Virus record (IMG/VR): IMGVR_UViG_3300013104_000024
Span: 1 to 64,000 of that record
Origin: a virus
Length of the DNA stretch: 64,000 nt
Reading direction: 5' to 3' (one strand)
In this document: positions 1 through 64,000 of the stretch, piece by piece
Position numbering within the stretch: the stretch's first letter is position 1
How the letters are laid out: the number at the start of each line of letters is the position of its first letter
Made by a program: the position numbers and the translations under genes
Notes under the pieces: generated by a model
Seen by the model: only the letters and a program-made list of their open reading frames with translations
Told to the model about the DNA's origin: nothing
Databases searched by the model: none

Positions 1-22
1 CAATGACATAGGTGCCCCTAAA

Positions 23-53
23 CAAATAAAAAGGGAGGGCACTCGGCCCTCCC
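23..53 (-). terminator. Intrinsic terminator of the first virion gene pair
   Basis: Read on the minus strand, an 8-bp G/C stem (gggagggc pairing with gccctccc) with a 5-base loop is followed by TTTTTATTTG. It lies just past the stop of the gene at 85-633, so it closes the minus-strand virion operon inside the window. Confidence 0.85.
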
Positions 54-84
54 TCGTCCAGGTCGAGAGTCGCTAATCGCGGCT

Positions 85-633
85 TTACGGTGCCGTATAG
101 GTCAGGCCGTTCAGCGTCGGATTGACGATCGCCGAAGACAGCGGGATGTCGTTCGCATGGACGGTCAGCGTGACACTGTTTTCCCACACGAGCGAGTTTG
201 CATCGGCCGTGAATTGGAAGGTGTGCTGCTCGTTCGGCGAGCCCGTGAACGTCGGCAGCGGGCCGTCGACGAAGTCCGGGTGTTGCGCATCCGCCGTGTT
301 CGACATGTTGATGCTGTACGCGGCGTTGATTTCCGGCAAGAGGTCGGAAATGTTGACAGCGTTGCCCTTCGGGAACACGGTCGAGCGGCTGCCCGGCACG
401 TTCGCGAGGTTGACCCGGTTGTAGTGAATCGTGGCCGAGCCGGTATAGCCCGAACCCGCCACTGCCGTGAGCGTCAGGTCCGTATCGCGCGTGATTGAGC
501 CACCCACGGTCGCTGCGGTCGGTGCGCCGAATGTCACGAGGGCCGGCGTCAGAGCCAGCGTGTTGTCGTTGTTCACCAGATCGATGATGATCTGTTGAGC
601 CGACTTGGTGTAGTCGGAAACAAAGTTTGCCAT
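85..633 (-). CDS. Probable virion protein, tandem paralogue A
   Basis: 182 residues, function not recognised. It is a diverged copy of the next gene (707-1246): both share an opening D-L-[VI]-N-[NS]-D-N segment, then T-F-G-x-P, an I-H-Y-[NT]-R segment, an A-x-I-N-[AE]-A segment near the middle, and an ending D-I-P-L-[SA]-S-A-I-V then L-[NS]-G-L-T-Y. The composition (Thr, Ser, Asn rich, beta-like, no membrane segment) suits a small exposed virion or tail protein. The start ATG at 633 has a GAGA-type ribosome site 8 bases upstream. It is the last gene before a strong terminator. Confidence 0.75.
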   Translation of the reverse strand: MANFVSDYTKSAQQIIIDLVNNDNTLALTPALVTFGAPTAATVGGSITRDTDLTLTAVAGSGYTGSATIHYNRVNLANVPGSRSTVFPKGNAVNISDLLPEINAAYSINMSNTADAQHPDFVDGPLPTFTGSPNEQHTFQFTADANSLVWENSVTLTVHANDIPLSSAIVNPTLNGLTYTAP

Positions 634-706
634 GGTGATTTCTCAGGAGAAGGAAGTCGGAAACCGGATGTGGCGGTGCATAGAATGCCGTGAAACCACA
701 CCTAAA

Positions 707-1246
707 CTAAGGACTTGGTTGGAGGTAAGTCAAGCCGCTGAGGACGCTCTTTACTATCGCGCTCGCGAGCGGAATATCACCTCCGGGGAAAATTGCCTTG
801 AACGAGAACTCCGAATCGATCCAGGCAAGAGAGACTGCGTTGTTGATCGGCAATCGATAAGAACCCTGGGCATTGTCATAGACAGTGTCCACGATTTCAG
901 CGACTGACAAATTGAGACCGAGGGCTTCATTGATCGCTGCAAGCATCCCACTCAGCGTGAACGGGATACTCTGGATCTCAACAGCTCTGACCCAACCCGA
1001 AGGCAGGTCATTCAGAACAGTCAACGCTAACCGAGTGTAATGGATCACCTCGTTATGGGTCCACGGGGAACCTGGCACGGGGATCATTGACACTTTGGTA
1101 TTGCGACCCAACTTGTCCGAGTAGGTACTCGGGGGGCCAAAGGTAAAATCTACCCCTAGCTGAAGACTGCTCCCGTTGTCGCTGTTGATGAGGTCGGTCA
1201 AACGTTGAGGACTTTCCCCAGCATACGGCGTTGTACTATCGGCCAT
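707..1246 (-). CDS. Probable virion protein, tandem paralogue B
   Basis: 179 residues from the ATG at 1246, chosen over a longer reading because GGAAAA lies 7 bases upstream. Paralogue of the gene at 85-633, sharing the N-terminal DL-I-N-S-D-N, T-F-G-P-P, I-H-Y-T-R and C-terminal D-I-P-L-A-S-A-I-V ... L-S-G-L-T-Y segments, with the middle less conserved. The two lie head to tail, separated by about 73 bases, as expected from gene duplication. It follows the structural genes of the same strand, so a virion role is inferred; no enzymatic motif is visible. Confidence 0.75.
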   Translation of the reverse strand: MADSTTPYAGESPQRLTDLINSDNGSSLQLGVDFTFGPPSTYSDKLGRNTKVSMIPVPGSPWTHNEVIHYTRLALTVLNDLPSGWVRAVEIQSIPFTLSGMLAAINEALGLNLSVAEIVDTVYDNAQGSYRLPINNAVSLAWIDSEFSFKAIFPGGDIPLASAIVKSVLSGLTYLQPSP

Positions 1247-1289
1247 GGGATTTTCCAGACGAAGACGGGAATGGATCAAGACATAGAAT

Positions 1290-2171
1290 TCAACTTATTT
1301 TTTTATTCAGAAGCTGTGAAACTGCTGACTGGGACGGCAAAAAACATCCTTTCGGATAAGTCACCCCGTCAGTCCCCGTTTGGTCTTTAGCGGAAGTCAC
1401 CACGTAAAAAAGCACAGGCGGCGCTTGTTCGAGGATCGGATCGAAGAGTTTGAACTCCTCGTATTCCGTCTCGATCATCATGTCGTCGTAGAACTTGCGC
1501 GTGAGCTGACACGATTCGAGGGTGCGGTCGCTAAGGGAAAACACCCCGGAGTAAAGCGCTCGAAAGTCATGTCGTGGCGAGAACCCCAAGCGGGCACCCA
1601 AAACGAATGCCAGAAAGAGGAACTCCAGGTAGTCCGTCTTAGCTTCTTCTTGATTTTCCTTGATGACGGATTCGAATAGCTGCGTGTAGCGTTCGGCCAT
1701 CTTGCCGTGGGTGGTGCTGATACTCGCCCACGAGAAGCTTTCTTCACGTTCTTTGAGATGCTGTTTCTGAACGGATTCAGGCAGCGAACCGGATGTGCGG
1801 ATGATATCCACCAACTCGTCTTTCTGGTAAGCCCCACTGTCGTTCTGTTCAAATAACGAGGAGAAAATCCTCGGACTCATGGTCTGGAATCGTTCATCCA
1901 CTTGCTCCGGCTCAGCCGAGAGCATCTCCAACACCAAAAGCCCGGTGCGCATGTCTTGCGAAAGCACCTGCACGTCTGTGCCGCCATCCAACGAGCGGTA
2001 TAAACCAGGTGTCACGACCTGACTATCGCTAATCTTTCGCCCTGAAGAGGAGCCCATGAGATTGGACAAGAGACTGGGTGGAAGCTCTGTAAGGTTCAAC
2101 TCCTTACGTGCATCCATGTACCAGTTGTCAATCAGCGTGTGCAACTCCTGTACTTTCTCATGGAACTTCAT
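1290..2171 (-). CDS. Unknown protein in virion gene block
   Basis: 293 residues, soluble, mixed charge, no signal peptide or membrane segment. The start ATG at 2171 has a strong AGGAG 8 bases upstream. It sits 12 bases after the structural gene 2184-3578 and is likely cotranscribed. I recognise no domain; its place at the end of a run of large virion genes suggests a structural or assembly role, which is inference only. Confidence 0.7.
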   Translation of the reverse strand: MKFHEKVQELHTLIDNWYMDARKELNLTELPPSLLSNLMGSSSGRKISDSQVVTPGLYRSLDGGTDVQVLSQDMRTGLLVLEMLSAEPEQVDERFQTMSPRIFSSLFEQNDSGAYQKDELVDIIRTSGSLPESVQKQHLKEREESFSWASISTTHGKMAERYTQLFESVIKENQEEAKTDYLEFLFLAFVLGARLGFSPRHDFRALYSGVFSLSDRTLESCQLTRKFYDDMMIETEYEEFKLFDPILEQAPPVLFYVVTSAKDQTGTDGVTYPKGCFLPSQSAVSQLLNKKIS

Positions 2172-2183
2172 GCCCTCTCCTAT

Positions 2184-3578
2184 TTACGATAAAGGGATGG
2201 GTCCTTGTTGTCCAGGATTATAACCATCCCCAACGGGGCGCTGCACAAACACAGAAATCGCTGTATCACTTGCGTGTCTGGAGCTAGTCATCCCCTGCCC
2301 TTGCATGCGGATGTACGTATGTGCCTTAAGCACAACCCCGTAGATTTGCGTTAATGCATCGCCATCGAGATACAGAATCGCGACGAGCATCCCCGGCGTG
2401 ATCAAACTCGGCTCCGAGTTCTCCCACACCAAACCAAAGATCGAACCGTTACGCGCGGCCATGTCCGAGTATTCAACAAACGGATTGGCATTGAGCCTGC
2501 GAGGACTCGTTTGCGCGTTATTTAACCCATCTGGGCGGGCAGTCGTCACCACCTCAGTATTGACCTTGCCGCGAGACGCAATCGGCACGCCATCCTTGAT
2601 GGTTGCGAAGTTATCGATCAACTGACTGGCGTCAGTGAATCGCACCCCGTTACCCCGGTTTAACTGCATGGCGTTGGAGCGATCGTTGAATCCTACATCG
2701 CCCGTTGCCAGAATCACCAGATTGCCTCCATCGTTCCGATAGGTTCGCTCCATGCCACGGAAGCGATTCTTCGGTGTGTTGATGATCGTCAAGGCCGGTG
2801 CAGTTTTATTTGCACGCGTCGGATCGTAACACGGATAGATGTACCAGTGATTGTTTTGCAGGTAGTAACCAAAACCTGCACTATACACCCCGCCACACTT
2901 CTGATGAATCCATGCAGGCACGTTCACCAAGGACGTACCCTGCGGGATCACGACATGCTCACGCACCTCCTGATTGTTCGCAGGAACCATCTCTACGCCT
3001 TGGTTGATGCGCTGCTGGTCCACCACTACCTTAGCTGATTCCGTCGTCATCACGGCCCGTAAAACCTTCTCTACGGTCGTTTGACGAAAGCCATTAGCAT
3101 ACTCCATCATCCGCATCTGGTAGATGGAGCGATCGAGCAGTTGAAACTCCACGTATGCAAGATCTTTCAGGTTCAGCGTATTGCGTGTGTCTTGGTTCGC
3201 TCCCGTATTGGTCATCAGCGGGGAATTCGGCATGTCCGCGACGATTGCCTTGTATCGCTCGGTTTGCACCGATTGATTGGCATCGCCTGCATCACCCACT
3301 TCTGCCAACGGATACTTGAAGAGGGTGATCTCCAAGTTATCCATGTACGGGTAGATTCCTGCCCAGAAGTCACCGCCCGGAATCGCGAGCTTGACACGGA
3401 TGTCGTCCGTGTAGTTCATCTCGTAATCCCGGTTGATGTCACACTGGATAAACTTCAACGCCTTGACATCAGCGTTGTTTGCGTGGATGACTGCGGCGTA
3501 AGCGAAATGCACAGGCTTCACGCCGTCGGACATGATGGTCGCAACTTCCCGATAGAGCGCGGAATCCTGAATATCCAC
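2184..3578 (-). CDS. Probable virion structural protein (464 aa)
   Basis: 464 residues starting at GTG (3578) with GGAG 9 bases upstream; the stop of the preceding gene lies 2 bases away, so translation is likely coupled. Contains alternating beta-rich stretches with many aromatic and Asn residues and no membrane segment or enzyme motif, as in tail/baseplate or neck proteins. Neighbours on both sides are similar large, beta-rich proteins on the same strand. Specific role unknown. Confidence 0.7.
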   Translation of the reverse strand: MDIQDSALYREVATIMSDGVKPVHFAYAAVIHANNADVKALKFIQCDINRDYEMNYTDDIRVKLAIPGGDFWAGIYPYMDNLEITLFKYPLAEVGDAGDANQSVQTERYKAIVADMPNSPLMTNTGANQDTRNTLNLKDLAYVEFQLLDRSIYQMRMMEYANGFRQTTVEKVLRAVMTTESAKVVVDQQRINQGVEMVPANNQEVREHVVIPQGTSLVNVPAWIHQKCGGVYSAGFGYYLQNNHWYIYPCYDPTRANKTAPALTIINTPKNRFRGMERTYRNDGGNLVILATGDVGFNDRSNAMQLNRGNGVRFTDASQLIDNFATIKDGVPIASRGKVNTEVVTTARPDGLNNAQTSPRRLNANPFVEYSDMAARNGSIFGLVWENSEPSLITPGMLVAILYLDGDALTQIYGVVLKAHTYIRMQGQGMTSSRHASDTAISVFVQRPVGDGYNPGQQGPIPLS

Positions 3579-3580
3579 GT

Positions 3581-4288
3581 TTATTCTCCACGCCAGTTAC
3601 TGCGTCGTTGGTTAAACACATCAACGAAATCAAACGATTCGTGACTGAACGACTGTGCGGGACCCTCGTCCTGCTGGGGTTCCGGTACAGTCGGAGCCGG
3701 TGAGACGGCCGCCGCAGGCAGACCGATACCCGACAAACCGAAACCGACTGAACGGAAGCTGCGCAGCAGGATCGATTCCGTGAACTCTTCGGTGAAGAGC
3801 GATTCGGCATGCGGGTACACCGTCTTCGCAAATCGATCCAACAGCTGAAGCTGTGCGATCACGTCCTGAGTCGGTTTGATGTTCGGTGAACGCAACAGCG
3901 TGCGCTGCCACATCGCCATGTGGTCACGACAATCCTCGTAGATCGGCTTCGCATCGGTCACCTTAAAGAGACCAATGGCGACGTCGTTCTTGAAGTACAT
4001 GAGCAGCTGCGCGACCGTCTTGTAATACAGACGGTTTTCACCGCGCATCGTATCATCGTACTCCTTATCCCCAGATACCGGGACGCCATAGAACTCGATG
4101 TCGTCAAGCGAACGAGTCTGAAAGACCGACAGCCGGCACATGTACAACTTGTTAAAGATGCGCCACGTGGGGGTCTGTTGATCCTCCGGCACCCACGTCC
4201 CGCCCGTGTCACCACTGGACGGTGTGAACGGATTCGGACCCGGTTCCTTCAAGGGCTCGAAATCAGGCGGTTCCACAAACTCGTTCAT
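3581..4288 (-). CDS. Probable virion-associated protein (235 aa)
   Basis: 235 residues from the ATG at 4288, preferred over an upstream TTG four codons earlier because GGAG is placed 7 bases before it. The N-terminus is Pro/Glu rich, the middle (about residues 40-160) is a compact Trp/Tyr-containing domain, and the C-terminal 50 residues are low-complexity Ala/Pro/Gln, probably disordered. No known domain recognised. Member of the 1.3-7.2 kb structural operon. Confidence 0.7.
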   Translation of the reverse strand: MNEFVEPPDFEPLKEPGPNPFTPSSGDTGGTWVPEDQQTPTWRIFNKLYMCRLSVFQTRSLDDIEFYGVPVSGDKEYDDTMRGENRLYYKTVAQLLMYFKNDVAIGLFKVTDAKPIYEDCRDHMAMWQRTLLRSPNIKPTQDVIAQLQLLDRFAKTVYPHAESLFTEEFTESILLRSFRSVGFGLSGIGLPAAAVSPAPTVPEPQQDEGPAQSFSHESFDFVDVFNQRRSNWRGE

Positions 4289-4313
4289 GATTGACTCCAA
4301 CTTTCTTTGGTTT

Positions 4314-5684
4314 TCAGATTGACTTGATCTGGGCGCGAATCAGCATCAACACAAAAGGCGTGTAGTAGAAACGCTCCAGCGCACCCCACGTCTGCCATGT
4401 CCGGGTGTAGAACACCAGCAACGACAGATTCAGTGCTTTACGATTGAGCATGTCCCACACTGAAGCTTCCAGTTTGGACATGTTGGGTGTGTCCTGCTTG
4501 TAGAACGCCTCACTGAAGACGTAATAGTCATCGACCGTCACGTCCTTGATGAGGGGTAAGTCAGGATACGGCAAACCTTTGAGGTTCGACTCTTCGATCA
4601 AATCGTCCAGTCGACCCACGATACCCGGCACCGGGGTCAGCGAGTAAGCCAGCGTCACCGGTGCGCGCATCTTGCGCACATCATCCCACGACTGACGCGG
4701 TTTTTCCGGAAAGACGATGTACTGAATTCCGGAGTGATGCACGCCTTCCATCATCGGGTCCGATGGGAAGTACAACGTGGAGGTCATGCGCATGCGTTCA
4801 TTCAACATACGCTTGATCATCACATTGCGTTGCAGACACATGTCCCAGAGGGTCGGTGTCTTCATGTCGTCCATGCCGTCGGTGTTGAGCAGACGGCAGT
4901 ACTGGATCTCTGGCGCATCCAGCGTCGTACAGAACTTCAACATGAACTTCGTCAGGAAGTGGTCATACGTACTGAAGGCTTGGCCGGGGATGATGAGCGT
5001 CTTGAACTCGTTGGAGAGAAACTCCTGAAAGTACTCACGCGCAATCGTGTCGAAAGCCAACTTCAGCTCTTCGACATTCGCTGCATCGGCGTCCAACAGT
5101 ACAGGGTTTTGCCCGTACTGCAAGAAGTCCTTCATGTACGTGTACTGCTCGATGACCTTGGTGTTCAGGTCCGCAAGCCGGTACTGTGCTTGATCGGAGA
5201 ACTCCACGAACTCGTACGAGATCTCGTGGATGGCTTCCTTCATGACCGACATCCGCTTGGAGTCCGTCACCTGCATGATGCCTTCCCGACCATCAGCCAG
5301 CGACATCAGGAACATGTCGCCCTGATTGGGCACGAGGAACGGGTAGATGTTAGCAGCGCCAGTGGCGGTCCACTGTTTGGTCTCTTCGTTCTGCACCCAT
5401 TGCAAATCCTGCGCGACACGCAGCTCCAACCCTTTGATGTAGTAGTACTGCTGGAGCACCGGGTTACGCGTCGGGTTCTGACCTGCGATCTCGCTGTCGC
5501 GATCGAGCACCTGAGCGTAGTAGTTCACCGTCATCGGCGAACCTTCCACGTGCGTCAAAAGCGAGTTGGTCGGGACGTAACGCGTATCGACAGTCACCCC
5601 GCGATACATATCGGAGGTGATCTGTGGCGGATGCGGTTGCAACTCGGGCGGTGCATCCGGCTTCGGAACAACGACTTGCGGCAT
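4314..5684 (-). CDS. Probable virion structural protein (456 aa)
   Basis: 456 residues from the ATG at 5684, preceded by GAGGAAAA, which also encodes the last codons of the upstream gene. The first ten codons (MPQ plus V/P-rich) resemble the start of the neighbouring 517-residue protein. Aromatic-rich, no membrane segment, no catalytic motif seen. The size and place fit phiKZ-type tail or head-neck proteins; the exact part is not known. Confidence 0.7.
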   Translation of the reverse strand: MPQVVVPKPDAPPELQPHPPQITSDMYRGVTVDTRYVPTNSLLTHVEGSPMTVNYYAQVLDRDSEIAGQNPTRNPVLQQYYYIKGLELRVAQDLQWVQNEETKQWTATGAANIYPFLVPNQGDMFLMSLADGREGIMQVTDSKRMSVMKEAIHEISYEFVEFSDQAQYRLADLNTKVIEQYTYMKDFLQYGQNPVLLDADAANVEELKLAFDTIAREYFQEFLSNEFKTLIIPGQAFSTYDHFLTKFMLKFCTTLDAPEIQYCRLLNTDGMDDMKTPTLWDMCLQRNVMIKRMLNERMRMTSTLYFPSDPMMEGVHHSGIQYIVFPEKPRQSWDDVRKMRAPVTLAYSLTPVPGIVGRLDDLIEESNLKGLPYPDLPLIKDVTVDDYYVFSEAFYKQDTPNMSKLEASVWDMLNRKALNLSLLVFYTRTWQTWGALERFYYTPFVLMLIRAQIKSI

Positions 5685-5685
5685 G

Positions 5686-7239
5686 TTATTTTCCTCGATG
5701 GGCGATGATGGAGGCAGTCGCAAAGGTCTTCATGACGCCATAGACCTGCTGATTGCCCTTGGAGATGACGCCCTTGTTGATGTCATCGGTGACTTGCTGC
5801 AAGTCAGGCTTAGGCAGCCAATTGCCCGGCATGATGCACGCCGGCAGTTTTCTGCGCAACTTCAACGATGGATCGATCCAGTCGAAGATCTTGATTGCAG
5901 CACCACAGTTCTCTTGCAGTCGACGTTTCGCATCCGGTGTCAACTGGTTGATGTCATAGAAAACCGACAGACGCACGTGGTAATCCTGACGCAGATCCGG
6001 CTGGAAGGTCGAGATCACATTCAGCTGCGCATCCACCGTTGCACTCGTAGTCGGCAACAGCGTCGTGCCTTGGTAGAGGGCGACGTTGAAGATCGAATTG
6101 CGCGGCGTCATCATGTACGCTGCTTCCTTGTACATGAAGGCCAAGACTTCGGGCTCCATCGTGTACGGATCCATGTCATCGGGCAACTTGGCCAGATAGG
6201 TCGGATTGGCCGTATTGATCTGCAACATGATCGAGATGAGTCGACGGGTGAACGGCCAGACTTGATCCGGCATCCATTCGTCAAAATCCGGTACGAAGAC
6301 ACCTTCGTACTTGGCGATCTTATCGAGTTCGTAGTTCTTCTCGAAGTGACGAAATGCACCCGTACTCCATTGATAGACACGCTCTTGCTTCTCGACTTCG
6401 TAGTTGGTGCCTGTCGGACGCCACTTCTGATCGAGCAGTTGATTGTGTACCATCAACGGGTACTTCATGTAGCAGATTTCAGGACGATGGTAGCGGAACT
6501 TATACGCAGCAGCAATCGTCCACGTCTCACCCCCGTCTTCATGGCCGCCCTTTTCAGGTGCGCCGTCAAAATCCCAGAACCCTTGCACCCGCATCTGCGT
6601 CTCGCTGATGGTGTATGCTTGGTTCTTGCCTGCCTGATCCGTGACGATGCTAAACTTACCCGTCACCGTCTTTTCAAAATACGTCGACCAGTCTTCACCA
6701 TACCCCGCTACATTCTCCCGCAGGCGATGAATCTCTTGCAAAATCGCAAGCATCGCAGGCGGGATGAAATAGCTGTACGTGACGTCATGCAGATTCACGA
6801 GATGGCCACGTCCGATCTTCATCTTCAGCTGGTCACGCCAGCGCTCTGCCGTGGTCTTATCCCGAGCACGAAACTTCAGGTTGATCGTCACATCAATCGC
6901 CGAATAAGCCGGCTTGATGTACAGATTCAAGTAGTCGTCTCGAAAGACAAACAAATGCTCCGGGTGCTCTACCGGCGTCGTCAGGAACGAATCGTGTTCG
7001 TACTGCTCATCCACTTCGATGGAGAGTTGATTGTAGAACGAACCCCGCACCTGATTGGTCTTGCCGTCTTTCTCCAAACTGCTGCCGGGTTGAAACGTTT
7101 TACCACCAGGCCCCGGATAGAACAGCGGGACTTCATCCGGGATGTCGGTGAACTTTTTCATTTCTTGGATCATGTCCACCACGACCGGACGCGTGACGGT
7201 TTGATCCAGATCAGAGATGGGCCATTGGATCTGCGGCAT
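5686..7239 (-). CDS. Probable virion structural protein (517 aa)
   Basis: 517 residues, ATG at 7239 with AAGAAGG upstream. Tyr/Trp/Asp-rich soluble protein with long beta-type stretches; no enzymatic motif. The stop codon lies one base before the next start (5684). It is the first gene after the terminator at 7294-7335, so it needs its own promoter in the roughly 55 bases between; none matches the early-promoter box seen elsewhere, consistent with late expression. Confidence 0.7.
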   Translation of the reverse strand: MPQIQWPISDLDQTVTRPVVVDMIQEMKKFTDIPDEVPLFYPGPGGKTFQPGSSLEKDGKTNQVRGSFYNQLSIEVDEQYEHDSFLTTPVEHPEHLFVFRDDYLNLYIKPAYSAIDVTINLKFRARDKTTAERWRDQLKMKIGRGHLVNLHDVTYSYFIPPAMLAILQEIHRLRENVAGYGEDWSTYFEKTVTGKFSIVTDQAGKNQAYTISETQMRVQGFWDFDGAPEKGGHEDGGETWTIAAAYKFRYHRPEICYMKYPLMVHNQLLDQKWRPTGTNYEVEKQERVYQWSTGAFRHFEKNYELDKIAKYEGVFVPDFDEWMPDQVWPFTRRLISIMLQINTANPTYLAKLPDDMDPYTMEPEVLAFMYKEAAYMMTPRNSIFNVALYQGTTLLPTTSATVDAQLNVISTFQPDLRQDYHVRLSVFYDINQLTPDAKRRLQENCGAAIKIFDWIDPSLKLRRKLPACIMPGNWLPKPDLQQVTDDINKGVISKGNQQVYGVMKTFATASIIAHRGK

Positions 7240-7293
7240 GGTTTAAGCCTTCTTGAGATGAATTTTCATAAAATTCGTTTCTTTCTACTCGAC

Positions 7294-7335
7294 GGCATAA
7301 AAAGACTCGGCGAGGAGATCCCCCGCCGAGTCTTT
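7294..7335 (-). terminator. Terminator with TTTATGCC tail
   Basis: On the minus strand a 12-bp stem (aaagactcggcg with its complement, 11-base loop) is followed by TTTTTATGCCG. It ends the inner-body gene 7365-8705. Confidence 0.85.
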
Positions 7336-7364
7336 CGGGTACGACGTACTCGACGGGTAGTCGA

Positions 7365-8705
7365 TTACTTGTACTGCGCGCAGCTGCGCGAGACCAGCAC
7401 TTCCGTCTGGTTGATGACGCCGAATGCCAGCTTCGTGAACTGGATGGTCGGGCTTTCGACCCAGCGAGCCAGTGCGACGTTGAAGTTCACCAGTGCGCGG
7501 AAGTGCGGCACTGCTGCACGCTCTTCTTCGCCGCCGTTGCGCTTCGACTCGCCTGCCTTCTCGGCCTTGTCCGACGCAGCCGAGATCTTCTTCTTGGCCG
7601 ATTCGATTTCGCCCTTGGCCTTGCCGCGCTGATAGCCTTCCATCAGGTCGAGCAGCTTCTCGCATTCCTTGATGGCCGCAATCATTTCTGCTTGCGTCAT
7701 CGTCGTGAACTCGATCGACTGGTTGCCAGCGGCTGCCTTCTCGCTGGATTTCTCCAGCTGGACCATGGCTTGACGAGCGTGGTCGAGGATCGCGAGATCG
7801 CCCGAACCTTCCGACTTCTTCGGAGCCAGTGCGAACAGCGACTGGCCGCCGAGCAGCTCGTGACCACGACCCACTTCGAAGTTCGACCAGCGCGTGCCGC
7901 CCGAGACGGTTTGCGCACCGGGGATCTTCGCGACGCGGCCTTGCACCGCTTGCGCGACTGCCTTCGTGGCTTCTGCCGGCTTTTCGACGTCGAAGCCTTC
8001 CAGCGCCTTGGCGATGATGTCGGTGGTGGACTTCAGGTGGCTGACGTAGTCGTCGTAGACCCACTTGGCCGATGCCGTGAATTCCTTCAGCGCGCTTTCG
8101 TACGCACCGGCGGTCTTGACGGCGTTCGCGCCGACGAACATGAAGCGGCTGCCACCGACCGTGAACTTCGCGTTTTCACGCGTCATCGAGTGCGTGGACA
8201 CGACCTTCTCGCTCAGTGCCTTCAGCGCGCGCCGACGACGCGGGATCGTGCCGAAGATCTTGTAAAAGAACGCCTGGATCTTTTCCCAGATTTCCTTCAG
8301 GACCTTCTTGATGTTCTGCCACAGGCGCTCGGCCTTCTCGCGGAAGTTCTCCATCGCGAGCTTGCCGCTGATCTTGCCCGATTCCGCATCGCGGAACGAT
8401 TCCATCGCCGGAACGATTTCTTCCGGAGCGATGTCCGTGCCGGCGACAGCCATGTCACCAGCGCTTTCGAGGATCGCCGCTTCGTTGTCCGACAGCTCTT
8501 CGGTCGAACCGGCCTTGACAGCCAGGTCTTCGAGAGCGTTGGCCACTTCGACGATGCGCTCGGCTTCCTTCAGGTCTTGATCGGCTTCAGCGGCACATTG
8601 GCTGGACTCGTCCAGCATGATGGCCTCTTCTTCCATCGAGAGGTTTTCGTCGCCGAGGGGTTCACCCTTGAACTCCTCCATGGCGACATTCAGAAATCGA
8701 CGCAT
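7365..8705 (-). CDS. Inner-body-like head protein with maturation sites (copy 1)
   Basis: 446 residues from the ATG at 8705. The acidic first 120 residues carry repeated A-M-E-x-F sites (V-A-M-E-E-F near residue 8, P-A-M-E-S-F near 100, L-A-M-E-N-F near 117), which match the S/A/G-x-E cleavage rule of the phiKZ prohead protease. After the last site comes a Trp/Lys amphipathic helix (about 124-152) and then a mostly helical body. The same plan is found in the gene at 8797-10119 and, more loosely, 17174-18841. This is the architecture of the phiKZ gp93/gp95 type inner-body proteins, packed in the capsid and processed on maturation. High GC at third positions suggests strong expression. Confidence 0.75.
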   Translation of the reverse strand: MRRFLNVAMEEFKGEPLGDENLSMEEEAIMLDESSQCAAEADQDLKEAERIVEVANALEDLAVKAGSTEELSDNEAAILESAGDMAVAGTDIAPEEIVPAMESFRDAESGKISGKLAMENFREKAERLWQNIKKVLKEIWEKIQAFFYKIFGTIPRRRRALKALSEKVVSTHSMTRENAKFTVGGSRFMFVGANAVKTAGAYESALKEFTASAKWVYDDYVSHLKSTTDIIAKALEGFDVEKPAEATKAVAQAVQGRVAKIPGAQTVSGGTRWSNFEVGRGHELLGGQSLFALAPKKSEGSGDLAILDHARQAMVQLEKSSEKAAAGNQSIEFTTMTQAEMIAAIKECEKLLDLMEGYQRGKAKGEIESAKKKISAASDKAEKAGESKRNGGEEERAAVPHFRALVNFNVALARWVESPTIQFTKLAFGVINQTEVLVSRSCAQYK

Positions 8706-8735
8706 GATTCTTGGTACCTTTTTAAAAGGGGAGAG

Positions 8736-8775
8736 AAGGAGATACCTCCCGCTCCGAAGAGTAGGGGGTATCTCC
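8736..8775 (-). terminator. Hairpin terminator between inner-body genes
   Basis: Stem ggagatacc/ggtatctcc extended by further C/G pairs, followed on the minus strand by TTCTCTCCCCTTTT. Lies between the stop of 8797-10119 and the start of 7365-8705. Confidence 0.65.
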
Positions 8776-8796
8776 AACTATGCCGCAGCCGAACGC

Positions 8797-10119
8797 TTAC
8801 GCGTACTGCTTCAGCGACTTCTCGACGAGGTGCAGGTAGGCTTCGAGTGCCTGGATGGCGACCTTGCTGAACGATGCGCCCGGCTCGACGAGCAGGCGGT
8901 TCGCAGCGGTTGCGATCGACTTCACGGCCGACAGTTGCTCGCGCTTGCCTTCGTCGGCTTCTTCGCCGGCCTTGGCAGCGACGCCTTCAGCAGCGGCAGC
9001 CAGTTCCTTCTGGACAGCGGCCAGAGCCGAGCTGTTCTTGCGGAATGCGAGCAGCTCTTCGGCGATCGCCACGACCTGCTTGCAGATCGAGCCAGCGTCG
9101 GCTTGGCTGAGCACTGCCAGCTTGCCGTCGGCCTTCGCGCCCTTGTTGATCTGGACGGTCTTGTACGCGACGCCCGACAGTTGCTTCGTCTTGTCGGTCA
9201 GGCTGGCCTTCTCGCCGGCCGGCACCCAGCTGATCACGGCGTAGTTGCCCGGCAGTTCCTTCGTGCCGTACACGGCCAGACCTTCCGGTGCAGCCGCGAT
9301 GCCCTTCGCTTGCGGATCGGCGAGCTTTTCCGAACCGGGGATCGGTTCGCACAGCTTCAGGATTTCCGGCAGGTTCTTCGCGTCCAGCGCCTTCACGGCT
9401 TCGACGGCCTTCTTGCCGACTTCGCCGCTGTGTTCCGCGCCGCGCGTGACGATCGCGCCGGTGACTTCCTTCAGCACAGCCAGACCCGAGGCCACCGAAG
9501 CGCCGCCGTTCGTGAAGATCTTGGCAGCGATGCCGCTGTCTTCGATTTCCTTGTTCTTCGCCTGACCGGTCGTCTGGCGAGCGCGCTCTTCGAGGCCCTT
9601 GGCACGCTTGATGACGTTCTCGGCCGCGCCGAAGACCTTCATCCAGTAGCCGGCGACCCAGGCAGCTGCCTTCTTGATCGCTTCGACGATCGCCTTCCAG
9701 ATCTTGCCGAGTTCTTCGCGCAGGTTTTCCAGCGCGATGACGCCGGCTTGCGTGCGGCTGCCCGTGCCGCCGAAGTTTTCCATCGACGGGATCGCCATCG
9801 CGGCGGTCGACGAACCGACGCGGTTCAGCAGGTGCTCGACGGACAGATGCAGCAGCATCGCGCCCTTGGCGTCGAGGCCGCCGTCGGTCTGGAAGCCTTC
9901 CAGTGCGACGATGAAGCTTTCGAGTGCCGCAGCGGTGTCTTCCGCTTCGTCGGTTGCTGCTTGATGCGCTTCGCCTTCAGCCGAGTCTTCGTTGATTTCC
10001 GCGACGTCGGTTTCGAGCGAGTCCGCGTGATCCGGCAGCTCCTTTTCGCCTTCGCCTTCGCCGGTCTTGAGTTTTTCGTTTTCCATTGCGGCCACCAGGC
10101 CACCGTGCATGCGTCGCAT
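8797..10119 (-). CDS. Inner-body-like head protein with maturation sites (copy 2)
   Basis: 440 residues, ATG at 10119 with AGGAG 9 bases upstream; like its neighbour it begins M-R-R. The first 135 residues are strongly acidic and hold several protease-type sites: A-M-E-N near 11, A-L-E-S-F near 65, A-L-E-G-F near 72, S-M-E-N-F near 112 and A-L-E-N-L near 129. Then comes a Trp/Lys helix (about 139-160) matching the one in the gene downstream, and an Ala-rich helical body. Inferred to be a paralogous capsid inner-body protein whose propeptide is removed by the phage prohead protease, which is not in this window. It has its own leader of about 128 bases. Confidence 0.75.
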   Translation of the reverse strand: MRRMHGGLVAAMENEKLKTGEGEGEKELPDHADSLETDVAEINEDSAEGEAHQAATDEAEDTAAALESFIVALEGFQTDGGLDAKGAMLLHLSVEHLLNRVGSSTAAMAIPSMENFGGTGSRTQAGVIALENLREELGKIWKAIVEAIKKAAAWVAGYWMKVFGAAENVIKRAKGLEERARQTTGQAKNKEIEDSGIAAKIFTNGGASVASGLAVLKEVTGAIVTRGAEHSGEVGKKAVEAVKALDAKNLPEILKLCEPIPGSEKLADPQAKGIAAAPEGLAVYGTKELPGNYAVISWVPAGEKASLTDKTKQLSGVAYKTVQINKGAKADGKLAVLSQADAGSICKQVVAIAEELLAFRKNSSALAAVQKELAAAAEGVAAKAGEEADEGKREQLSAVKSIATAANRLLVEPGASFSKVAIQALEAYLHLVEKSLKQYA

Positions 10120-10247
10120 GTTGAAGCTCCTATTGCAATAGGTAAGAAGTTTAACTACCAGTAGGTACCCGCGCGGATACTACCTTTTCATGACTGATCG
10201 AGGTGTCCTCAAGTCACTATAGTATCTAAAAGAAAACCACGGTAACT
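10120..10247 (-). promoter_or_regulatory. Leader and probable promoter of the inner-body gene
   Basis: 128 bases without a gene between 10248 and 10119. AT-rich on the minus strand around 10205-10240 (TTTTCTTTTAGATACTATAGTGAC), then an imperfect G/T-rich inverted repeat near 10155-10180, then the ribosome site. No match to the early-promoter box, so late control is likely; exact start unknown. Confidence 0.45.
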
Positions 10248-10856
10248 TCAGGTCAAATTCCCGAACAGAAGATGAAGCGATCCCACGAGGTCATCGAAAC
10301 CTCGCGCGTGCGTCAACCATTTTTGCACCACTTCGGTGAGTTGACGATTCTGACTGCGACGCCACTGATGGTCGCCATCCGGAATACCGAAGAACTCCTT
10401 GACCTCGTTGGTCAACTCGGACGATCGCTCACCCGAATCGCTTACCGTGATCAAAGAGGTCCACGTCGTCAAATCAATTTCGCGACGCCCGTTTTGCAGG
10501 AAGTACAGCGTGTCTTCCAGAAAACGTTTGTGAAGATCACCGAACGCCGGGGAGGCGTGCTGCGCGACAAACCACTCATAGAAGTTGTCGGTGCCGAACG
10601 CATCGAGCGCGGCGATCATCACCTTCTTTCGAAAATCGAAAGAAGTGGTTTCGGGATGCCGGTTGATCCACTGACCATACAATGTTTCCACTGTCGGGCT
10701 GGCATCCACGGAATTCACCTGCGGCGTGAAGATGTTCACCCGTACGGCGAGTGCGTTCAGACGCGACTCGAACGGACGAGATTTCAACTTCAACTGCGCC
10801 TCCAGCGGCTTGCCAAGAAAGCCACGTGGATAGATCTTCAGCTGAAAGTCGCTCAT
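10248..10856 (-). CDS. Unknown protein in head gene block (202 aa)
   Basis: 202 residues, ATG at 10856 overlapping the upstream stop by 4 bases (ATGA), so translation is coupled to the 10853-11770 gene. Soluble, mixed alpha/beta composition, no membrane segment. Not recognised. Its position between inner-body-like genes and two other virion-type genes suggests a head component or assembly factor. Confidence 0.7.
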   Translation of the reverse strand: MSDFQLKIYPRGFLGKPLEAQLKLKSRPFESRLNALAVRVNIFTPQVNSVDASPTVETLYGQWINRHPETTSFDFRKKVMIAALDAFGTDNFYEWFVAQHASPAFGDLHKRFLEDTLYFLQNGRREIDLTTWTSLITVSDSGERSSELTNEVKEFFGIPDGDHQWRRSQNRQLTEVVQKWLTHARGFDDLVGSLHLLFGNLT

Positions 10857-11770
10857 GCCGCTACCCCTTGCTGGTGCATGCCGGCTTCTTCTTCCATGTC
10901 ACGGATCTTCGAAGACAGCTTGCTGATCTGGTTCTGCGTGTACTCGATCTGCTTTTCGAGTACTGCATCGCTCTTACCAGCACGCACCTTCTCCAGATGG
11001 AGCTTGTGCAGTTGCAGCAGTTGCAGCTCCAGCTTCGCCTGATGGTAGCGCTCGGTCTGCCACTGTGCGACGAACATGCGCACGTGATAGATCGGATTCA
11101 GCCAGACCGGGATCAACTTCATGTTGAACGGATCGAGCTTCTTGTCGCCGATGGCGGCCGACAGCGCTTCGCCTGCTTCGGGCTTGACCACGATGTCCGG
11201 GATGTCCTTGATCTTGCGCTTGAACTCTTCCGGACTGACCGTCGCGATGTTGAAGGCGACGTAGAAGTTCTGCATGTTGACCTTGAGCCAGTCACGCTGT
11301 GCAGGCGGGATCGATTCGTTGAACGAAATGCCCGAGCCTTCTTGGCCGTCGGTTTCGGCGGCATACGTGTAAATGAGCAGCTGCCGAGCATACTTCGACA
11401 CGAAGCCGACCAGCTCGACAAACTGAAGCAGGTTTGCCTTCAGATACGTGATGCCTGCACCGCCGACGTCTTCGTTGTACGTCGCCTCGACGAGCTTCTT
11501 CGTTTCGTCGAGATTGGCGAGCATGTTCTTGAAGCCGCCATCGATGTTGACGATGAAGTTGCCGTGACCCTTGAGGTGGCGCTCGAACGTGCCGAGGAAC
11601 GGCTTCATCTGCTCGGACTTGAACTTGTGGTTCTTCCAGTCCTGAGCAGCCAGCGAGTAAGCCCGCTGCGTGTATTCGGTGATTTCACCGCGCGTGACAT
11701 TGATGTCCTCGATGATGCGGTCCTTCGAGAAGGTCGGCAACAGCGAGGCGAGGAACGATGGGATCTTCAT
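10853..11770 (-). CDS. Helical virion-type protein (305 aa)
   Basis: 305 residues, ATG at 11770. Largely alpha-helical by composition; the last 80 residues form a probable coiled coil (heptad Leu/Lys/Gln pattern with long stretches free of Pro and Gly). Not recognised. Begins an operon with the 202-residue gene (4-base overlap). Only a weak ribosome site is visible upstream. Confidence 0.7.
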   Translation of the reverse strand: MKIPSFLASLLPTFSKDRIIEDINVTRGEITEYTQRAYSLAAQDWKNHKFKSEQMKPFLGTFERHLKGHGNFIVNIDGGFKNMLANLDETKKLVEATYNEDVGGAGITYLKANLLQFVELVGFVSKYARQLLIYTYAAETDGQEGSGISFNESIPPAQRDWLKVNMQNFYVAFNIATVSPEEFKRKIKDIPDIVVKPEAGEALSAAIGDKKLDPFNMKLIPVWLNPIYHVRMFVAQWQTERYHQAKLELQLLQLHKLHLEKVRAGKSDAVLEKQIEYTQNQISKLSSKIRDMEEEAGMHQQGVAA

Positions 11771-11803
11771 GACGTTTCTAGTCTTGAAAGAGAGGAATGA
11801 GGA

Positions 11804-11824
11804 GGGGAGGTTTGAAACCTCCCC
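11804..11824 (-). terminator. Hairpin after the 388-residue virion gene
   Basis: ggggaggttt / aaacctcccc inverted repeat with a very short loop, just downstream (minus strand) of the stop at 11832. Followed by TCCTCATTCC, not a clean U-tract, so strength is uncertain. Confidence 0.6.
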
Positions 11825-11831
11825 CGTAGAC

Positions 11832-12998
11832 TTACAGCGACGGTGCGTGGCCTTGGGTGAAGGCGCGCAGGATGTCGGCCACGTCGGGCCCGCTTCCCTT
11901 GTTGGCTGCCTTCAAGTCGCGCATCGAGACGTCCGTCTTCTCGGCGATGCCGCGATAGTAGAACGTCGCACGATCGTAGTCGGGGTTGATCACCACGAGG
12001 ATCATGAGCGAGGTCGGCTCGAACAGCTTCTGACGCGTACGGAAGTCGTTGAGCGTACCCACGGTTTCCAGTTCGATCTTGTCGGCGGTCTCCTTGGTGA
12101 TCACCGCCATGTTCGAAGCCGTGGCTACCGACGGGTTGCCCGACAGGATGCCAGCGAAGCGGTTCTTCGACTTGCGTGCCACGATCTGACGGTACAGACC
12201 GTCCTTGTCGTGCATGAGCGCATTGCGGTGGTCTTCGATCAGGTCGTTGCACATCACCAGATCTTTCCAGAACGCAAGACGCCCCGAGCGCCAGCCGTGC
12301 CAGCGGGCCATGACGGAGGTGTCCTTCTTGCCAAGCGACAAGATATGAGCCACCGTCTGACTCGGAAGCGACGCAGCCATGAGGCGAATCGCAACCGGAA
12401 TCTCAGCCTTGTGCTGACCGTCCGTGATCTCGACCGACAGCAGTTTGCCAACCGACAGGTTCGACAGTTCCTTGACGGACTGGATCGATTCCTTGCCTGC
12501 TGCAAAGCCGGTGCGCTTTTCTTTGTTGTCGTCTTCCAGCGCGATCGTGGTGCCGCCGCTAACGGGCAGCAGGTCGTAGCGATCGATGGATTCGAGCGCG
12601 ACTTGATCGGTCAGACGCGGCAGACGGAACTTGTAGTTTTCCTGCGCGAACAGCCGGCCGCCGAGCTTCTCGGCGAAGACGCCATAGGCTCCCGAATCGA
12701 CGGGATTGCGACTCGGGTTCAGCTTGTCGAGGTGGCGGATGATGTTGATCTTGCCAACCGTCGCCGAGATTGCCACGGCTTGCAGGTAGTAACCTGCGAA
12801 CGTGTTCAGCAACGATTGCATGACCTCCGGTGTGAGGTCATTGAAAAGCACCGCATTGTCCAACAGCACAATGGGTTCGACACGAGTGACGCGTGTGTAG
12901 TCGATCAGCGATTCCGCCTTGCCGGCTTGCCACAGATCGACGATTTCGTGGATGTTGTTCAGGCCGACACCCGCTGCGGCTTCTCTGATCGAATTCAT
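11832..12998 (-). CDS. Probable virion protein (388 aa)
   Basis: 388 residues from the ATG at 12998. A reading frame that stays open 137 codons further upstream runs antisense through the divergent gene at 13032 and is not used: AAGGAA precedes this ATG. No known domain; soluble, beta-rich second half. Divergently oriented to 13032-14144 with only 33 bases between starts, so the two promoters must overlap or lie inside the opposing gene. Confidence 0.75.
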   Translation of the reverse strand: MNSIREAAAGVGLNNIHEIVDLWQAGKAESLIDYTRVTRVEPIVLLDNAVLFNDLTPEVMQSLLNTFAGYYLQAVAISATVGKINIIRHLDKLNPSRNPVDSGAYGVFAEKLGGRLFAQENYKFRLPRLTDQVALESIDRYDLLPVSGGTTIALEDDNKEKRTGFAAGKESIQSVKELSNLSVGKLLSVEITDGQHKAEIPVAIRLMAASLPSQTVAHILSLGKKDTSVMARWHGWRSGRLAFWKDLVMCNDLIEDHRNALMHDKDGLYRQIVARKSKNRFAGILSGNPSVATASNMAVITKETADKIELETVGTLNDFRTRQKLFEPTSLMILVVINPDYDRATFYYRGIAEKTDVSMRDLKAANKGSGPDVADILRAFTQGHAPSL

Positions 12999-13031
12999 CG
13001 AATCATTCCTTCTTGCACTAGAGGTTTTTAA

Positions 13032-14144
13032 ATGGCTGATTCTAACAACACAGGACCGGTTAATATCGACGACATCCTGTCGAAGAATAACCTCGGAACA
13101 GCGGCGGCCAATGTTGATCAGCTTCAGCTGCTTTCGCAAATCAGCCCAAGCAGCACAGCTATCGGCAGCAGCTTCTACGGTATCAACCACCGTCAGACGC
13201 CACCCGCCATTCCGATCAATCGAGATTACTACGGCCTTGCTTTCTTCACACGGCCGTTGATGAACATGTCGACGGCGAACTTGCAGACGCATCGCTTGTT
13301 CACGCCGTTGCTCAGCAGCGACCAGAACAGCCTGCCCCGAGTGATCCGTTGCTTGCTGGATTACACGCAGGCAAAAAACGGAATCACGTCGCCGTTCGTC
13401 GATCCTCAACAGGCGTTCATCGCTCCACTATCGAACTTCCTGCTGTCTCTCAACGGCTGGCCTGACATTTCGGTCCAAGAGTTCCAATCCCACGAGGGGC
13501 TATATAAAGAAGTGTTTGGCTTTGTCGACGGCAACATTGCGGAAGCCGTACGGTCATATGAATTAACAGCAACCTTCCGGAACATCCCTGGTGACCCGAT
13601 TACTTCGTTCTTCTTTTACTGGTGCCAGTACATGGCAGGAGTTTTTGAAGGAACGCTGGTGCCTTATCCCCAGATGATTTTCCAGAACGAAATCGACTAC
13701 AACACCCGGATTTACCGGCTGGTACTCGATTCGTCGAAAACGAAGGTACAGAAGATTGCAGCAACGGGTGCCTCATACCCGTTGAATTCCCCCACGGGTG
13801 CAGCGTTTAACTTCGACAGCCAGCAAGGTCCGCTGAACGCATCGAACGATCAGATCACGATCAATTTCCGCTGTTTTGGTGCGACCTATTTGGATGACAT
13901 TTTAATCGACGAGTTTAATCGTACGGTTGTGATGTTCAATTCCAACATGGATGACAGCGTGCGCTCCTCGAAGTACACGAAGGTAGCGATGGCGCTGTTG
14001 CCCATCTTCAACAACATGGGCTATGCCCGCATCGACCCGAACACCTACGAGCTGGAATGGTGGGTCGATAAGCAAGCGTATCAGTACTACCAACCCGTGA
14101 TCCAAGCGAAGACGACGCTGGATGCACAGTTCAATACTCAGTGA
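13032..14144 (+). CDS. Probable virion/tail structural protein (370 aa)
   Basis: 370 residues, ATG at 13032 with AGAGG 7 bases upstream. Asn/Gln/Thr/Phe rich with no enzyme motif. Immediately followed by the 989-residue baseplate-like gene, with a 12-base gap, so the two probably form one late operon and act in the same substructure. Role not recognised. Confidence 0.75.
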   Translation: MADSNNTGPVNIDDILSKNNLGTAAANVDQLQLLSQISPSSTAIGSSFYGINHRQTPPAIPINRDYYGLAFFTRPLMNMSTANLQTHRLFTPLLSSDQNSLPRVIRCLLDYTQAKNGITSPFVDPQQAFIAPLSNFLLSLNGWPDISVQEFQSHEGLYKEVFGFVDGNIAEAVRSYELTATFRNIPGDPITSFFFYWCQYMAGVFEGTLVPYPQMIFQNEIDYNTRIYRLVLDSSKTKVQKIAATGASYPLNSPTGAAFNFDSQQGPLNASNDQITINFRCFGATYLDDILIDEFNRTVVMFNSNMDDSVRSSKYTKVAMALLPIFNNMGYARIDPNTYELEWWVDKQAYQYYQPVIQAKTTLDAQFNTQ

Positions 14145-14155
14145 GAGGAATCAAG

Positions 14156-17125
14156 ATGGCAGCCTCTGTTCGTGACCTTGCAGCGCAGCTCTCGATGCTG
14201 GGTTATAACCCAGCTGCGGCGCAGCGTGCGGTCCTGCAATCGTGGTCGGACGTTAGCAGTGGAAAAATCCAGATCGTCGACCCGAGCAATCCGGTGGTAC
14301 TCTCACTGGAATCGGCATGTGTGCTCTCCATGAACGCCATGTCGAAGTACGCGGTTTTGAACCGCAAGCAGTACCCGGTTGCTGCGCAGGATCAGGAAGA
14401 CCTGTACCTGCACATGTCGGACGTGGATTACATTGATCGCTTTGCTACACCGGCGACCGATAGTTTTTACATGATGCTGCCGTACGCGGAGCTGCTCAGC
14501 AAGCTCGTGGCTGATCCGGTGACCGGCATCAAGAAGGTGGTAATTCCGCGTAACACCAAGATCACGGTGGCTGATACGGTCTTCATGATCCAGTACCCGA
14601 TCGAAATCCGGCAGCTGTTGCATGGCGGCATTCAGATCGTGTACGACACCACGCAGACGTCACCGCTTCAGACGTTGTCCGATAACGTGCTGAAGTGGGA
14701 TCTGGTATCGGATGGCAACCTCACGTACTTGCGCTTTGCATTCCAAGTCATCCAGATGGATGCAGCGAGTGTGACGCAGAACGCGAACGCGGCCACGCTT
14801 TTCTCGTACCAGTACGCCTATAGCGATCAGTTCTACTACGCACGGGTGTGGGTGCAGAATCCGGATAAGACGTGGACGGAAATCAAGACCACGCACAGCG
14901 ACCAGGTCTACGACATCACCGTCCCCACAGCGGTGCTGAAAGTCGACGAGGATAACAACCTCGTGACGGTGTCGCTGCCGCAGATCTATACGGCAAGTGG
15001 CACCATCAAGACCGCCGTGCGGATGGACATCTACACGACCAAGGGTGCGATCAATCTGGTGCTGGACAACTACTCCATGGGCTTGTTCCAGGTGAAGTTC
15101 CAAGCCTTCGATCAAAACGACATCACGCAGTACACCGCACCGCTGTCGTCGCTCTCCTCGCTCTTTGCGTATTCGACGAGCACGATCGCAGCTGGCACCA
15201 ACGGCGTGACGTTCGATGATCTGCGCCAGCAGGTGATCAACAACTCGGTTGGACCGCAAACAGTGCCGATCAGCAATGTGAACCTGCAAGACGCGCTGCA
15301 AAAGCTCGGCTTCACGGTGATCACGAACATCGACAACATCACCAACCGCAACTTCCTCGCCTCGCGAGCGTTGCCGTTGCCGGTCAACAGCACGTTGCTC
15401 ACCGCCGCAGGCACGACCAATGCAACGGTGTCGTTCTCGCTGGATCAGCTGACGGGCTTCTCGTACGTGGTGGATAACACCGCTGCGCAGAACGCCATGA
15501 CGCTCACGCCTGATGCGTTGTGGAAGGACGTCAACGGAGTGGTCTCGCTGGTGCCGGATGGCGAGATTGCGATGCTCGAAGCATTGCCGCCGGATCAAAA
15601 GGCGTTGCTCGTCTCGAATGGCAACTACCTTTACACGCCGTTTCACTACGTGCTCGATTCGACGGGGGACAACTTCGAGGTGCGTCCGTACTATCTGGAT
15701 GATCCTGTCATTCAGACCAAGCTGTTTGTTTCGGACAACGATACGACCCTGTTGCAGGTCAACGTGGCTCCCAGCTACGGTATCGTGCGCACCGCTACTG
15801 GCTACGCGATCCAGATCCAGACTTCCTCGGGTCCGTCATTCCAGCAATTGCCGGACGATCAGATCTACGTGCTGCTCTCGTTTGTACCGGAAGGCGAGAA
15901 GGATCGCGCCTATCTGGTCGGGACGTTGGCTGGACGTGATTCGACTGGCAAGGAACGCATCTATCAGTTCGATTTGTCCTCGAACATGAATGTCGATGCG
16001 AACAACTGCATCCAACTGTCGAAGTTCCGGATGTTCACCACGGAACCGCGTCTGGTTGGTTCGCCGCTCACGCAAGACTTCGATGTGATCTTCGCCACCA
16101 CCGCCGTGATGGATTCGCAGTGGGTGTCAGCTGAGGTCGACGCAGCACTCGGCTATGCCAAGGGAGTCTACGTTCCGATCTCAACGGTTGGCATCACCCA
16201 CGAAGCACTGCGCGTTCAGTTCGGTACTGCGCTGGATACGCTCTGGGCACGGGCTCGTTCGGTCATCTCGACGATTGTCTACGAGACGTGGGATATGGAT
16301 GTGCCGGCCACCTATCCGAACGACGTCTATCAGCGTGACCCGCAAACGGGTTCGGTGATTACGATTGTCAACGGACAGCCGACCTACACGATCCTGCATC
16401 ACAAGGGCGATCCGGTACTGGACAGCAACAACAACCCGGTGCTGCTGTACACCAAAGGTCAGATCAAGATCGATCCGGCTACCGGTGCACCGATTCCGTC
16501 CAACCCGCGCGGTATGACGCGTCAGATCGACTTCATGTTGATCGAAGGCGTCTACAAGTTTGCAACCGACAACGTGGCGGCTTCGTACCGCCAACAGATG
16601 ATCGGCACGCTGCTCACGTGGATGACGGGTTCGCTGGAGAATCTGAACCAGCGTCTGTTGGAGCAATCCAGTCTCTACTTCTACCCGAAGAAGACGATTG
16701 GTCAGGTCGACGTGATGATCGGTGCATCGCTGAAAACCACGATGGAAGCGGGGCAGTCGCTTACGCTGACGCTGTACGTGGATTCGTCGGTCTACAAGAA
16801 CCAAGACCTGCGCACTCGACTGGAACTGACGGCGACGCAGATCTGCGCGATGCAGCTCACGCAACAACAGGTCTCCCGCGACATGATCGAAGACGCGCTG
16901 GCAACGGCCTTCGGTACGGACGTGGTTGGTCTGGAACTGACGGGCTTGGGTGGTACGGATCGCAATTGGCCGGTGTTCACGATTCTGGACGATTCGATCC
17001 GCGCTTCACTGCGCAAGAAGTTGATTGCACTTACGGATGATTCACTTGTCTTGACGGAAGACTTGACGGTGGTCTTCGTGCAGCACGATCAGTCCGCACT
17101 GACCAACGCACCTGCTGGAACGTAA
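14156..17125 (+). CDS. Large baseplate-wedge-like virion protein (989 aa)
   Basis: 989 residues from the ATG at 14156 (GAGAGGAA 6 bases upstream; a GTG five codons earlier is unlikely). Long beta-rich protein. Around residues 358-405 a segment reads F-D-D-L-R ... V-G-P-Q-T-V-P-I then N-L-Q-D-A-L-Q-K-L-G, the layout of the '(R/S)-x-T-x-x-D-Y/L' element of phage baseplate J/gp6-like wedge proteins, and the N-terminal 60 residues and following domain also fit a wedge arm. This assignment is inference from pattern only. Ends at a bidirectional terminator shared with the convergent gene 17174-18841. Confidence 0.6.
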   Translation: MAASVRDLAAQLSMLGYNPAAAQRAVLQSWSDVSSGKIQIVDPSNPVVLSLESACVLSMNAMSKYAVLNRKQYPVAAQDQEDLYLHMSDVDYIDRFATPATDSFYMMLPYAELLSKLVADPVTGIKKVVIPRNTKITVADTVFMIQYPIEIRQLLHGGIQIVYDTTQTSPLQTLSDNVLKWDLVSDGNLTYLRFAFQVIQMDAASVTQNANAATLFSYQYAYSDQFYYARVWVQNPDKTWTEIKTTHSDQVYDITVPTAVLKVDEDNNLVTVSLPQIYTASGTIKTAVRMDIYTTKGAINLVLDNYSMGLFQVKFQAFDQNDITQYTAPLSSLSSLFAYSTSTIAAGTNGVTFDDLRQQVINNSVGPQTVPISNVNLQDALQKLGFTVITNIDNITNRNFLASRALPLPVNSTLLTAAGTTNATVSFSLDQLTGFSYVVDNTAAQNAMTLTPDALWKDVNGVVSLVPDGEIAMLEALPPDQKALLVSNGNYLYTPFHYVLDSTGDNFEVRPYYLDDPVIQTKLFVSDNDTTLLQVNVAPSYGIVRTATGYAIQIQTSSGPSFQQLPDDQIYVLLSFVPEGEKDRAYLVGTLAGRDSTGKERIYQFDLSSNMNVDANNCIQLSKFRMFTTEPRLVGSPLTQDFDVIFATTAVMDSQWVSAEVDAALGYAKGVYVPISTVGITHEALRVQFGTALDTLWARARSVISTIVYETWDMDVPATYPNDVYQRDPQTGSVITIVNGQPTYTILHHKGDPVLDSNNNPVLLYTKGQIKIDPATGAPIPSNPRGMTRQIDFMLIEGVYKFATDNVAASYRQQMIGTLLTWMTGSLENLNQRLLEQSSLYFYPKKTIGQVDVMIGASLKTTMEAGQSLTLTLYVDSSVYKNQDLRTRLELTATQICAMQLTQQQVSRDMIEDALATAFGTDVVGLELTGLGGTDRNWPVFTILDDSIRASLRKKLIALTDDSLVLTEDLTVVFVQHDQSALTNAPAGT

Positions 17126-17129
17126 CGAC

Positions 17130-17167
17130 GGCATAAAGGGGAGGCCAAAAGCCTCCCCGAATATGCC
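17130..17167. terminator. Bidirectional terminator with TTATGCC tails
   Basis: 8-bp stem ggggaggc/gcctcccc with loop CAAAA between convergent genes. The plus-strand tail is GAATATGCCC and the minus-strand tail is TTTATGCCG. Almost the same hairpin recurs at 57012-57042. Confidence 0.85.
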
Positions 17168-17173
17168 CGCACT

Positions 17174-18841
17174 TTACTGCTTCTGCCAATCCTTGGTCGG
17201 GATCTGACGATTACCCATCCCAGGCGCGACAGCGTTCTTCGGATGCTCCACTTGACCCGCTGACTTAGCAGCACCTGCTTGGACTGCTTTGGCCATCAGG
17301 TCTTTGGCGCTCTTGGCAAGACCACCACCCAGATCAGACGCCGGCACCTTACCCATTGCACGCCGCAAGAGCGTGACAATACCGCGAGCCTTCTGTACCT
17401 CCACCGGCATTTCCATCTTGGCTTCGGTCTTACCCTGCTCGTGGTTCTTCGCAGCGTAATGCTCGATCGCCGTCCAGACGTTCGACCACCATTCGGTGAG
17501 CGACATGTTCAGGCTGTCGACCTTGTCGAGGAAGTGCTCGATCGCCGTGTTGATCTGCATCATGAAGAGCAGATCGCGCTTCAGCTGCGAGAGTACCGGA
17601 GCCATGGCTTGCGAGATGTCTTTCGGCACACCCACACCTACACCTTGACCCGGATGCTGCGCGTTCCACTTGTTCGAGATCTCCGACAACTTGATCTGCG
17701 CCTTGTTGAACATCGTCAGCTTCTGGATGAACTTCACCCGCGACTGGAGCAGCGACTTGTACGAGGACGAGTTGATGAGGCGTTCGATCGACTCGCTGGC
17801 GACCACCGGCTTGAGTCGCTCCTTGCCAGCGTTGAACGCCATCAAGCCCTCAGGACGGTCCAAGGAGCGGGCGAGCTGTTCGAGGCTGTGGTAGTTCGTC
17901 CCAGCCATCGACAGCGGTTTCTTGGCCTGTTCAATGAGGTCCATGGCGTTTTTGTGACGCACCGGATCACCCTGCGTTTGCGTGACGCTGAAAATCGACT
18001 CAAACGTCTGCACCCGCTGCATCAGTTGTGCCTCGGTGGCCGAGAGCACCGGACCGATCGAGAGCATCAATTTGGTCCAACGTCCTTCGTGAAGGATGTC
18101 ATACCAGGCGTTGTCGGTCTGGTTGACCAGATGGTCGTACTTGCCGCCCATGTGACGGTCGGTCAGCATGAATGCTGCGTCTTCGAACGACTGGACGTGT
18201 GCGTTATCGCCCTTGTTCTCTTGAGCCGCGACTTCCGCCACGTGCTTGATGACGCCGGTTTCCTCGACCTTCTTGACGGCTTCCTTGTTAGCAGCTTCTG
18301 CCACCTTCAATTCTTGACCGACCTGCTCCTGCTTCTGGACCTTCTGCTCGGCTGCCTTGGTGGCTTCTTCGATGCCCTTGTTGATTTCTGCATCGGAAGG
18401 CTTGCCTTCGTCGGAACCGATCGAGATATTGCTGCCCGATTCGCCGTTCCACTTCTTGATGATCCAGCGCACGAACTTCCAGATCATCGCAGCAATGGCC
18501 AAGCCTGCGGCACCGATCAATGCCCAGATCCCAGCATGCAGCTCTTCGAGCGCCGGCTGGTAAAGCGTTGCAGTCGTCTGGCTCGTGAAGTAGCCAAGCG
18601 GATACTTCTGCGCCATCTCCGGCAGCAAGCGATGGGCTTCCATCGCAAACTGCTTGTTCATGCCGCCTTCTTTGACCATGTCCTCGTAGAGGTACTGGAT
18701 GCTGATGAACTGCTGTTCGATGGCGGCAACCATCTCTTCGTCGGCGTGCCAGTCCGGAGCCTGTGCTGCGCCAACTGTTTCCAGAAGGACAATGTCCGGA
18801 TCCCCGAACTCATTGCCCTCGTTCAAGTTGACGGCAAACAT
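17174..18841 (-). CDS. Inner-body-like head protein (copy 3, diverged)
   Basis: 555 residues. ATG at 18841 overlaps the upstream stop (TAATG) with AAGGTGG as ribosome site. The N-terminal 70 residues are acidic and end in F-A-M-E-A-H (about 65-70), again an A-x-E type maturation site. A hydrophobic Trp-rich helix follows at about 105-132, then a Lys/Glu/Ala coiled-coil stretch (about 150-200) and a helical body of 350 residues. Same plan as the genes at 7365 and 8797, hence an inferred capsid inner-body or ejected protein. The hydrophobic helix could be a true membrane segment. Confidence 0.65.
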   Translation of the reverse strand: MFAVNLNEGNEFGDPDIVLLETVGAAQAPDWHADEEMVAAIEQQFISIQYLYEDMVKEGGMNKQFAMEAHRLLPEMAQKYPLGYFTSQTTATLYQPALEELHAGIWALIGAAGLAIAAMIWKFVRWIIKKWNGESGSNISIGSDEGKPSDAEINKGIEEATKAAEQKVQKQEQVGQELKVAEAANKEAVKKVEETGVIKHVAEVAAQENKGDNAHVQSFEDAAFMLTDRHMGGKYDHLVNQTDNAWYDILHEGRWTKLMLSIGPVLSATEAQLMQRVQTFESIFSVTQTQGDPVRHKNAMDLIEQAKKPLSMAGTNYHSLEQLARSLDRPEGLMAFNAGKERLKPVVASESIERLINSSSYKSLLQSRVKFIQKLTMFNKAQIKLSEISNKWNAQHPGQGVGVGVPKDISQAMAPVLSQLKRDLLFMMQINTAIEHFLDKVDSLNMSLTEWWSNVWTAIEHYAAKNHEQGKTEAKMEMPVEVQKARGIVTLLRRAMGKVPASDLGGGLAKSAKDLMAKAVQAGAAKSAGQVEHPKNAVAPGMGNRQIPTKDWQKQ

Positions 18842-19299
18842 TAGGCCACCTTCTGGTTGGATTCCGCGTTGATGAGCGCTTCGATGGCGATCGTCAGTTG
18901 CAGGATCGCGTCCTTGTGGTCGTTGCAGTAGCAGATCAGATTCTGATCCATGTACAACCCTGCGCCACAGATCGTGTCGATGAAGCCGATGGCGGACGTC
19001 ACCGGCAGGTTACCCGGATGGGCCGAGGCGTAGCGCAGCAGCCAGAACTGGCGGGCTTCGTTGCGTGCGCTCTTCAGATCGATGATGATCTGCTCGTTCA
19101 TCTTCGACATGGCTTCGTCCATGCCGGTGAGCACCTGCGTGTTGTAATACGCCGCAGGCGAAGGCACCGGAGCCGACGGCAGCGAAGCGGTGCGCGAGAA
19201 GGCCAGCGCCATCGACGTGGTCAGCACTTGCAGACGCAGCGTCGGATCGGGTACGACGCGGGAGACGAGGTCTTGCAGACGGGAGAATGCGATTTTCAT
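18841..19299 (-). CDS. Small unknown head-block protein (152 aa)
   Basis: 152 residues, mainly helical with a Cys-containing C-terminal half; no recognised motif. Start ATG at 19299. Lies between the M48-like gene and the 555-residue inner-body-like gene and is coupled to the latter by a one-base overlap, so it is likely part of the same head-protein operon. Confidence 0.7.
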   Translation of the reverse strand: MKIAFSRLQDLVSRVVPDPTLRLQVLTTSMALAFSRTASLPSAPVPSPAAYYNTQVLTGMDEAMSKMNEQIIIDLKSARNEARQFWLLRYASAHPGNLPVTSAIGFIDTICGAGLYMDQNLICYCNDHKDAILQLTIAIEALINAESNQKVA

Positions 19300-19323
19300 G
19301 ATGACTCTTATCGGTTGAAGGTT

Positions 19324-20640
19324 TTAAGCAGCGGCCTGTTGACGCAGACGCAGGCTGGCTGCGAAAAGGTCATTCGAGGCGAGCGTTTCGAGTTCTCGCG
19401 TCAGTTGTTCCTGCGACAGCCGACGACGGGAGTCCTTGGAGAAGATGTTCCACAGCTTGCCCCAGAACTGCTCCCGGTCGTTGACTTCCTTGAGCACGTT
19501 GTCGATCGCAGCGAGGTCATCGGACAGACGGCCGGCGTAATCGCCATTGACCTTCTTGTCCTTCATCTCTTCGATGATCTGGTTGCGAATGCGCAGCAGA
19601 CGCATGCCCGGACGATCGTAAGTGCCGTCACCCATACCGTCCATCATGATGAGCGCGATACCAATCGACATGGCGTAACGACCCGCCAGCCCGGTCAGAC
19701 CACCCGCCAGCCCGACCATGATACCGCCGATCACCAGCGTGAACTTGGCAGCTTCCATGCCCAGATAAGCCGGCGTGGAGCGGAAGCTGATGTTGCCGTA
19801 CGAACGATACAGCTTTTCGAGCGCCAGCACGAGATCCTTGCCTGCGCCTTGACGGGCTGCATACTGGTCGGACAGTGCTTCCCACGTGTTCAGATCGTAG
19901 ATGTTGAACCCGATCTCGTCTGCGGTCGTCTTGGCGACATTGGAGATGACGACGTAGGCCACGACCTCATTGTCCTTCTCTTTGGCGAGTTCGCCCGTGT
20001 CGATGTCCAGATGCAGCGCCTTCTTGGCTGACACGAGCACGGCTTCGCGTTCTTCCGGCGTACCGGCTTTACCCAATGCTGCGGCCATACCAGCGAGCAC
20101 TTGGTTGGTCGTGACCGTACGCGTCATGTACTCGCAGTAGGTGACGAGGTGGCCGACTTCGTGCAGACACACAGCAGCCAGTTCTTCGGCCGTGAACTTG
20201 TTGCCTGAAATCATGTCAGCCGGGAAATACATCCGGTTGTCCATCTCAGCGAACACACCGTCGACCTTACCCGAAGCAAGGTTCACCGAGCCCTTGACCG
20301 TACCACCGGCTTCAGCGATGAAGCGCATGCCGTCGGCCGAGCTGATCCAGGCACGCTTGGTGTCATGCACGAGCGGGTGGTTCTTGTTCAGATGCGGCAC
20401 TTCGACTGCCGGACCGTAGTCGGTGATGTCGAAGGCAATCTTCAGGTTCGTGTACTTCTTGATGAGCTTGGAAATGTGGCCGCTGGCTTCCCCGTCTTTT
20501 CGGAGGTCGGCTGCCTTCTTTTTCTTCAGCTCGGCAAAAGCCATCGTCAGTTCTTTGTAAAACGCCTGACTCTTTTGGAATTGAATGGCCTCCATGCTGA
20601 GATGGAGTCCGTCCAGTCGACCCAAGGAATGACGCGTCAT
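19324..20640 (-). CDS. Virion-type protein with M48-like zinc metallopeptidase signature
   Basis: 438 residues, ATG at 20640 with AAGAGG upstream. Residues 160-164 read H-E-V-G-H, the zinc-binding core of metallopeptidases, inside a hydrophobic helix (L-A-A-V-C-L-H-E-V-G-H-L-V). About 90 residues later E-A-L-S-D (254-258) matches the E-x-x-x-D third-ligand element of M48 (HtpX/Ste24) enzymes, followed by a helix as in that family. A Gly-rich hydrophobic stretch at 300-332 may span a membrane. Near the N-terminus L-S-M-E-A (14-18) is a prohead-protease type site, and another G-M-E-A lies near 294. Position beside inner-body-like genes suggests a packaged, possibly injected protease; activity is inferred from motifs only. 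Confidence 0.65.
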   Translation of the reverse strand: MTRHSLGRLDGLHLSMEAIQFQKSQAFYKELTMAFAELKKKKAADLRKDGEASGHISKLIKKYTNLKIAFDITDYGPAVEVPHLNKNHPLVHDTKRAWISSADGMRFIAEAGGTVKGSVNLASGKVDGVFAEMDNRMYFPADMISGNKFTAEELAAVCLHEVGHLVTYCEYMTRTVTTNQVLAGMAAALGKAGTPEEREAVLVSAKKALHLDIDTGELAKEKDNEVVAYVVISNVAKTTADEIGFNIYDLNTWEALSDQYAARQGAGKDLVLALEKLYRSYGNISFRSTPAYLGMEAAKFTLVIGGIMVGLAGGLTGLAGRYAMSIGIALIMMDGMGDGTYDRPGMRLLRIRNQIIEEMKDKKVNGDYAGRLSDDLAAIDNVLKEVNDREQFWGKLWNIFSKDSRRRLSQEQLTRELETLASNDLFAASLRLRQQAAA

Positions 20641-20763
20641 GGAAAGCCTCTTATAGAAAAAATAACCCGGTCTGACTTGCCATCAGAAAAAAGCATACCG
20701 GTTAATGGTTTAGGTGAGCGAAACCTCATACTCATATTGCAATTCTCGACAGCTGCCAAGGAC
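20641..20763. promoter_or_regulatory. Divergent promoter region
   Basis: 123 bases between the divergent metallopeptidase-like gene and the DNA polymerase N-part. AT-rich runs on both strands (TATAGAAAAAATAA near 20652, AAAAAAGCATA near 20687) and an inverted repeat aaccggt/accggtt flanking 20668-20702 (aacccgg ... ccggtt). Promoters for both genes must lie here; the exact boxes are not assigned. Confidence 0.5.
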
Positions 20764-22494
20764 ATGACTACCAAAATTCCGTCTGAGAACATTCTCGGTT
20801 ACGAATGTCGTCACGTGGTGTACTGCAAACCACCTGAACACGACATGCCGGACATGCACGTCGTTAAAGAAATCATCCACACACGAGACGGGCAACAGGT
20901 CCCGAACCTGCGGGTGTGGAAGAACTACAAGCGTCCGTACGGTGTAACAAAACTGCACGAGCGCAAACACAAACAAAAAAAGGAATGGGAGAACCTCGAA
21001 AAGCTGAACATCCACAAAGTTCGCCAGTGCGATCTCGTTCGAGACGCTTCGATCAAACTGGGTGAGCCGTGGTTCCGGGGTAATCTGCGCAAACTCGCCA
21101 ACAGTCCGTACCTGTATGGCGCAGACATTCTGTCGACTGCTGTACTCAAGCGCGAGTACCAGGACAAGTTTCCTGATTTAAACACGTCGTACAAGTCCGC
21201 TCCGCTGGACATTGAAACGGACGTGGTGCACGGCACGGATGATCCGATCATGATCGTCTGTTCGTACGACAAAATCGTTCACACGACGATCCTGAAAGAC
21301 TTCGTCGCAGGTCAAGCACGGGCTGAAGAACGCCTGCGTGAAATGCTGATGGAAAAGCTCGGCGACGTCGTCAAGGAACGCGGTATCGAGTGGAAGATCA
21401 CGTGGTGTGATGATGCCGTGCAGCTGATCACCAAACAGATGGAATGGGTGCACCAGCAGAAGCCTGACTTCCTGAGCATCTGGAACATGGACTTCGACAT
21501 TCGGCGCATGATCGACACGTTGCGTAAGTACTACGTCGATCCGGCTGATGTCTTCTCTGATCCGGCGATTCCGAAAGAATATCGGCATTGCGAGTACAAG
21601 CAAGGTCCGTCGCAGAAGGTGACAGCTTCCGGTAAGGTCATGCCGATTAAGCCCGCTGGGCGTTGGCATACACTTTACACACCTGCCTCGTATTACGTAC
21701 TCGACGCAATGTGTGTCTATCGGCACATTCGCAATCAGGAAGCCGAAGAGCAGAGCTACTCGTTGGATGCGATCCTGAATAAGGAAATCAAGCGCGGTAA
21801 GCTCACATTCGAAGGGATCACCACAGTGTCCGAAGGGACGCTGGAGTGGCACCAAGAAATGCAGTCGAAGTACCCGCTGCATTACATCATCTACAACTTC
21901 TTTGACGCAGTCGGCATGCAGCTGCTCGAAGACAAAATCCAAGACATGGCACTGAAGCTGCCAATGTTCTCGGGTTGCTCAGACTTCAGTAACTTCAAGT
22001 CTCAGCCCCGACGGATGGTGGATGACTTGCATTACTACTGTCTGAATTACAAGACAGACGAAACGCCGAATGGTCTCATGATTGCGACCACCTCGGATAA
22101 CATGCGCGATGAGCTTGATGCAAAGACCGTTGATCCGGAAGGCTGGATCATTACGCTACCGGCTCACTTGGTGCACGACAACGGGTTGCAGATTATCAAG
22201 CATGCTCCGTGGTTGCGAACCAACTATCGTGGACACACGGGTGACTTGGACGTCTCGGCCTCTTACCCGACCAATGAAGAAGTGATGAACATCTCGAAAG
22301 AGACGACGCATCGCGAACTCATCGGGATTGATGGTATCTCGCTGCATGAGCGCAAGATGGCAGGGATTAACTTAAGCGGTGGCCAAACCAACGCTGTTGA
22401 AATCGCTACGACTTTGTTCGGACTTCCTGAATTGGATACTTTACTAGCTGCATTTGAAGAGGATATGAAGAATGGCGTTATCCAAAGCAGTTAA
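20764..22494 (+). CDS. Family B DNA polymerase, N-terminal part (exonuclease and palm motif A)
   Basis: 576 residues. Exo I D-I-E at 149-151, Exo II N-x-D-F-D at 241-245, Exo III Y-N-F-F-D at 377-381, then near the C-terminus the palm motif A as D-V-S-A-S-Y-P-T (496-503), equivalent to D-F-x-S-L-Y-P-S. The chain ends about 70 residues later without motifs B and C, which are found in the separate gene 57904-60114 on the other strand. Together they would make a proofreading replicative polymerase acting in the phage nucleus. Start ATG at 20764 is the only convincing one, although AAGGA lies very close to it; the frame is open far upstream. Overlaps the next gene by 23 bases. Confidence 0.85.
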   Translation: MTTKIPSENILGYECRHVVYCKPPEHDMPDMHVVKEIIHTRDGQQVPNLRVWKNYKRPYGVTKLHERKHKQKKEWENLEKLNIHKVRQCDLVRDASIKLGEPWFRGNLRKLANSPYLYGADILSTAVLKREYQDKFPDLNTSYKSAPLDIETDVVHGTDDPIMIVCSYDKIVHTTILKDFVAGQARAEERLREMLMEKLGDVVKERGIEWKITWCDDAVQLITKQMEWVHQQKPDFLSIWNMDFDIRRMIDTLRKYYVDPADVFSDPAIPKEYRHCEYKQGPSQKVTASGKVMPIKPAGRWHTLYTPASYYVLDAMCVYRHIRNQEAEEQSYSLDAILNKEIKRGKLTFEGITTVSEGTLEWHQEMQSKYPLHYIIYNFFDAVGMQLLEDKIQDMALKLPMFSGCSDFSNFKSQPRRMVDDLHYYCLNYKTDETPNGLMIATTSDNMRDELDAKTVDPEGWIITLPAHLVHDNGLQIIKHAPWLRTNYRGHTGDLDVSASYPTNEEVMNISKETTHRELIGIDGISLHERKMAGINLSGGQTNAVEIATTLFGLPELDTLLAAFEEDMKNGVIQSS

Positions 22495-22750
22495 AACACG
22501 AATCAAGGAAAAGAAACGATATCGTCGAGAGATGTGGAGAATGAGTCAGATTCATGGACCGCATTACCGCATTTTCGTCAAAACTCGCCTGACCATTTCG
22601 TACAACCTTCGGGCTGCACAGAAGGATGTATTCGGCGAGTTGTTCTTCCCGACAGAAGTGATTGTATTACCGCCTTGGCAACCCACGGCACGCAACATTC
22701 GCAGAGCAGCGCAACTCGCACGAAGAAACAATATGGCCAATGGGGCATAA
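22472..22750 (+). CDS. Small basic protein overlapping the polymerase gene
   Basis: 92 residues, very rich in Arg/Lys (predicted pI above 11), no membrane segment. Starts inside the end of the polymerase N-part gene (23-base overlap, other frame) with AGAGGA upstream. Likely binds nucleic acid or an acidic partner. Its tight coupling to the polymerase suggests a replication role, but this is inference; no family recognised. Confidence 0.7.
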   Translation: MALSKAVKTRIKEKKRYRREMWRMSQIHGPHYRIFVKTRLTISYNLRAAQKDVFGELFFPTEVIVLPPWQPTARNIRRAAQLARRNNMANGA

Positions 22751-22808
22751 AGCCCCAGTCCAAGACTACCACGCTTAACCGGCAGGGTAGTCTTGGGCGG
22801 GTCATATG
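22744..22808 (+). terminator. Terminator of the polymerase N-part operon
   Basis: 11-bp stem ccaagactacc/ggtagtcttgg with a 15-base loop, flanked by GGCATAAA on the left and TCATATGC on the right. Lies between convergent genes ending at 22750 and 22812. Confidence 0.75.
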
Positions 22809-22811
22809 CGC

Positions 22812-23627
22812 TTATGCCAGCGCAGTGCTCTTCCAGAGGTCGAAGTTCGACGCCATCTTCGGGGCGTAATCACCTACGTTCTTCGGACCATTGTAGATGG
22901 TTGCGAAGCCCGTGAAGTCGTTCTTCTTCATCGCCGTCCAGAGTGCACCCTGACGGTACGACTTGATGAACTGCACGAAGGCCGCTACGTGCTTCTTCTC
23001 CGAGACCTTCATGTCGGCCACGTAATTGAAGATGCTGCTGTAGCCGCAGAACGAGAAGTTCGCACCCATGATCTGGAACAAACCCCACGAGGCCGATTGC
23101 AGCGCACAGGCTTGGTCGATCGACATGGCCAGATTCAATCGCTGGTATTCAGCCGGACCGCCCGAATAACCACCGGGGGTCGGATTGACGACGGTCGGGA
23201 AGCGATTGGCCAAGCCATTGGCTACGCCCGGCGTCTTGGCTGCCGAGAGCAGGTTGTACATGTAGTGTCGCTCAAACAGGATTTGGCACGTACCGTCAGC
23301 GAAGAACCCGGAGCCTTTGGATTCCGTCTCACATACCGCAAGCACCGAGGCAACTGACACACCGAGCGTCGCAGCAGCCGACTGGAAGTCTGCCATCAAG
23401 GCGTACTTCTGCTGGATGAACGGATCGAGCAGTGCGGCCGTCGCCGGACCGTAGACGCCATCGGGCGTCAGATTGTTTTGCTTTTGGAACGTCTGGAGAG
23501 CCGTCACCGACTTCGCTCCGAAGTTGCCATCGATCACGAGTGCCGGACTCACACGCGTCTTTTCGTTCAACGCCTTTTGAATCCCTCGACGTTGAAAGAT
23601 GTCATAGTTTGCAGGTAATGCACCCAT
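22812..23627 (-). CDS. Endolysin: peptidoglycan-binding domain plus N-acetylmuramidase
   Basis: 271 residues. Residues about 10-70 form a PG_binding_1 repeat (I-D-G-x-F-G then T-x-x-A-L-x-x-F-Q, and D-G-x-Y-G-P-x-T). The C-terminal 185 residues match the DUF3380 N-acetylmuramidase family: a catalytic-type Glu in C-E-T-E-S, the F-E-R-H-Y-M segment, and S-W-G-L-F-Q-I-M-G. The N-binding, C-catalytic order is also that of phiKZ gp144 and related Gram-negative phage endolysins, though the catalytic family differs. No signal peptide, so it needs a holin or another route; a candidate small membrane protein cluster lies at 57.0-57.9 kb. Flanked by terminators on both sides. Confidence 0.9.
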   Translation of the reverse strand: MGALPANYDIFQRRGIQKALNEKTRVSPALVIDGNFGAKSVTALQTFQKQNNLTPDGVYGPATAALLDPFIQQKYALMADFQSAAATLGVSVASVLAVCETESKGSGFFADGTCQILFERHYMYNLLSAAKTPGVANGLANRFPTVVNPTPGGYSGGPAEYQRLNLAMSIDQACALQSASWGLFQIMGANFSFCGYSSIFNYVADMKVSEKKHVAAFVQFIKSYRQGALWTAMKKNDFTGFATIYNGPKNVGDYAPKMASNFDLWKSTALA

Positions 23628-23661
23628 TTCTTAACCCCAGATTGTGGTAACGACATAATTA

Positions 23662-23724
23662 GGAATAGAGGTAGCCAAGCCCTCCAAATGATGGAGAGCC
23701 TGGACTACCCTATTCCCTTATGCC
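23662..23724 (-). terminator. Long hairpin terminator after the Ala/Gly-rich gene
   Basis: Interrupted stem in which ggaatag-ggtag pairs with ctacc-ctattcc, with an inner ctcca/tggag pairing and loop AATGA. The minus-strand tail is TAATTATGTCG, a variant of the TTTATGCC tail. Confidence 0.7.
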
Positions 23725-23737
23725 GACCCCAGAGGGA

Positions 23738-25036
23738 TCACAGACGGAAGAACGTGCGCACGCGGTTGCGGCCGCTTTCCGAGACGCCGTGTTCCATCGC
23801 CTTGTTGATGTCGATCTGCTTGAGCATGCTCTGGCGATCGGACGGCGCGGACAGCGACGTGAGCAGGTGCACCATGTTCTGGTACGCGATCCGGTCCTTG
23901 GTGCCGAGCTGATGCGCTTGGTCCATGAAACGGAAGCGATGCGTTTCGGCGAACACGCCGCTCGAATGGTGTTCGAACAGCTTGAGCACAGCCGGGAAGA
24001 CCTGGCTGAAGTCGCCTTCCACGCGGTTGAACAGCGTCGACAGATTGCGGAACAGGTTGACCTGCTGGCGTGCGCCGTCTTCCGGCGTCACCGGCATGTT
24101 CGGACGCATGTTCGCGATGTACTGGTACACACCTTCGACGACGGTCTTGCCGATGTCGCTTGCGTCCTTGACCAGCGCCCAGACGGCCTGGTTGACAGAC
24201 ACGTCGGTCAGTTGACGACCGTCGTCGCCGGGACCAGCGGGGATCGAATCGGTGCTCGGGGGAATCACCACGCCACCCGTGGCTTGACCTGCGTCAGCAG
24301 CCGGCGCAGACGTGTCCGAAGCATCCGTTGCGGTAGAGGCACCACTCGCATCGTTTCCCGGCGTCACTTCGCCTTGTGCAGCGCCAGCGTCGCTTTGCCC
24401 GTCGCCGCTGACCTGTCCACCTGCTTGGTCACCGGTAGCCCCGTTATCGCCAGTGGCTGCGCTGTCGCCAGCTGCCGGAGCGTCGCCATTTGCTGCTGCA
24501 CCTGCTCCGTCGTCAGCGGATGCATCGGTTGCGGCACCGGTGCCAGCATCGCTGTTTGTGGGTTGAGCTTGTCCTGCATCGCTTGCTCCCGTGTCGGTCA
24601 CTGCGGGTGTCCCAGCACCGCCGGACTGTTGGTCACCGCTTCCCGTTGCGCCGCCGTTGTCGACCACGGTTGCGGGTTGTTCAGCGCTGCCGGACTGATC
24701 CCCAGCTTGCTGAGTCGTTCCGGTGTCGGCAGTTCCCGTGCCGTTTGCGACAGATCCTGCATCAGCCGCTGATCCGACGTCGCCTTGAACGGGCTGTCCG
24801 GTGCTTGCTGCGTCTGCGGTCCCCACGTCGGTTCCGACTGCGGGTTGTTGGTCGGCAGTTCCACCTGCTGCTGCTCCAGCTCCTGCCACGTCGCCTTGGC
24901 TCGTTCCAGCGCCTGCGTCGCCAGCGGTGCTGCCTGCTGCTTGAGCCGTTCCAGCATCGCCTGCGGGCTGTCCTGCGGCGGATTGTTGTCCATCGGTGGC
25001 TCCGTTGTTCAGTTGATCTTCGTCGGTCGTCGACAT
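23738..25036 (-). CDS. Protein with Ala/Gly/Asp-rich disordered half and conserved C-terminal domain
   Basis: 432 residues from the ATG at 25036 (GGAG 7 bases upstream). Residues about 10-255 are almost only Ala, Gly, Asp, Thr, Gln and Ser, a low-complexity, acidic, surely disordered region. Residues about 260-432 are a normal folded domain with Trp, Phe, His and Arg, not recognised. The disordered half uses codons unlike the rest of the window (GCA, GGA, CAA, CCC), while a second frame on the same strand through it (24364-24993) uses the usual ones; see findings. Lies between the RNA polymerase beta' C-half and the endolysin. Confidence 0.75.
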   Translation of the reverse strand: MSTTDEDQLNNGATDGQQSAAGQPAGDAGTAQAAGSTAGDAGAGTSQGDVAGAGAAAGGTADQQPAVGTDVGTADAASTGQPVQGDVGSAADAGSVANGTGTADTGTTQQAGDQSGSAEQPATVVDNGGATGSGDQQSGGAGTPAVTDTGASDAGQAQPTNSDAGTGAATDASADDGAGAAANGDAPAAGDSAATGDNGATGDQAGGQVSGDGQSDAGAAQGEVTPGNDASGASTATDASDTSAPAADAGQATGGVVIPPSTDSIPAGPGDDGRQLTDVSVNQAVWALVKDASDIGKTVVEGVYQYIANMRPNMPVTPEDGARQQVNLFRNLSTLFNRVEGDFSQVFPAVLKLFEHHSSGVFAETHRFRFMDQAHQLGTKDRIAYQNMVHLLTSLSAPSDRQSMLKQIDINKAMEHGVSESGRNRVRTFFRL

Positions 25037-25104
25037 GAATAACTCCAGTGGTTTTGGGTTGAGACGCACATCCTCAGACTATCTCTGGACCCAATAAGAA
25101 AAAA

Positions 25105-26415
25105 CTAAATGATCGCTTCTCGGTAATCCATCTTGGTCAGCAGCAGTGCTTTCGCGTGTGCGCTGGCCATGAAGAGTGACAAGAACGCGCTCCCGTATGC
25201 TGCCACCGCTGCCGAGATGGCGTTTGGATTGGCTGCGAGTCGGTCTCCTACGCATACTGCACAGAAGTCAGTTTTCGGCATCTTGCAATACATCGGTGAG
25301 CGAATCATCACCTTCTTCCCAAGATACTCGCCTGCACTTTCTTCCGTGATTTTGATCGGGCCTTTCTCGCCTACGATACTGAACCCGAAGTAACGCTTTT
25401 TGTTTTCGTCGTTAAGCGCCACCGGATTGCCAAGCTTGGAACCACAATCCGGAGCCGTCACCGACATGTTCGACGAAGCACGCAGCAGCCACTTCACCGA
25501 CTCACCCCCCAGCATCGTCTGTGCGCCTCGGTTAAACGAGCCGGCGCGCAACGAGTTGTTCATCGCCGGGAACTTGCTGATGTCCCAGCCTTCAGCAAGC
25601 GAAGGCTGGATGTAGTCCACGTTCTGGGATTCGTCCAATCCCATTTCCGCACCCATCTGTAAGAAGAGCTTCTTGCGCACGATGTTGTACGCTTTACCCG
25701 AAAGCAGGAAGTGCTCAGCCGGGTCACCCTTGATCCATGCTTTGTCGTGCTTGACGAGTTCAGCATCGATCTTGGCAATCACTGCCGGATCATGCAGTCG
25801 ATCCTTGTTCTCGGCGACGAGTTTCTTGCGCAACTCGTAGACCTTGGGATCAACCGTCATGGCTTTACGTGAACCCGCCGGGACGAACAACTGGGAGAGC
25901 GAACCCAGATAGAACATCGAATCGGCGAACTTCAAATACTCGTCCACGTAGACGTACTTCTCCTCGCGCGGCTCGCCCTCTTTGGGCGTATTGCGAAAAC
26001 GCGGCAGGATCAACTTCTCGATGTTGGGTGAGGTGATCTCGTCGATCATGTACTTCATCTTGGTCGGACCAAATGGCCAGATGATCGAGGTGAAATTCAC
26101 CAGCAGATTACCGTAAGTAACCGTAGCACGATCTTGTCCCAGATTGGGGAACTCCGATTTGAGAATCGTCACCCATTCGCCAGCCCGGAAGATCGGCTCA
26201 CCCGGCTTGGCGTTTTCAATCGGAAGCAGCTCGTCCCGATTCTCCGGATTGACGAAGAACATCCCAGTCGGCATCTGCACGATGCGGTAGGGATAGTTAT
26301 CCGTCCTCCATTTCTCCGGGTCTTCACGAATAAGCGCGAAGGCGGATATCACCCATGCCGTGCGACGGAATTCTTCGGCTCGACATGCTGCCAAAAAGTA
26401 CGATCGCTTATCCAT
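25105..26415 (-). CDS. RNA polymerase beta' C-terminal half, probably of the virion enzyme
   Basis: 436 residues. A bridge-helix-end segment A-G-S-F-N-R-G-A-Q-T then L-R-A-S-S-N and D-C-G (290-325), I-R-S-P-M-x-C (371-377) and F-C-A-V-C (384-388) match beta' regions F-G; Cys 324, 377, 385 and 388 form the canonical zinc set. F-M-A-S-A-H-A-K (415-422) aligns with the trigger loop, keeping its His. It is a second, shorter beta' C-half beside the one at 34082-36088, so it belongs to another enzyme. In phiKZ the virion RNA polymerase has split beta' subunits (gp80, gp180), and the place here, between helicase and inner-body genes, suggests gp80. ATG overlaps the upstream stop by 8 bases. Confidence 0.75.
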   Translation of the reverse strand: MDKRSYFLAACRAEEFRRTAWVISAFALIREDPEKWRTDNYPYRIVQMPTGMFFVNPENRDELLPIENAKPGEPIFRAGEWVTILKSEFPNLGQDRATVTYGNLLVNFTSIIWPFGPTKMKYMIDEITSPNIEKLILPRFRNTPKEGEPREEKYVYVDEYLKFADSMFYLGSLSQLFVPAGSRKAMTVDPKVYELRKKLVAENKDRLHDPAVIAKIDAELVKHDKAWIKGDPAEHFLLSGKAYNIVRKKLFLQMGAEMGLDESQNVDYIQPSLAEGWDISKFPAMNNSLRAGSFNRGAQTMLGGESVKWLLRASSNMSVTAPDCGSKLGNPVALNDENKKRYFGFSIVGEKGPIKITEESAGEYLGKKVMIRSPMYCKMPKTDFCAVCVGDRLAANPNAISAAVAAYGSAFLSLFMASAHAKALLLTKMDYREAII

Positions 26416-27244
26416 GAGCGGCCGCCAGTTTCAGAAGGAGGTCGCCGACAGCCAGATCGATCTTGGTGATCTTGTCCATGTCGGAAACGTATTGTTCGAG
26501 ATGCGCAGCAATAGCTGCACGCGGATTGTCCGAGGCATCGGAGGAAATCATGCACATGCCAACCAACTCGTTCGCGATGTACTTGGCTTCCATCTCCTCG
26601 AAGTCGTTACCGATGATGTTCAGATAGACCAGCAGCGGATGGCCGACATCCATGCCGTGCTCAAGCAGATACGCCACTTTCAGCTGCTTGATATCCGCCA
26701 CCGAGATAAAGCGCTTGTAGCGGTTGACACGTTCGCGCTTGGAGACGATCTCTTCATCACTTTGCGCGAAGTGCGTTTGGTCCAGCTGACGCACGATTGC
26801 TTGCAGCAAGGCTTGACCGCAGTTCATCACGTAGCGATGCAGGCGCGCTGATTCCAGACCACTGACTTGTGCCACACAGTCAGCGATCAGTTCAGTCGGG
26901 TCATTCGGTTGCGAGAGGATGCCAAAGATAGCATCCGGGTTGTCGTAGTTCTCCAGACGCTTAAGGGCGTCCAGAAAGACGTTCAGAACAGACGGAGGCG
27001 CGTCTTCGTCGATGACGAGTTGGTGCTCCTCCAGAATCTTAAACTGCAAACTACGCGTCAGATCGTAGATGTCGTGCAGCGTCTTACCGGTGTCGACCTG
27101 ATCGTCGGTCAGTAAAATTTCTTCGAAGCCCTGCTCGTATGTCTCCAGGCCGTAGCGATCGAACAATTCGTGAGCAGCGCGAATGGACTCCTTGAGTTCT
27201 GGGGATGCAGTATTACTCAAGTAGTCATCGAGGATATCGAGCAT
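26408..27244 (-). CDS. Unknown protein coupled to the beta' C-half
   Basis: 278 residues from the ATG at 27244 with GAGG upstream; a longer reading to 27358 runs into the divergent promoter and is not used. Almost all helical (Leu, Glu, Asp, Ala), acidic, no Pro/Gly-rich parts. Overlaps the next gene, a probable virion RNA polymerase subunit, by 8 bases, so it may be a partner or assembly factor of that enzyme. Not recognised. Confidence 0.75.
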   Translation of the reverse strand: MLDILDDYLSNTASPELKESIRAAHELFDRYGLETYEQGFEEILLTDDQVDTGKTLHDIYDLTRSLQFKILEEHQLVIDEDAPPSVLNVFLDALKRLENYDNPDAIFGILSQPNDPTELIADCVAQVSGLESARLHRYVMNCGQALLQAIVRQLDQTHFAQSDEEIVSKRERVNRYKRFISVADIKQLKVAYLLEHGMDVGHPLLVYLNIIGNDFEEMEAKYIANELVGMCMISSDASDNPRAAIAAHLEQYVSDMDKITKIDLAVGDLLLKLAAAHG

Positions 27245-27371
27245 GTTTGCCTCATTTCGCACAAAAAAAGTAATTCGTTCCGGGATCCTGTAGCCGATTA
27301 TCGCCGGATGGTCAAATAATTGAGCTGTCTGTCTGATTTTTGCAATAGAAACTAACATTAGGAGTCACATC
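27245..27371. promoter_or_regulatory. Divergent promoter region
   Basis: 127 bases between divergent genes starting at 27244 and 27372. AT-rich (TTTTTTTGTGCG on the minus strand; GATTTTTGCAATAGAAACTAACATT on the plus strand). No match to the early-promoter box; boxes not assigned. Confidence 0.45.
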
Positions 27372-28031
27372 GTGACCAAGAAGTCTGCAAGCCGCCGTAT
27401 GCGGGACCTCCAAGCGTCGGGCAAAGCACCCGCACCTCGCACGTCTTACGTGGCCCCGGTGCACTCCATCCACCCGATGTTCCAGAAGAAGCTCGTCGAA
27501 GTCGCCAAGGACGAAGAAGAGCGCAAAAAGGCAGAAGGCTGGATGCCCGTCTACGACGAGCTGAACACCATGTACGTGAACTGCGCCAAGGGCGTGATGG
27601 CACCGGCCGTGCTGTCGAAGCTCGCGGCTCGCAAGGACATCATCGCGTTCATCCGTGACCACCAGAGCCTGCAACTGCGCATCGAGATGTTCAAGCGCGA
27701 CATCGGCACGCTCAAGTCGGAACTGTCGGCAATCGCGTCTGAACACGCCGGCAAGACCGGCGGCACGTCCGACGAAGACGAGATCATGGCGGCGAACCTG
27801 ATCGGCCAGAAGTACCAGCTTTTCCTGGAGCGTCTGGAAAGCACGATCCAGCCGTCGATCGCACACATCTTCGAGATCTTCACCGAAGCTGAAGTCCGCA
27901 TGCTCGACTCGCAGGGTAAGCTGTCGGAAAACGGCCTGAAGCCGGAGCAAGATCCGAACGTCATCACCGACGTCTCGGCGACCGAAGTCGCCAGCACGGC
28001 TGCCAACGCCGTCGCTGAAATCAACTCGTAA
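27372..28031 (+). CDS. Unknown conserved-type protein, GTG start (219 aa)
   Basis: 219 residues, starting at GTG (27372) with AGGAG 7 bases upstream, which settles the unusual start. Basic N-terminal 40 residues, then a helical body with a probable coiled coil at about 85-135 and an acidic C-terminus. Not recognised. First of four plus-strand genes (27.4-30.5 kb). High GC at third codon positions, like the abundant virion proteins, hints at strong expression. Confidence 0.75.
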   Translation: MTKKSASRRMRDLQASGKAPAPRTSYVAPVHSIHPMFQKKLVEVAKDEEERKKAEGWMPVYDELNTMYVNCAKGVMAPAVLSKLAARKDIIAFIRDHQSLQLRIEMFKRDIGTLKSELSAIASEHAGKTGGTSDEDEIMAANLIGQKYQLFLERLESTIQPSIAHIFEIFTEAEVRMLDSQGKLSENGLKPEQDPNVITDVSATEVASTAANAVAEINS

Positions 28032-28043
28032 TCGAGAAGGAAC

Positions 28044-29633
28044 ATGGAAGAAAACCAACAAGGCGGCGCATCGACGCCTCCGCAGACGGGTGAGAACTCG
28101 CCCGCTGTCGATCCGGCAAAGATCAACCCCGTCGAGTCGACTCAGCCTGCGACGGAAGAGCTGCCGGAGCAGACGCCGGCAGCATCGGGGAATGCACCGG
28201 AACGCGACGCATGGCCCGGCCTGCCGCCGCTGGAGCCGTCGAAGACGGTGCGCCAAGACCACGAAACGTACAACCCGGATCTGACGCCCGGCTCGCTTGA
28301 TCCGGCCAAGGGCGAATTCCTGATTCTGCCGGCGGATACGGAGAAGCGCGTCGAGCAGTATCACGCGGAGCGTCCCAACGAGCAAATCGGCGACACCGAA
28401 GGCGAGCGCATGTGGGCACAGCGCATGCTCGACGGTGAACTGACGCGTCCGGTCAATGCGCAATTCCAAGCATCGGTCGAGCGCGACGATGCCGACTGGG
28501 GTCAGTCGGTCAAGTCGGAAATGGGCGAACTCATGGCGGCTCGTCCGCGCATGGCGCAACCCGGCGAATCGATGCTCACCGGCCAGCGGGCCGTGCAACG
28601 CGTGCGGGCGATCATCGGGATTGGCGGTCTTATCCAAGTCCCGCTGTGGAACTCGGGCTTCTGGATCACGCTGCGCGCACCCGATGAAGGCGACCTGCTC
28701 GATCTGTTCCGTCGTACTTCCGAACAGAAGGTCACCCTCGGCCGTCGTACCTACGGTCTGGCATTCGCGAACTCCAGCTCCTTCATCGCCGAAGAGCTGG
28801 TGAACTTCGTGCTGGAACACCTGCACGACTCCACGCTCAAGATGGGCAACGAGTTCGTGCGCAAGTACCTGAAGGTGCACGATCTGCAAACCATCGCTTG
28901 GGCCATGGCGTGCGCGATCTACCCGAAGGGCTTCCAGTACTCGCGTTCCGTCCTCGCTGGTGAGAACCAGGAGAAGAAGGAAGTCAAGGGTCTGCTCAAC
29001 GTGTCGAAGCTGCAATTCGTCGACCGTCGCATGCTTACTCCCAAGCAGGTCGCTCACATGTCGCGTCGTGTTGGCAACACCATGACCGACGAGATGCTGG
29101 AGAACTACCAAGCGGAGTTCAACCTGCGCGAGCGTCGCGTGCAGCTCGAAGAAGGGCTGGAAATGACGCTCAAGGTGCCGACCATCGACGAATACCTGAG
29201 CGCGGGTCACCGCTGGATCGATTCGATCACCGACATGGTCGATCGGGCATTCGGCCGCGATCAAAGCGACGAACAGCGTGACCGCTACATCAGTCACAAG
29301 GGCAAGGCGACGGTGATGCGTCAGTTCGCGCACTGGGTCAAGGACGTGGTGGAAGCAGGCGATCGCGAAGTCGTCTTCAACGACACCGAAACCATCGACA
29401 TGATGATGGACACGCTCTCACAGGTGGATGACATCCGTACGAAGTATTTCGAAGCGATCCACAAGTTCATCGACGAAACCACGGTCAGCGTGATCGCTAC
29501 GCCGACGGTGGCTGCGAGCGAAGAGAACGTGCTGCCGCGCTTTCCGCACCTCGTGCCGATCGATGCGCTCTACACGTTTTTTACCCTGCTCGTGCAAAAG
29601 AACAATCGAATTCAGGCCCGTATGGACCTGTAA
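28044..29633 (+). CDS. Unknown 529-residue protein, possible virion component
   Basis: 529 residues, ATG at 28044 with AGAAGGAA upstream. The first 80 residues are Pro/Glu/Thr/Gln rich and probably disordered; the remaining 450 are a well-ordered mixed domain. No enzymatic motif seen. Twelve bases after the gene before it, so same operon. The size, codon bias and disordered N-terminus resemble structural or packaging-related jumbo phage proteins; function unknown. Confidence 0.75.
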   Translation: MEENQQGGASTPPQTGENSPAVDPAKINPVESTQPATEELPEQTPAASGNAPERDAWPGLPPLEPSKTVRQDHETYNPDLTPGSLDPAKGEFLILPADTEKRVEQYHAERPNEQIGDTEGERMWAQRMLDGELTRPVNAQFQASVERDDADWGQSVKSEMGELMAARPRMAQPGESMLTGQRAVQRVRAIIGIGGLIQVPLWNSGFWITLRAPDEGDLLDLFRRTSEQKVTLGRRTYGLAFANSSSFIAEELVNFVLEHLHDSTLKMGNEFVRKYLKVHDLQTIAWAMACAIYPKGFQYSRSVLAGENQEKKEVKGLLNVSKLQFVDRRMLTPKQVAHMSRRVGNTMTDEMLENYQAEFNLRERRVQLEEGLEMTLKVPTIDEYLSAGHRWIDSITDMVDRAFGRDQSDEQRDRYISHKGKATVMRQFAHWVKDVVEAGDREVVFNDTETIDMMMDTLSQVDDIRTKYFEAIHKFIDETTVSVIATPTVAASEENVLPRFPHLVPIDALYTFFTLLVQKNNRIQARMDL

Positions 29634-29641
29634 GACCACTG

Positions 29642-30064
29642 GTGCGTCAGCGTCTGGTGGCCGACGCAGATTTCGAGGACGGGATCAATATCAGCGTCAT
29701 GTTGGAACGACTGCTGAAATCCGTTCCTCGGATCTGCTCTACCGATGCTCAATTGTTAATGCTGGAGCAGTACGAGACGTTATTCGGAATTTACGACCAT
29801 GGCAAAAATGATCTGAACCATCCCTTTGCTGCGGTCGAACTGCATACTGCTGAAGACAACTTGACGTACAGTCTTTTGTACGAGCGCATGGAGCAATTCG
29901 TCTACCATCGTGTCCACGAAGCGACAGGTGAAACGTGGTCTTCCTTTTTGAGGTTGCCGTGTTACGAAGCGACCGAGATGATGCGGATCGCTGCTATCCG
30001 GCGTGAGAAGGAAGAACGCGCAGCAGGTAATCTCACCAACGAATTGAAAGGACTGAAACCATGA
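29642..30064 (+). CDS. Unknown small protein upstream of the macrodomain (140 aa)
   Basis: Up to 140 residues with a GTG start at 29642, 8 bases after the previous stop but without a clear ribosome site; an ATG at 29699 is an alternative start. Helical, rich in Leu, Glu, Arg; no known motif. Its end overlaps the macrodomain gene by 4 bases (ATGA), so the two are translated together and may act together. Confidence 0.65.
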   Translation: MRQRLVADADFEDGINISVMLERLLKSVPRICSTDAQLLMLEQYETLFGIYDHGKNDLNHPFAAVELHTAEDNLTYSLLYERMEQFVYHRVHEATGETWSSFLRLPCYEATEMMRIAAIRREKEERAAGNLTNELKGLKP

Positions 30065-30516
30065 CGATTGTTTGGGAAGGAGTAGGCAACATCTTTGATT
30101 CGAAGATGCAGACTCTCGTGAATCCGGTCAACACGTTCGGAGCCATGGGTAAGGGTCTGGCGGTGCAGTTTAAGAAGCGGTATCCGGAGTACTACGAGGC
30201 ATACCGACGTGCGTGCACACGACGCGTATTCCAAATCGAAAAGTGCTTCGTGTACAATTTCGAAGATCGTGACCAAAAGATCTACTCGTTCCCGACCAAG
30301 AGTCACTGGTCTCGACCCAGTCGCTGGGAGTGGATCGATGCGGGTTTGCTACATCTGGCTGAGAATCTGGAGAAGTATGGGATTACCGGTCTGGCAGTTC
30401 CGGCTTTAGGCTGCGGAGAAGGCGGTCTGGAGTGGGACATTGTGCAGGATCTTCTGTACAAGTATTGCGAACCCATGCCCATCGATGTCGAAATCTATCA
30501 ACCGATACGAAAGTAG
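30061..30516 (+). CDS. DarG-like macrodomain, probable ADP-ribosyl hydrolase
   Basis: 151 residues, a single macrodomain. Motifs of the DarG branch are complete: N-P-V-N-x-x-G-x-M-G-K-G-L-A at about 21-34, the Y-x-x-A-C element near 49, F-P-T-K-S-H-W at about 77-83, and V-P-A-L-G-C-G-x-G-G-L-x-W at about 113-125. DarG macrodomains remove ADP-ribose from DNA and neutralise DarT. This one lacks the extra C-terminal domain of full DarG, and no DarT toxin gene is near. In a phage, a role against host DarTG-type defence is the best inference; cleaning other ADP-ribosylated targets is possible. ATG overlaps the upstream stop. Confidence 0.85.
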   Translation: MTIVWEGVGNIFDSKMQTLVNPVNTFGAMGKGLAVQFKKRYPEYYEAYRRACTRRVFQIEKCFVYNFEDRDQKIYSFPTKSHWSRPSRWEWIDAGLLHLAENLEKYGITGLAVPALGCGEGGLEWDIVQDLLYKYCEPMPIDVEIYQPIRK

Positions 30517-30545
30517 ACAAAAAAAAGAAGGGTATAAAGCATGCC

Positions 30546-30577
30546 GCCGGCTGGGTTTCCCCAGCCGGCTTTATGCC
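30546..30577. terminator. Bidirectional terminator with TTTATGCC
   Basis: 10-bp perfect stem gccggctggg/cccagccggc, loop of 4, followed on the plus strand by TTTATGCC. Serves the macrodomain operon and the convergent gene at 30605; on the minus strand a GCTTTATAC tail follows. Confidence 0.9.
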
Positions 30578-30604
30578 CTCCCCTCTACCTCTCCCCGTGT
30601 TGGG

Positions 30605-31087
30605 TTACGCTGCCATGCGCAGCGATGTGGAATGGTGCGGACGCGAGTTGTACGACGGCTGCTTCTTGTCGTCGTCTTTCTTCTTGTCCTTGCCTTCGTC
30701 CTTCTCGTTCTTGACTTCCTTCTTCTCCGGGACTTCCGGAGCCGGACGCGGATTGCAACCGCCGTCCTTCAGACCGAACATCCAGGTCTGGAAGAGCGTG
30801 CCGTACGAGACCTTGTGATGTTGCAGGTCGACGAGATCGGGGGTCTCGACTTGATAGATGGCCCCGCCCGTGGTGGCGATATCCAGATGGACCTTGCCGT
30901 CGTCCGCCGGATACAGGCCGCGCAGATAGAAGTCGCGGTCCTTGAAAAGCGCGACCGCGTGTTCGCGCTTGTTCTGGATCAGGTGACCGATGCCGTCGAG
31001 TTTGATTTCCTCGCCGGTTTCGTCGTCGATGACGATGTTGCCGTTGTCTTCGATTTGCTTGGCCAGTTGTACGAATGCGTTGTTCAT
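30605..31087 (-). CDS. Unknown protein with Lys/Asp tail, early-promoter controlled
   Basis: 160 residues from the ATG at 31087 with AAGGAG upstream. The N-terminal 105 residues are ordered; residues about 112-145 are a Lys/Glu/Asp-only stretch, then a short Ser/His-rich end. Not recognised. It is a single-gene transcription unit with its own TATATAAC-type box at 31155-31164 and a strong terminator, suggesting early expression. Confidence 0.75.
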   Translation of the reverse strand: MNNAFVQLAKQIEDNGNIVIDDETGEEIKLDGIGHLIQNKREHAVALFKDRDFYLRGLYPADDGKVHLDIATTGGAIYQVETPDLVDLQHHKVSYGTLFQTWMFGLKDGGCNPRPAPEVPEKKEVKNEKDEGKDKKKDDDKKQPSYNSRPHHSTSLRMAA

Positions 31088-31149
31088 GCTCAACTCCTTA
31101 TTTCGAATGTCAATGAGAATGGATAACACTGATACTGCTACCAATGTCA

Positions 31150-31180
31150 CGAAAGTTATATATGTCTGAAAAATTCTAGA
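31150..31180 (-). promoter_or_regulatory. Early-type promoter of the 160-residue gene
   Basis: The minus strand reads GAATTTTTCAGACA then TATATAAC, similar to three other leaders in the window and to the phiKZ early motif TATATTAC. The gene starts about 65 bases downstream. Confidence 0.55.
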
Positions 31181-31184
31181 CTAC

Positions 31185-31213
31185 GGCATAAACAGGGAGC
31201 CGTAGCTCCCTGT
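31185..31213 (-). terminator. Terminator with TTTATGCC tail
   Basis: 9-bp stem acagggagc/gctccctgt, loop of 4, followed on the minus strand by TTATGCCG. Closes the helicase operon ending at 31233. Confidence 0.85.
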
Positions 31214-31232
31214 CAAATACTGCTTAATTCCC

Positions 31233-31883
31233 TCAGTTCAAAACCGCTGCGTCTGCTGCTTCGGCTTTCGACATCTTGCCGTAGATGTGGTTTGCTTTGA
31301 CCGATAAAGCGCGCATCTCAATTCGATTCAACAGAATCTGAAGAATGTCGACTTTGCGCACGCCTTCTTTGTTGATGTCCTCTCTGGGCGTACCCGGAGG
31401 AAGTCCTACCATCGCAAACGAAGGTTCTCCTTTCTTCTCCACTCGTTCGCGCTCCAGTGCATCTCCCAGTACCATCTCCTGAAAGAAACGCACAGGCACG
31501 GTTGATTCTTCCCCGAATGCATCCCACGCCAGCAGAATCCAGAAAGCTTCCATGAACGTGTAGCCCAACCCATCGCGTAGCTTATACGTCGACGTGCGGA
31601 TTTCGTCCAAAGAGATTTCGGATTCGAGACTCTCAAACGCCATGATGACCTTTCGGTAATTGCCCCGCATGATCTTGCGTTCAAAAGCCACTTGTGAAAG
31701 CGTCTCGTCTCTGACCGGAATGTACGACTTCTCGATAATCAGATTAAAGTCCATGAGCGTCTTATTCGCAAAGATGCGCCGCATCAACGTCATCAGATCG
31801 AAGAACTCGTTTTCTTCCAACGCAGTCGAGACGTAGGCCATCAAACGTCCGGTCAACATCTCTGTCCATGCGTTTATCATCAT
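31233..31883 (-). CDS. Unknown protein downstream of the helicase operon (216 aa)
   Basis: 216 residues, helical, with a Trp/Phe-rich middle; no motif recognised. ATG at 31883, the GGAG of its ribosome site overlapping the end of the upstream gene (LLEK then stop). Last gene before the terminator at 31185-31213, probably cotranscribed with 31887-32432. Confidence 0.7.
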   Translation of the reverse strand: MMINAWTEMLTGRLMAYVSTALEENEFFDLMTLMRRIFANKTLMDFNLIIEKSYIPVRDETLSQVAFERKIMRGNYRKVIMAFESLESEISLDEIRTSTYKLRDGLGYTFMEAFWILLAWDAFGEESTVPVRFFQEMVLGDALERERVEKKGEPSFAMVGLPPGTPREDINKEGVRKVDILQILLNRIEMRALSVKANHIYGKMSKAEAADAAVLN

Positions 31884-31886
31884 CCG

Positions 31887-32432
31887 TTATTTCTCCAAGA
31901 GGTTCCCAAGATCGGAGATGCTCATGTAGATCTTGCCGTTGCGCATGTGGTAATTCTTGAACTGCATGATGCGCGTGAGCACTTCTCGCGTTTGATCCGA
32001 CGTACGCGCAGGGAGCGCCTGATCGTGAATCAGATACGCCAGCGCTTCGCGCGTAGCGCTCTCAATCAGATCGATCGAGTAGATCTTTGCCGTCGAGTTC
32101 TCCGTGAACTTCTGGTAGTTGAAACCTTGCTGTACGTGCCCCTTGCGATGCGGCAAGTACGGTTGAATCTCTTCGGTCGTATGTGTGTAGACGTAAAAGA
32201 AACCGTCCCATTGACGAAATTCGACCGATACCCAACGCACCGGAATATGCTTAGTCGGATTACTCGGATCCGACTGGTGAAAGATGAACTGCAAGAACGG
32301 GTTCTGGTTGTGCGTCATCGCCCGTTTGTAAATCCGGCCATTCTCAGGCCCCTTCGGACCCTGTTGAATCGCCAGCAACATCATAAAAGCGTCAGCCATG
32401 CTGGTGCTCTTAGCGGAAAGAATCGGGTCCAT
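31887..32432 (-). CDS. Unknown protein (181 aa)
   Basis: 181 residues, ATG at 32432 with AGGAG about 12 bases upstream. Mixed fold with His/Tyr/Gln-rich middle; no recognised motif or membrane segment. Its leader (32433-32518) contains ATATTCGAAACAA, an element shared with the leaders at 31.1 and 38.3 kb, so it may begin its own transcript after the helicase gene. Confidence 0.7.
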   Translation of the reverse strand: MDPILSAKSTSMADAFMMLLAIQQGPKGPENGRIYKRAMTHNQNPFLQFIFHQSDPSNPTKHIPVRWVSVEFRQWDGFFYVYTHTTEEIQPYLPHRKGHVQQGFNYQKFTENSTAKIYSIDLIESATREALAYLIHDQALPARTSDQTREVLTRIMQFKNYHMRNGKIYMSISDLGNLLEK

Positions 32433-32518
32433 CTTCTTATACTCCTAGTTTCTTGTTTCGAATATCAAGTCTACTCCCCCCATCCAGACTTCGGACGAGA
32501 GGAGTAGATCAGTGTGGT

Positions 32519-34072
32519 TTATAGCAGTGTGCCGTAGAACTGCGCGTTGAGAATTTTGGCACGCGTCCTGAGAAGCTCAACTTTCTTCTCATGATAAGCT
32601 AGGGGGCGTGCAAACTGCTGCGCCACCAACCAGACGAATCGGGGAACTCGTCCGGGGGCTAACTTATCGCGTAACCGGCCCGCACCTTGGATGTTACTCT
32701 GGGTCGAATCGACACCGGTCGTCAGGAAAGCACACTTCAGATTCGGAATGTCGACGTTGGTTCCGGCGCTACCTAACGTCGTCACACAGATGTCTGAAGT
32801 CAGCAAATTGTCGTACTCATCATTCGCTGAACCGCAATATCGAGTAATCTTCAGATCAGGATGGCGCTTTCTGAGATCGTCACGCAAGATCGTGCAAAAC
32901 TCTACGCCTGCTGCGTAGATAATCATCCGCTCGCCTTCCAGATGGTCAGTGAGCAGTTCTTTTCGCACAACCAAGTTAATCATATCCAGATAGCGACCCA
33001 GTACTTTCTTATCCTTCATCACGGAGTCTTCAAAGACGTGGTGCGAATACGTCCCTTGTTTCCCCATGACTCTGATGCGTTCGGGTTTTTCAAACTCGAA
33101 ACTAATCGACGTTGCGCTAATGTAGGGGACGTAGTCCACTTCAAAGCGATCGATCTTTGGATAAGCCAACTGCGCCATTCGATTTCGCGTTGCGTTATCG
33201 AACTGCATCGTTGCCGACAAAGAAATCGACAACGGTACATGCGTGTAGAGGTCTTGCAAGAAATTGAAGTGAAACTCCTGATGCACCTCATCAATGACTC
33301 GCACCCCTACACCCAGCAGCTGATAGAAGTACTGCGGCGCTGAAGAGTAACCTACCACTTCAATGCCAGCGCCAAGCTTTTTGTAAAGGGAGAACCAGAT
33401 CTGCAACAGCTTGCTACTGATCAGGATCACCTTCACATCTGGCAGCTCGCTGACTGCCATAAAGAGCAACATCTTCAAGTCTTTCGTCTTGGAGATGACC
33501 AACACATCTTCTACTGCCATGTCGTAAGTGCGCAGCAAATCCAGATGCGTCTTTTCGACATACTTGGCCTGTACAGACCAAACCGATAACTCTCCGAGGT
33601 TAGCAATCGCCTGCATCGTCGAATAGCTTTTGCCGTACCCCGGAGGCATCCCAAGCAGCTTACGAGGAATATCGCGGTTCGTGAGAAACGCAATCGCCTC
33701 GGGCTGCTTGTATTCAGGATCAGGTACCCAACCAGACTGAACGCGAAGCTCCACCTTGCGCGGTTCATTGAGCGGAACGACACTGAACTTCACGTCCCTG
33801 TCAAAGTCCAGACCACAGACCTTCAAGTGATCCTTAAACTCCGACAATTGGTTGACGTGAAACCGGTATTCGGTCCGATCATCGGTGGCCGTTGCATAGA
33901 CACAATCATCTTTGTTGCTTTGGTTCGCCTGAGCGTACCAAGAAGGTTTCTTCTTAACCTGCTTTTGCTCGATGAAGCGCCTCGCAAAGTGAGTAACTGC
34001 CGTCCGTGCTCGCGGGCTCAACTTCGTGATTTCAAAGTTGTGCGAGAACAGACGGACAGTACATTCAGCCAT
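32519..34072 (-). CDS. SF2 DExH helicase
   Basis: 517 residues, ATG at 34072 with AAGGAGG. Walker A G-x-P-P-G-Y-G-K-S at 141-149, motif II D-E-V-H at 261-264, motif III S-A-T at 286-288, and motif VI Q-G-A-G-R-L-R near 468, giving two complete RecA-like lobes. The N-terminal 125 residues are a separate domain of unknown fold. The plan resembles UvsW-type phage helicases used in recombination and replication-fork remodelling. It lies 9 bases after the beta' C-half of the phage RNA polymerase, as the phiKZ helicase does, so it is probably expressed with the transcription genes. Confidence 0.85.
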   Translation of the reverse strand: MAECTVRLFSHNFEITKLSPRARTAVTHFARRFIEQKQVKKKPSWYAQANQSNKDDCVYATATDDRTEYRFHVNQLSEFKDHLKVCGLDFDRDVKFSVVPLNEPRKVELRVQSGWVPDPEYKQPEAIAFLTNRDIPRKLLGMPPGYGKSYSTMQAIANLGELSVWSVQAKYVEKTHLDLLRTYDMAVEDVLVISKTKDLKMLLFMAVSELPDVKVILISSKLLQIWFSLYKKLGAGIEVVGYSSAPQYFYQLLGVGVRVIDEVHQEFHFNFLQDLYTHVPLSISLSATMQFDNATRNRMAQLAYPKIDRFEVDYVPYISATSISFEFEKPERIRVMGKQGTYSHHVFEDSVMKDKKVLGRYLDMINLVVRKELLTDHLEGERMIIYAAGVEFCTILRDDLRKRHPDLKITRYCGSANDEYDNLLTSDICVTTLGSAGTNVDIPNLKCAFLTTGVDSTQSNIQGAGRLRDKLAPGRVPRFVWLVAQQFARPLAYHEKKVELLRTRAKILNAQFYGTLL

Positions 34073-34081
34073 AGTTCCTCC

Positions 34082-36088
34082 TTATACCTCCAAGTGCTGT
34101 AAGACCTCGAACGGCATGAGCAAGGCATCGAACGGATGATCCATGCGATTGGGCGTGATGTAGTTACGCGGCTTATTGATACTGGCCAGCTGATGCTCAT
34201 ACGCCATCTTCGCAGCCATCGAGCGGTTTTCGATCGTGAGATCGTAGACGCCCAAGGCCCGACCCGTACCAACCTTCGGCAATGCGAAGTCGTCGTTGGC
34301 AGCCGATACCACCATGCCGCCATACAGCACCACTTCCAACACACCGAGATTGACATTGAGTCGATGATTCACGTGGTCGAACAACTTGACCAGCGTGGCA
34401 TCCACTGCTTCTTCCTTGTCCCGTTCCCCGAGTTCGTTGATGGACGCTTCGAGGATGTCGGCGATTTCTGCCGAATGGTCACTCATGTTGTACCGCTTGG
34501 CCGGCAAGGTCAGAATGGGCTTGTCGAAATCCCATCCTGTCATGTCGATCACATAGTGACCACGTTCATTGAGCGCATACCCATGCTTCTTGATGTGCGC
34601 CAAGAACGGCATCGTCATGGACGCCATACGGCGATCCATTGCGACCTTCAGCGTGTCGACGATCAACTCTTCGCCGCTGCCCTCCATGATGCCGATTTCC
34701 GGCAACTCGCTGATCCGCGTGATGCTCGTCAGTTGGTTGACGTCTTCGACGTTCTGGATGTCGGTGAAGTTTGCTGCGTACTGATGCGGGATGATCAGCC
34801 GCACGTGCTTGCTCTTGAGCCGCTTGCTCAACAGATAGGACATGCGATCCTGGGAGACGTCCAGGAAGTGCTTCATGACCGAGTCCAGCACGATCGCTTC
34901 CATGACTGCGCCGCCGACAAAGTGCTTGGTCGACAGCACCAGCTGAGAAACGACTTCGGTCATCGAGGTACAGTTGGTCTGACCCAGATTCCCGGTGAGC
35001 GGATCCAGAATCGAATACGCCAGTTCGCCGAAACACGTCGAGCAAATCCCATAAGGATCAGGGTGCTGACAGTGAAGTACCGAGCGCAGCTTCAGGGTGT
35101 GACCCAGCAGATGCTTATCGTCCTTCCGAATGGCAGTGAGGCCGCCATCGGAATTCAGGAAGTACTTCCCAGCCAGCAGTTCGAGGTCCGACTTCTGAAC
35201 CACTGCACCTTCATCATCATACTGCTTGTCGCGTACGGTCCAGTACAGATACTCCTTCGAGCCACAGTCACCCATGTGCAGATTCCGAAGATTCTGACAG
35301 ATGAGTTGCAACCGCCGACTGAAATACTCGGTCTGCTCAAGCGGGTCTTTAGCCTGAGCAAGCGACATGGACGCGTGTCGCGATTCGATGAACGAGTCGT
35401 GGAAACTACGGAAGCCTTCGGCAAAGCCGCGCATGATCGGACGCGGGAAATACGTCCCATCGATGTCGGAGATATAGCCCCGAGGTCCCACGCACTGCAA
35501 CACCTGACCCATGTTCGAGAGGCCCGACTTCACTGCCCGTGCAACCGGGTTATTGGCCAAGCGCTCGTCATTGAGCAGGGCTTTGGTGATCGTATCTTGG
35601 ATGTGAGCAATGGCTTGCTCGGTAGGCGGCGCATCCTTCTTCGACGCCAAGATATCCGGATGATCGAGGATCTCGATATAGTCCGTCACATCCAGCGAGG
35701 TCACATACTCCTCGCACCGATACGACAACTCGTTGTACATCGTGTTGACAATCCGATAGGTCATCTCCGACAACTGCTCGGTGGTGACCGTCTCGTCGTG
35801 GCGATACGTCGCGTGGACTTCCCACATCACGCTGCCCAACAGCTTCAAGTGAGTGGAATAGTTCAGGCGCTTGTTGCCGATCAGATGCTTGACGTGATGC
35901 TCCTTTCGCATCGGCGTCTTCGGATACTTGCGATGGAATTCCCACGCATAGCTGCTGTAGATGGTTTCGCGAGCATTCGTGAGAAGCTCTTCACCATTGT
36001 CGAACACGAGCGTAAAGGGACCCTTGAGGGTGTTCCAGAGTTGCTCGGTCGACATGGTGATCAGAAAACGTGCACTCAAACGTTTCAA
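34082..36088 (-). CDS. Non-virion RNA polymerase beta' C-terminal half
   Basis: 668 residues, corresponding by content and order to phiKZ gp74. Bridge-helix region M-G-Q-V-L-Q-C-V-G-P-R-G and F-x-x-S-R-H-A-S-M-S-L-A-Q-A-K at about 193-247; D-C-G (274-276) and C-x8-C-x2-C (340, 349, 352) complete the zinc site; the trigger loop Q-L-V-L-S-T-K-H keeps its His (382-389). It supplies the moving parts of the active site to the enzyme that transcribes middle/late phage genes in the phage nucleus. Start TTG at 36088 fits best: GGAG lies 8 bases upstream and it overlaps the beta stop as TTGA. An ATG at 36055 has no ribosome site. Confidence 0.9.
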   Translation of the reverse strand: MKRLSARFLITMSTEQLWNTLKGPFTLVFDNGEELLTNARETIYSSYAWEFHRKYPKTPMRKEHHVKHLIGNKRLNYSTHLKLLGSVMWEVHATYRHDETVTTEQLSEMTYRIVNTMYNELSYRCEEYVTSLDVTDYIEILDHPDILASKKDAPPTEQAIAHIQDTITKALLNDERLANNPVARAVKSGLSNMGQVLQCVGPRGYISDIDGTYFPRPIMRGFAEGFRSFHDSFIESRHASMSLAQAKDPLEQTEYFSRRLQLICQNLRNLHMGDCGSKEYLYWTVRDKQYDDEGAVVQKSDLELLAGKYFLNSDGGLTAIRKDDKHLLGHTLKLRSVLHCQHPDPYGICSTCFGELAYSILDPLTGNLGQTNCTSMTEVVSQLVLSTKHFVGGAVMEAIVLDSVMKHFLDVSQDRMSYLLSKRLKSKHVRLIIPHQYAANFTDIQNVEDVNQLTSITRISELPEIGIMEGSGEELIVDTLKVAMDRRMASMTMPFLAHIKKHGYALNERGHYVIDMTGWDFDKPILTLPAKRYNMSDHSAEIADILEASINELGERDKEEAVDATLVKLFDHVNHRLNVNLGVLEVVLYGGMVVSAANDDFALPKVGTGRALGVYDLTIENRSMAAKMAYEHQLASINKPRNYITPNRMDHPFDALLMPFEVLQHLEV

Positions 36089-38295
36089 TGTACCAGCTCC
36101 CGCGTTTTGCTGTTAAGTCCCGGAACGTACGGCGCGTACTCGAAAGACCAGCCGCCGCACAATGCCATGTGCTTCACCAATTGAAGCGGTTTGTTTCCTC
36201 CATACGGAACCACCTTCCGATCGACGATCTGTTCGATGTTGGTCGGGAAGGGCGCTTGCAACAGATTCTGAATGAGGTGCCGTGCAGTCCTCGGGTTGTT
36301 GTTGCGATCGAGAATGTCTGCGGTAACACGCGGCCCTGGGAACGACACGGAGATCCGAACTTCAGATTCACCCCATGCTCGAATAGCCTGCACGCGTTGC
36401 GGCGAGCTATGCTTATCCCAGCTGGTGATCTGCGAGATCACACCGAAGTGCTGACGCTTGGACGACGAGACCGAAGTCCAGTCATCGGCGATCTTCTCCA
36501 GCATGATGATGTACACACTAGCGATGCGCACCTTGTTCTTGGTCTTGCGAACCTGACCAGAGTAGCCTCGATAGGTGACCGGACCATGCAGCGGACGATA
36601 CTCGGGGTTAGCCTGAATCATCCGCACAGCGTCGGACAATTCACGCGGGTTTTCAGGCGGCCAATAAATCACAAAGCCATCCACCCCGTTGATGACGCTC
36701 TCCATGAACATCGTCCGTGGGAACGTGTTCTTAAGGAGTCCTTTCTGCGTCGTCATTACTTCGCCGTGCGCATAGTACGGATACATCTTGTTCGGACTCA
36801 TGATCTTCAGATACCCGAGGATGTAATCCCAGGCTCTGTCCATCTGTTCCTTGTGCGTCGTCTCCATCTGCTGGAGTCGCGTGGTGAGACCCGGACCATT
36901 GGCCAGCAACCCGAGCATGTCCCGTACTTTCGCAGAGACGTTCGCACTGGCTGCATTGAAGAAATGCTCGTAGAGCCTGCCTACGTTCATCCGGCTATTG
37001 GTCGAGTTACCGTCCATGACGATCTCAGCGCGCACGCCGTTTTCGTCGACCGGCATGTCTTCCGGATCCACCACCTTACAGATCACACCCTTACCGCCGT
37101 GGCAATCGGTAATCTTGAAACCTTCCGTCGGGATGATTTCATACTCGATCGTGAACTCCACACGCCAATCGTCGAGCGGGTTCTTGCGATGCAGCAGTTG
37201 CCGGCGTTCTTGGGAACCGTTTGCACGGTTATCCAGAATCGCACAGGCTTCCACGGCAAGCGCATGCAGCGGCTTGGAGATGTTCATCCGGTCCGGACCA
37301 CCGCGACGCTTCTCGATGTCAGCGAGCGTATCGACCACTTCCCGATAGAAACGCTGCGACGCCCGATGATAGCGCATCGGTTGTCGTTCCATTTCTTCCG
37401 GCATGTTGGTGTTGGTATAGTCGTCGTGATAGATCTTGATGTCCACCACTTTACCACCCGCACCATTCGCATAAATGCGACGATCGTGGAAGAAGTCCAC
37501 TTCTCGTGTAGCCGCGACGGACTGCTGCACCACGGAAAGCGAGCGGTCTTCGCGACGCAACACCATCAACAACCCGTCGCCGCGTACCACGTCCCCGATA
37601 TTCGGAAACGGCCGATAGTCGCTCGGATCATTCGGATCGCCATAGAGGTTGAGCGGGAAATAGCGGCTGCCCCACTCGACTTCATAGGTGCGATACGTCT
37701 TGATCGCGAACTTCTTAAGCACGTCCCGCGAGACGAGAATCCCGTCTTCAGAGACTGCCGGATGGCTCATGTAAGCCACCCGACACTGCACGCCGTACTT
37801 ATAGTCACCGGATTCGGTCACCGACGGCGAGTCCAGCAAGACCGTACCTTTCGCAATCGGCATGCCGGTACGAATGGAGTTGGTGATCTTGCGCGCTTGA
37901 TACTCGAAACCGAAATACGTCTGGTCGGAGAAATGCCCCGGCAGGCGGATCATGCCGATTTCTTGACCCGGCTTCTGGGATTCGTAGATCAGGATCGTTT
38001 CCGGGTTCTTGATCGAATCCGATCCCAAGGTTTCCTGATAGCGAGGAATCACTTTCAGGATGATGCCGTCTTCGGGCATCTTCACCGAAAAGGTTGTCTT
38101 AGCGTACTGCCGTTCCATCCCGGTCTGAATGAATCGCTCGGTTCCTCCTTTCACGACGAGACATTGACCGATGTGGCTAGAAAACATTTGCTTTCGCGGA
38201 GAACTATCCCCGACGTCCGCAAAGTTCAGACCGTTGACCCCCATCAACCGTCTGTCCATTTCATTGATTGCGCTCATGTACGCATCGTCAGACAT
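36085..38295 (-). CDS. Non-virion RNA polymerase beta C-terminal half
   Basis: 736 residues. A-Y-M-S-H-P-A-V-S-E-D-G-I-L-V-S (175-190) matches the region upstream of the beta active site, K-I-T-D-C-H-G-G-K-G-V-I (395-406) is the G-R-H-G-N-K-G-V-I catalytic motif, and S-R-M-N-V-G-R-L-Y-E (435-444) the R-M-N-x-G-x-x-x-E motif. Equivalent to phiKZ gp71-73, where the gene is split by an intron with a homing endonuclease; here it is uninterrupted. The N-terminal beta half is not in this window. ATG 38295 (a GTG just before is an alternative) with AAAGGAAA upstream. Overlaps the beta' C-half. Confidence 0.9.
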   Translation of the reverse strand: MSDDAYMSAINEMDRRLMGVNGLNFADVGDSSPRKQMFSSHIGQCLVVKGGTERFIQTGMERQYAKTTFSVKMPEDGIILKVIPRYQETLGSDSIKNPETILIYESQKPGQEIGMIRLPGHFSDQTYFGFEYQARKITNSIRTGMPIAKGTVLLDSPSVTESGDYKYGVQCRVAYMSHPAVSEDGILVSRDVLKKFAIKTYRTYEVEWGSRYFPLNLYGDPNDPSDYRPFPNIGDVVRGDGLLMVLRREDRSLSVVQQSVAATREVDFFHDRRIYANGAGGKVVDIKIYHDDYTNTNMPEEMERQPMRYHRASQRFYREVVDTLADIEKRRGGPDRMNISKPLHALAVEACAILDNRANGSQERRQLLHRKNPLDDWRVEFTIEYEIIPTEGFKITDCHGGKGVICKVVDPEDMPVDENGVRAEIVMDGNSTNSRMNVGRLYEHFFNAASANVSAKVRDMLGLLANGPGLTTRLQQMETTHKEQMDRAWDYILGYLKIMSPNKMYPYYAHGEVMTTQKGLLKNTFPRTMFMESVINGVDGFVIYWPPENPRELSDAVRMIQANPEYRPLHGPVTYRGYSGQVRKTKNKVRIASVYIIMLEKIADDWTSVSSSKRQHFGVISQITSWDKHSSPQRVQAIRAWGESEVRISVSFPGPRVTADILDRNNNPRTARHLIQNLLQAPFPTNIEQIVDRKVVPYGGNKPLQLVKHMALCGGWSFEYAPYVPGLNSKTRELVH

Positions 38296-38344
38296 CACGA
38301 TTTCCTTTCTTGATGTTGATTCGAATGTGAATAGCTTACACTAC

Positions 38345-38378
38345 TCTTAAAGATGATATGTGTTTGAATCTTTCTAGA
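38345..38378 (-). promoter_or_regulatory. Early-type promoter of the beta / beta' / helicase operon
   Basis: The minus strand reads AGAAAGATTCAAACA then CATATCATC at 38352-38360, the spacing and boxes of the element at 43.65 kb. The leader that follows contains CATTCGAATCAACA. A divergent plus-strand gene starts at 38389. Confidence 0.6.
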
Positions 38379-38388
38379 GAGTATCGTT

Positions 38389-38727
38389 ATGCAAGTCGAT
38401 AGCCTGATGGTGAAAGACGGGGCCGCCTCGTATTACACGGACTCCATGCGCAATACGCTCGAAGACTTCATGACGAAGTTTCGAAGCAGCATCCAATCCC
38501 CAACCACCGTCGCCCCCGCCACAGCAGAGCGATTTGCTGGCGACCTCTTTGGTCTTCTTACTTTTCTTAACATCCCGATGACGATGCATTACGCCGTCAT
38601 GCGGGCGAACAAACTCAATTCGTCAGACGAATACCAACCGTGGATGACAAATCTGCTGGTACCCAGTCAAGCTGATGTTCAGCGTATTCAGCAGACCAAC
38701 AACTCGACGAATCGGGCCACGACGTAA
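38389..38727 (+). CDS. Small plus-strand protein inside the RNA polymerase block (112 aa)
   Basis: 112 residues, ATG at 38389, AGAGAG upstream. Gln/Asn/Thr-rich ends and one moderately hydrophobic stretch (about 50-70, F-A-G-D-L-F-G-L-L-T-F-L) too polar to be a sure membrane segment. Not recognised. The only plus-strand gene between 30.5 and 55.9 kb, with its own terminator, so it is separately controlled. Confidence 0.7.
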   Translation: MQVDSLMVKDGAASYYTDSMRNTLEDFMTKFRSSIQSPTTVAPATAERFAGDLFGLLTFLNIPMTMHYAVMRANKLNSSDEYQPWMTNLLVPSQADVQRIQQTNNSTNRATT

Positions 38728-38740
38728 ATCGAGGACAAAA

Positions 38741-38782
38741 AAAGAAGAGCGCGATGTTCTGCGCTCTTCTTGGCTTTATGCC
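38741..38782 (+). terminator. Terminator with TTTATGCC tail
   Basis: 11-bp stem aagaagagcgc/gcgctcttctt, loop of 8, followed on the plus strand by GGCTTTATGCCG; an A-run on its left gives a U-tract on the minus strand, so it serves both convergent genes (38389-38727 and 38800-40416). Confidence 0.9.
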
Positions 38783-38799
38783 GTCACTTCACCGAAGCA

Positions 38800-40416
38800 T
38801 CAGAACTTGGTCTGATAACCCGGCGGTACGTAGCCCGGCGGATACGACTGGTAGGTCTGCTGTTGCGGATAGCCTTGTTGTTGCTGCGGATACCCCGGCT
38901 GCTGATACACCGAGCGTTGCGTACCGTACTGCTGCGTGACGAAGGTCGGTTCATCGCGCTGCATCGGAGGATAGCCATACGGCACCATCCCCGGCGACGG
39001 ATACGAACCCGGCGCACCCACAGCTGCCGCTGCCAGTGCCGGATTGCGCCGCATCAGCTCGTGGAAGTCAGCCCCACGTCCCGTATTGGGAATCGGGCCA
39101 GCAGGCGGTTGCTGAGCAGGCGGCATCGCTCCCGGAGGCATCATGCGCGGATCAGGCGCACCCGCGTAAGCATGCGGATAACCCGGTTGCGGATACGGTG
39201 CGCCGGGATACGCTGCACCCGGATAAGGCATCTGCGGCTGTTGCTGCGGTACATGAGCCGGCTGAGCCGTCGGCGGGATCGTCTTGGGCGGCAACGAGAA
39301 ACCAGCCGGAGCATGTTTCTCTTCCACCGGAGCCGATTCGCTGGCTGCCGGTGCTTGTTCTGCCGCTTGGCCGAGATAGGCCGGCGTCTTCACATGCTCG
39401 ACGATCGTGCGTGCTTCTGCTTCGACTGCTTTCTTCATCTCTGGCGTTTGCACTGCTGCCGTTTCCGGGAACGGAATCATCCGGATTTCCGCTTGCAGCG
39501 GAGCCAGATTGACGAAGTCGTCGACCCACTTGTCTTCCACCCGCATGATGATCCGTGCGGTTTCCGACAGCTTGTCGCCGAAGCGCTCGACCAGATCGTT
39601 GATCGGCCCAGCCAGTCGTTCAGCCGAATGCATCACAGCGTCCAGCGACGGTGCGATGTTGCTGTTCGATGCAGCCGAATACGCATCGGCTTCGTCGATT
39701 CCCGGCACCATGTACTGGAACAGCTTGATGAAGGAGTCGCGATCGACTTGTCGCAGCGATACGCCATACGTTTCGTTGGGTACCGCCGGCAACTTGTCGT
39801 CTGCCTTCGCGTCTTTCTTCTTCGGCTGCTTCTTGCGTGCTTCCATCTCGGCTTCACGCTTCTCGCCGTCTTCGACCAGCTGCTTGTACAGCGGGAACGA
39901 AACGATGGCTGCACGATGGACCGACTTCCCGTGCAGCACGCCGCCTTTCTTCAGATACATCGACACGAACGCCTTCTGGTTTTGACCATCGGGCATGGCC
40001 TTCCAGAGTGCATCGAACTTCTTGAGCATCGTCTCGTCCGCTTCCGGCACGAACGAGAGGAACTCGGACTGCTCCGGTGTGAGCGTCGCGTGCATCTGCT
40101 GGGAAGCTGCGATCGTGAGCAGTTCGCTGGCCATGGCCATGAACGTCAGATGCAGCCGCTCCGTCAATGCCCGACGATACTCGGCGACTTGCTTCGATTC
40201 GCCCCGCGCCAGATGTTCGAACAGCGGATGGAAGATCGTCGTCGTGCCCGGCGGTTGCTTGAGTTGCTCGTCGAGCGGCAACACGGCAGGCAAGTTGTCG
40301 ATGAACCACGGTTCCTTCGTATCGCCACGGATCTTCTTGATGAATCCTTCTTCATCCGTAACGAGATGGGCCGCTTTCAAGATCGACTTGTAAAGCGGGA
40401 TGAGTTTCTTTGTCAT
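38800..40416 (-). CDS. phiKZ gp70-position protein with Tyr/Pro/Gln-rich tail
   Basis: 538 residues, ATG at 40416 with AAAGGAAA. Residues 1-330 are a helical, charged body (Lys/Asp-rich linker near 195-210). Residues about 385-538 are low-complexity with repeated P-G-Y/A-P and Y-P-Q-Q units, including P-Q-Q-Q-Q-G-Y-P-Q-Q-Q-T-Y near the end: a prion-like, probably disordered tail. By order it occupies the place of phiKZ gp70, between the gp69-like gene and the RNA polymerase beta C-half. No catalytic motif. Such tails often promote condensation or multivalent binding; that is inference. Confidence 0.75.
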   Translation of the reverse strand: MTKKLIPLYKSILKAAHLVTDEEGFIKKIRGDTKEPWFIDNLPAVLPLDEQLKQPPGTTTIFHPLFEHLARGESKQVAEYRRALTERLHLTFMAMASELLTIAASQQMHATLTPEQSEFLSFVPEADETMLKKFDALWKAMPDGQNQKAFVSMYLKKGGVLHGKSVHRAAIVSFPLYKQLVEDGEKREAEMEARKKQPKKKDAKADDKLPAVPNETYGVSLRQVDRDSFIKLFQYMVPGIDEADAYSAASNSNIAPSLDAVMHSAERLAGPINDLVERFGDKLSETARIIMRVEDKWVDDFVNLAPLQAEIRMIPFPETAAVQTPEMKKAVEAEARTIVEHVKTPAYLGQAAEQAPAASESAPVEEKHAPAGFSLPPKTIPPTAQPAHVPQQQPQMPYPGAAYPGAPYPQPGYPHAYAGAPDPRMMPPGAMPPAQQPPAGPIPNTGRGADFHELMRRNPALAAAAVGAPGSYPSPGMVPYGYPPMQRDEPTFVTQQYGTQRSVYQQPGYPQQQQGYPQQQTYQSYPPGYVPPGYQTKF

Positions 40417-40431
40417 GATTTCTTTCCTTTC

Positions 40432-42033
40432 TTAGAACGCCGAAGCATCAAACAACGGCGCACCACCCGTTTCGTGTTGATCCGGCGGCGCAACTGCGTG
40501 CAGCAGATGGTTGAAGTCGTCCGCCACTTGCACGACGTGATTGTGGTCACGAGTCACCAGCGGAGTGAGCAGCGCATCAGCAAACGACGGCGTGACGAAC
40601 TGCTCGATCGGACGACCATCGAGCGAGATGTTCACCACGGTTTCGCCCGTCAGATCACAGATCACTTCGAGCATGAAGCGCACCTGATTGTCGAAGCACA
40701 GATCCTTCATGACTTCGAACCAGAAACGCTTCTCGAACGCGAACATCGCCGGCGAGAGATCCTGATCGCCGAAACCAGCGATGTTGACAATCGCCATGTC
40801 CGGCTGATAACCCGGACGACCCAAGAACGTCGTCGGATCGACGGCCGAATAGTTGCCCGAAACCGCCATCTCGTTATGCATCTTGAAATGCATCACGGTC
40901 AGCGCCAGATCGGCCATGATACCCGGCACACACTGACTGATGATCGTCGCGGCCAGCGTCACGGGATCTCGACCATACCACTCGTTGGTTTCGCCCTGTG
41001 CATGCATGCCTTGGATCTTCTGCGTGCGGCCCGAGCAACGACCCAGTACACGACCTTGGATCGTCGGATCGAGCTTGAGCAGATCCCGATAGCGGAACGT
41101 GTTGCCGATCGGCTCGCCGCGCAGGTCTGCAATCATCCGCAGCACCTGATCGCCCGATACCAGACCATCGTTCGCATACTGCCGCGCATTCGTGAAGAAG
41201 TCACCGCCCGTCGTACCCGGATCGGTGCTGGTAGCGGATGCATTGCTCCAGTTTTCCACGACACGCGCCATGTACGACGCCGGAATCACATTGCCACGCA
41301 GCGACATCGCCGCCATCGTGCTGTTCGCGTTGCGCGCATCGAAGAGCTTGTTGCCCGCGCCGGGGATCTGGCCGTTCTCATCACGCAGTGCGTTCAGGTG
41401 ACTGCGGCTCATCACCGCAAACAGATCCGTCGGCCGCATGCGCTCCAGATGGTCAGGCTGATACATCGACTGGAAGTTGTTGTCGGCGAGAATGTGCGCA
41501 TTCTTGGCCACCGCCGCCACTTCCCGCATGCCTGCCGGACCATACTGCTGGCTGATTTGCAGATGGATGGTCGAGTTCACGAAGAACTGCATTTCGTTGT
41601 CGACGAGCAGCTGCTGCGCTTCGGTCGAAGTATAGCCCGACTGCGGCATCGCACCGACGTGGGTGGTATAGCCCGTCAGGATTTCTTGGAAGCGCGTACC
41701 GATGTGGCTTTCGTACTCGACCACCATCATGAAGCGACAGCGACGCTCACCCCAGCCTTGGGGAATGGCGATCTGGCCGCGCTGCATGTCGACGTTTGCC
41801 GACGGCTTCAGAAAGCTTTGGGCAATCCCGCTGAAGCTGGCCGGCGAATAGTGCTTCACACCTTGCAGCTGTTCGTTGAATTGCGAAAGAACATGACCGT
41901 CGAAGTTAGTCGTATAGGGACGACTCCATTGCTGGTTATACTCGCCGGTCTCGTAAATCAGCAACTTTGTGATTTGGGCCTGAGGGGGAACACGCCCGAA
42001 TCCGCGATTGCCTAGTGTGGTAAGCTCGTTCAT
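40432..42033 (-). CDS. phiKZ gp69-position protein, candidate phage-nucleus import factor
   Basis: 533 residues, ATG at 42033 overlapping the upstream stop (TAATG), GGAG 7 bases before. Soluble mixed alpha/beta protein, no known enzyme motif, Met/Asn-rich. It lies directly after the gp68-like RNA polymerase subunit, the slot of phiKZ gp69. From memory, gp69 (PicA/Imp1) is reported to license protein import into the phage nucleus. The identity here rests on order and size, not on a recognised motif. Confidence 0.6.
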   Translation of the reverse strand: MNELTTLGNRGFGRVPPQAQITKLLIYETGEYNQQWSRPYTTNFDGHVLSQFNEQLQGVKHYSPASFSGIAQSFLKPSANVDMQRGQIAIPQGWGERRCRFMMVVEYESHIGTRFQEILTGYTTHVGAMPQSGYTSTEAQQLLVDNEMQFFVNSTIHLQISQQYGPAGMREVAAVAKNAHILADNNFQSMYQPDHLERMRPTDLFAVMSRSHLNALRDENGQIPGAGNKLFDARNANSTMAAMSLRGNVIPASYMARVVENWSNASATSTDPGTTGGDFFTNARQYANDGLVSGDQVLRMIADLRGEPIGNTFRYRDLLKLDPTIQGRVLGRCSGRTQKIQGMHAQGETNEWYGRDPVTLAATIISQCVPGIMADLALTVMHFKMHNEMAVSGNYSAVDPTTFLGRPGYQPDMAIVNIAGFGDQDLSPAMFAFEKRFWFEVMKDLCFDNQVRFMLEVICDLTGETVVNISLDGRPIEQFVTPSFADALLTPLVTRDHNHVVQVADDFNHLLHAVAPPDQHETGGAPLFDASAF

Positions 42034-43598
42034 TACAGACTCCGATTTGCTACTGCAATTGAAAGTTCAGCGAATTGACTGCGGATGTCAGTGGGGAGAA
42101 TGATCCGCCGACTCGCTGTATCTTTGTTGATCACTCGAACCTTGTCGTTGGGCAAGGTCATCAACCAACCAAACTGGTCGAACTGCTTGGTCACGGCATC
42201 GACATTCAATACACTCGCGTTCTGAAGTCGACCCGATTCCTTTTGCTGTTTGCTGCTGGGGCGGTAGTGATAGGGATAGAAGACCGTCAGCTGTTCGCCA
42301 AGTTCCTTTCGGATCCTACCATGGCCGCCCATGCCGACTTCGGCGAATTCTGCATCCGACGTCTCAGCGATCGCACTTACCAGTCCTGCAACCAGATAGT
42401 GCTTGTTGTGCCAAAGCACGGCTTGAGTAACAGCCAGTGCTTGCACGAACAGATCCTTTTCGAGGTGATCCAACCCGTGCGGCTTAATCGCCGGGTCAAG
42501 CACCCACTGCATGATCGTTTTCTGAGGTTGTTGGATGCGGACATTCATCAGCACACGAGTGGTCTCCAATGCTTCGTTGACCAAACTCATGTCAATCGTC
42601 GGGGAAATGGCACGAGCGATACGATAGGGGTCACGCGCACCTTGAACAATGATGCCGATCTCGCCTTCCGCCAGCTCTTGTCGGATCTTGTATCCTTCAA
42701 GCCGTGACAGCTTATTCTCGTCGCCGTCGATTTCCTTTCGATTGTTCTTCTCCCGAACGTGTCCGATGAAACTGGACTCACCCGGATTCAGCCGATTGAG
42801 CGTATAGCTGTGGATCGACGAAACCAGATGCGATTCAGGATTGCTGTTCCGAATGTCGCCAGTGCAGACCCGACGAAAGACGATAACCCCAAGCAACCAT
42901 TCAGGGAAGTCCTCACTTCCCACGCCAGCAAGAATCGCTGAGTGTGGTCGCTTCGATTTATCGGTCGGGATAAAAGCGTTCACATACCCGCGAAGCTTGA
43001 CCATGGCTTCGCAGTACATCAGGTGCGTGCCGGACAACAACCGATACGCGTTGTACTCTTTCCAGTTCGTTCCCCAGATTTTGTGTTTTTCCGTATAGGC
43101 GATGGTTTCACCCCAGACGGGAACGATGGTACGCAACGCCAAAGCCAATACGAGCAACTTGTGATAGTCGTCTCGCGTATAGGTCTTGAGTCGCGTATTG
43201 GAGAGATCATCGCTCTCCACGAATTTCTCGCCGATCTTCTCCGGAATCCGGATGCCGGACTTGAACTTGACCCAATGATCGAGGTCATCGATCGGATGCA
43301 AGTTGCAAAGCTCGATCAGGAGCGGGCCTAACATAGAAGTCAGGCTAGTCGTATTTTCCGTGTTTTCGAATGCATCTTTGATGCGGACATATACGCTGAA
43401 GATCGCATCTTGGTGCGGTTTCTCCAGTTGCTCCCAATACTCGTTGATCTCGTCAAACAAACTCCCAGTGGTCGTAGACTCCTTTCCTTGTTGTTTCTTG
43501 AACGCTGCGTAGTTCCAGATGATCGTAATGCCATCATGGACCATCTGCGCATCAGACGAAGAACCGCCGCTCCCCATCCGATCAACGATAATTTTCAT
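42033..43598 (-). CDS. Candidate fifth subunit of the non-virion RNA polymerase (gp68-like)
   Basis: 521 residues, ATG at 43598 with AAGGAG. No standard RNA polymerase motif, as expected of phiKZ gp68, the non-canonical subunit needed for activity of the five-subunit enzyme. Evidence is position (first gene of the run 68-69-70-71-74), a size in the expected range, and an early-type promoter of its own at 43645-43652. Contains many Lys/Arg-rich segments (for example near 280-300). Alternative: unrelated conserved protein. Confidence 0.65.
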   Translation of the reverse strand: MKIIVDRMGSGGSSSDAQMVHDGITIIWNYAAFKKQQGKESTTTGSLFDEINEYWEQLEKPHQDAIFSVYVRIKDAFENTENTTSLTSMLGPLLIELCNLHPIDDLDHWVKFKSGIRIPEKIGEKFVESDDLSNTRLKTYTRDDYHKLLVLALALRTIVPVWGETIAYTEKHKIWGTNWKEYNAYRLLSGTHLMYCEAMVKLRGYVNAFIPTDKSKRPHSAILAGVGSEDFPEWLLGVIVFRRVCTGDIRNSNPESHLVSSIHSYTLNRLNPGESSFIGHVREKNNRKEIDGDENKLSRLEGYKIRQELAEGEIGIIVQGARDPYRIARAISPTIDMSLVNEALETTRVLMNVRIQQPQKTIMQWVLDPAIKPHGLDHLEKDLFVQALAVTQAVLWHNKHYLVAGLVSAIAETSDAEFAEVGMGGHGRIRKELGEQLTVFYPYHYRPSSKQQKESGRLQNASVLNVDAVTKQFDQFGWLMTLPNDKVRVINKDTASRRIILPTDIRSQFAELSIAVANRSL

Positions 43599-43639
43599 TC
43601 AATTACTTCTCCTTACAAACGTAGTCCACTCCAACTACA

Positions 43640-43668
43640 TGCAAGTGATATATTGCTGAATCTTTCTT
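43640..43668 (-). promoter_or_regulatory. Early-type promoter of the gp68-gp70-like operon
   Basis: The minus strand reads AGAAAGATTCAGCAA then TATATCAC (43645-43652). Near-identical to the element at 38345-38378 and close to the phiKZ early motif TATATTAC. The coding start is about 47 bases downstream. Confidence 0.65.
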
Positions 43669-43674
43669 GAATGT

Positions 43675-43694
43675 GGGAAGCCCGAAGGCTTCCC
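43675..43694 (-). terminator. Hairpin after the SSB-like gene
   Basis: Perfect 8-bp stem gggaagcc/ggcttccc with a tetraloop, just downstream of the stop at 43721. The minus-strand tail (ACATTC) lacks a U-run, so termination may be partial; the plus-strand tail is TTTCC. Confidence 0.6.
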
Positions 43695-43720
43695 TTTCCT
43701 ACTTGGTTGCCGACGATTCC

Positions 43721-44476
43721 TTAGAAGGGAACGTCGTCGTCGTAGCCGTCGCTGTCCGGGGTGTCGTTGTTGCTGCCCGAACCCGAACGGCCGCCGCCGT
43801 CGTAATTGCCACCACCGCGATTGTTGCCGTAGCTACCACCGCCACCACCACGGTTACCACCGTTGTTGCCGCCTTCCTTCTTCTCGGGTTCCTTGTACGT
43901 GTCGATCGCCAGCGTCGGGATCGAATGCTTCAGGAACAGCAGGTTGGCTTTCGCGACCAGCACCGAAGTTTCCGCGTTGGTCATCGCTTCGCCGTTGCCG
44001 TTGTAGAACGCCGTGTACATCGTGTTGCCGAACGGGAACTTGATGCGCGGACGGTTCTTGTCCTTCGAGACGAGCGACATCCAGACTTCGCCGTCTTTCT
44101 TACCGACGTAGAGCGTACCCTGCACTTCGACATCTTTGGACTTTTCCCGGCCGAACCAGGAGTAGTCCTTGATTTCCATCCAGTGCTTGTGGTCGCCCGT
44201 GTCCGGGAAGTTGATCGCCATCTCCAACAGCACGAGGAACTTGCAGAAGTCCGTCGGTGGCATCTTGACGTCGATCTTGCCGTTGTTGTTGCGCTTGTCC
44301 GACTGATCGTCCGGATCGTTCGTCCAGAGGGTCAGGCGAGCTTGGTTACCGAAGTAACCCCAGTTCAACGATGCCCACTTTCCCTTTGCGGACGAAGGAG
44401 CCGACAGACCGACGCGACGGTCATCGAGGACATTCTTCGGACGTTGCGGAAAGGAGCGATTGTTGTCGTATGCCAT
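43721..44476 (-). CDS. Single-stranded DNA-binding-like protein
   Basis: 251 residues from the ATG at 44476 (GAGA upstream). Residues 1-170 form an ordered domain rich in Lys, Trp and Phe. Residues about 185-240 are a Gly/Asn/Arg linker with R-G-G-G-G-G and Y-G-N-N-R-G-G-G units. The chain ends Y-D-D-D-V-P-F, matching the D-D-D-I-P-F acidic tip by which bacterial SSB recruits partners. Order of domain, Gly linker and acidic tip is that of SSB, but I cannot confirm the OB fold. Probable role: coating ssDNA in phage replication. High GC third positions suggest abundance. Confidence 0.7.
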   Translation of the reverse strand: MAYDNNRSFPQRPKNVLDDRRVGLSAPSSAKGKWASLNWGYFGNQARLTLWTNDPDDQSDKRNNNGKIDVKMPPTDFCKFLVLLEMAINFPDTGDHKHWMEIKDYSWFGREKSKDVEVQGTLYVGKKDGEVWMSLVSKDKNRPRIKFPFGNTMYTAFYNGNGEAMTNAETSVLVAKANLLFLKHSIPTLAIDTYKEPEKKEGGNNGGNRGGGGGSYGNNRGGGNYDGGGRSGSGSNNDTPDSDGYDDDVPF

Positions 44477-44590
44477 GGTTTTTCTCGATTGAAGATAATG
44501 TACGGACGCACTCAGAAAATGCTCCGGGTACGTAAATTCCCAGTGTTTCCCCGACAAACGCCTACAAATTCTAAAAATTTATGACGTTTT
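44477..44590 (-). promoter_or_regulatory. Leader of the SSB-like gene
   Basis: 114 bases without a gene. On the minus strand it opens with an AT-rich run (CATAAATTTTTAGAATTTGTAG) and then a C/G-rich middle before the ribosome site. A promoter is likely; the early box is not recognisable. Confidence 0.4.
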
Positions 44591-45454
44591 TTAGGGCACT
44601 AGCATCGCTTTCAGCTTTGCTTTGAAGTAGGGATTCTTGAGTTGCTCGATGCTATATCGCAACTTATCGATGGTTGTCAGACTGGTCCACTTGTACTTTT
44701 CCGCTACCTCCATTAGCTCGCGTCTTTGTTCAATCGGGTATGGGTGAAACATCTCGTGGTCGCCAAAGATCTGTAAGAGATCTTCCCGGAACGGCATTCT
44801 GGTCAGATCTTTGCCTTGCAGATACTTGGTGTACCACTGTGCCTTTTCCTTGATCGCCCCGGTGTGCGACTCCAACAGCGTCAACTCACCGAAATGCTTG
44901 GCACTGCACAAGTCCAAAGGAACGTGTGTCAGTATCATCGTCTTCACCGACACTGTGGGTTTCAGTGTCGTGTTAAAGACTCGCACCCGTGATTCAATCT
45001 TCAGGTGCGCCGGCGGTTGCTCGGCCAAGATCAGATGTTGAAGTGCATCCATCATGGTCTTGGTGTAGAGCTTTTGCTTCGCCGTCGTGTCCATCCGAAT
45101 TCGAGCATTCGGATACTTCTGCTGGAGATGGTTGTAGTTGCAGGCGTAGTACACCACCTTCACGTTGTACTCGTCTCCAATCATGGAGTCGATACGATCC
45201 ATCTCATGGCGAATCTCTTCGCCAACGGGCACACCCAACACTTGGTTCATGGCGTCCGCTTGCAAGGACCCTACCATGTTGCGGTAGAGCGTCTTCAAGT
45301 TGACCCAGAACTCCGTGTACTGCCGAATCGGTGGTGCATTCACCTTGATGTCAGGGTGGATGCCGAGCGCCGATTCAATAGCCAGCGAAGTGCCCACGGA
45401 CAGCGGCAACTGTCCAATCGTTCGCTCCGACAAGTGCCGTTCACTTACGCTCAT
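44591..45454 (-). CDS. Unknown protein coupled to the SbcD-like nuclease (287 aa)
   Basis: 287 residues, ATG at 45454 overlapping the nuclease stop as ATGA, with AAGGTGG upstream. Helical, with His/Lys/Met-rich segments; no P-loop or nuclease motif. Because it is translationally coupled to the metallophosphoesterase and precedes the SSB-like gene, a role in DNA processing is likely but unproven. It is not an SbcC homologue (no ATPase motifs). Confidence 0.7.
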   Translation of the reverse strand: MSVSERHLSERTIGQLPLSVGTSLAIESALGIHPDIKVNAPPIRQYTEFWVNLKTLYRNMVGSLQADAMNQVLGVPVGEEIRHEMDRIDSMIGDEYNVKVVYYACNYNHLQQKYPNARIRMDTTAKQKLYTKTMMDALQHLILAEQPPAHLKIESRVRVFNTTLKPTVSVKTMILTHVPLDLCSAKHFGELTLLESHTGAIKEKAQWYTKYLQGKDLTRMPFREDLLQIFGDHEMFHPYPIEQRRELMEVAEKYKWTSLTTIDKLRYSIEQLKNPYFKAKLKAMLVP

Positions 45455-46581
45455 GACACCACCTTTTCAAGTTGTTCCCGAACCACATCGATAAGATCCG
45501 CCTCAATGTCAGGATGCAACATGATGCGATTCATCATCATCTCCACGATGTTATCGCGAGTGATCTGGATCGGTTTGTACTCGTCTTCGATTTCCGGCTC
45601 AGCAATGAGTTCTTCTTCACCGGTATCCCTGACAATCTTTTCCCACGTAATCAACGGCCACCGTCGAATCAACGTGTCGGTGCTGGCTAGGAGAGGATGG
45701 TCGCGATCAAGATCCAAACGAATGTGGGAGTAGGGCGGTAAAGTCTGCACCAACTCGTTAATCTCGACCAGCGTTTCCTCCAGCGAAGTCTCCTGACACT
45801 TGAGCGTAACGAACTTCTTCGCTCCAGTATTTTCGACAAAGTTTGCCTCCCACTCGCCACTGTTGTACAACGTGGCGCGGTAATGCCCCTTGGGCTCTTC
45901 TTGCCCATGAGACAGCCGATCAAATGACCCTTGCGCGATGATGCGTGCCAAGGTGCTGGAAGTGTGGACGTGCCCGATAAAGATCAGGTACTTGACCATT
46001 TCCAGATAAGCATTCGAATCGTGTTTGTGGTCGCTTGCCAGATACGGAATCTGGTAATCAAAGCAACCATGCATGATCGCAAGATCAACCTGCTCCAATC
46101 CCCTTGCTGCCATCACTTCCTTAGCGATGCGCAGTGTCTTCTCAGGCGACTCCGTAGCCTCGTCCGGGATGTACAAGACATCCAACCCGAATTCCTCGAT
46201 GTGCTCCACCGAAATCTTCGTAACCCATTTCAGATCCACCGCATGACCCATCACTTCGTTAATCAGCACAAAGCGATTCGATTGCAAGCGGTCATGACGC
46301 GGTGTGCCTTCTAGCACCCGCAGCTTAATGCCGTACTTTGCGCACAAAGTCAGCAAATGGTAGATCCAAAGATCGATCTCGTAGACATCGTCATCATTTA
46401 GCAAGAGCAAGTCATCGAAGACGTCTCCGGCCAGGAAAATGATGTCGAGTTGTGCAGTCGAGGCATCGTCCGCAACAGCAACCCTGAGATTCTTAATGAT
46501 CTCAGAGGTGCTGTTGCGTTTATGCCCGAGATGAATGTCGGAGAGGACGGCCAGATTAATCTTCTTAACCTTCATGGCCAT
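45451..46581 (-). CDS. SbcD/Mre11-like metallophosphoesterase
   Basis: 376 residues from the ATG at 46581 (GGAG 7 bases upstream). Calcineurin-type motifs in order: S-D-I-H-L-G-H near residue 14, A-G-D-V-F-D-D near 47, E-G-T-P-R-H-D near 89 in place of G-N-H-D, a M-H-G-C-F-D-Y element near 165, and I-G-H-V-H near 195. The order and spacing are those of SbcD/Mre11 (T4 gp47) DNA nucleases. The usual SbcC/gp46 ATPase partner is not next to it. Expected role: end processing in replication, recombination or packaging. Ends overlapping the next gene. Confidence 0.8.
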   Translation of the reverse strand: MAMKVKKINLAVLSDIHLGHKRNSTSEIIKNLRVAVADDASTAQLDIIFLAGDVFDDLLLLNDDDVYEIDLWIYHLLTLCAKYGIKLRVLEGTPRHDRLQSNRFVLINEVMGHAVDLKWVTKISVEHIEEFGLDVLYIPDEATESPEKTLRIAKEVMAARGLEQVDLAIMHGCFDYQIPYLASDHKHDSNAYLEMVKYLIFIGHVHTSSTLARIIAQGSFDRLSHGQEEPKGHYRATLYNSGEWEANFVENTGAKKFVTLKCQETSLEETLVEINELVQTLPPYSHIRLDLDRDHPLLASTDTLIRRWPLITWEKIVRDTGEEELIAEPEIEDEYKPIQITRDNIVEMMMNRIMLHPDIEADLIDVVREQLEKVVS

Positions 46582-46599
46582 GTAGCTCTCCATGAAGGA

Positions 46600-47235
46600 T
46601 TACAGCGGGTCGAAGCCAACGACTTCATCATTGCTGATGTTACCGTTGTTCTTCTGATCCTTTTCGTTCGAGATAGCCGGAACGAGCGGCTTGCGACCGT
46701 AGAACGCGAAGATCTTGTTCCACGCAGCCGCGTTCTTGAGCATCGTCTCCGGGTGATACATCCGGGTCAAACGCTCGCCGAGGTAGTCGATCAGGTACTG
46801 CTCGCCCTGCGATTTCGACATGTTGCTGATGTGCCCGGCGTTCACCACTGCGCCGTACACGGACGGACGGCCTTCAAGCTTTTCGGTCGGTTCCATCATT
46901 TCCCGATCGAGCAGCGGCGGTACGGTGAAAAGCAGCGTACGCTTGCCTTCGACCAGACCGTAGACGTCGACTTCATGCAACATGCTCGTGGCCACGTTCG
47001 TCCACGTACGCAGAGCAGTCCGGCGGGCTTCTTCGCCTTCGCCGAAGTACATCATCTTTTCTTCACCCGTGAAGACGTCCACGAATGCACGGAAGTAGAA
47101 CTCGTCCAGTTCCACCCGAGCCGTCGGGTTGATGTCCTTCATCAGGTCTTCGACTTTGTCCAACTCGCTAGATAAGCGAGCCGAACGTTGCTGGATGAAC
47201 TGCTCCACCAGCGTTTGTCGCGTGGGTTGATTCAT
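46600..47235 (-). CDS. Unknown protein (211 aa)
   Basis: 211 residues from the ATG at 47235 (GGAGAAA 7 bases upstream). Ordered alpha/beta composition with an acidic C-terminus; middle contains P-P-L-L-D-R-E-M and Y-G-A-V-V-N-A-G-H. No known family recognised. 18 bases before the SbcD-like gene and probably cotranscribed with it. Confidence 0.7.
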   Translation of the reverse strand: MNQPTRQTLVEQFIQQRSARLSSELDKVEDLMKDINPTARVELDEFYFRAFVDVFTGEEKMMYFGEGEEARRTALRTWTNVATSMLHEVDVYGLVEGKRTLLFTVPPLLDREMMEPTEKLEGRPSVYGAVVNAGHISNMSKSQGEQYLIDYLGERLTRMYHPETMLKNAAAWNKIFAFYGRKPLVPAISNEKDQKNNGNISNDEVVGFDPL

Positions 47236-47294
47236 TGCTTTTTCTCCGGGTTTCTCCACTACAGCATGAACACACTGCGTGAAAAAACATCTGA

Positions 47295-47735
47295 TTAGAA
47301 TGCCGAGCCGTTGTTGTTAAGCCGGGCAATTTTGCTGATGATGGAATTCTCAGCCGAGACGAGATAACCAAAGGAATACTGGGTACCTTGTTCCGTAACG
47401 GTTGCCGAGATCGTGATCTCGTAGACCGAGCCTTGCCATGTCGGACTAGTGGCCGGAGAAGTGACATTCACGGTTACGCCATCCGGATAGTAGCGCAACA
47501 GATACTTCTCCAAGGTTTGCCGCACATTCGTCACGAGTTTGACTGGATCACTGTTGAACTGCTGAACCAGTCCTTGCATGCTGCTGACGTTGCCAGCATA
47601 CAGATTCGATTGATACGCATCCGATTCGAAGAAGTTAGACAGGATGCCATCTGCCTTTTCATTCAACGAATACGTCCAGCCGGTCGTGGAAAACTTCGGC
47701 AACGGGATGATTCCATCGGTGTTAAGAGTCGACAT
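47295..47735 (-). CDS. Unknown beta-rich small protein (146 aa)
   Basis: 146 residues, ATG at 47735 with AGGT upstream. Thr/Ser/Asn-rich. The pattern of one helix (T-N-V-R-Q-T-L-E-K-Y-L-L) followed by three beta strands (V-T-V-N-V, Y-E-I-T-I-S-A-T-V, Y-S-F-G-Y-L-V) resembles gp25/W-like baseplate proteins, but the location among replication genes argues caution. Function not assigned. Confidence 0.65.
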   Translation of the reverse strand: MSTLNTDGIIPLPKFSTTGWTYSLNEKADGILSNFFESDAYQSNLYAGNVSSMQGLVQQFNSDPVKLVTNVRQTLEKYLLRYYPDGVTVNVTSPATSPTWQGSVYEITISATVTEQGTQYSFGYLVSAENSIISKIARLNNNGSAF

Positions 47736-47785
47736 AAGTTACCTGTGAGTGTTCCTAGTACACAGCATTATCATCTTACGTCGAC

Positions 47786-47813
47786 AAAAAAAGAAGGGGA
47801 GCCGAAGCCCCCC
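47786..47813 (-). terminator. Terminator after the 203-residue gene
   Basis: On the minus strand a 7-bp stem with a TTCG loop is followed by TTCTTTTTTTG. One G-U pair forms only on the minus strand (A-C mismatch on plus), which fixes the direction. Confidence 0.85.
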
Positions 47814-47840
47814 TGAAGGTCATACCACTTGCGCAATTCT

Positions 47841-48452
47841 TTACAGCATGCCGCCGGACTGCGAGGTCGGATCTTCTTGCCCCGCATCGATCAAACCACG
47901 CAACGTTTCCCACGTCGCCATGATCTTGACCTTTTCGTCGATCTGAAGCGGGAGGATATTGTCCGGCAGATCATCCAGCACAACCCGGATATGGAAGTCA
48001 TGCTCGGGGTGATCTACTGCAATCCCGTTCATCACTTGCCGATATACCGGATCATTCCAACCGATTGCACCCGGATTGGTGTCGACCCAGCTTCCCGAAT
48101 AACCATCGAGTCGCTGATCGTAATACATCTGCTTCACTTCCGGATGCGCCATGATGTACCCTTGCATCATGGGCGTGGCTGACTGGAATTGGCCGATGGT
48201 CGTATAGTACTGCGCTTCATTGCGCAAATACATGCCGTCCAGCAGCTTTTCCTTGACAGCCCGAGCTTTACGCATCGCAGCAGAACCCATGAACTGGTCC
48301 CACATTTGACGCGCATCAGCCATGAACTCACGACCCCTGTCGGTCAGTGCGGTTGACAGGGTATCAAACTTCTGGCGTATGTAAGTGAGAGTCCCAGGGT
48401 GAGGAGTCCCAAACGCCAGCGCGTTAAAGTCACTCTGTGCAGGAGTGTACAT
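47841..48452 (-). CDS. Unknown protein downstream of the beta' N-half (203 aa)
   Basis: 203 residues, ATG at 48452 with a strong AAGGAGGTGAG. Helical N-terminal half, no known motif. Follows the beta' N-half by 22 bases and ends at the 47786-47813 terminator, so it belongs to the chimallin-side transcription block. A role with the RNA polymerase is possible only by position. Confidence 0.7.
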   Translation of the reverse strand: MYTPAQSDFNALAFGTPHPGTLTYIRQKFDTLSTALTDRGREFMADARQMWDQFMGSAAMRKARAVKEKLLDGMYLRNEAQYYTTIGQFQSATPMMQGYIMAHPEVKQMYYDQRLDGYSGSWVDTNPGAIGWNDPVYRQVMNGIAVDHPEHDFHIRVVLDDLPDNILPLQIDEKVKIMATWETLRGLIDAGQEDPTSQSGGML

Positions 48453-48474
48453 CTTTCACTCACCTCCTTGCGAG

Positions 48475-49950
48475 TTATGCGTCGGGTAACGATTCCATCA
48501 TGCGAATTTCTTCGGGCGTGAGAGGTCCTTCATCGTCGTGCATCCATTCCGCCATACTGCTGACGACCGGCTTGGGGAAAGCCAGACTTGCGGAAATGTG
48601 ATACGGTTCATCCAAATCCAGCGCGCTCATGTGGGGAGCAAGTGCGCGTTGGTCTCGTGCAGTACGGTTGTCCATTGCCAGCGACACGTTGACCTGATCG
48701 CCATCGAAGTCGGCATTGAAGCTACGGAGCACGAGCACGGACAGCGAAATAGTCGGGATCTGCACATCATGCTTCACCTTACTAATAAACAACTGTTGTG
48801 TCGAGCCGCGCTGCAATGACGGATTGCGACCTAGGATCACAGGGATCCGACCACCCGGTGCTTCTGCGATGAGTTCGTCGAGCAACTTGGCGAGCAGCGG
48901 ATGAAACTTCAGTGCATGCTCGTCGATGAACTCCACGATCTTGTTGGCCAGCCAGCCCATCTTGTCGAGCTTGTTTGCCAGATGCAAGCGGAAGACTGAC
49001 ACAGCAATGCCCCAGCTGATGTAGATGTCATCATACCGGTGTGCGTCACTGATCGAGTCGATCACTGCACGGAAACTGAAGTCCGACCGCGAGCCGCAGA
49101 TGTGCTTTCGCAAAATGCCAGGCTTACCCGCCAGCGACTTGGAAGCCCACTCTTGATGGAATTCCGCATACTGACAGATGGTCTTAATCGTCCGGTTCTC
49201 CTTAACTCGGACAGAGTAATTGTTTTCGGGAAGATCAATCCCGGTCATTGTTCGGATCGCATCGACCACGCCGCTAATCGTGGTGTCGATATACGTACCG
49301 ACATTACTGCGCTCAATGACCACCAGCGCTTTGTTGGGAAACGGGACATACTGCGGAAACAAGCAATGACGATACCGGCGCATCAGTTCCATTAAATCGG
49401 CAGCCATTTCCCTCTTTTTTGGCGTCCGATAAACCTTCAACTCCATCAACGCTTCTACAATCGGGAAGAAGTTGTCGATGAGGTAGTTGTAACCACGATC
49501 CGGAATCACTGCTTTTACTGCATCCATCACGGCAGGCACGCGCACCACCGGATGATAGTTCGTGTCCGCGATCCAGCGCAAGACGTCGAAATTGCTTCGC
49601 GAGAAGAACTCCGAAATCATCGTCCAGAACTCGGGATTGATGAGTGACCTGACCCCATTCGGAGCCCTCATCCACACGATCGGCTGAAGATCCTGCATTG
49701 CTGCATCAACCACGAGTGAGTGACACTCGGGGCAGGTTTCGCCTTTGTTGGGCTCGCCCGTCGTCGCACCGCACGAACAGGTAGGCAGATTGCTCAGCAA
49801 GTCGTCGCCGGAGAACTTCGTATAGATCTTACGGTTGAAGTCCTCTTTCTCGCTTGCCAGCGCTACCGATATGTCATTCACGATGTGGATGTCATACGGA
49901 GAGCTGAGCCTGACGGCGTCCAGATCCGCCAGAATTAATGAGACGCCCAT
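48475..49950 (-). CDS. Non-virion RNA polymerase beta' N-terminal half
   Basis: 491 residues. N-A-D-F-D-G-D at 412-418 is the catalytic magnesium-binding motif of beta'. A C-x-C-x12-C-x2-C set (58, 60, 73, 76) is the N-terminal zinc site. The R-x-P-x-x-x-R-G-S-type lead-in (R-N-P-S-L-Q-R-G-S) precedes it. ATG at 49950 with GAGGAG. The gene lies just downstream of the chimallin candidate, the phiKZ gp54-gp55 order, so it is the gp55-type subunit that pairs with the beta' C-half 12 kb away. It supplies the catalytic metal site of the phage-encoded enzyme. Confidence 0.9.
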   Translation of the reverse strand: MGVSLILADLDAVRLSSPYDIHIVNDISVALASEKEDFNRKIYTKFSGDDLLSNLPTCSCGATTGEPNKGETCPECHSLVVDAAMQDLQPIVWMRAPNGVRSLINPEFWTMISEFFSRSNFDVLRWIADTNYHPVVRVPAVMDAVKAVIPDRGYNYLIDNFFPIVEALMELKVYRTPKKREMAADLMELMRRYRHCLFPQYVPFPNKALVVIERSNVGTYIDTTISGVVDAIRTMTGIDLPENNYSVRVKENRTIKTICQYAEFHQEWASKSLAGKPGILRKHICGSRSDFSFRAVIDSISDAHRYDDIYISWGIAVSVFRLHLANKLDKMGWLANKIVEFIDEHALKFHPLLAKLLDELIAEAPGGRIPVILGRNPSLQRGSTQQLFISKVKHDVQIPTISLSVLVLRSFNADFDGDQVNVSLAMDNRTARDQRALAPHMSALDLDEPYHISASLAFPKPVVSSMAEWMHDDEGPLTPEEIRMMESLPDA

Positions 49951-49976
49951 TCACTTCTCCTCACGATAGCCTTAAG

Positions 49977-50008
49977 AAAAAAAGAGAGGACCCGAAGGTC
50001 CTCTCTTT
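49977..50008 (-). terminator. Strong terminator of the chimallin gene
   Basis: 12-bp stem aaagagaggacc/ggtcctctcttt with a TTCG tetraloop on the minus strand, followed by TTTTCTT. It separates the chimallin transcript from the beta' N-half gene. Confidence 0.9.
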
Positions 50009-50034
50009 TCACACTACTTCAGCTGCCGTGCGGA

Positions 50035-51987
50035 TTAGTTCCAGCGACCGCGCCATGCGCCGCCGAACTGGCCGCCGGGTTGCGGATTCAGGCCACCTTG
50101 CTGGAACAGGTTGGTGGTCTGGTAGCCGCCGAGCGCTTGCTGGACGAACTGGTACTGCGGCACGTCGAAGCCTTGCACTTCGCCGAACGGAGCCGATTCG
50201 CGGATCGCGAGACCGGTGCCAGCCGCAGCCGTCGTGAACGCTTGCAGGAAGTCGTCACGGAAGGTGATACGCGTCGCGAAGCCCGTGATCTTCAGGCTCG
50301 GGATCAGCGTCTGGAGGATGTGGATGCGTGCGTCGAGACGCTGCTCGATCGGCAGGTCGCTACGCAGATACGTATCCGTCCAGTCACGTGCAACCTTGAT
50401 GTCACGCTCGCCCATCAGGTTGTACATCGCCACCGTGTCGACGTCGCGGACGTCGCGCAGTTCGCCGTCGGCACCCGGATAGTTGCCCAGCACGATGCGG
50501 TTGTTTTCGTTGAAGCAGATTTCGCTGCCACGCACGAAGCCGGTCTTTTCCAGCCCGCCGTTGGTCAGGTAGTTCACCGCATCGTACAGCTTTTCCGAAG
50601 CTTCACGCTTGCGCGCTGCTTCTTCCTGGCTGTTCGGCATGCGGGCTGCTTCCGCGAAGTCCACGTTCGGCCACGTGGAGTCGCCGCATTCTTCGACGTC
50701 GAGCGAGATCACCAGACCGTCGCGAACCGTGGCGTGCAGCAGCGCGCCCAGATCCTGCGCACGGAACGTGTCCGTCTTCGTGTTGATGCGCGTGCCGACG
50801 CCCGTCGCCGGATCGATCATCGTTTCGAGGCCGATCGCGCCGATGTCCTTGATGTCCAGATCCTTGTCGCGGCCGAGGTTGTACTGCGGCTTGAACGCGG
50901 GATACCAGGCACCCGGCTTGCGCAGCGTGTAGACGGTCAGCAGGGCCAGCAGCTGCTTGCCGAGCGTCGCGCCGTTGTCGGTGCGCAGGTTGGTGATGAC
51001 GAAGCGCGGGATGAACTGCTTGAACTGCTCGATGTTCTGGCCCGGCTGGAACTGGAACTGCGGCGGCAGATACGGGTTGATCTGCGGCTGACGCTGGTGG
51101 ATCAGATCGATGAAGCCGGCGATACGGGTGATGTCCGTCGGCTTTTCGAGGTTCTGCGACTGCTGCACTTGCTGGTTGCGCTGTGCTTGACCGGCACGGA
51201 ACACCACGCGAACGTCGGCACGCACTGCCTGGCCGGTCGTGTCGACCAGTTGCGGCTGATGGAACTGCGTGTTCAACGTGAGCGTGCCGTCCTGCTCGAT
51301 CTTGCGCAGGTTCAGATCGCGGAAGCCCGGAATCGACTTCGCCAGCGCCATGGTCGCAGCCGACACGGCGTCCACACGCAGGAACTTCTCTGCGTTTTCT
51401 TCCGACCACTTGAAGTCGGCACGCACGACGCGGCCTTCGCCCGAGTGCAGCGGAACGTTCGGGAACTGGCGGCTCAGTTCCTTGCGGATTTCGGCGCGCA
51501 TGATTTCGTCATACGCGTCGCCGATCACTTGCTTCAGTTCGACCGTACGGCCTTGGCCGATGTTGACCGACACCGGGTTCGGTTCCGGTGCGCTTTCCGC
51601 GAGCAGCAGTGCGTGATAGCCGACGCCCAGTTGCGGTTGTTGCTTGAGCGACACGCAGATGACGAGCAGCGACACGCCGAGGTTCAGCGCCGGGTTTTCG
51701 CGGTCCAGCGCGACGACACGGATGTCGAACGTCGAATCGGGCAGCGACTTCAGATCAGCGTCCACGACAGCACGAGCCTTCGTCAGAACTTCCGACTGCG
51801 CGTTTGCGGCAGCCGGCATTTCGAACATCGAGCCGAGCGCACGGAAGCTCAGCAGCGGATCTTGGTGCGACGCTTGTGCTTGTTGGCTGCTTGCTTGTTG
51901 ACCAGCGGGTTGCTGCTTGGCTTGTGCCTCGTCGAAAGCGTGACCGAGGTTGCCGCGTTGCTGGCCTTGGGAGGTTTTCAGGCTCAT
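50035..51987 (-). CDS. chmA: Chimallin candidate, phage nuclear shell protein
   Basis: 650 residues from the ATG at 51987 (AAAGGAAAA upstream). Gln/Ala-rich flexible N-terminal tail (about 1-45), an ordered body of roughly 560 residues, and a Gly/Gln/Trp-rich flexible C-terminal tail ending G-R-W-N; tails of this kind link subunits in the chimallin lattice. Chimallins are about 600-650 residues and encoded directly before the gp55-type RNA polymerase subunit, as here. It has its own early-type promoter, a 14-base palindrome in the leader, its own strong terminator and highly biased codons, all fitting an abundant early protein. No catalytic motif. Identity is inferred from position, size and expression signals, not alignment. 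Confidence 0.75.
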   Translation of the reverse strand: MSLKTSQGQQRGNLGHAFDEAQAKQQPAGQQASSQQAQASHQDPLLSFRALGSMFEMPAAANAQSEVLTKARAVVDADLKSLPDSTFDIRVVALDRENPALNLGVSLLVICVSLKQQPQLGVGYHALLLAESAPEPNPVSVNIGQGRTVELKQVIGDAYDEIMRAEIRKELSRQFPNVPLHSGEGRVVRADFKWSEENAEKFLRVDAVSAATMALAKSIPGFRDLNLRKIEQDGTLTLNTQFHQPQLVDTTGQAVRADVRVVFRAGQAQRNQQVQQSQNLEKPTDITRIAGFIDLIHQRQPQINPYLPPQFQFQPGQNIEQFKQFIPRFVITNLRTDNGATLGKQLLALLTVYTLRKPGAWYPAFKPQYNLGRDKDLDIKDIGAIGLETMIDPATGVGTRINTKTDTFRAQDLGALLHATVRDGLVISLDVEECGDSTWPNVDFAEAARMPNSQEEAARKREASEKLYDAVNYLTNGGLEKTGFVRGSEICFNENNRIVLGNYPGADGELRDVRDVDTVAMYNLMGERDIKVARDWTDTYLRSDLPIEQRLDARIHILQTLIPSLKITGFATRITFRDDFLQAFTTAAAGTGLAIRESAPFGEVQGFDVPQYQFVQQALGGYQTTNLFQQGGLNPQPGGQFGGAWRGRWN

Positions 51988-52012
51988 GATTTTCCTTTCT
52001 TTGCTAAAAAGA

Positions 52013-52026
52013 TGTTTGCGCAAACA
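52013..52026. promoter_or_regulatory. 14-base perfect palindrome in the chimallin leader
   Basis: TGTTTGCGCAAACA lies between the early-type box (52050-52059) and the ribosome site of the chimallin candidate. It could be an operator or a 5' UTR hairpin; no second copy was seen. Confidence 0.5.
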
Positions 52027-52044
52027 CAGTGTTACCACTATGCA

Positions 52045-52075
52045 AGAGAGTGATATATAGCCAAGAAATCTTTGA
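52045..52075 (-). promoter_or_regulatory. Early-type promoter of the chimallin candidate
   Basis: The minus strand reads AAAGATTTCTTGGC then TATATATCAC (52050-52059), matching the elements at 38.35 and 43.65 kb and the phiKZ early motif. It lies about 65 bases before the start codon. Confidence 0.65.
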
Positions 52076-52119
52076 TTCCGGCAATATCGACATCAACTGA
52101 CATCACAGGTGGTGCCCCA

Positions 52120-52164
52120 GCCCGGTTGGGACCGGGCCAGGTAAAAGGTGAGTGGGTCTCACCT
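52120..52164 (-). terminator. Twin hairpins ending the 52.2-55.8 kb operon
   Basis: On the minus strand a 7-bp stem aggtgag/ctcacct followed by TTTACC (52146-52164), then a second 7-bp stem gcccggt/accgggc (52120-52137). They lie between the last small gene (stop 52220) and the chimallin promoter, insulating the two. Confidence 0.75.
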
Positions 52165-52219
52165 CCTATAAGATAAGGGTGGTGGTGATAAAATTCTAAT
52201 GCGAAATCAATCCTACCCT

Positions 52220-52408
52220 TCACCAGTGCCTGCGCTTCCCTCTTTGATCGAGCCGAGGGGGTGGTTGCGTACGCCGAATCCGTTTGGATTCTATCCATCC
52301 AGACAAGGCTTCACTCTTGGTATCGCCATACCCAGAGTACTTCCCATCCGTACATTGCCAGAGTACACCTCTGCACGGATCAGGAACAAACTCAATCCTT
52401 CTTCCCAT
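52220..52408 (-). CDS. Small basic unknown protein (62 aa)
   Basis: 62 residues from an ATG at 52408 inside the end of the upstream gene (17-base overlap). The ribosome site GGAG is unusually close (1 base), so it may depend on coupled re-initiation. The core C-R-G-V-L-W-Q-C ... Y-S-G-Y-G-D-T-K-S-E-A-L looks like a small beta-hairpin domain; the tail is Arg/Lys rich. Function unknown. Confidence 0.55.
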   Translation of the reverse strand: MGRRIEFVPDPCRGVLWQCTDGKYSGYGDTKSEALSGWIESKRIRRTQPPPRLDQRGKRRHW

Positions 52409-52661
52409 TCTCCAACTGTTCAAGAAGAAGTCTAGCTCTTGCGCCTGCGTGGTCAAACTGGTTGTACAATCGTTCTGGCACGATGTAATAGAACTGCTCA
52501 CCCAGTTTGACAGGCGATTCGAGCTTCGCTGCATCGTGCAGGTATCGTGTCCGACAGATGCTCTGCGCGATGACAAAGATGTAGGCTAGGACGATGCCTA
52601 GCGCAAGGCCGGGAACGAACCCAGCGGATTCAACGATTTCCCAAAGATGTTGCCACTGCAT
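52392..52661 (-). CDS. Small membrane protein (89 aa)
   Basis: 89 residues, ATG at 52661 with GGGGTGG upstream. One clear transmembrane segment at about 13-32 (F-V-P-G-L-A-L-G-I-V-L-A-Y-I-F-V-I), then a charged 55-residue C-terminal part that would face the cytoplasm or periplasm. No family recognised. Part of the tightly spaced 52-56 kb accessory operon. Confidence 0.65.
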   Translation of the reverse strand: MQWQHLWEIVESAGFVPGLALGIVLAYIFVIAQSICRTRYLHDAAKLESPVKLGEQFYYIVPERLYNQFDHAGARARLLLEQLENGKKD

Positions 52662-52786
52662 GTCGATTTTCCACCCCGTAAATTCTCATCGCGTACTTAT
52701 TTCTTCTTTCGAGATACTCCTACATAGAACACACGGGGTCTATGTTTTTTAACTCTCCGTATAGCCCCGGTTGGCAAACAGCCGTT

Positions 52787-53272
52787 TTACCTCCGGGGTT
52801 TAAGAGGGATGGAATAGATCTGCTGGTAGAAGGACAAATCCAGTAACGTGCCCTTTGTGCAATGCAGCATCTCGTAGTCGATCACGTGTTGGTTGTGCAG
52901 GCCAATACCTAGGTACTCGTGGAACGAGTTCTTCGGATACATGTTACAATCCAACCATGTCGACACCGCCTCGCTCGTTTCCGGATCTGGTTCGATGTGA
53001 TAACCCCAAACCGTACCGTCTTTGTTGAACAACAAACCTTCATCTTCCCGACGCAGCGCGGCGATACTGATCTGGTTACCCATGCTATCGCCAATCGAAG
53101 CACAGAAATGCGGACGACCATAATACTCGTACGCAGCATGGATGTGGTCGTCGTGACTCGATGCTGAGGACGCCAGCATTCCATCAACAATCGATCTCAC
53201 TCGCTGATCCACATGTCCACAATGCAATGCATTGCCGTGCTCGTCGAACAATCTCCCAATTCGAGCCATCAT
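52787..53272 (-). CDS. Unknown accessory protein (161 aa)
   Basis: 161 residues. Start ATG at 53272 overlaps the previous stop (AAATGATGG), with a second ATG one codon on. His/Cys-rich (for example C-G-H near 18 and H-D-D-H-I-H near 40), which might bind metal, but no known pattern fits. Followed by 125 bases holding hairpins (gene-free, 52662-52786). Confidence 0.65.
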   Translation of the reverse strand: MMARIGRLFDEHGNALHCGHVDQRVRSIVDGMLASSASSHDDHIHAAYEYYGRPHFCASIGDSMGNQISIAALRREDEGLLFNKDGTVWGYHIEPDPETSEAVSTWLDCNMYPKNSFHEYLGIGLHNQHVIDYEMLHCTKGTLLDLSFYQQIYSIPLKPRR

Positions 53273-53487
53273 TTTTCTCCGAGTGATTTCATCTTGACAG
53301 TAAGTGGAAGAGGAAACACGTCGTCAACCATCGCTTTCATGATGGGAAGTTCTCCGATACGTCGAAACGGCCACGGCTTCATAATCCACGCCTTGACATG
53401 GGCGTTATGCAGTTGGTGAATGGCTGCGATAACATGCATCTCGTATTTCTCAGGCCGTTCCCAACTGTCTTCCATTGTGAAAGCCAT
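53269..53487 (-). CDS. Unknown small protein (72 aa)
   Basis: 72 residues, ATG at 53487 overlapping the upstream stop (TAATG), GGAAGAG before it, and overlapping the downstream gene by 4 bases. Trp/His/Met-rich with a basic C-terminus; not recognised. One of a chain of coupled small genes. Confidence 0.65.
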   Translation of the reverse strand: MAFTMEDSWERPEKYEMHVIAAIHQLHNAHVKAWIMKPWPFRRIGELPIMKAMVDDVFPLPLTVKMKSLGEK

Positions 53488-54074
53488 TATCTCTTCCCTT
53501 GCCGCCTTGTCTTCCGGTTACCCAGTTGACCACCGCGCGCCTTGTAGTTGAGGGAAATGGTCGTGCCCGGTTTCACACCAGAGATCGTGATTGTGCCCAT
53601 TTCCCGGTCGGCGAGCGACTTGAAGTACGCCGTGTGGTCCACGCGCAAAGCGTAACCCATATGCGCCTCAAACGCTTCGATGGAGTAACCTTGCAACGCC
53701 TGAGAAAGCGTACGCCACAGTCTCATCTTGCTCACCGGTTTGGACTCATCACGAAAGAAGACGAACTTGCCGGTGATGTAACCCATCCAGTCGCTCATCC
53801 AGTCACTCATCATCTTCGTCACATGGAACGAATAACTGGGAGGCCACGTACAATGAAGATCGTCGATATACCAGCCCTTAGCGCGAGCATGATCCGTTTC
53901 CGACATCGGTTGTACTGCCGGATGGGAAACACCTTCCGCGTAGATTTCGTACGCCCAGTTCGTCAGATCGTTCAACTGATACGTTTTCACCGGTCGAGCA
54001 ATCATCGAGAAACGAGACTGGGCAAACAACGGATGCTTCGGGTCAATTAAAATAGTCATTATCGATTCCACCAT
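53487..54074 (-). CDS. Unknown protein (195 aa)
   Basis: Up to 195 residues. Two starts are possible: ATG 54074 (inside the last codons of the upstream gene) or ATG 54059 (TAATG overlap); the former mirrors the arrangement at 55298. C-terminal part is basic, ending with R-K-T-R-R-Q-G-K-R. The middle is Trp/Met/Ser-rich (D-W-M-S-D-W-M). Not recognised. Confidence 0.65.
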   Translation of the reverse strand: MVESIMTILIDPKHPLFAQSRFSMIARPVKTYQLNDLTNWAYEIYAEGVSHPAVQPMSETDHARAKGWYIDDLHCTWPPSYSFHVTKMMSDWMSDWMGYITGKFVFFRDESKPVSKMRLWRTLSQALQGYSIEAFEAHMGYALRVDHTAYFKSLADREMGTITISGVKPGTTISLNYKARGGQLGNRKTRRQGKR

Positions 54075-54841
54075 TTTCCGCGTTGGTTTTTGGTACGACG
54101 CGGACCCTTGGGGCGATTCTTGGGTTTCACGTCTTTCTGTTCTTCCTCGGAAAACACCGCGACACCACGAGGGTATAACGGTTGATTCGGGAACTTGAAA
54201 TCATGGCACGAGTCAAGGATCACTTTTCCAGCATCGACGAATGTTTCATGCAACCTCTTGATCTTGTCAAGAAGCAGCTGAGAGTGATGGCCATGGACGC
54301 TTTCAATAGCCATTACCGGACCACTCAGGTGCTGGATCGCGCCAGGGATCGTCTCGTCACGATTGTTGCGCTCCGACCAATCATCAGGCAGCAAACCGAT
54401 CGAATCGAAGCCTTCGGCACGCATGAGATGTGTGAACTCGTCCATGTTGCCAGCGAGTCGAACAGCCTCGTACAACTCGCTTATCGTCATGATCTTGAAG
54501 TTGCCGGACGGGGACTTACTCTTCTCGATCTTGTCCAGATTATCGAAGAACGACCTTTTCTCGACCGGTACGTAACTCCGCCCTTCCTTCAGTGTGACTT
54601 GCGGCATCGGACCGACAAAGCCCGGATACTTCGCAGGGGTGTAAGTCACCGTCAGATCGTCTGCGAAGAACGGCCGATACTCGATATTGACCGGTTCTTC
54701 ATCCTTCCAAGCATCGTAGATGTAGAAAAACACCTCGGCTTTGGCAGCAGCATCTTCCCAGTTCGACCCGTGATGCGCCATCATGCATTTGAACTCTTGT
54801 TCAGAAACCGGCCAAAAGCCTTCGGGATATTCTCTATTCAT
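54059..54841 (-). CDS. Unknown protein with basic K-W-W-N-R end (260 aa)
   Basis: 260 residues from the ATG at 54841, overlapping the upstream stop by 8 bases, with AGGAG before it. Ordered first 220 residues, then a basic Pro/Lys/Arg tail ending G-K-W-W-N-R. The same W-W-N-[KR] ending occurs in the gene at 55283. Not recognised. Confidence 0.65.
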   Translation of the reverse strand: MNREYPEGFWPVSEQEFKCMMAHHGSNWEDAAAKAEVFFYIYDAWKDEEPVNIEYRPFFADDLTVTYTPAKYPGFVGPMPQVTLKEGRSYVPVEKRSFFDNLDKIEKSKSPSGNFKIMTISELYEAVRLAGNMDEFTHLMRAEGFDSIGLLPDDWSERNNRDETIPGAIQHLSGPVMAIESVHGHHSQLLLDKIKRLHETFVDAGKVILDSCHDFKFPNQPLYPRGVAVFSEEEQKDVKPKNRPKGPRRTKNQRGKWWNR

Positions 54842-55298
54842 CTTCTTCTCCTTTTGGAGCCGGAAGCTCCTTCGGGGTTTCAACTACACGCGCTTCCACA
54901 TCGATCACATTCGGGTCTGGGCCATAAGTGCAGGTCATCTTAATCAGGCCAAGACCAACTTGCTCTGGCGTCACGTTGTGCGGGTTTCTGAGATCAACAT
55001 CGATAGGCCAAGACCAACCCTTTTCTGCGAGGTTGGGTTCTTGTTTGATCTCCGTGAACGGGGCTTCCGTGCCTTCCCAAACAGGCGGGATCGGAACAAA
55101 GTGCGCAGAAACATTAGCCGGCGTGTAGTAACCGATCTCGTCCGGCGTCTCGATGCGGAGTTCGTTCTCAGTAACAGGAATCTTCCTGAGGAGTCCGGCA
55201 ACAATCGGCGGTTGCGGCATGGGAGACATGTCGACCATCAAGGATGCCGCCAGCCAGTCCCAGACGTGTTGTTCATGCAAGATTACTTGTTCCACCAC
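54834..55298 (-). CDS. Unknown protein, GTG start (154 aa)
   Basis: 154 residues. The GTG start at 55298 lies inside the last codons of the upstream gene and has GGGAG 3-4 bases before it. Pro/Glu/Val-rich, probably beta, no membrane segment. Not recognised; coupled to genes on both sides. Confidence 0.6.
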   Translation of the reverse strand: MVEQVILHEQHVWDWLAASLMVDMSPMPQPPIVAGLLRKIPVTENELRIETPDEIGYYTPANVSAHFVPIPPVWEGTEAPFTEIKQEPNLAEKGWSWPIDVDLRNPHNVTPEQVGLGLIKMTCTYGPDPNVIDVEARVVETPKELPAPKGEEDE

Positions 55299-55516
55299 TT
55301 TCTCCCTTTTCCATTTCCACCACGTTTGCCTCGACCTGGTTCACGTCGTGGATTCGGTTCCACGAAATAGACATTGGCCATCCCGCCTGAGAACTCGTCT
55401 TCTTCCTGCTTGGGCAACTTAATCGGCTCGTGTTTGCCAGCTCGCGCTGATGCACCTGCTGCCAAAGCTGCAATGGCTACCGCAGCTGAGAGTCGTCCAG
55501 CGATTCGTCGAGTCAT
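55283..55516 (-). CDS. Small protein with signal-peptide-like N-terminus (77 aa)
   Basis: 77 residues, ATG at 55516 (ATGA overlap with the previous gene). M-T-R-R then an Ala/Val/Leu stretch (A-A-V-A-I-A-A-L-A-A-G-A) ending in A-S-A-R-A looks like a Sec signal peptide with a possible cleavage after A-x-A. The remaining 50 residues are basic, Gly/Arg/Lys-rich and end K-W-W-N-K. It could act in the periplasm or membrane (for example in lysis or exclusion), but no family is recognised. Confidence 0.6.
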   Translation of the reverse strand: MTRRIAGRLSAAVAIAALAAGASARAGKHEPIKLPKQEEDEFSGGMANVYFVEPNPRREPGRGKRGGNGKGRKWWNK

Positions 55517-55824
55517 TGTTGTGCAAGCTCCATCGCGCGATTGACCACTGCGGCCAAGGCTTTCAAATCGTCCAGTTCCCAGACAGCGAAAAGCTGATCC
55601 TTGTCACGGGCACACGCGTCTCGATAAGGCGTTTCCAAATTGACGGGTTCGCTGGTATCGCTTGCGTGTAGGAAACTGGCCGAGTTCGAGATGTCGACAC
55701 AGCAAAAGTCATCCATGACCGTCTCGTCTTTGATGTGAATCTCATCGGCTACGCATGGTTGATACTTCGAATATAGCGTTCCTACGGGGAGCTTCAGAAA
55801 CTCTTCACGTGTGACAATTTTCAT
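55513..55824 (-). CDS. Unknown small acidic protein (103 aa)
   Basis: 103 residues, ATG at 55824 with AAAGGAG upstream. Acidic, Cys/Asp-rich middle (D-D-F-C-C-V-D), helical C-terminus. First gene of the 52.2-55.8 kb minus-strand operon; the promoter should lie in 55825-55895, shared with the divergent gene. Confidence 0.65.
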   Translation of the reverse strand: MKIVTREEFLKLPVGTLYSKYQPCVADEIHIKDETVMDDFCCVDISNSASFLHASDTSEPVNLETPYRDACARDKDQLFAVWELDDLKALAAVVNRAMELAQQ

Positions 55825-55895
55825 TTCCTACTCCTTTGTGGAAATTCCCGGCAGTATTTTATAGCCTCTATTCTTCTTGCTTGGATCCGATATCC

Positions 55896-57002
55896 ATGTA
55901 CAGCTTATTCAATTCCATGCCAGAATCTTTGAGCGCTGTCGCGAGAGTGCCGGGATGGAATAACATTCGCGATGGGCTGAAACGAAATCTGGACACGGTG
56001 ATTCGGTACTACCGCAATCACCCAATGGCAGTTCAATCCGACCATTTCTTGGTGCGACTGATCCAGTCCATCGATGTGCCGTTGTCGCAAAACATCGAAC
56101 GCTACGTCGATAACGTGCAAGCCATGGCGTTGAATCTCTCGATGGCGTTAAAGATGACGTCGTCCATTTACCGGGGGCAGATTTTCCCCGGAGTCTTCTA
56201 TGGTCCCGAAACCTTTGAAGTACTGGTCGCGGACAATGAAGACTTTGATGTCTTTGATGCGGAAAAGAACTGGAAGGATTTGCAACCCATCCGAGTCCTT
56301 CGTCATCCCATTACTGACATCGCTTTAAAATTACCTAATGGCGTGGATAACTCCACCGATTCAGGGGTTGCAGTAATCCTGATCAACATCCCCATGCTGG
56401 CTGCCATGTACCGGTCGTTTCGACTGGAGCAAGCCAACTGGCAGGAGTTGTATCAGGAAAACCAGATGAGTACGATGCAGTTCGTGCACATGTACGTCTT
56501 GCCGAATATGCTCTACTCGCATCTGGATCTCGCCATCTTTAACCGCATCCATGCAATTGCACGCGGTGCTCCGATTGGAGAAGCCAAACGGCCTCATTCG
56601 TTCCCGTTGGTTGATTGGGATCAGCGACTGACGCAATGGCAAACCAAGATGCTGGAGTTGATGGAAAAGATTGGTCGGGACTTTCGTGGCATGATGCATG
56701 AGATCCCGATGGTGACTGCACGCGATCTGGATGATGTCATGAAGTTGCCCGACATCGTGCCGACGCAGCAAGTCGTCTGGTCGTTGAGCATTTCCCGCTT
56801 GCCGGTATTGGACTTCTTGGTCCGTGTCAGTAAGGCAGGTGCGTCGACTACCAATCGCAACGAAGTGAACTATGTACTGCGTCAGATCCGCATGTACAAG
56901 CGCAACAGCATGATGAAGGTCTTGACGCCTAACGTCTTGACCGAAGTCATGTTCGAGATCGATACCATCGAAAACATGTTGGTGGATGTCAACGGCCGTT
57001 AA
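55896..57002 (+). CDS. Unknown 368-residue protein, separate plus-strand unit
   Basis: 368 residues from the ATG at 55896; the ribosome site is weak (TTGGA) and an ATG at 55917 is an alternative. Well-ordered alpha/beta protein with many Met, Asn and Gln residues and no membrane segment; not recognised. A single-gene unit with a TATTTTATAG run upstream (about 55854) and a terminator at 57012, suggesting its own control. Style resembles the virion proteins at 0-7 kb. Confidence 0.7.
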   Translation: MYSLFNSMPESLSAVARVPGWNNIRDGLKRNLDTVIRYYRNHPMAVQSDHFLVRLIQSIDVPLSQNIERYVDNVQAMALNLSMALKMTSSIYRGQIFPGVFYGPETFEVLVADNEDFDVFDAEKNWKDLQPIRVLRHPITDIALKLPNGVDNSTDSGVAVILINIPMLAAMYRSFRLEQANWQELYQENQMSTMQFVHMYVLPNMLYSHLDLAIFNRIHAIARGAPIGEAKRPHSFPLVDWDQRLTQWQTKMLELMEKIGRDFRGMMHEIPMVTARDLDDVMKLPDIVPTQQVVWSLSISRLPVLDFLVRVSKAGASTTNRNEVNYVLRQIRMYKRNSMMKVLTPNVLTEVMFEIDTIENMLVDVNGR

Positions 57003-57011
57003 GGGCATATC

Positions 57012-57042
57012 GGGGAGGCCAAAAGCCTCCCCTCTTTATGCC
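57012..57042. terminator. Terminator with TTTATGCC tail
   Basis: 8-bp stem ggggaggc/gcctcccc, loop CAAAA, plus-strand tail TCTTTATGCCG. Stem and loop are identical to those at 17138-17158, 40 kb away. Confidence 0.9.
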
Positions 57043-57051
57043 GTTGGTCTC

Positions 57052-57180
57052 TTAGCGCCGCCAGCGCTTCAGATCGCAAGGATCGGGCAACCAGTACCGG
57101 GTCGTTGCGATCCCGATCAAGGTTGCCACGCTCAATGCGCCGAGCACCAATTTAGCCGTTGTTGGAAGACTGCTTATCAT
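57052..57180 (-). CDS. Tiny membrane protein (42 aa)
   Basis: 42 residues, starting at ATG 57180 within the end of the gene before it (29-base overlap). One hydrophobic segment (A-K-L-V-L-G-A-L-S-V-A-T-L-I-G-I-A) then L-P-D-P-C-D-L-K-R-W-R-R. The ribosome site is not clear, so expression is unproven. Last of four small genes behind the polymerase C-part. Confidence 0.45.
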   Translation of the reverse strand: MISSLPTTAKLVLGALSVATLIGIATTRYWLPDPCDLKRWRR

Positions 57181-57334
57181 CCTTGCTCACCACGTCCTTG
57201 ATGTTGTTGGTAACGTTGGTGACGGTTTGATCGACCTGTGCCGAGGTCTTCTTGAACCACGGACCATAGCGCACCGCTACGACACAGGCGATGACAAAAC
57301 CGATACCGCCGTAAATGACAAGATGGGAAATCAC
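57152..57334 (-). CDS. Small membrane protein, GTG start (60 aa)
   Basis: 60 residues from GTG at 57334, overlapping the P-loop gene stop as GTGA, with AAAGGGG upstream. Transmembrane segment at about 5-25 (I-Y-G-G-I-G-F-V-I-A-C-V-V-A-V), then a polar, Lys/Asp/Asn-rich tail of 35 residues. Size and topology would fit a holin-like or other lysis accessory protein, but this is only a possibility. Confidence 0.65.
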   Translation of the reverse strand: MISHLVIYGGIGFVIACVVAVRYGPWFKKTSAQVDQTVTNVTNNIKDVVSKDDKQSSNNG

Positions 57335-57750
57335 GATGTAGTACCCCTTTGTGCGTCGACGATCTCCGACAACTGTGAGTTGTAGCCGATCATCCACAAG
57401 ATGGCGTCAAACGCCGTGTTCGACGTCAGTTTCGCCAGATACGGGTTTGACAACACGGGCTGTTTCTGCAAACAAGCCTCGCGTCCTTCCCCATATGCTT
57501 TCTCATGGGAAATCTGCAAAGGAGACAACTGGCGAAGTCCCTCTTCCTTCAATACCACCACCGGCTTGGTGCGTTCCAGTTCAGATTGCCAGTCTGCGCC
57601 AGTCAGGTTCAGTTCTTGTTGCCATGCTTCCGGGTTGTCGAACCGATAGGGAACTCGCATTGCCCGCATCAGGATTTCGATTTCACCAAGGAGTGCTGAT
57701 TTACCCGAACCGACCGGCCCTCGAACGACGATTTCGACTTCTTGATCCAT
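57331..57750 (-). CDS. Small P-loop NTPase-like protein (139 aa)
   Basis: 139 residues. Walker A G-P-V-G-S-G-K-S at about 11-18 inside a beta strand/helix context (E-I-V-V-R-G-P-V-G-S-G-K-S-A-L-L-G-E-I), and a possible Walker B in K-P-V-V-V-L-K-E-E near 62-70. Very short for an ATPase. ATG at 57750 with AAGGAG in the tail of the gene before. It sits between two tiny membrane proteins, which may anchor it. Confidence 0.7.
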   Translation of the reverse strand: MDQEVEIVVRGPVGSGKSALLGEIEILMRAMRVPYRFDNPEAWQQELNLTGADWQSELERTKPVVVLKEEGLRQLSPLQISHEKAYGEGREACLQKQPVLSNPYLAKLTSNTAFDAILWMIGYNSQLSEIVDAQRGTTS

Positions 57751-57754
57751 ACAG

Positions 57755-57904
57755 CTACTCCTTTTCGGATGTTTGTTTCAGCCACTCGAAATAGCCCGGC
57801 GGCGGTTCCGGTATTCTGGATGGCGGCTTCATCCAGATCACTTTCATCGCCATCGCAACCAGTATGACAATTCCCCCAATCAGCAAACCTTGCACGGTAG
57901 CCAT
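57755..57904 (-). CDS. Tiny membrane protein behind the polymerase C-part (49 aa)
   Basis: 49 residues, too short for usual gene calling. ATG at 57904 overlaps the polymerase stop as TAATG. Transmembrane segment at about 5-25 (L-L-I-G-G-I-V-I-L-V-A-M-A-M-K-V-I), then a Pro-rich stretch (P-P-S-R-I-P-E-P-P-P-G) and a short charged end. Its codons for Lys-Glu-stop carry the ribosome site of the P-loop gene. Confidence 0.65.
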   Translation of the reverse strand: MATVQGLLIGGIVILVAMAMKVIWMKPPSRIPEPPPGYFEWLKQTSEKE

Positions 57905-60114
57905 TAGTAGTAGTCCGAGAAGAGCTTCGTCCTTTTATCGTTGAGCAGGTAAATCCCGAACGATTCAGCGATCTTGTAAAAGACAGCTGTCGATTCGATG
58001 ATCATGTTGCGCACGTCCACGACCTGCAACAACTCCTTCGGGATTCCTCGCACCGTCACGATCTGTTCCGGCAGCAGCACCATCCCAAGATACCGCTTGT
58101 TGTGTTTCTTCATCCACGCAGTCAACCGATCCGCCAATGCCCGGTTTTCCATCTTCGCCAACCATTCAATCGTCTTACCCGACGTATCCAGATTGGTGGA
58201 GAGTTTCAAACAGGTGTACGGAGGTGGGGGCACTTGACCGTAGTCTTGCGCGAAAACGTCTTCCCACATCGTGTGGAAACGATAGGGCGTACGCGAGAGG
58301 AACGCAGCGTCCGTTTCCTTTTCTTTGCGCTTGTACGACTCCAGCGGGTTGACTCGGCCAAAGCGGAAGAAGTCGTGCGAACCCAACTCGATCGAGTGCT
58401 TGATGTTACGCTCGATATCCGCGAACTTCTTCAAGTAAGCCTTCAAGTCAATCAGCTCACCCTTCATGATGTTCTCCATCGTCTCCACCATCGTGTCCTT
58501 GGCGATCTTCATGATCTCCTTGTTCACGTTGGAGTTCTTCAGGTGAACACCCTTAATCTCGGGCTTGAGCTTGTCGTACACCTTCCCTTCTTGCGACGAG
58601 ATGACCGCGAAATAATGCTTGGCTTCGTTGGTCGGAACGAACACGTCGAACTTGAACTCGTTCTTCATCGCGATGTTGTGGATCATCGAGTTGTCGATGC
58701 CAAAGTTCGCTGACATGCGAGCAAGCACGTGCGTGATCGTCGCCGACGCCATGTAGATCATGGTCGTCGAGAGGTTGTTCTCCTCGTCGCTAAATCCCAC
58801 TTTCCCGAATGCCCACTCGACCCATTCCTGTGCCGTGAAAATCGTGGAGTCCGTATCCGACATCAACGCGGTATGTCGGATGGATTCCGGGAAATATGCC
58901 ATCGATGCAGGCACGTTATCCGTCACAAAGAACGTACTGATGAAGTCGGCGTAATCCTGCACCGTGCTGTAGATGTTCTCGATCGTCGAGGCAGCAACTG
59001 CGTAGGGCTTCGGATGCTCCTTGAGCTTATCCGGATCGATACCCTTGGTCACATGCGAGCAGATCGTGATGCCGAGGTTACGCTGATCTTCGAAGCAACG
59101 CTTAAATGCGCTGTCCGGATCGGGATGCTCCGTATCGACACGCTTGGAAAGCCGCATGACCAATTCACGTGCCAACGCGTCGTTGTACTTACGGATGTGG
59201 TAGAAGTCACCCGTGTAGACAAACGCTGCGCGCTGCAAGGGCGACAAGTTCTTCGCCAGCATGTAAAGACGCATGTGCGTGTCCGTGTTACGCCACGTCG
59301 TGCCCCAGTAATGCTTGGCCGAGTAATCGATCACATCGATCACGTCTTCAGCTGTGGGCAGATACATCCCGTACTTCTGGATCACGGCTTCCAATTGCTT
59401 GTAGTCCGTGTGTCGGATGATCGAGACGATGTTGTTCGTGCAGATCGCAGGAGACCAGTAATGGCGATTACCAGCCAAGAACTTCTCGTTGTTGGCATTG
59501 CCATAGCCCGAGGTCGCGCGGCAGGTTGAGGTCAGGGTCGAGTGAGCCGTCTTGTTAAAGAGCGGCGTAGACGTCGAGTTGTGGCCGCCAGACAGGGAGT
59601 TGTTCTTCTGCTTGGCGTAGACCTGTTCCACTTTCTTGAAGTCGTACAACGCAGCCTGTCGGACCCACTCTGCATGCTGGCCATTCTTCTTCGCCGCATC
59701 ACGCGCCATTTCCGCCGTGAACATCTCGTGCTTGGCTTTGTTGCGCCGTTTCTTGCCCTGTCCGATGTAAAGTGCGTAGAGCGACTTTTTCTTCTTCGGG
59801 TGCAGATACGTCGTGAACGTCGGTGCGATGATGTCGTTTTCTTTGACACTCGTGGTCAGAAACCACGAGAGCGTATTCTCTTTCAACTCACGATCGCCAT
59901 GATCGTTACGTTCCGTGAAGGTAATCTTCGGATCACGGAATTCGAATCGACCGCCTTTGGCCAAGGTTCCCTTGATGTAGTTATGGCAGTCGAGGTAGGA
60001 GCGACCCGTCATGAGCGACAGGTAGGTCGACGCTTGGTCGAGATAATGCTTCAGAACGTTGATATCGCGCTTGTATTCTTCGGGTTTTCGCACGAAGGGA
60101 TTCACCAATTCCAT
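57904..60114 (-). CDS. Family B DNA polymerase, C-terminal part (palm motifs B and C, thumb)
   Basis: 736 residues. Motif B K-Q-K-N-N-S-L-S-G at 168-176 (K-x3-N-S-x-Y-G type) and motif C M-S-D-T-D-S at 418-423 (Y-G-D-T-D-S type) are present. There is no exonuclease domain and no motif A; those are in the separate 20764-22494 gene. A long segment between motifs B and C (about 240 residues) is larger than in most family B enzymes. ATG at 60114 with GGAG upstream. Expected to form one active replicative polymerase with the N-part. Followed by three small genes in the same operon. Confidence 0.85.
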   Translation of the reverse strand: MELVNPFVRKPEEYKRDINVLKHYLDQASTYLSLMTGRSYLDCHNYIKGTLAKGGRFEFRDPKITFTERNDHGDRELKENTLSWFLTTSVKENDIIAPTFTTYLHPKKKKSLYALYIGQGKKRRNKAKHEMFTAEMARDAAKKNGQHAEWVRQAALYDFKKVEQVYAKQKNNSLSGGHNSTSTPLFNKTAHSTLTSTCRATSGYGNANNEKFLAGNRHYWSPAICTNNIVSIIRHTDYKQLEAVIQKYGMYLPTAEDVIDVIDYSAKHYWGTTWRNTDTHMRLYMLAKNLSPLQRAAFVYTGDFYHIRKYNDALARELVMRLSKRVDTEHPDPDSAFKRCFEDQRNLGITICSHVTKGIDPDKLKEHPKPYAVAASTIENIYSTVQDYADFISTFFVTDNVPASMAYFPESIRHTALMSDTDSTIFTAQEWVEWAFGKVGFSDEENNLSTTMIYMASATITHVLARMSANFGIDNSMIHNIAMKNEFKFDVFVPTNEAKHYFAVISSQEGKVYDKLKPEIKGVHLKNSNVNKEIMKIAKDTMVETMENIMKGELIDLKAYLKKFADIERNIKHSIELGSHDFFRFGRVNPLESYKRKEKETDAAFLSRTPYRFHTMWEDVFAQDYGQVPPPPYTCLKLSTNLDTSGKTIEWLAKMENRALADRLTAWMKKHNKRYLGMVLLPEQIVTVRGIPKELLQVVDVRNMIIESTAVFYKIAESFGIYLLNDKRTKLFSDYY

Positions 60115-60180
60115 TCTTCTTTGCTCCGGTTTGGTACACTCGTACTATTGATCCCGCCACTGAAAAAAGAATCGACAAAA
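60115..60180 (-). promoter_or_regulatory. Leader of the polymerase C-part
   Basis: 66 bases between the terminator at 60204-60223 and the start codon, containing TTTTTTTGTCGATTCTTTTTTCAG on the minus strand and then GGAG. Promoter likely here; box not assigned. Confidence 0.4.
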
Positions 60181-60194
60181 AAAAACACGTTGAG

Positions 60195-60223
60195 GGGAAA
60201 AAAGGGAGACCCGAAGGTCTCCC
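60195..60223 (-). terminator. Terminator after the non-coding 60.2-60.5 kb stretch
   Basis: 8-bp stem gggagacc/ggtctccc with a TTCG loop on the minus strand, followed by TTTTTTCCCC. It would end a transcript coming from the 60540-60956 gene. Confidence 0.85.
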
Positions 60224-60539
60224 GAAGTTTCCTACAGACGCGTTCAAGAATGGGTGCCGCTGCACATCCCAAGCCAAAGGGGTGAGTGAAGTCCCTTCAG
60301 CGCCCCGGCAGGCCAGCGCTTTCGCACAATGGCACGGCTGACGGCCGATACAGGAGGCAGCGGCGGGTACAACACTGACGATCCAAGGTACTCCCCAGCA
60401 CCCTAGTTCTAGCTACTCCCCCGCGACCACACTAGCGCAGGGTTGAACCAGCGATCCGGACGTGTCAGTTACGCCCTTACCCTCTCATGCACAACATGGG
60501 GTGGCCAGTTAAAAAAACAGACGAGACCAATGGAATTGC
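60224..60539 (-). ncRNA. Gene-free stretch, candidate structured RNA or long 3' UTR
   Basis: 316 bases with no plausible gene in any frame, lying between the stop of 60540-60956 and a strong minus-strand terminator, so it should be transcribed. Several short hairpins can be drawn on the minus strand: tgaag/cttca within outer gggg/cccc, gtgc-GAAA-gcgc with a GNRA loop, and gtgc/gcac. No tRNA fold was found. Also holds a T-run (GTTTTTTTAAC) close to the upstream gene that could end part of the transcript. Confidence 0.4.
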
Positions 60540-60956
60540 TTAGTTGCTTTTCACCGAGATCTCAATCGGTGTGCCCGAGGGCAGCAGCTGTGCCAGTGCC
60601 AACTGCACACGCGGAGCCCACGTCGCGGCATCGACATTGCCGATGGTCACTTGCAGGGTCTGTGCGTTGACGAGTTCCACGGTCGAGTCGGAGATCCACG
60701 GAACCGCAACGATCGTCGTCTGGCCCGATTGAAGCTTCAGGCGCAGGTACTGATACTGGGTCGGATCGCTGGGTGTACCCGGCGGCAGACTCGCGTAGAG
60801 GTTCTTGTGTACTCCCCAGATGTCAACCCCCAGTTGTTGCACCGTGGTGGCATCGAGAATTGCCAACACCACCACGTTCTGGAAATTGTTCCCCAGTTGA
60901 GCCACCGGGTACACCTGGAAGGAGTACGTACTCCCGATTTGGTACTGTGTCGTCAT
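60540..60956 (-). CDS. Unknown beta-rich protein (138 aa)
   Basis: 138 residues, ATG at 60956. Val/Thr/Gln-rich with a clear beta pattern, no charge clusters and no membrane segment, like small tail or head-decoration proteins. Not recognised. A 27-base gap separates it from the gene upstream. Confidence 0.65.
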   Translation of the reverse strand: MTTQYQIGSTYSFQVYPVAQLGNNFQNVVVLAILDATTVQQLGVDIWGVHKNLYASLPPGTPSDPTQYQYLRLKLQSGQTTIVAVPWISDSTVELVNAQTLQVTIGNVDAATWAPRVQLALAQLLPSGTPIEISVKSN

Positions 60957-60983
60957 GATCGCCTTCGAAAAGTGACGACACGG

Positions 60984-61397
60984 TCAATACGGGATATGGA
61001 AAAAGACTACGTCATTTCCAACCATCTTCTCGAAGGCATAAGGGAATCGATTGGCAAAGCGATAGGAATCGAACGCCTTGAATTCTTCCAGACGATCGTA
61101 AATCGCTACCGCCAAATCGAATGTTGCTGCCTTAAGCAGATGTTGCCGCTCAACCGTGTCAAGAAATTGCTTACACGCTATACGATTGAATTGCGGCAGA
61201 CTCCGAAACAACTGGATCGTCTTCTTACGATCCTTCGCGTCGATTTCATCCGAGATCTGGTTGATGATTTCGCGCAGATCGTAATTACTGACGGAATGAG
61301 GGAGTAAGTCCTTGTGGAACTTCTCCACGAGATCAGACGTGTGAAGGATGAAATTGGACGGGATGACTTGTGCAACTACCAACTCACCAAGCGCCAT
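60984..61397 (-). CDS. Unknown accessory protein (137 aa)
   Basis: 137 residues from the ATG at 61397, AGGAG 7 bases upstream. Helical, rich in Phe, Asp, Arg and Lys; no motif. Part of a run of overlapping small genes (60.9-64.0 kb) of similar size and composition, possibly diverged copies of one another. Confidence 0.65.
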   Translation of the reverse strand: MALGELVVAQVIPSNFILHTSDLVEKFHKDLLPHSVSNYDLREIINQISDEIDAKDRKKTIQLFRSLPQFNRIACKQFLDTVERQHLLKAATFDLAVAIYDRLEEFKAFDSYRFANRFPYAFEKMVGNDVVFFHIPY

Positions 61398-61408
61398 GTG
61401 TTCTCCTT

Positions 61409-61807
61409 TCAATGCAGCTTGTCGTCTTCGCTGGGGACGTTCATCTGAAGATCGTCGTACTCAAGCGAGCGCAGCACCAGATCCCCGTTCAGATCCTGAT
61501 AATAGCAATAGATCAGGTAACCGTTGTGGTACGCCTTGAGCTTTCGCAACTGCCCCAGGATCTCACGACCCAGTTTCAAAATCAGGCGGGAAGTCCATTC
61601 GGCATAATCGCCGTGGCCACCCTCGATCATCATGGTCTCGACGTCACGAGCATGCGACTCCAACTGCAAGTCCGCAACGTTGTCATAACCGATGCATTCG
61701 AGGATGTTTCTAAAGACCTCGCCTTCCTGTACCGGCAGATACTGAGTCAGAAACGCCAACTCAGTCGCCTCCTTTTCAGAATTGAGGATCAGGAATTCGG
61801 GAATCAT
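61409..61807 (-). CDS. Unknown accessory protein (132-144 aa)
   Basis: 132 residues from the ATG at 61807; a start at 61843 giving 144 residues is open but would overlap the previous gene by 68 bases. Neither has a clear ribosome site. Leu/Glu/Tyr-rich, with an acidic C-terminus. Resembles its neighbours in size and lacks any known motif. Confidence 0.6.
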   Translation of the reverse strand: MIPEFLILNSEKEATELAFLTQYLPVQEGEVFRNILECIGYDNVADLQLESHARDVETMMIEGGHGDYAEWTSRLILKLGREILGQLRKLKAYHNGYLIYCYYQDLNGDLVLRSLEYDDLQMNVPSEDDKLH

Positions 61808-62249
61808 AGATGCTTTCGTTTTTAGAAAAGAATAAACATCCATCGGAAATCATCGTTCGGAATGTGTAAGGGAAGACGCCCCGATGATAAGCCACCATGC
61901 ACAGGAGTCGCTCCTTCATTTCGAGCCCTGCGCGATAGATGATCTTCTCTAAGGCATCCATTATTGTTGGTTCATAGATTCCTTCAAAGATTCCGTACTC
62001 ACCGCACGCCATGTTGACCGCGCAGTCGTGAAGGTTCTGGTGATCGCGATGCCACGACGCCTGACACCAACGATCCACGTTACAGATAGCTTCCGGAAAG
62101 AGTATGGAAAAGAAAAGGTCCCAATCAACAGGCTGCGACCAGATCATTGAAACGTCCCGACGCAGCTTCCAGAAGATATCTTCAAAATCCAGAATCAACT
62201 GCTCCGGGAACTCCTGAAACTCAAGCCACGCCTGTTTATAATGGCCCAT
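61776..62249 (-). CDS. Unknown accessory protein (157 aa)
   Basis: 157 residues, ATG at 62249 with GAGGAGT. Trp/Cys/Phe-rich helical protein; contains W-H-R-D-H-Q near 86 and two Cys-rich helices but no recognisable site. Overlaps the genes on both sides (14 bases upstream, about 32 downstream). Confidence 0.65.
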   Translation of the reverse strand: MGHYKQAWLEFQEFPEQLILDFEDIFWKLRRDVSMIWSQPVDWDLFFSILFPEAICNVDRWCQASWHRDHQNLHDCAVNMACGEYGIFEGIYEPTIMDALEKIIYRAGLEMKERLLCMVAYHRGVFPYTFRTMISDGCLFFSKNESIYDSRIPDPQF

Positions 62250-62703
62250 CGTACTCCTCCGGCAGTGAAACTACAGTCACTACCAAATCGTTACCTATCC
62301 AAGCCGAGTCTTGACCCTCCGTCATCTCTGAGACTCGAAACCGATTCGAGTCTGTCAGGCGATGCAGCATCTGATCGACCTCCTCTTCGATCTGCTCGAC
62401 GACGATCTGGATCACTTCTCGATCCATTTTGTTTTGTCCTTGGAGATAGTCGTGCACCAAGTGCGGACTGTGGTCCAAGGACATATCGATTGCGCGCTCC
62501 CAATCACGAGAAACCAGTCCCGCTAAAGACGTGCCCCAAACCAAATCGGAATCATAATCGCCCCAGTAACTGACCTTTTTCGAGCCAGCTCTCAGGACGG
62601 CTTCTTTGATGATATCTTTGATCCCGTTCTCGTAGAAGCTAAACAGAGGATCGTAGGCCGTATAGCGACGGACTAGATCGTCTGTATCTAAGATCACGTG
62701 CAT
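62236..62703 (-). CDS. Unknown acidic accessory protein (155 aa)
   Basis: 155 residues from the ATG at 62703 (GGGGAA upstream). Strongly acidic (many Asp/Glu), with a helix E-Q-I-E-E-E-V-D-Q-M-L-H in the second half. No known motif. An acidic, small, non-conserved phage protein of this kind may act as a host-takeover or anti-defence factor, but nothing specific supports that. Confidence 0.65.
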   Translation of the reverse strand: MHVILDTDDLVRRYTAYDPLFSFYENGIKDIIKEAVLRAGSKKVSYWGDYDSDLVWGTSLAGLVSRDWERAIDMSLDHSPHLVHDYLQGQNKMDREVIQIVVEQIEEEVDQMLHRLTDSNRFRVSEMTEGQDSAWIGNDLVVTVVSLPEEYDGPL

Positions 62704-62713
62704 CAATTCCCCT

Positions 62714-63160
62714 TTACCAGCGGTTATCCTCGATCAACTGTACCGGAACAGACAAGGTGAGCACCAGATCAAACTCATTGAGCATCTGGAACTCGACCTT
62801 ATCCTCTTCCATGAAGACGAGGCTTGGAAAACTAGTGGCGAGCAGGTCTACACACATCTCGAAAACCCGCTGCACACATTCCTGAACCACCGACGGTTTC
62901 ATGCCGTCTTTGATCAACAACTTTTCAGCTTGCTCCAGATCGTAGTCGGCACCTCCATGCCGACTCGACGGAGTGTTGAAGATCGCTTGACCGAGCAACT
63001 CCATGAAGAGCTTGGCGGGATAATCGAGTGCTTTGATGAGCAGCATCCCGTCACGCTGAAAGTCTTCTGAAGTGTACCGATGGTGGTCACGCATGTACTG
63101 CTTCGCCAACATGGCAGGTTCCATGAGCGAGATGCAGTACGTCTGGGTTATGACTCGCAT
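62714..63160 (-). CDS. Unknown accessory protein (148 aa)
   Basis: 148 residues, ATG at 63160, overlapping the upstream gene by 13 bases with CAGGA close to the start. Helical, Leu/Met/Asp-rich; no motif. Coupled to the 63148-63864 gene. Confidence 0.65.
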   Translation of the reverse strand: MRVITQTYCISLMEPAMLAKQYMRDHHRYTSEDFQRDGMLLIKALDYPAKLFMELLGQAIFNTPSSRHGGADYDLEQAEKLLIKDGMKPSVVQECVQRVFEMCVDLLATSFPSLVFMEEDKVEFQMLNEFDLVLTLSVPVQLIEDNRW

Positions 63161-63864
63161 TCCTGCGACTCCCGTTTCAGTCGCTCGTGGTAGATGTAGA
63201 TCCGATAGTCAATAAACGCATCGATGACCAAGTCACCCCCCATGCGCCGGACCGTATAGATCACCCACTTGTTTGAACCCATGAATTCACGGACGTTTGA
63301 AAGAATGGGGTCGAGCAGATAGAAGATCTCCGAGATGAAATACTCAGCCGCCTGAAGATCCACCTTCCTCAACTCCTCGAAATCTGCCAGCATTTCTTCC
63401 GACAGATAACTTTCGAGCAAGTTGACGAGTCCCTTACCCTCTTTCTCGAACACCGGAATCCGCGAGTGACTGTAGTCGCTCACGTAATCCTCGATGAAGT
63501 TCAACATCCGCACCGGATCGGACGGTTCGACTTTGAGCCGGACGGTATCTTTGGCTCTGACGACCAGCCGATCATGTTGATCGTAAATGTCTTGGCTCGT
63601 TATGTCCTTCCACGACTTAACGGGCACATGTACTACCTCCCCCGGTTTCAGGGGATCTTTATCCGTCACCATGCAGTAGGAGTTCTTGCTGAAGTCCATC
63701 ACTGCGCGACTGGAGTAATCGAAGTAGAGTTGCTCTCCTGTGTAAGGTTTGAAGTAATGGCCATACGTGCGCTCCATTCGGTCGGCTATATCGAGGATGT
63801 CGATGTATGCTTTCCGGCTGGAATGCTCGTTCTGGGTAATTTCTTCCAAAAGCGCGAGGTCCAT
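63148..63864 (-). CDS. Unknown protein (238 aa)
   Basis: 238 residues, ATG at 63864 with only a weak ribosome site. Tyr/Asp/Arg-rich, mixed fold; no known motif or membrane segment. Largest gene of the accessory run at the right edge; 8 bases follow the stop of the partial gene beyond it. Confidence 0.65.
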   Translation of the reverse strand: MDLALLEEITQNEHSSRKAYIDILDIADRMERTYGHYFKPYTGEQLYFDYSSRAVMDFSKNSYCMVTDKDPLKPGEVVHVPVKSWKDITSQDIYDQHDRLVVRAKDTVRLKVEPSDPVRMLNFIEDYVSDYSHSRIPVFEKEGKGLVNLLESYLSEEMLADFEELRKVDLQAAEYFISEIFYLLDPILSNVREFMGSNKWVIYTVRRMGGDLVIDAFIDYRIYIYHERLKRESQECES

Positions 63865-63872
63865 GTTGTTTC

Positions 63873-64000
63873 TTAGAATTTCAAATCGGATTGCATGCCA
63901 TTTCGATAGTACTGAATGTACAGATCCGCTACCTGGTCTGCGTAGTGGAGATCGACTTGGACGAATGGGTTCTCGTAAATACGTGGTGCTTTGATGTGGG
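63873..64000 (-). CDS. Partial gene cut by the window edge
   Basis: The last 41 codons of a minus-strand gene continuing past the right edge, ending L-Y-I-Q-Y-Y-R-N-G-M-Q-S-D-L-K-F then TAA at 63873-63875. Spacing to the next start (8 bases) and the lack of an upstream start in the window fit a real gene end. Function unknown. Confidence 0.6.
   Translation of the reverse strand, partial: HIKAPRIYENPFVQVDLHYADQVADLYIQYYRNGMQSDLKF

Follow-up and report, generated by a model that had tools for sequence, protein, structure and literature searches.

The 64,000-nucleotide stretch of viral DNA analyzed here, referred to as the window, contains an open reading frame of 438 amino acids at positions 19324–20640 on the minus strand, which is predicted to encode an M48-like zinc metallopeptidase packaged in the phage head. 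It matched phrog_2767, the family that includes phiKZ gp84, SPN3US gp45, and PhiPA3 gp86, over the full length of the profile (residues 12–434 of 438, E 2.8e-97). Several features can be assigned within the gene, all on the minus strand. A putative N-terminal propeptide (residues 1–17, 20590–20640) ends in a predicted prohead-protease site, S15-M16-E17. The predicted zinc-ligand and catalytic motif HEVGH (residues 160–164, 20149–20163) is followed by the predicted third zinc ligand motif E254-A-L-S-D258 (19867–19881), with 90 residues separating H164 from the latter. Downstream, a Gly-rich hydrophobic stretch (approximately residues 291–333) falls into a helical hairpin predicted to insert into a membrane (residues 289–333, 19642–19776), and Y341-D-R-P-G-M-R347 (19600–19620) appears to be the counterpart of the THPxxxxR element of M48 peptidases.

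The gene belongs to a known family that occurs throughout phiKZ-like phages, to which the window protein adds a new member. By tblastn, 242 phage records contained a family match at E ≤ 0.01; relaxing the threshold to E ≤ 10 raised the number to 252, of which the last few are chance hits. The phages infect Pseudomonas, Erwinia, Salmonella, Vibrio, Serratia, Klebsiella, Burkholderia, and other hosts. Burkholderia phage FLC9 was the closest isolate (36.5% identity). The family gene of SPN3US, located at 43079–44431, was identified as gp45 because gp47 has been placed at 44887/44899, two genes downstream, and because the homolog of phage JM-2012 is annotated as 'similar to ORF45 in Salmonella phage SPN3US'. 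The annotation of phiKZ gp84 reads 'structural head protein'. In Pseudomonas phage PA1C (locus L015, 2172–3418), the annotation divides the gp84 homolog between two successive ORFs of different frame, which may reflect a frameshift, a sequencing error, or a genuine split.

An HExxH motif taken alone was rejected as proof of a peptidase, since it is near chance in a window of this size: eight ORFs of at least 100 amino acids contained it. When the peptidase sequence was shuffled, HExxH appeared in 0.9% of the shuffled sequences, and HExxH with ExxxD 60–120 residues later in 0.2%. The case for a peptidase therefore rests on conservation, which was evaluated in an alignment of 65 diverse homologs with 16–72% identity to the window protein. 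Residues G128, H160, E161, G163, H164, E254, D258, Y341, and R347 were invariant, while R263, G265, E17, and Q22 were nearly so. The invariant set includes the predicted zinc-site pattern of M48 peptidases. Furthermore, HExGH was kept in 77/77 non-redundant family members extracted, and the spacing between HExxH and the third ligand varied across the family from 86 to 95 residues. The hydrophobic segment next to the zinc site, which had been pointed out in the initial annotation, corresponds to a conserved hairpin, with a hydrophobic window at this position in 60/65 homologs. Judged by the conservation of its motifs, the window gene very probably encodes an active zinc peptidase of the M48 type.

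Searches with the window protein alone gave no M48 match in Pfam or NCBIfam, and family-level profiles were used for this reason. With a 23-member family profile, the five best matches among all PDB sequences were ZMPSTE24 and Ste24p (best E 3e-4), and both HExGH and ExxxD were in register in the alignment with ZMPSTE24, the latter opposite the ExxAD of ZMPSTE24/Ste24p. ZMPSTE24 ranked first again with a 65-member profile. Among the Pfam families searched with the 65 members, M48 was matched by most members (23/65 at E ≤ 1, best 2.1e-5), followed by SprT-like (7/65, 0.048). The member from Serratia phage Moabite scored just over the M48 (PF01435) cut-off (20.4 versus 20.3 bits), and g051 of Bacillus phage AR9, a distant homolog, was also above it (23.8 bits).

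The alignment of the family profile with 13 bacterial M48 proteins reached an hhalign probability of 94 with three motifs in register. In the relaxed alignment, HExGH, ExxxD, and YDxPxxR were found opposite HEISH, ExxAD, and the THPPLDKR of HtpX. In size-matched comparisons, sets of HtpX, BepA, and LoiP gave probabilities of 79–94, compared to 4 for SprT, 3–18 for M41, 6–38 for M50, and 0.4 or less for reversed M48. At the level of profiles, the similarity is thus specific to M48, clearly over M41, M50, and SprT. The interpretation of HEVGH and an E-x-x-x-D about 90 residues later as an M48 pattern, made initially from the letters of the gene, is thereby strengthened (94 versus 3–38 for the controls, and the motif residues invariant in the 65 homologs). 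Single-sequence hhalign comparisons had been weak (HtpX 69.7, BepA 11.7) and were replaced by the M48 profile with controls; a global hhalign run produced a meaningless alignment and was discarded.

An AlphaFold2 model generated with the 65-row alignment reached a pLDDT of 86.1 and a pTM of 0.86. In this model, HEVGH lies in a helix comprising residues 151–191 and ExxxD in a helix comprising residues 250–280, after which a pair of hydrophobic helices follows (289–311 and 314–333). A Foldseek search of the PDB gave no significant match for the whole model, with Ste24p at rank 15 (E 3.0, TM 0.15), nor for the isolated core (residues 52–290, pTM 0.81). The structure prediction that had been proposed as a check of the M48 fold thus placed both motifs on helices but did not connect the model significantly to a solved M48 structure. 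Among viral models, Foldseek found family members and then proteins annotated as zincin, M48, or beta-barrel assembly-enhancing protease (BepA), with E values from 1.9e-6 to 1.7e-3.

Packaging and processing have been demonstrated for a homolog. SPN3US gp45 is classified as 'Head, unknown function', and not as 'Head ejection', and is cut at ASE-20 (PMC5694885, Table 1; PMC10052503, Table 2); it was present in all listed mass-spectral runs and was found cut in heads as well as in virions (PMC5694885; PMC10052503). S-M-E-17 of the window protein shares its alignment column with this experimentally mapped prohead-protease site. E17 is kept in 64/65 homologs, and S/A/G-x-E occurs at the same place in 62/65, which matches the cleavage motif reported for phiKZ (PMC10449902). 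Both the maturation site near the N-terminus and the packaged, matured head protein postulated in the initial annotation are therefore supported, the first by the aligned site and the second by the published data on SPN3US gp45. Since cleavage is stated for every phiKZ homolog of the seven conserved SPN3US proteins that are cut, gp47 and gp225 being the two without homologs (PMC10052503), cleavage of phiKZ gp84 is implied. By homology and published mass spectrometry, the window protein is very likely packaged and N-terminally processed.

From the spectral counts in PMC5694885, the copy number of gp45 per SPN3US particle was roughly estimated as approximately 206, 89, or 124 when scaled to the capsid, sheath, and tube proteins, respectively. 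The phiKZ inner-body list comprises gp89, gp90, gp93, gp95, gp97, and gp162, and gp84 is absent from it (PMC13282480). Similarly, gp84 is not among the phiKZ proteins named in the examined passages of PMC10449902 on the injection assay. With PF03420, the S77 prohead protease was not matched even in the SPN3US record and a phiKZ-like record, and this result is uninformative.

The gene order at the locus is the same as around phiKZ gp84 and SPN3US gp45: a DNA polymerase gene on the other strand, the peptidase gene, a gene of approximately 150 codons, and a large head gene. In the window, the third position is taken by a gene for a 152-residue protein with no assigned function (18841–19299, minus strand; 40% identity to FLC9_gp343), the positional counterpart of phiKZ gp85 and SPN3US gp46. 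It is followed by a gene for a 555-residue protein (17174–18841, minus strand; FLC9_gp342, E 4e-17), the positional counterpart of phiKZ gp86 and SPN3US gp47. At most homolog loci, an ORF of approximately 130–170 amino acids begins no more than about 35 bases from the stop codon of the peptidase gene and precedes a larger ORF. In loci L029 and L041, no ORF of approximately 150 amino acids was found downstream of the peptidase gene before the large gene is reached; in L029, the large gene follows directly. SPN3US gp47 is an essential candidate head ejection protein with a transmembrane segment (PMC5694885). No sequence similarity to it was detectable for the 555-residue protein, so that the correspondence is a positional argument; the layout is shared, with A-L-E-99 just ahead of a hydrophobic segment at 103 in the window protein and ALE-111 ahead of one at 119 in gp47.

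Further genes in the window characterize the phage. A nuclear shell (chimallin-type) protein is encoded at 50035–52038 on the minus strand (phrog_4795, E 3.5e-82), which indicates a nucleus-forming phage. Matches to phrog_4795 were present in 25/30 searched records bearing the peptidase family; several of the others are short fragments, and the SPN3US record was also without a match to the model. The ORF at 8797–10119 (minus strand) matched the internal head protein family phrog_2497 (E 3.7e-34) and, more weakly, several other internal head protein families. At 22812–23627 (minus strand), a protein with muramidase and peptidoglycan-binding parts is encoded. Its nearest PHROGs belong to the head and packaging category, and it is possibly a packaged lysin. 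The DNA polymerase ORF (20365–22494, plus strand) overlaps the 5' end of the opposite-strand peptidase gene in its longer form. As phrog_3011 matched it only from residue 137, the true start of the polymerase is probably near 20770.

The metallopeptidase reading of this family is not new. The initial annotation knew of no metallopeptidase described in the phiKZ inner body, and in this respect it had been anticipated: the Moabite homolog carries the label 'M48 family lipoprotein protease', with an accompanying note that refers to an HHpred match to HtpX (3CQB) and to phiKZ084, and a conserved uncharacterized zincin-like metallopeptidase was described in phages of the phiKZ group by Iyer et al. 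(2021; PMC7824862). Their zincin, cited as AMR59696.1, likely corresponds to the phrog_2767 family. In addition, the homologs of the Erwinia billingiae phages AH04 and AH06 are annotated as 'peptidase'. In the literature searched, no statement was found that equates the zincin with the packaged, prohead-processed gp45/gp84, nor is gp84 named in the papers on the early stages of phiKZ infection, on ASO screening, on AVAST5, or on ribosome targeting. The signature is real and strongly conserved, and the window protein is probably an active zincin packaged in the head.

The best explanation overall, which we hold with moderate confidence, is a packaged M48-like gluzincin that is ejected, anchored in a membrane, and cuts membrane-proximal proteins. 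The enzyme would be made as a precursor whose 17-residue N-terminal propeptide would direct it to the capsid before the prohead protease of the phage cuts after S-M-E-17 and removes the propeptide. Tens to approximately 200 copies of the mature enzyme would be stored in the head and ejected at infection alongside the genome and the virion RNA polymerase. The hairpin between the third zinc ligand and Y-D-x-P-x-x-R would then anchor the enzyme in the host inner membrane or in the membrane of the early infection vesicle, where its substrates would be host or phage proteins close to the membrane, one or a few in number. Ejection is likely, and action at a membrane thereafter is a plausible, more tentative step. 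The conserved gene order next to the position of the gp47/gp86 ejection protein was counted in favor of this explanation. Counted against it were the copy number, which seems high for a pure enzyme, the listing of SPN3US gp45 under 'Head', and, on the side of the fold, the PDB result of Foldseek, the window protein's lack of a Pfam M48 match, and the change from His-Pro to Y-D-x-P.

Alternatively, the enzyme might act earlier, in the maturing prohead, where it would perform cleavages beyond those of the serine prohead protease before ending as a spent head component. Iyer et al. (2021; PMC7824862) suggested an assembly-stage role for the phiKZ-group zincin, and as the enzyme is itself a prohead-protease substrate (PMC10052503), its activation could be timed to maturation. 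However, the head cleavages of SPN3US mapped in PMC10052503 were all ascribed to the serine protease gp245 (A-x-E) and none to a second protease, and the conserved hydrophobic hairpin would have no obvious use within the head; we regard such a role as unlikely. The hairpin would have a place if the protein were instead a structural, membrane-active component of ejection, a scaffold of zincin origin that mainly lines or seals the DNA path through the inner membrane, with catalysis secondary or lost in practice. This is also in line with approximately 90–200 gp45 copies per head by spectral counts and with the neighbor in the operon, which occupies the place of an essential ejection protein carrying a transmembrane segment. 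A dead enzyme, however, is expected to lose some of its zinc-ligand and catalytic residues, all of which are invariant in the 65 homologs, and the probability of a mainly structural function appears similarly low. Even less probable is an HExxH protein of another zincin family, or a metal site devoid of peptidase function, that only resembles M48. The lack of a significant Foldseek match to solved M48 structures and the weak SprT-like matches in 7/65 members would fit such a protein, but the size-matched profile controls set M48 apart from SprT, M41, and M50, ExxxD and the downstream R are in register with M48, and AR9 g051 bridges the two groups.

With the ejected, membrane-anchored M48-like peptidase as the preferred reading, it is plausible that the virions of nucleus-forming phages hold a ready-made membrane metalloprotease. 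Fired into the host inner membrane or the early infection vesicle when infection starts, it would perform an initial enzymatic step in takeover or in building the vesicle. This proposal is tentative. In phiKZ-like phages, a membrane vesicle first encloses the genome, and most of the head proteins that they package are without an assigned function. Among these proteins, a conserved enzyme whose predicted zinc site is intact and which has a removable propeptide and a hydrophobic hairpin is a concrete candidate that can be mutated. A single position, E161 in the window protein and the equivalent Glu of SPN3US gp45, provides a handle on whether protease activity delivered by the virion is needed for infection.

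Compared to the named isolates phiKZ gp84, SPN3US gp45, and PhiPA3 gp86, the window protein is alike in full-length homology, gene neighborhood, motifs, and the position of the N-terminal cleavage site; at approximately 21–36% identity, there is no essential difference. Ste24 and HtpX are membrane-associated M48 peptidases. With the M48 peptidases Ste24/ZMPSTE24, HtpX, LoiP, and BepA, the window protein shares HExxH, ExxxD in the following helix, and a basic residue after a THP-like element. In contrast to them, the window family has Y-D-x-P in place of the canonical T-H-P (His-Pro), a hairpin that sits after the third ligand, and extra N- and C-terminal parts.

Bacillus phage AR9 encodes a second, shorter zincin-like ORF (93002–93439, 344 aa) with HExGH- and ExxxD-like stretches. 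Its g051, annotated as 'zincin protease' (pfam01435), aligned with the family profile at an hhalign probability of 97.4. HEIGH and EKFAD are shared with the family, and PHPTIYKR (DPHPTIYKR) stands where the family has YDxPxxR. Unlike the family, g051 lacks a strong hydrophobic hairpin (its highest hydropathy over 19 residues is 1.16), and it has different gene neighbors and a Bacillus host. By its motifs, AR9 g051 is a bridge between the window family and canonical M48 peptidases.
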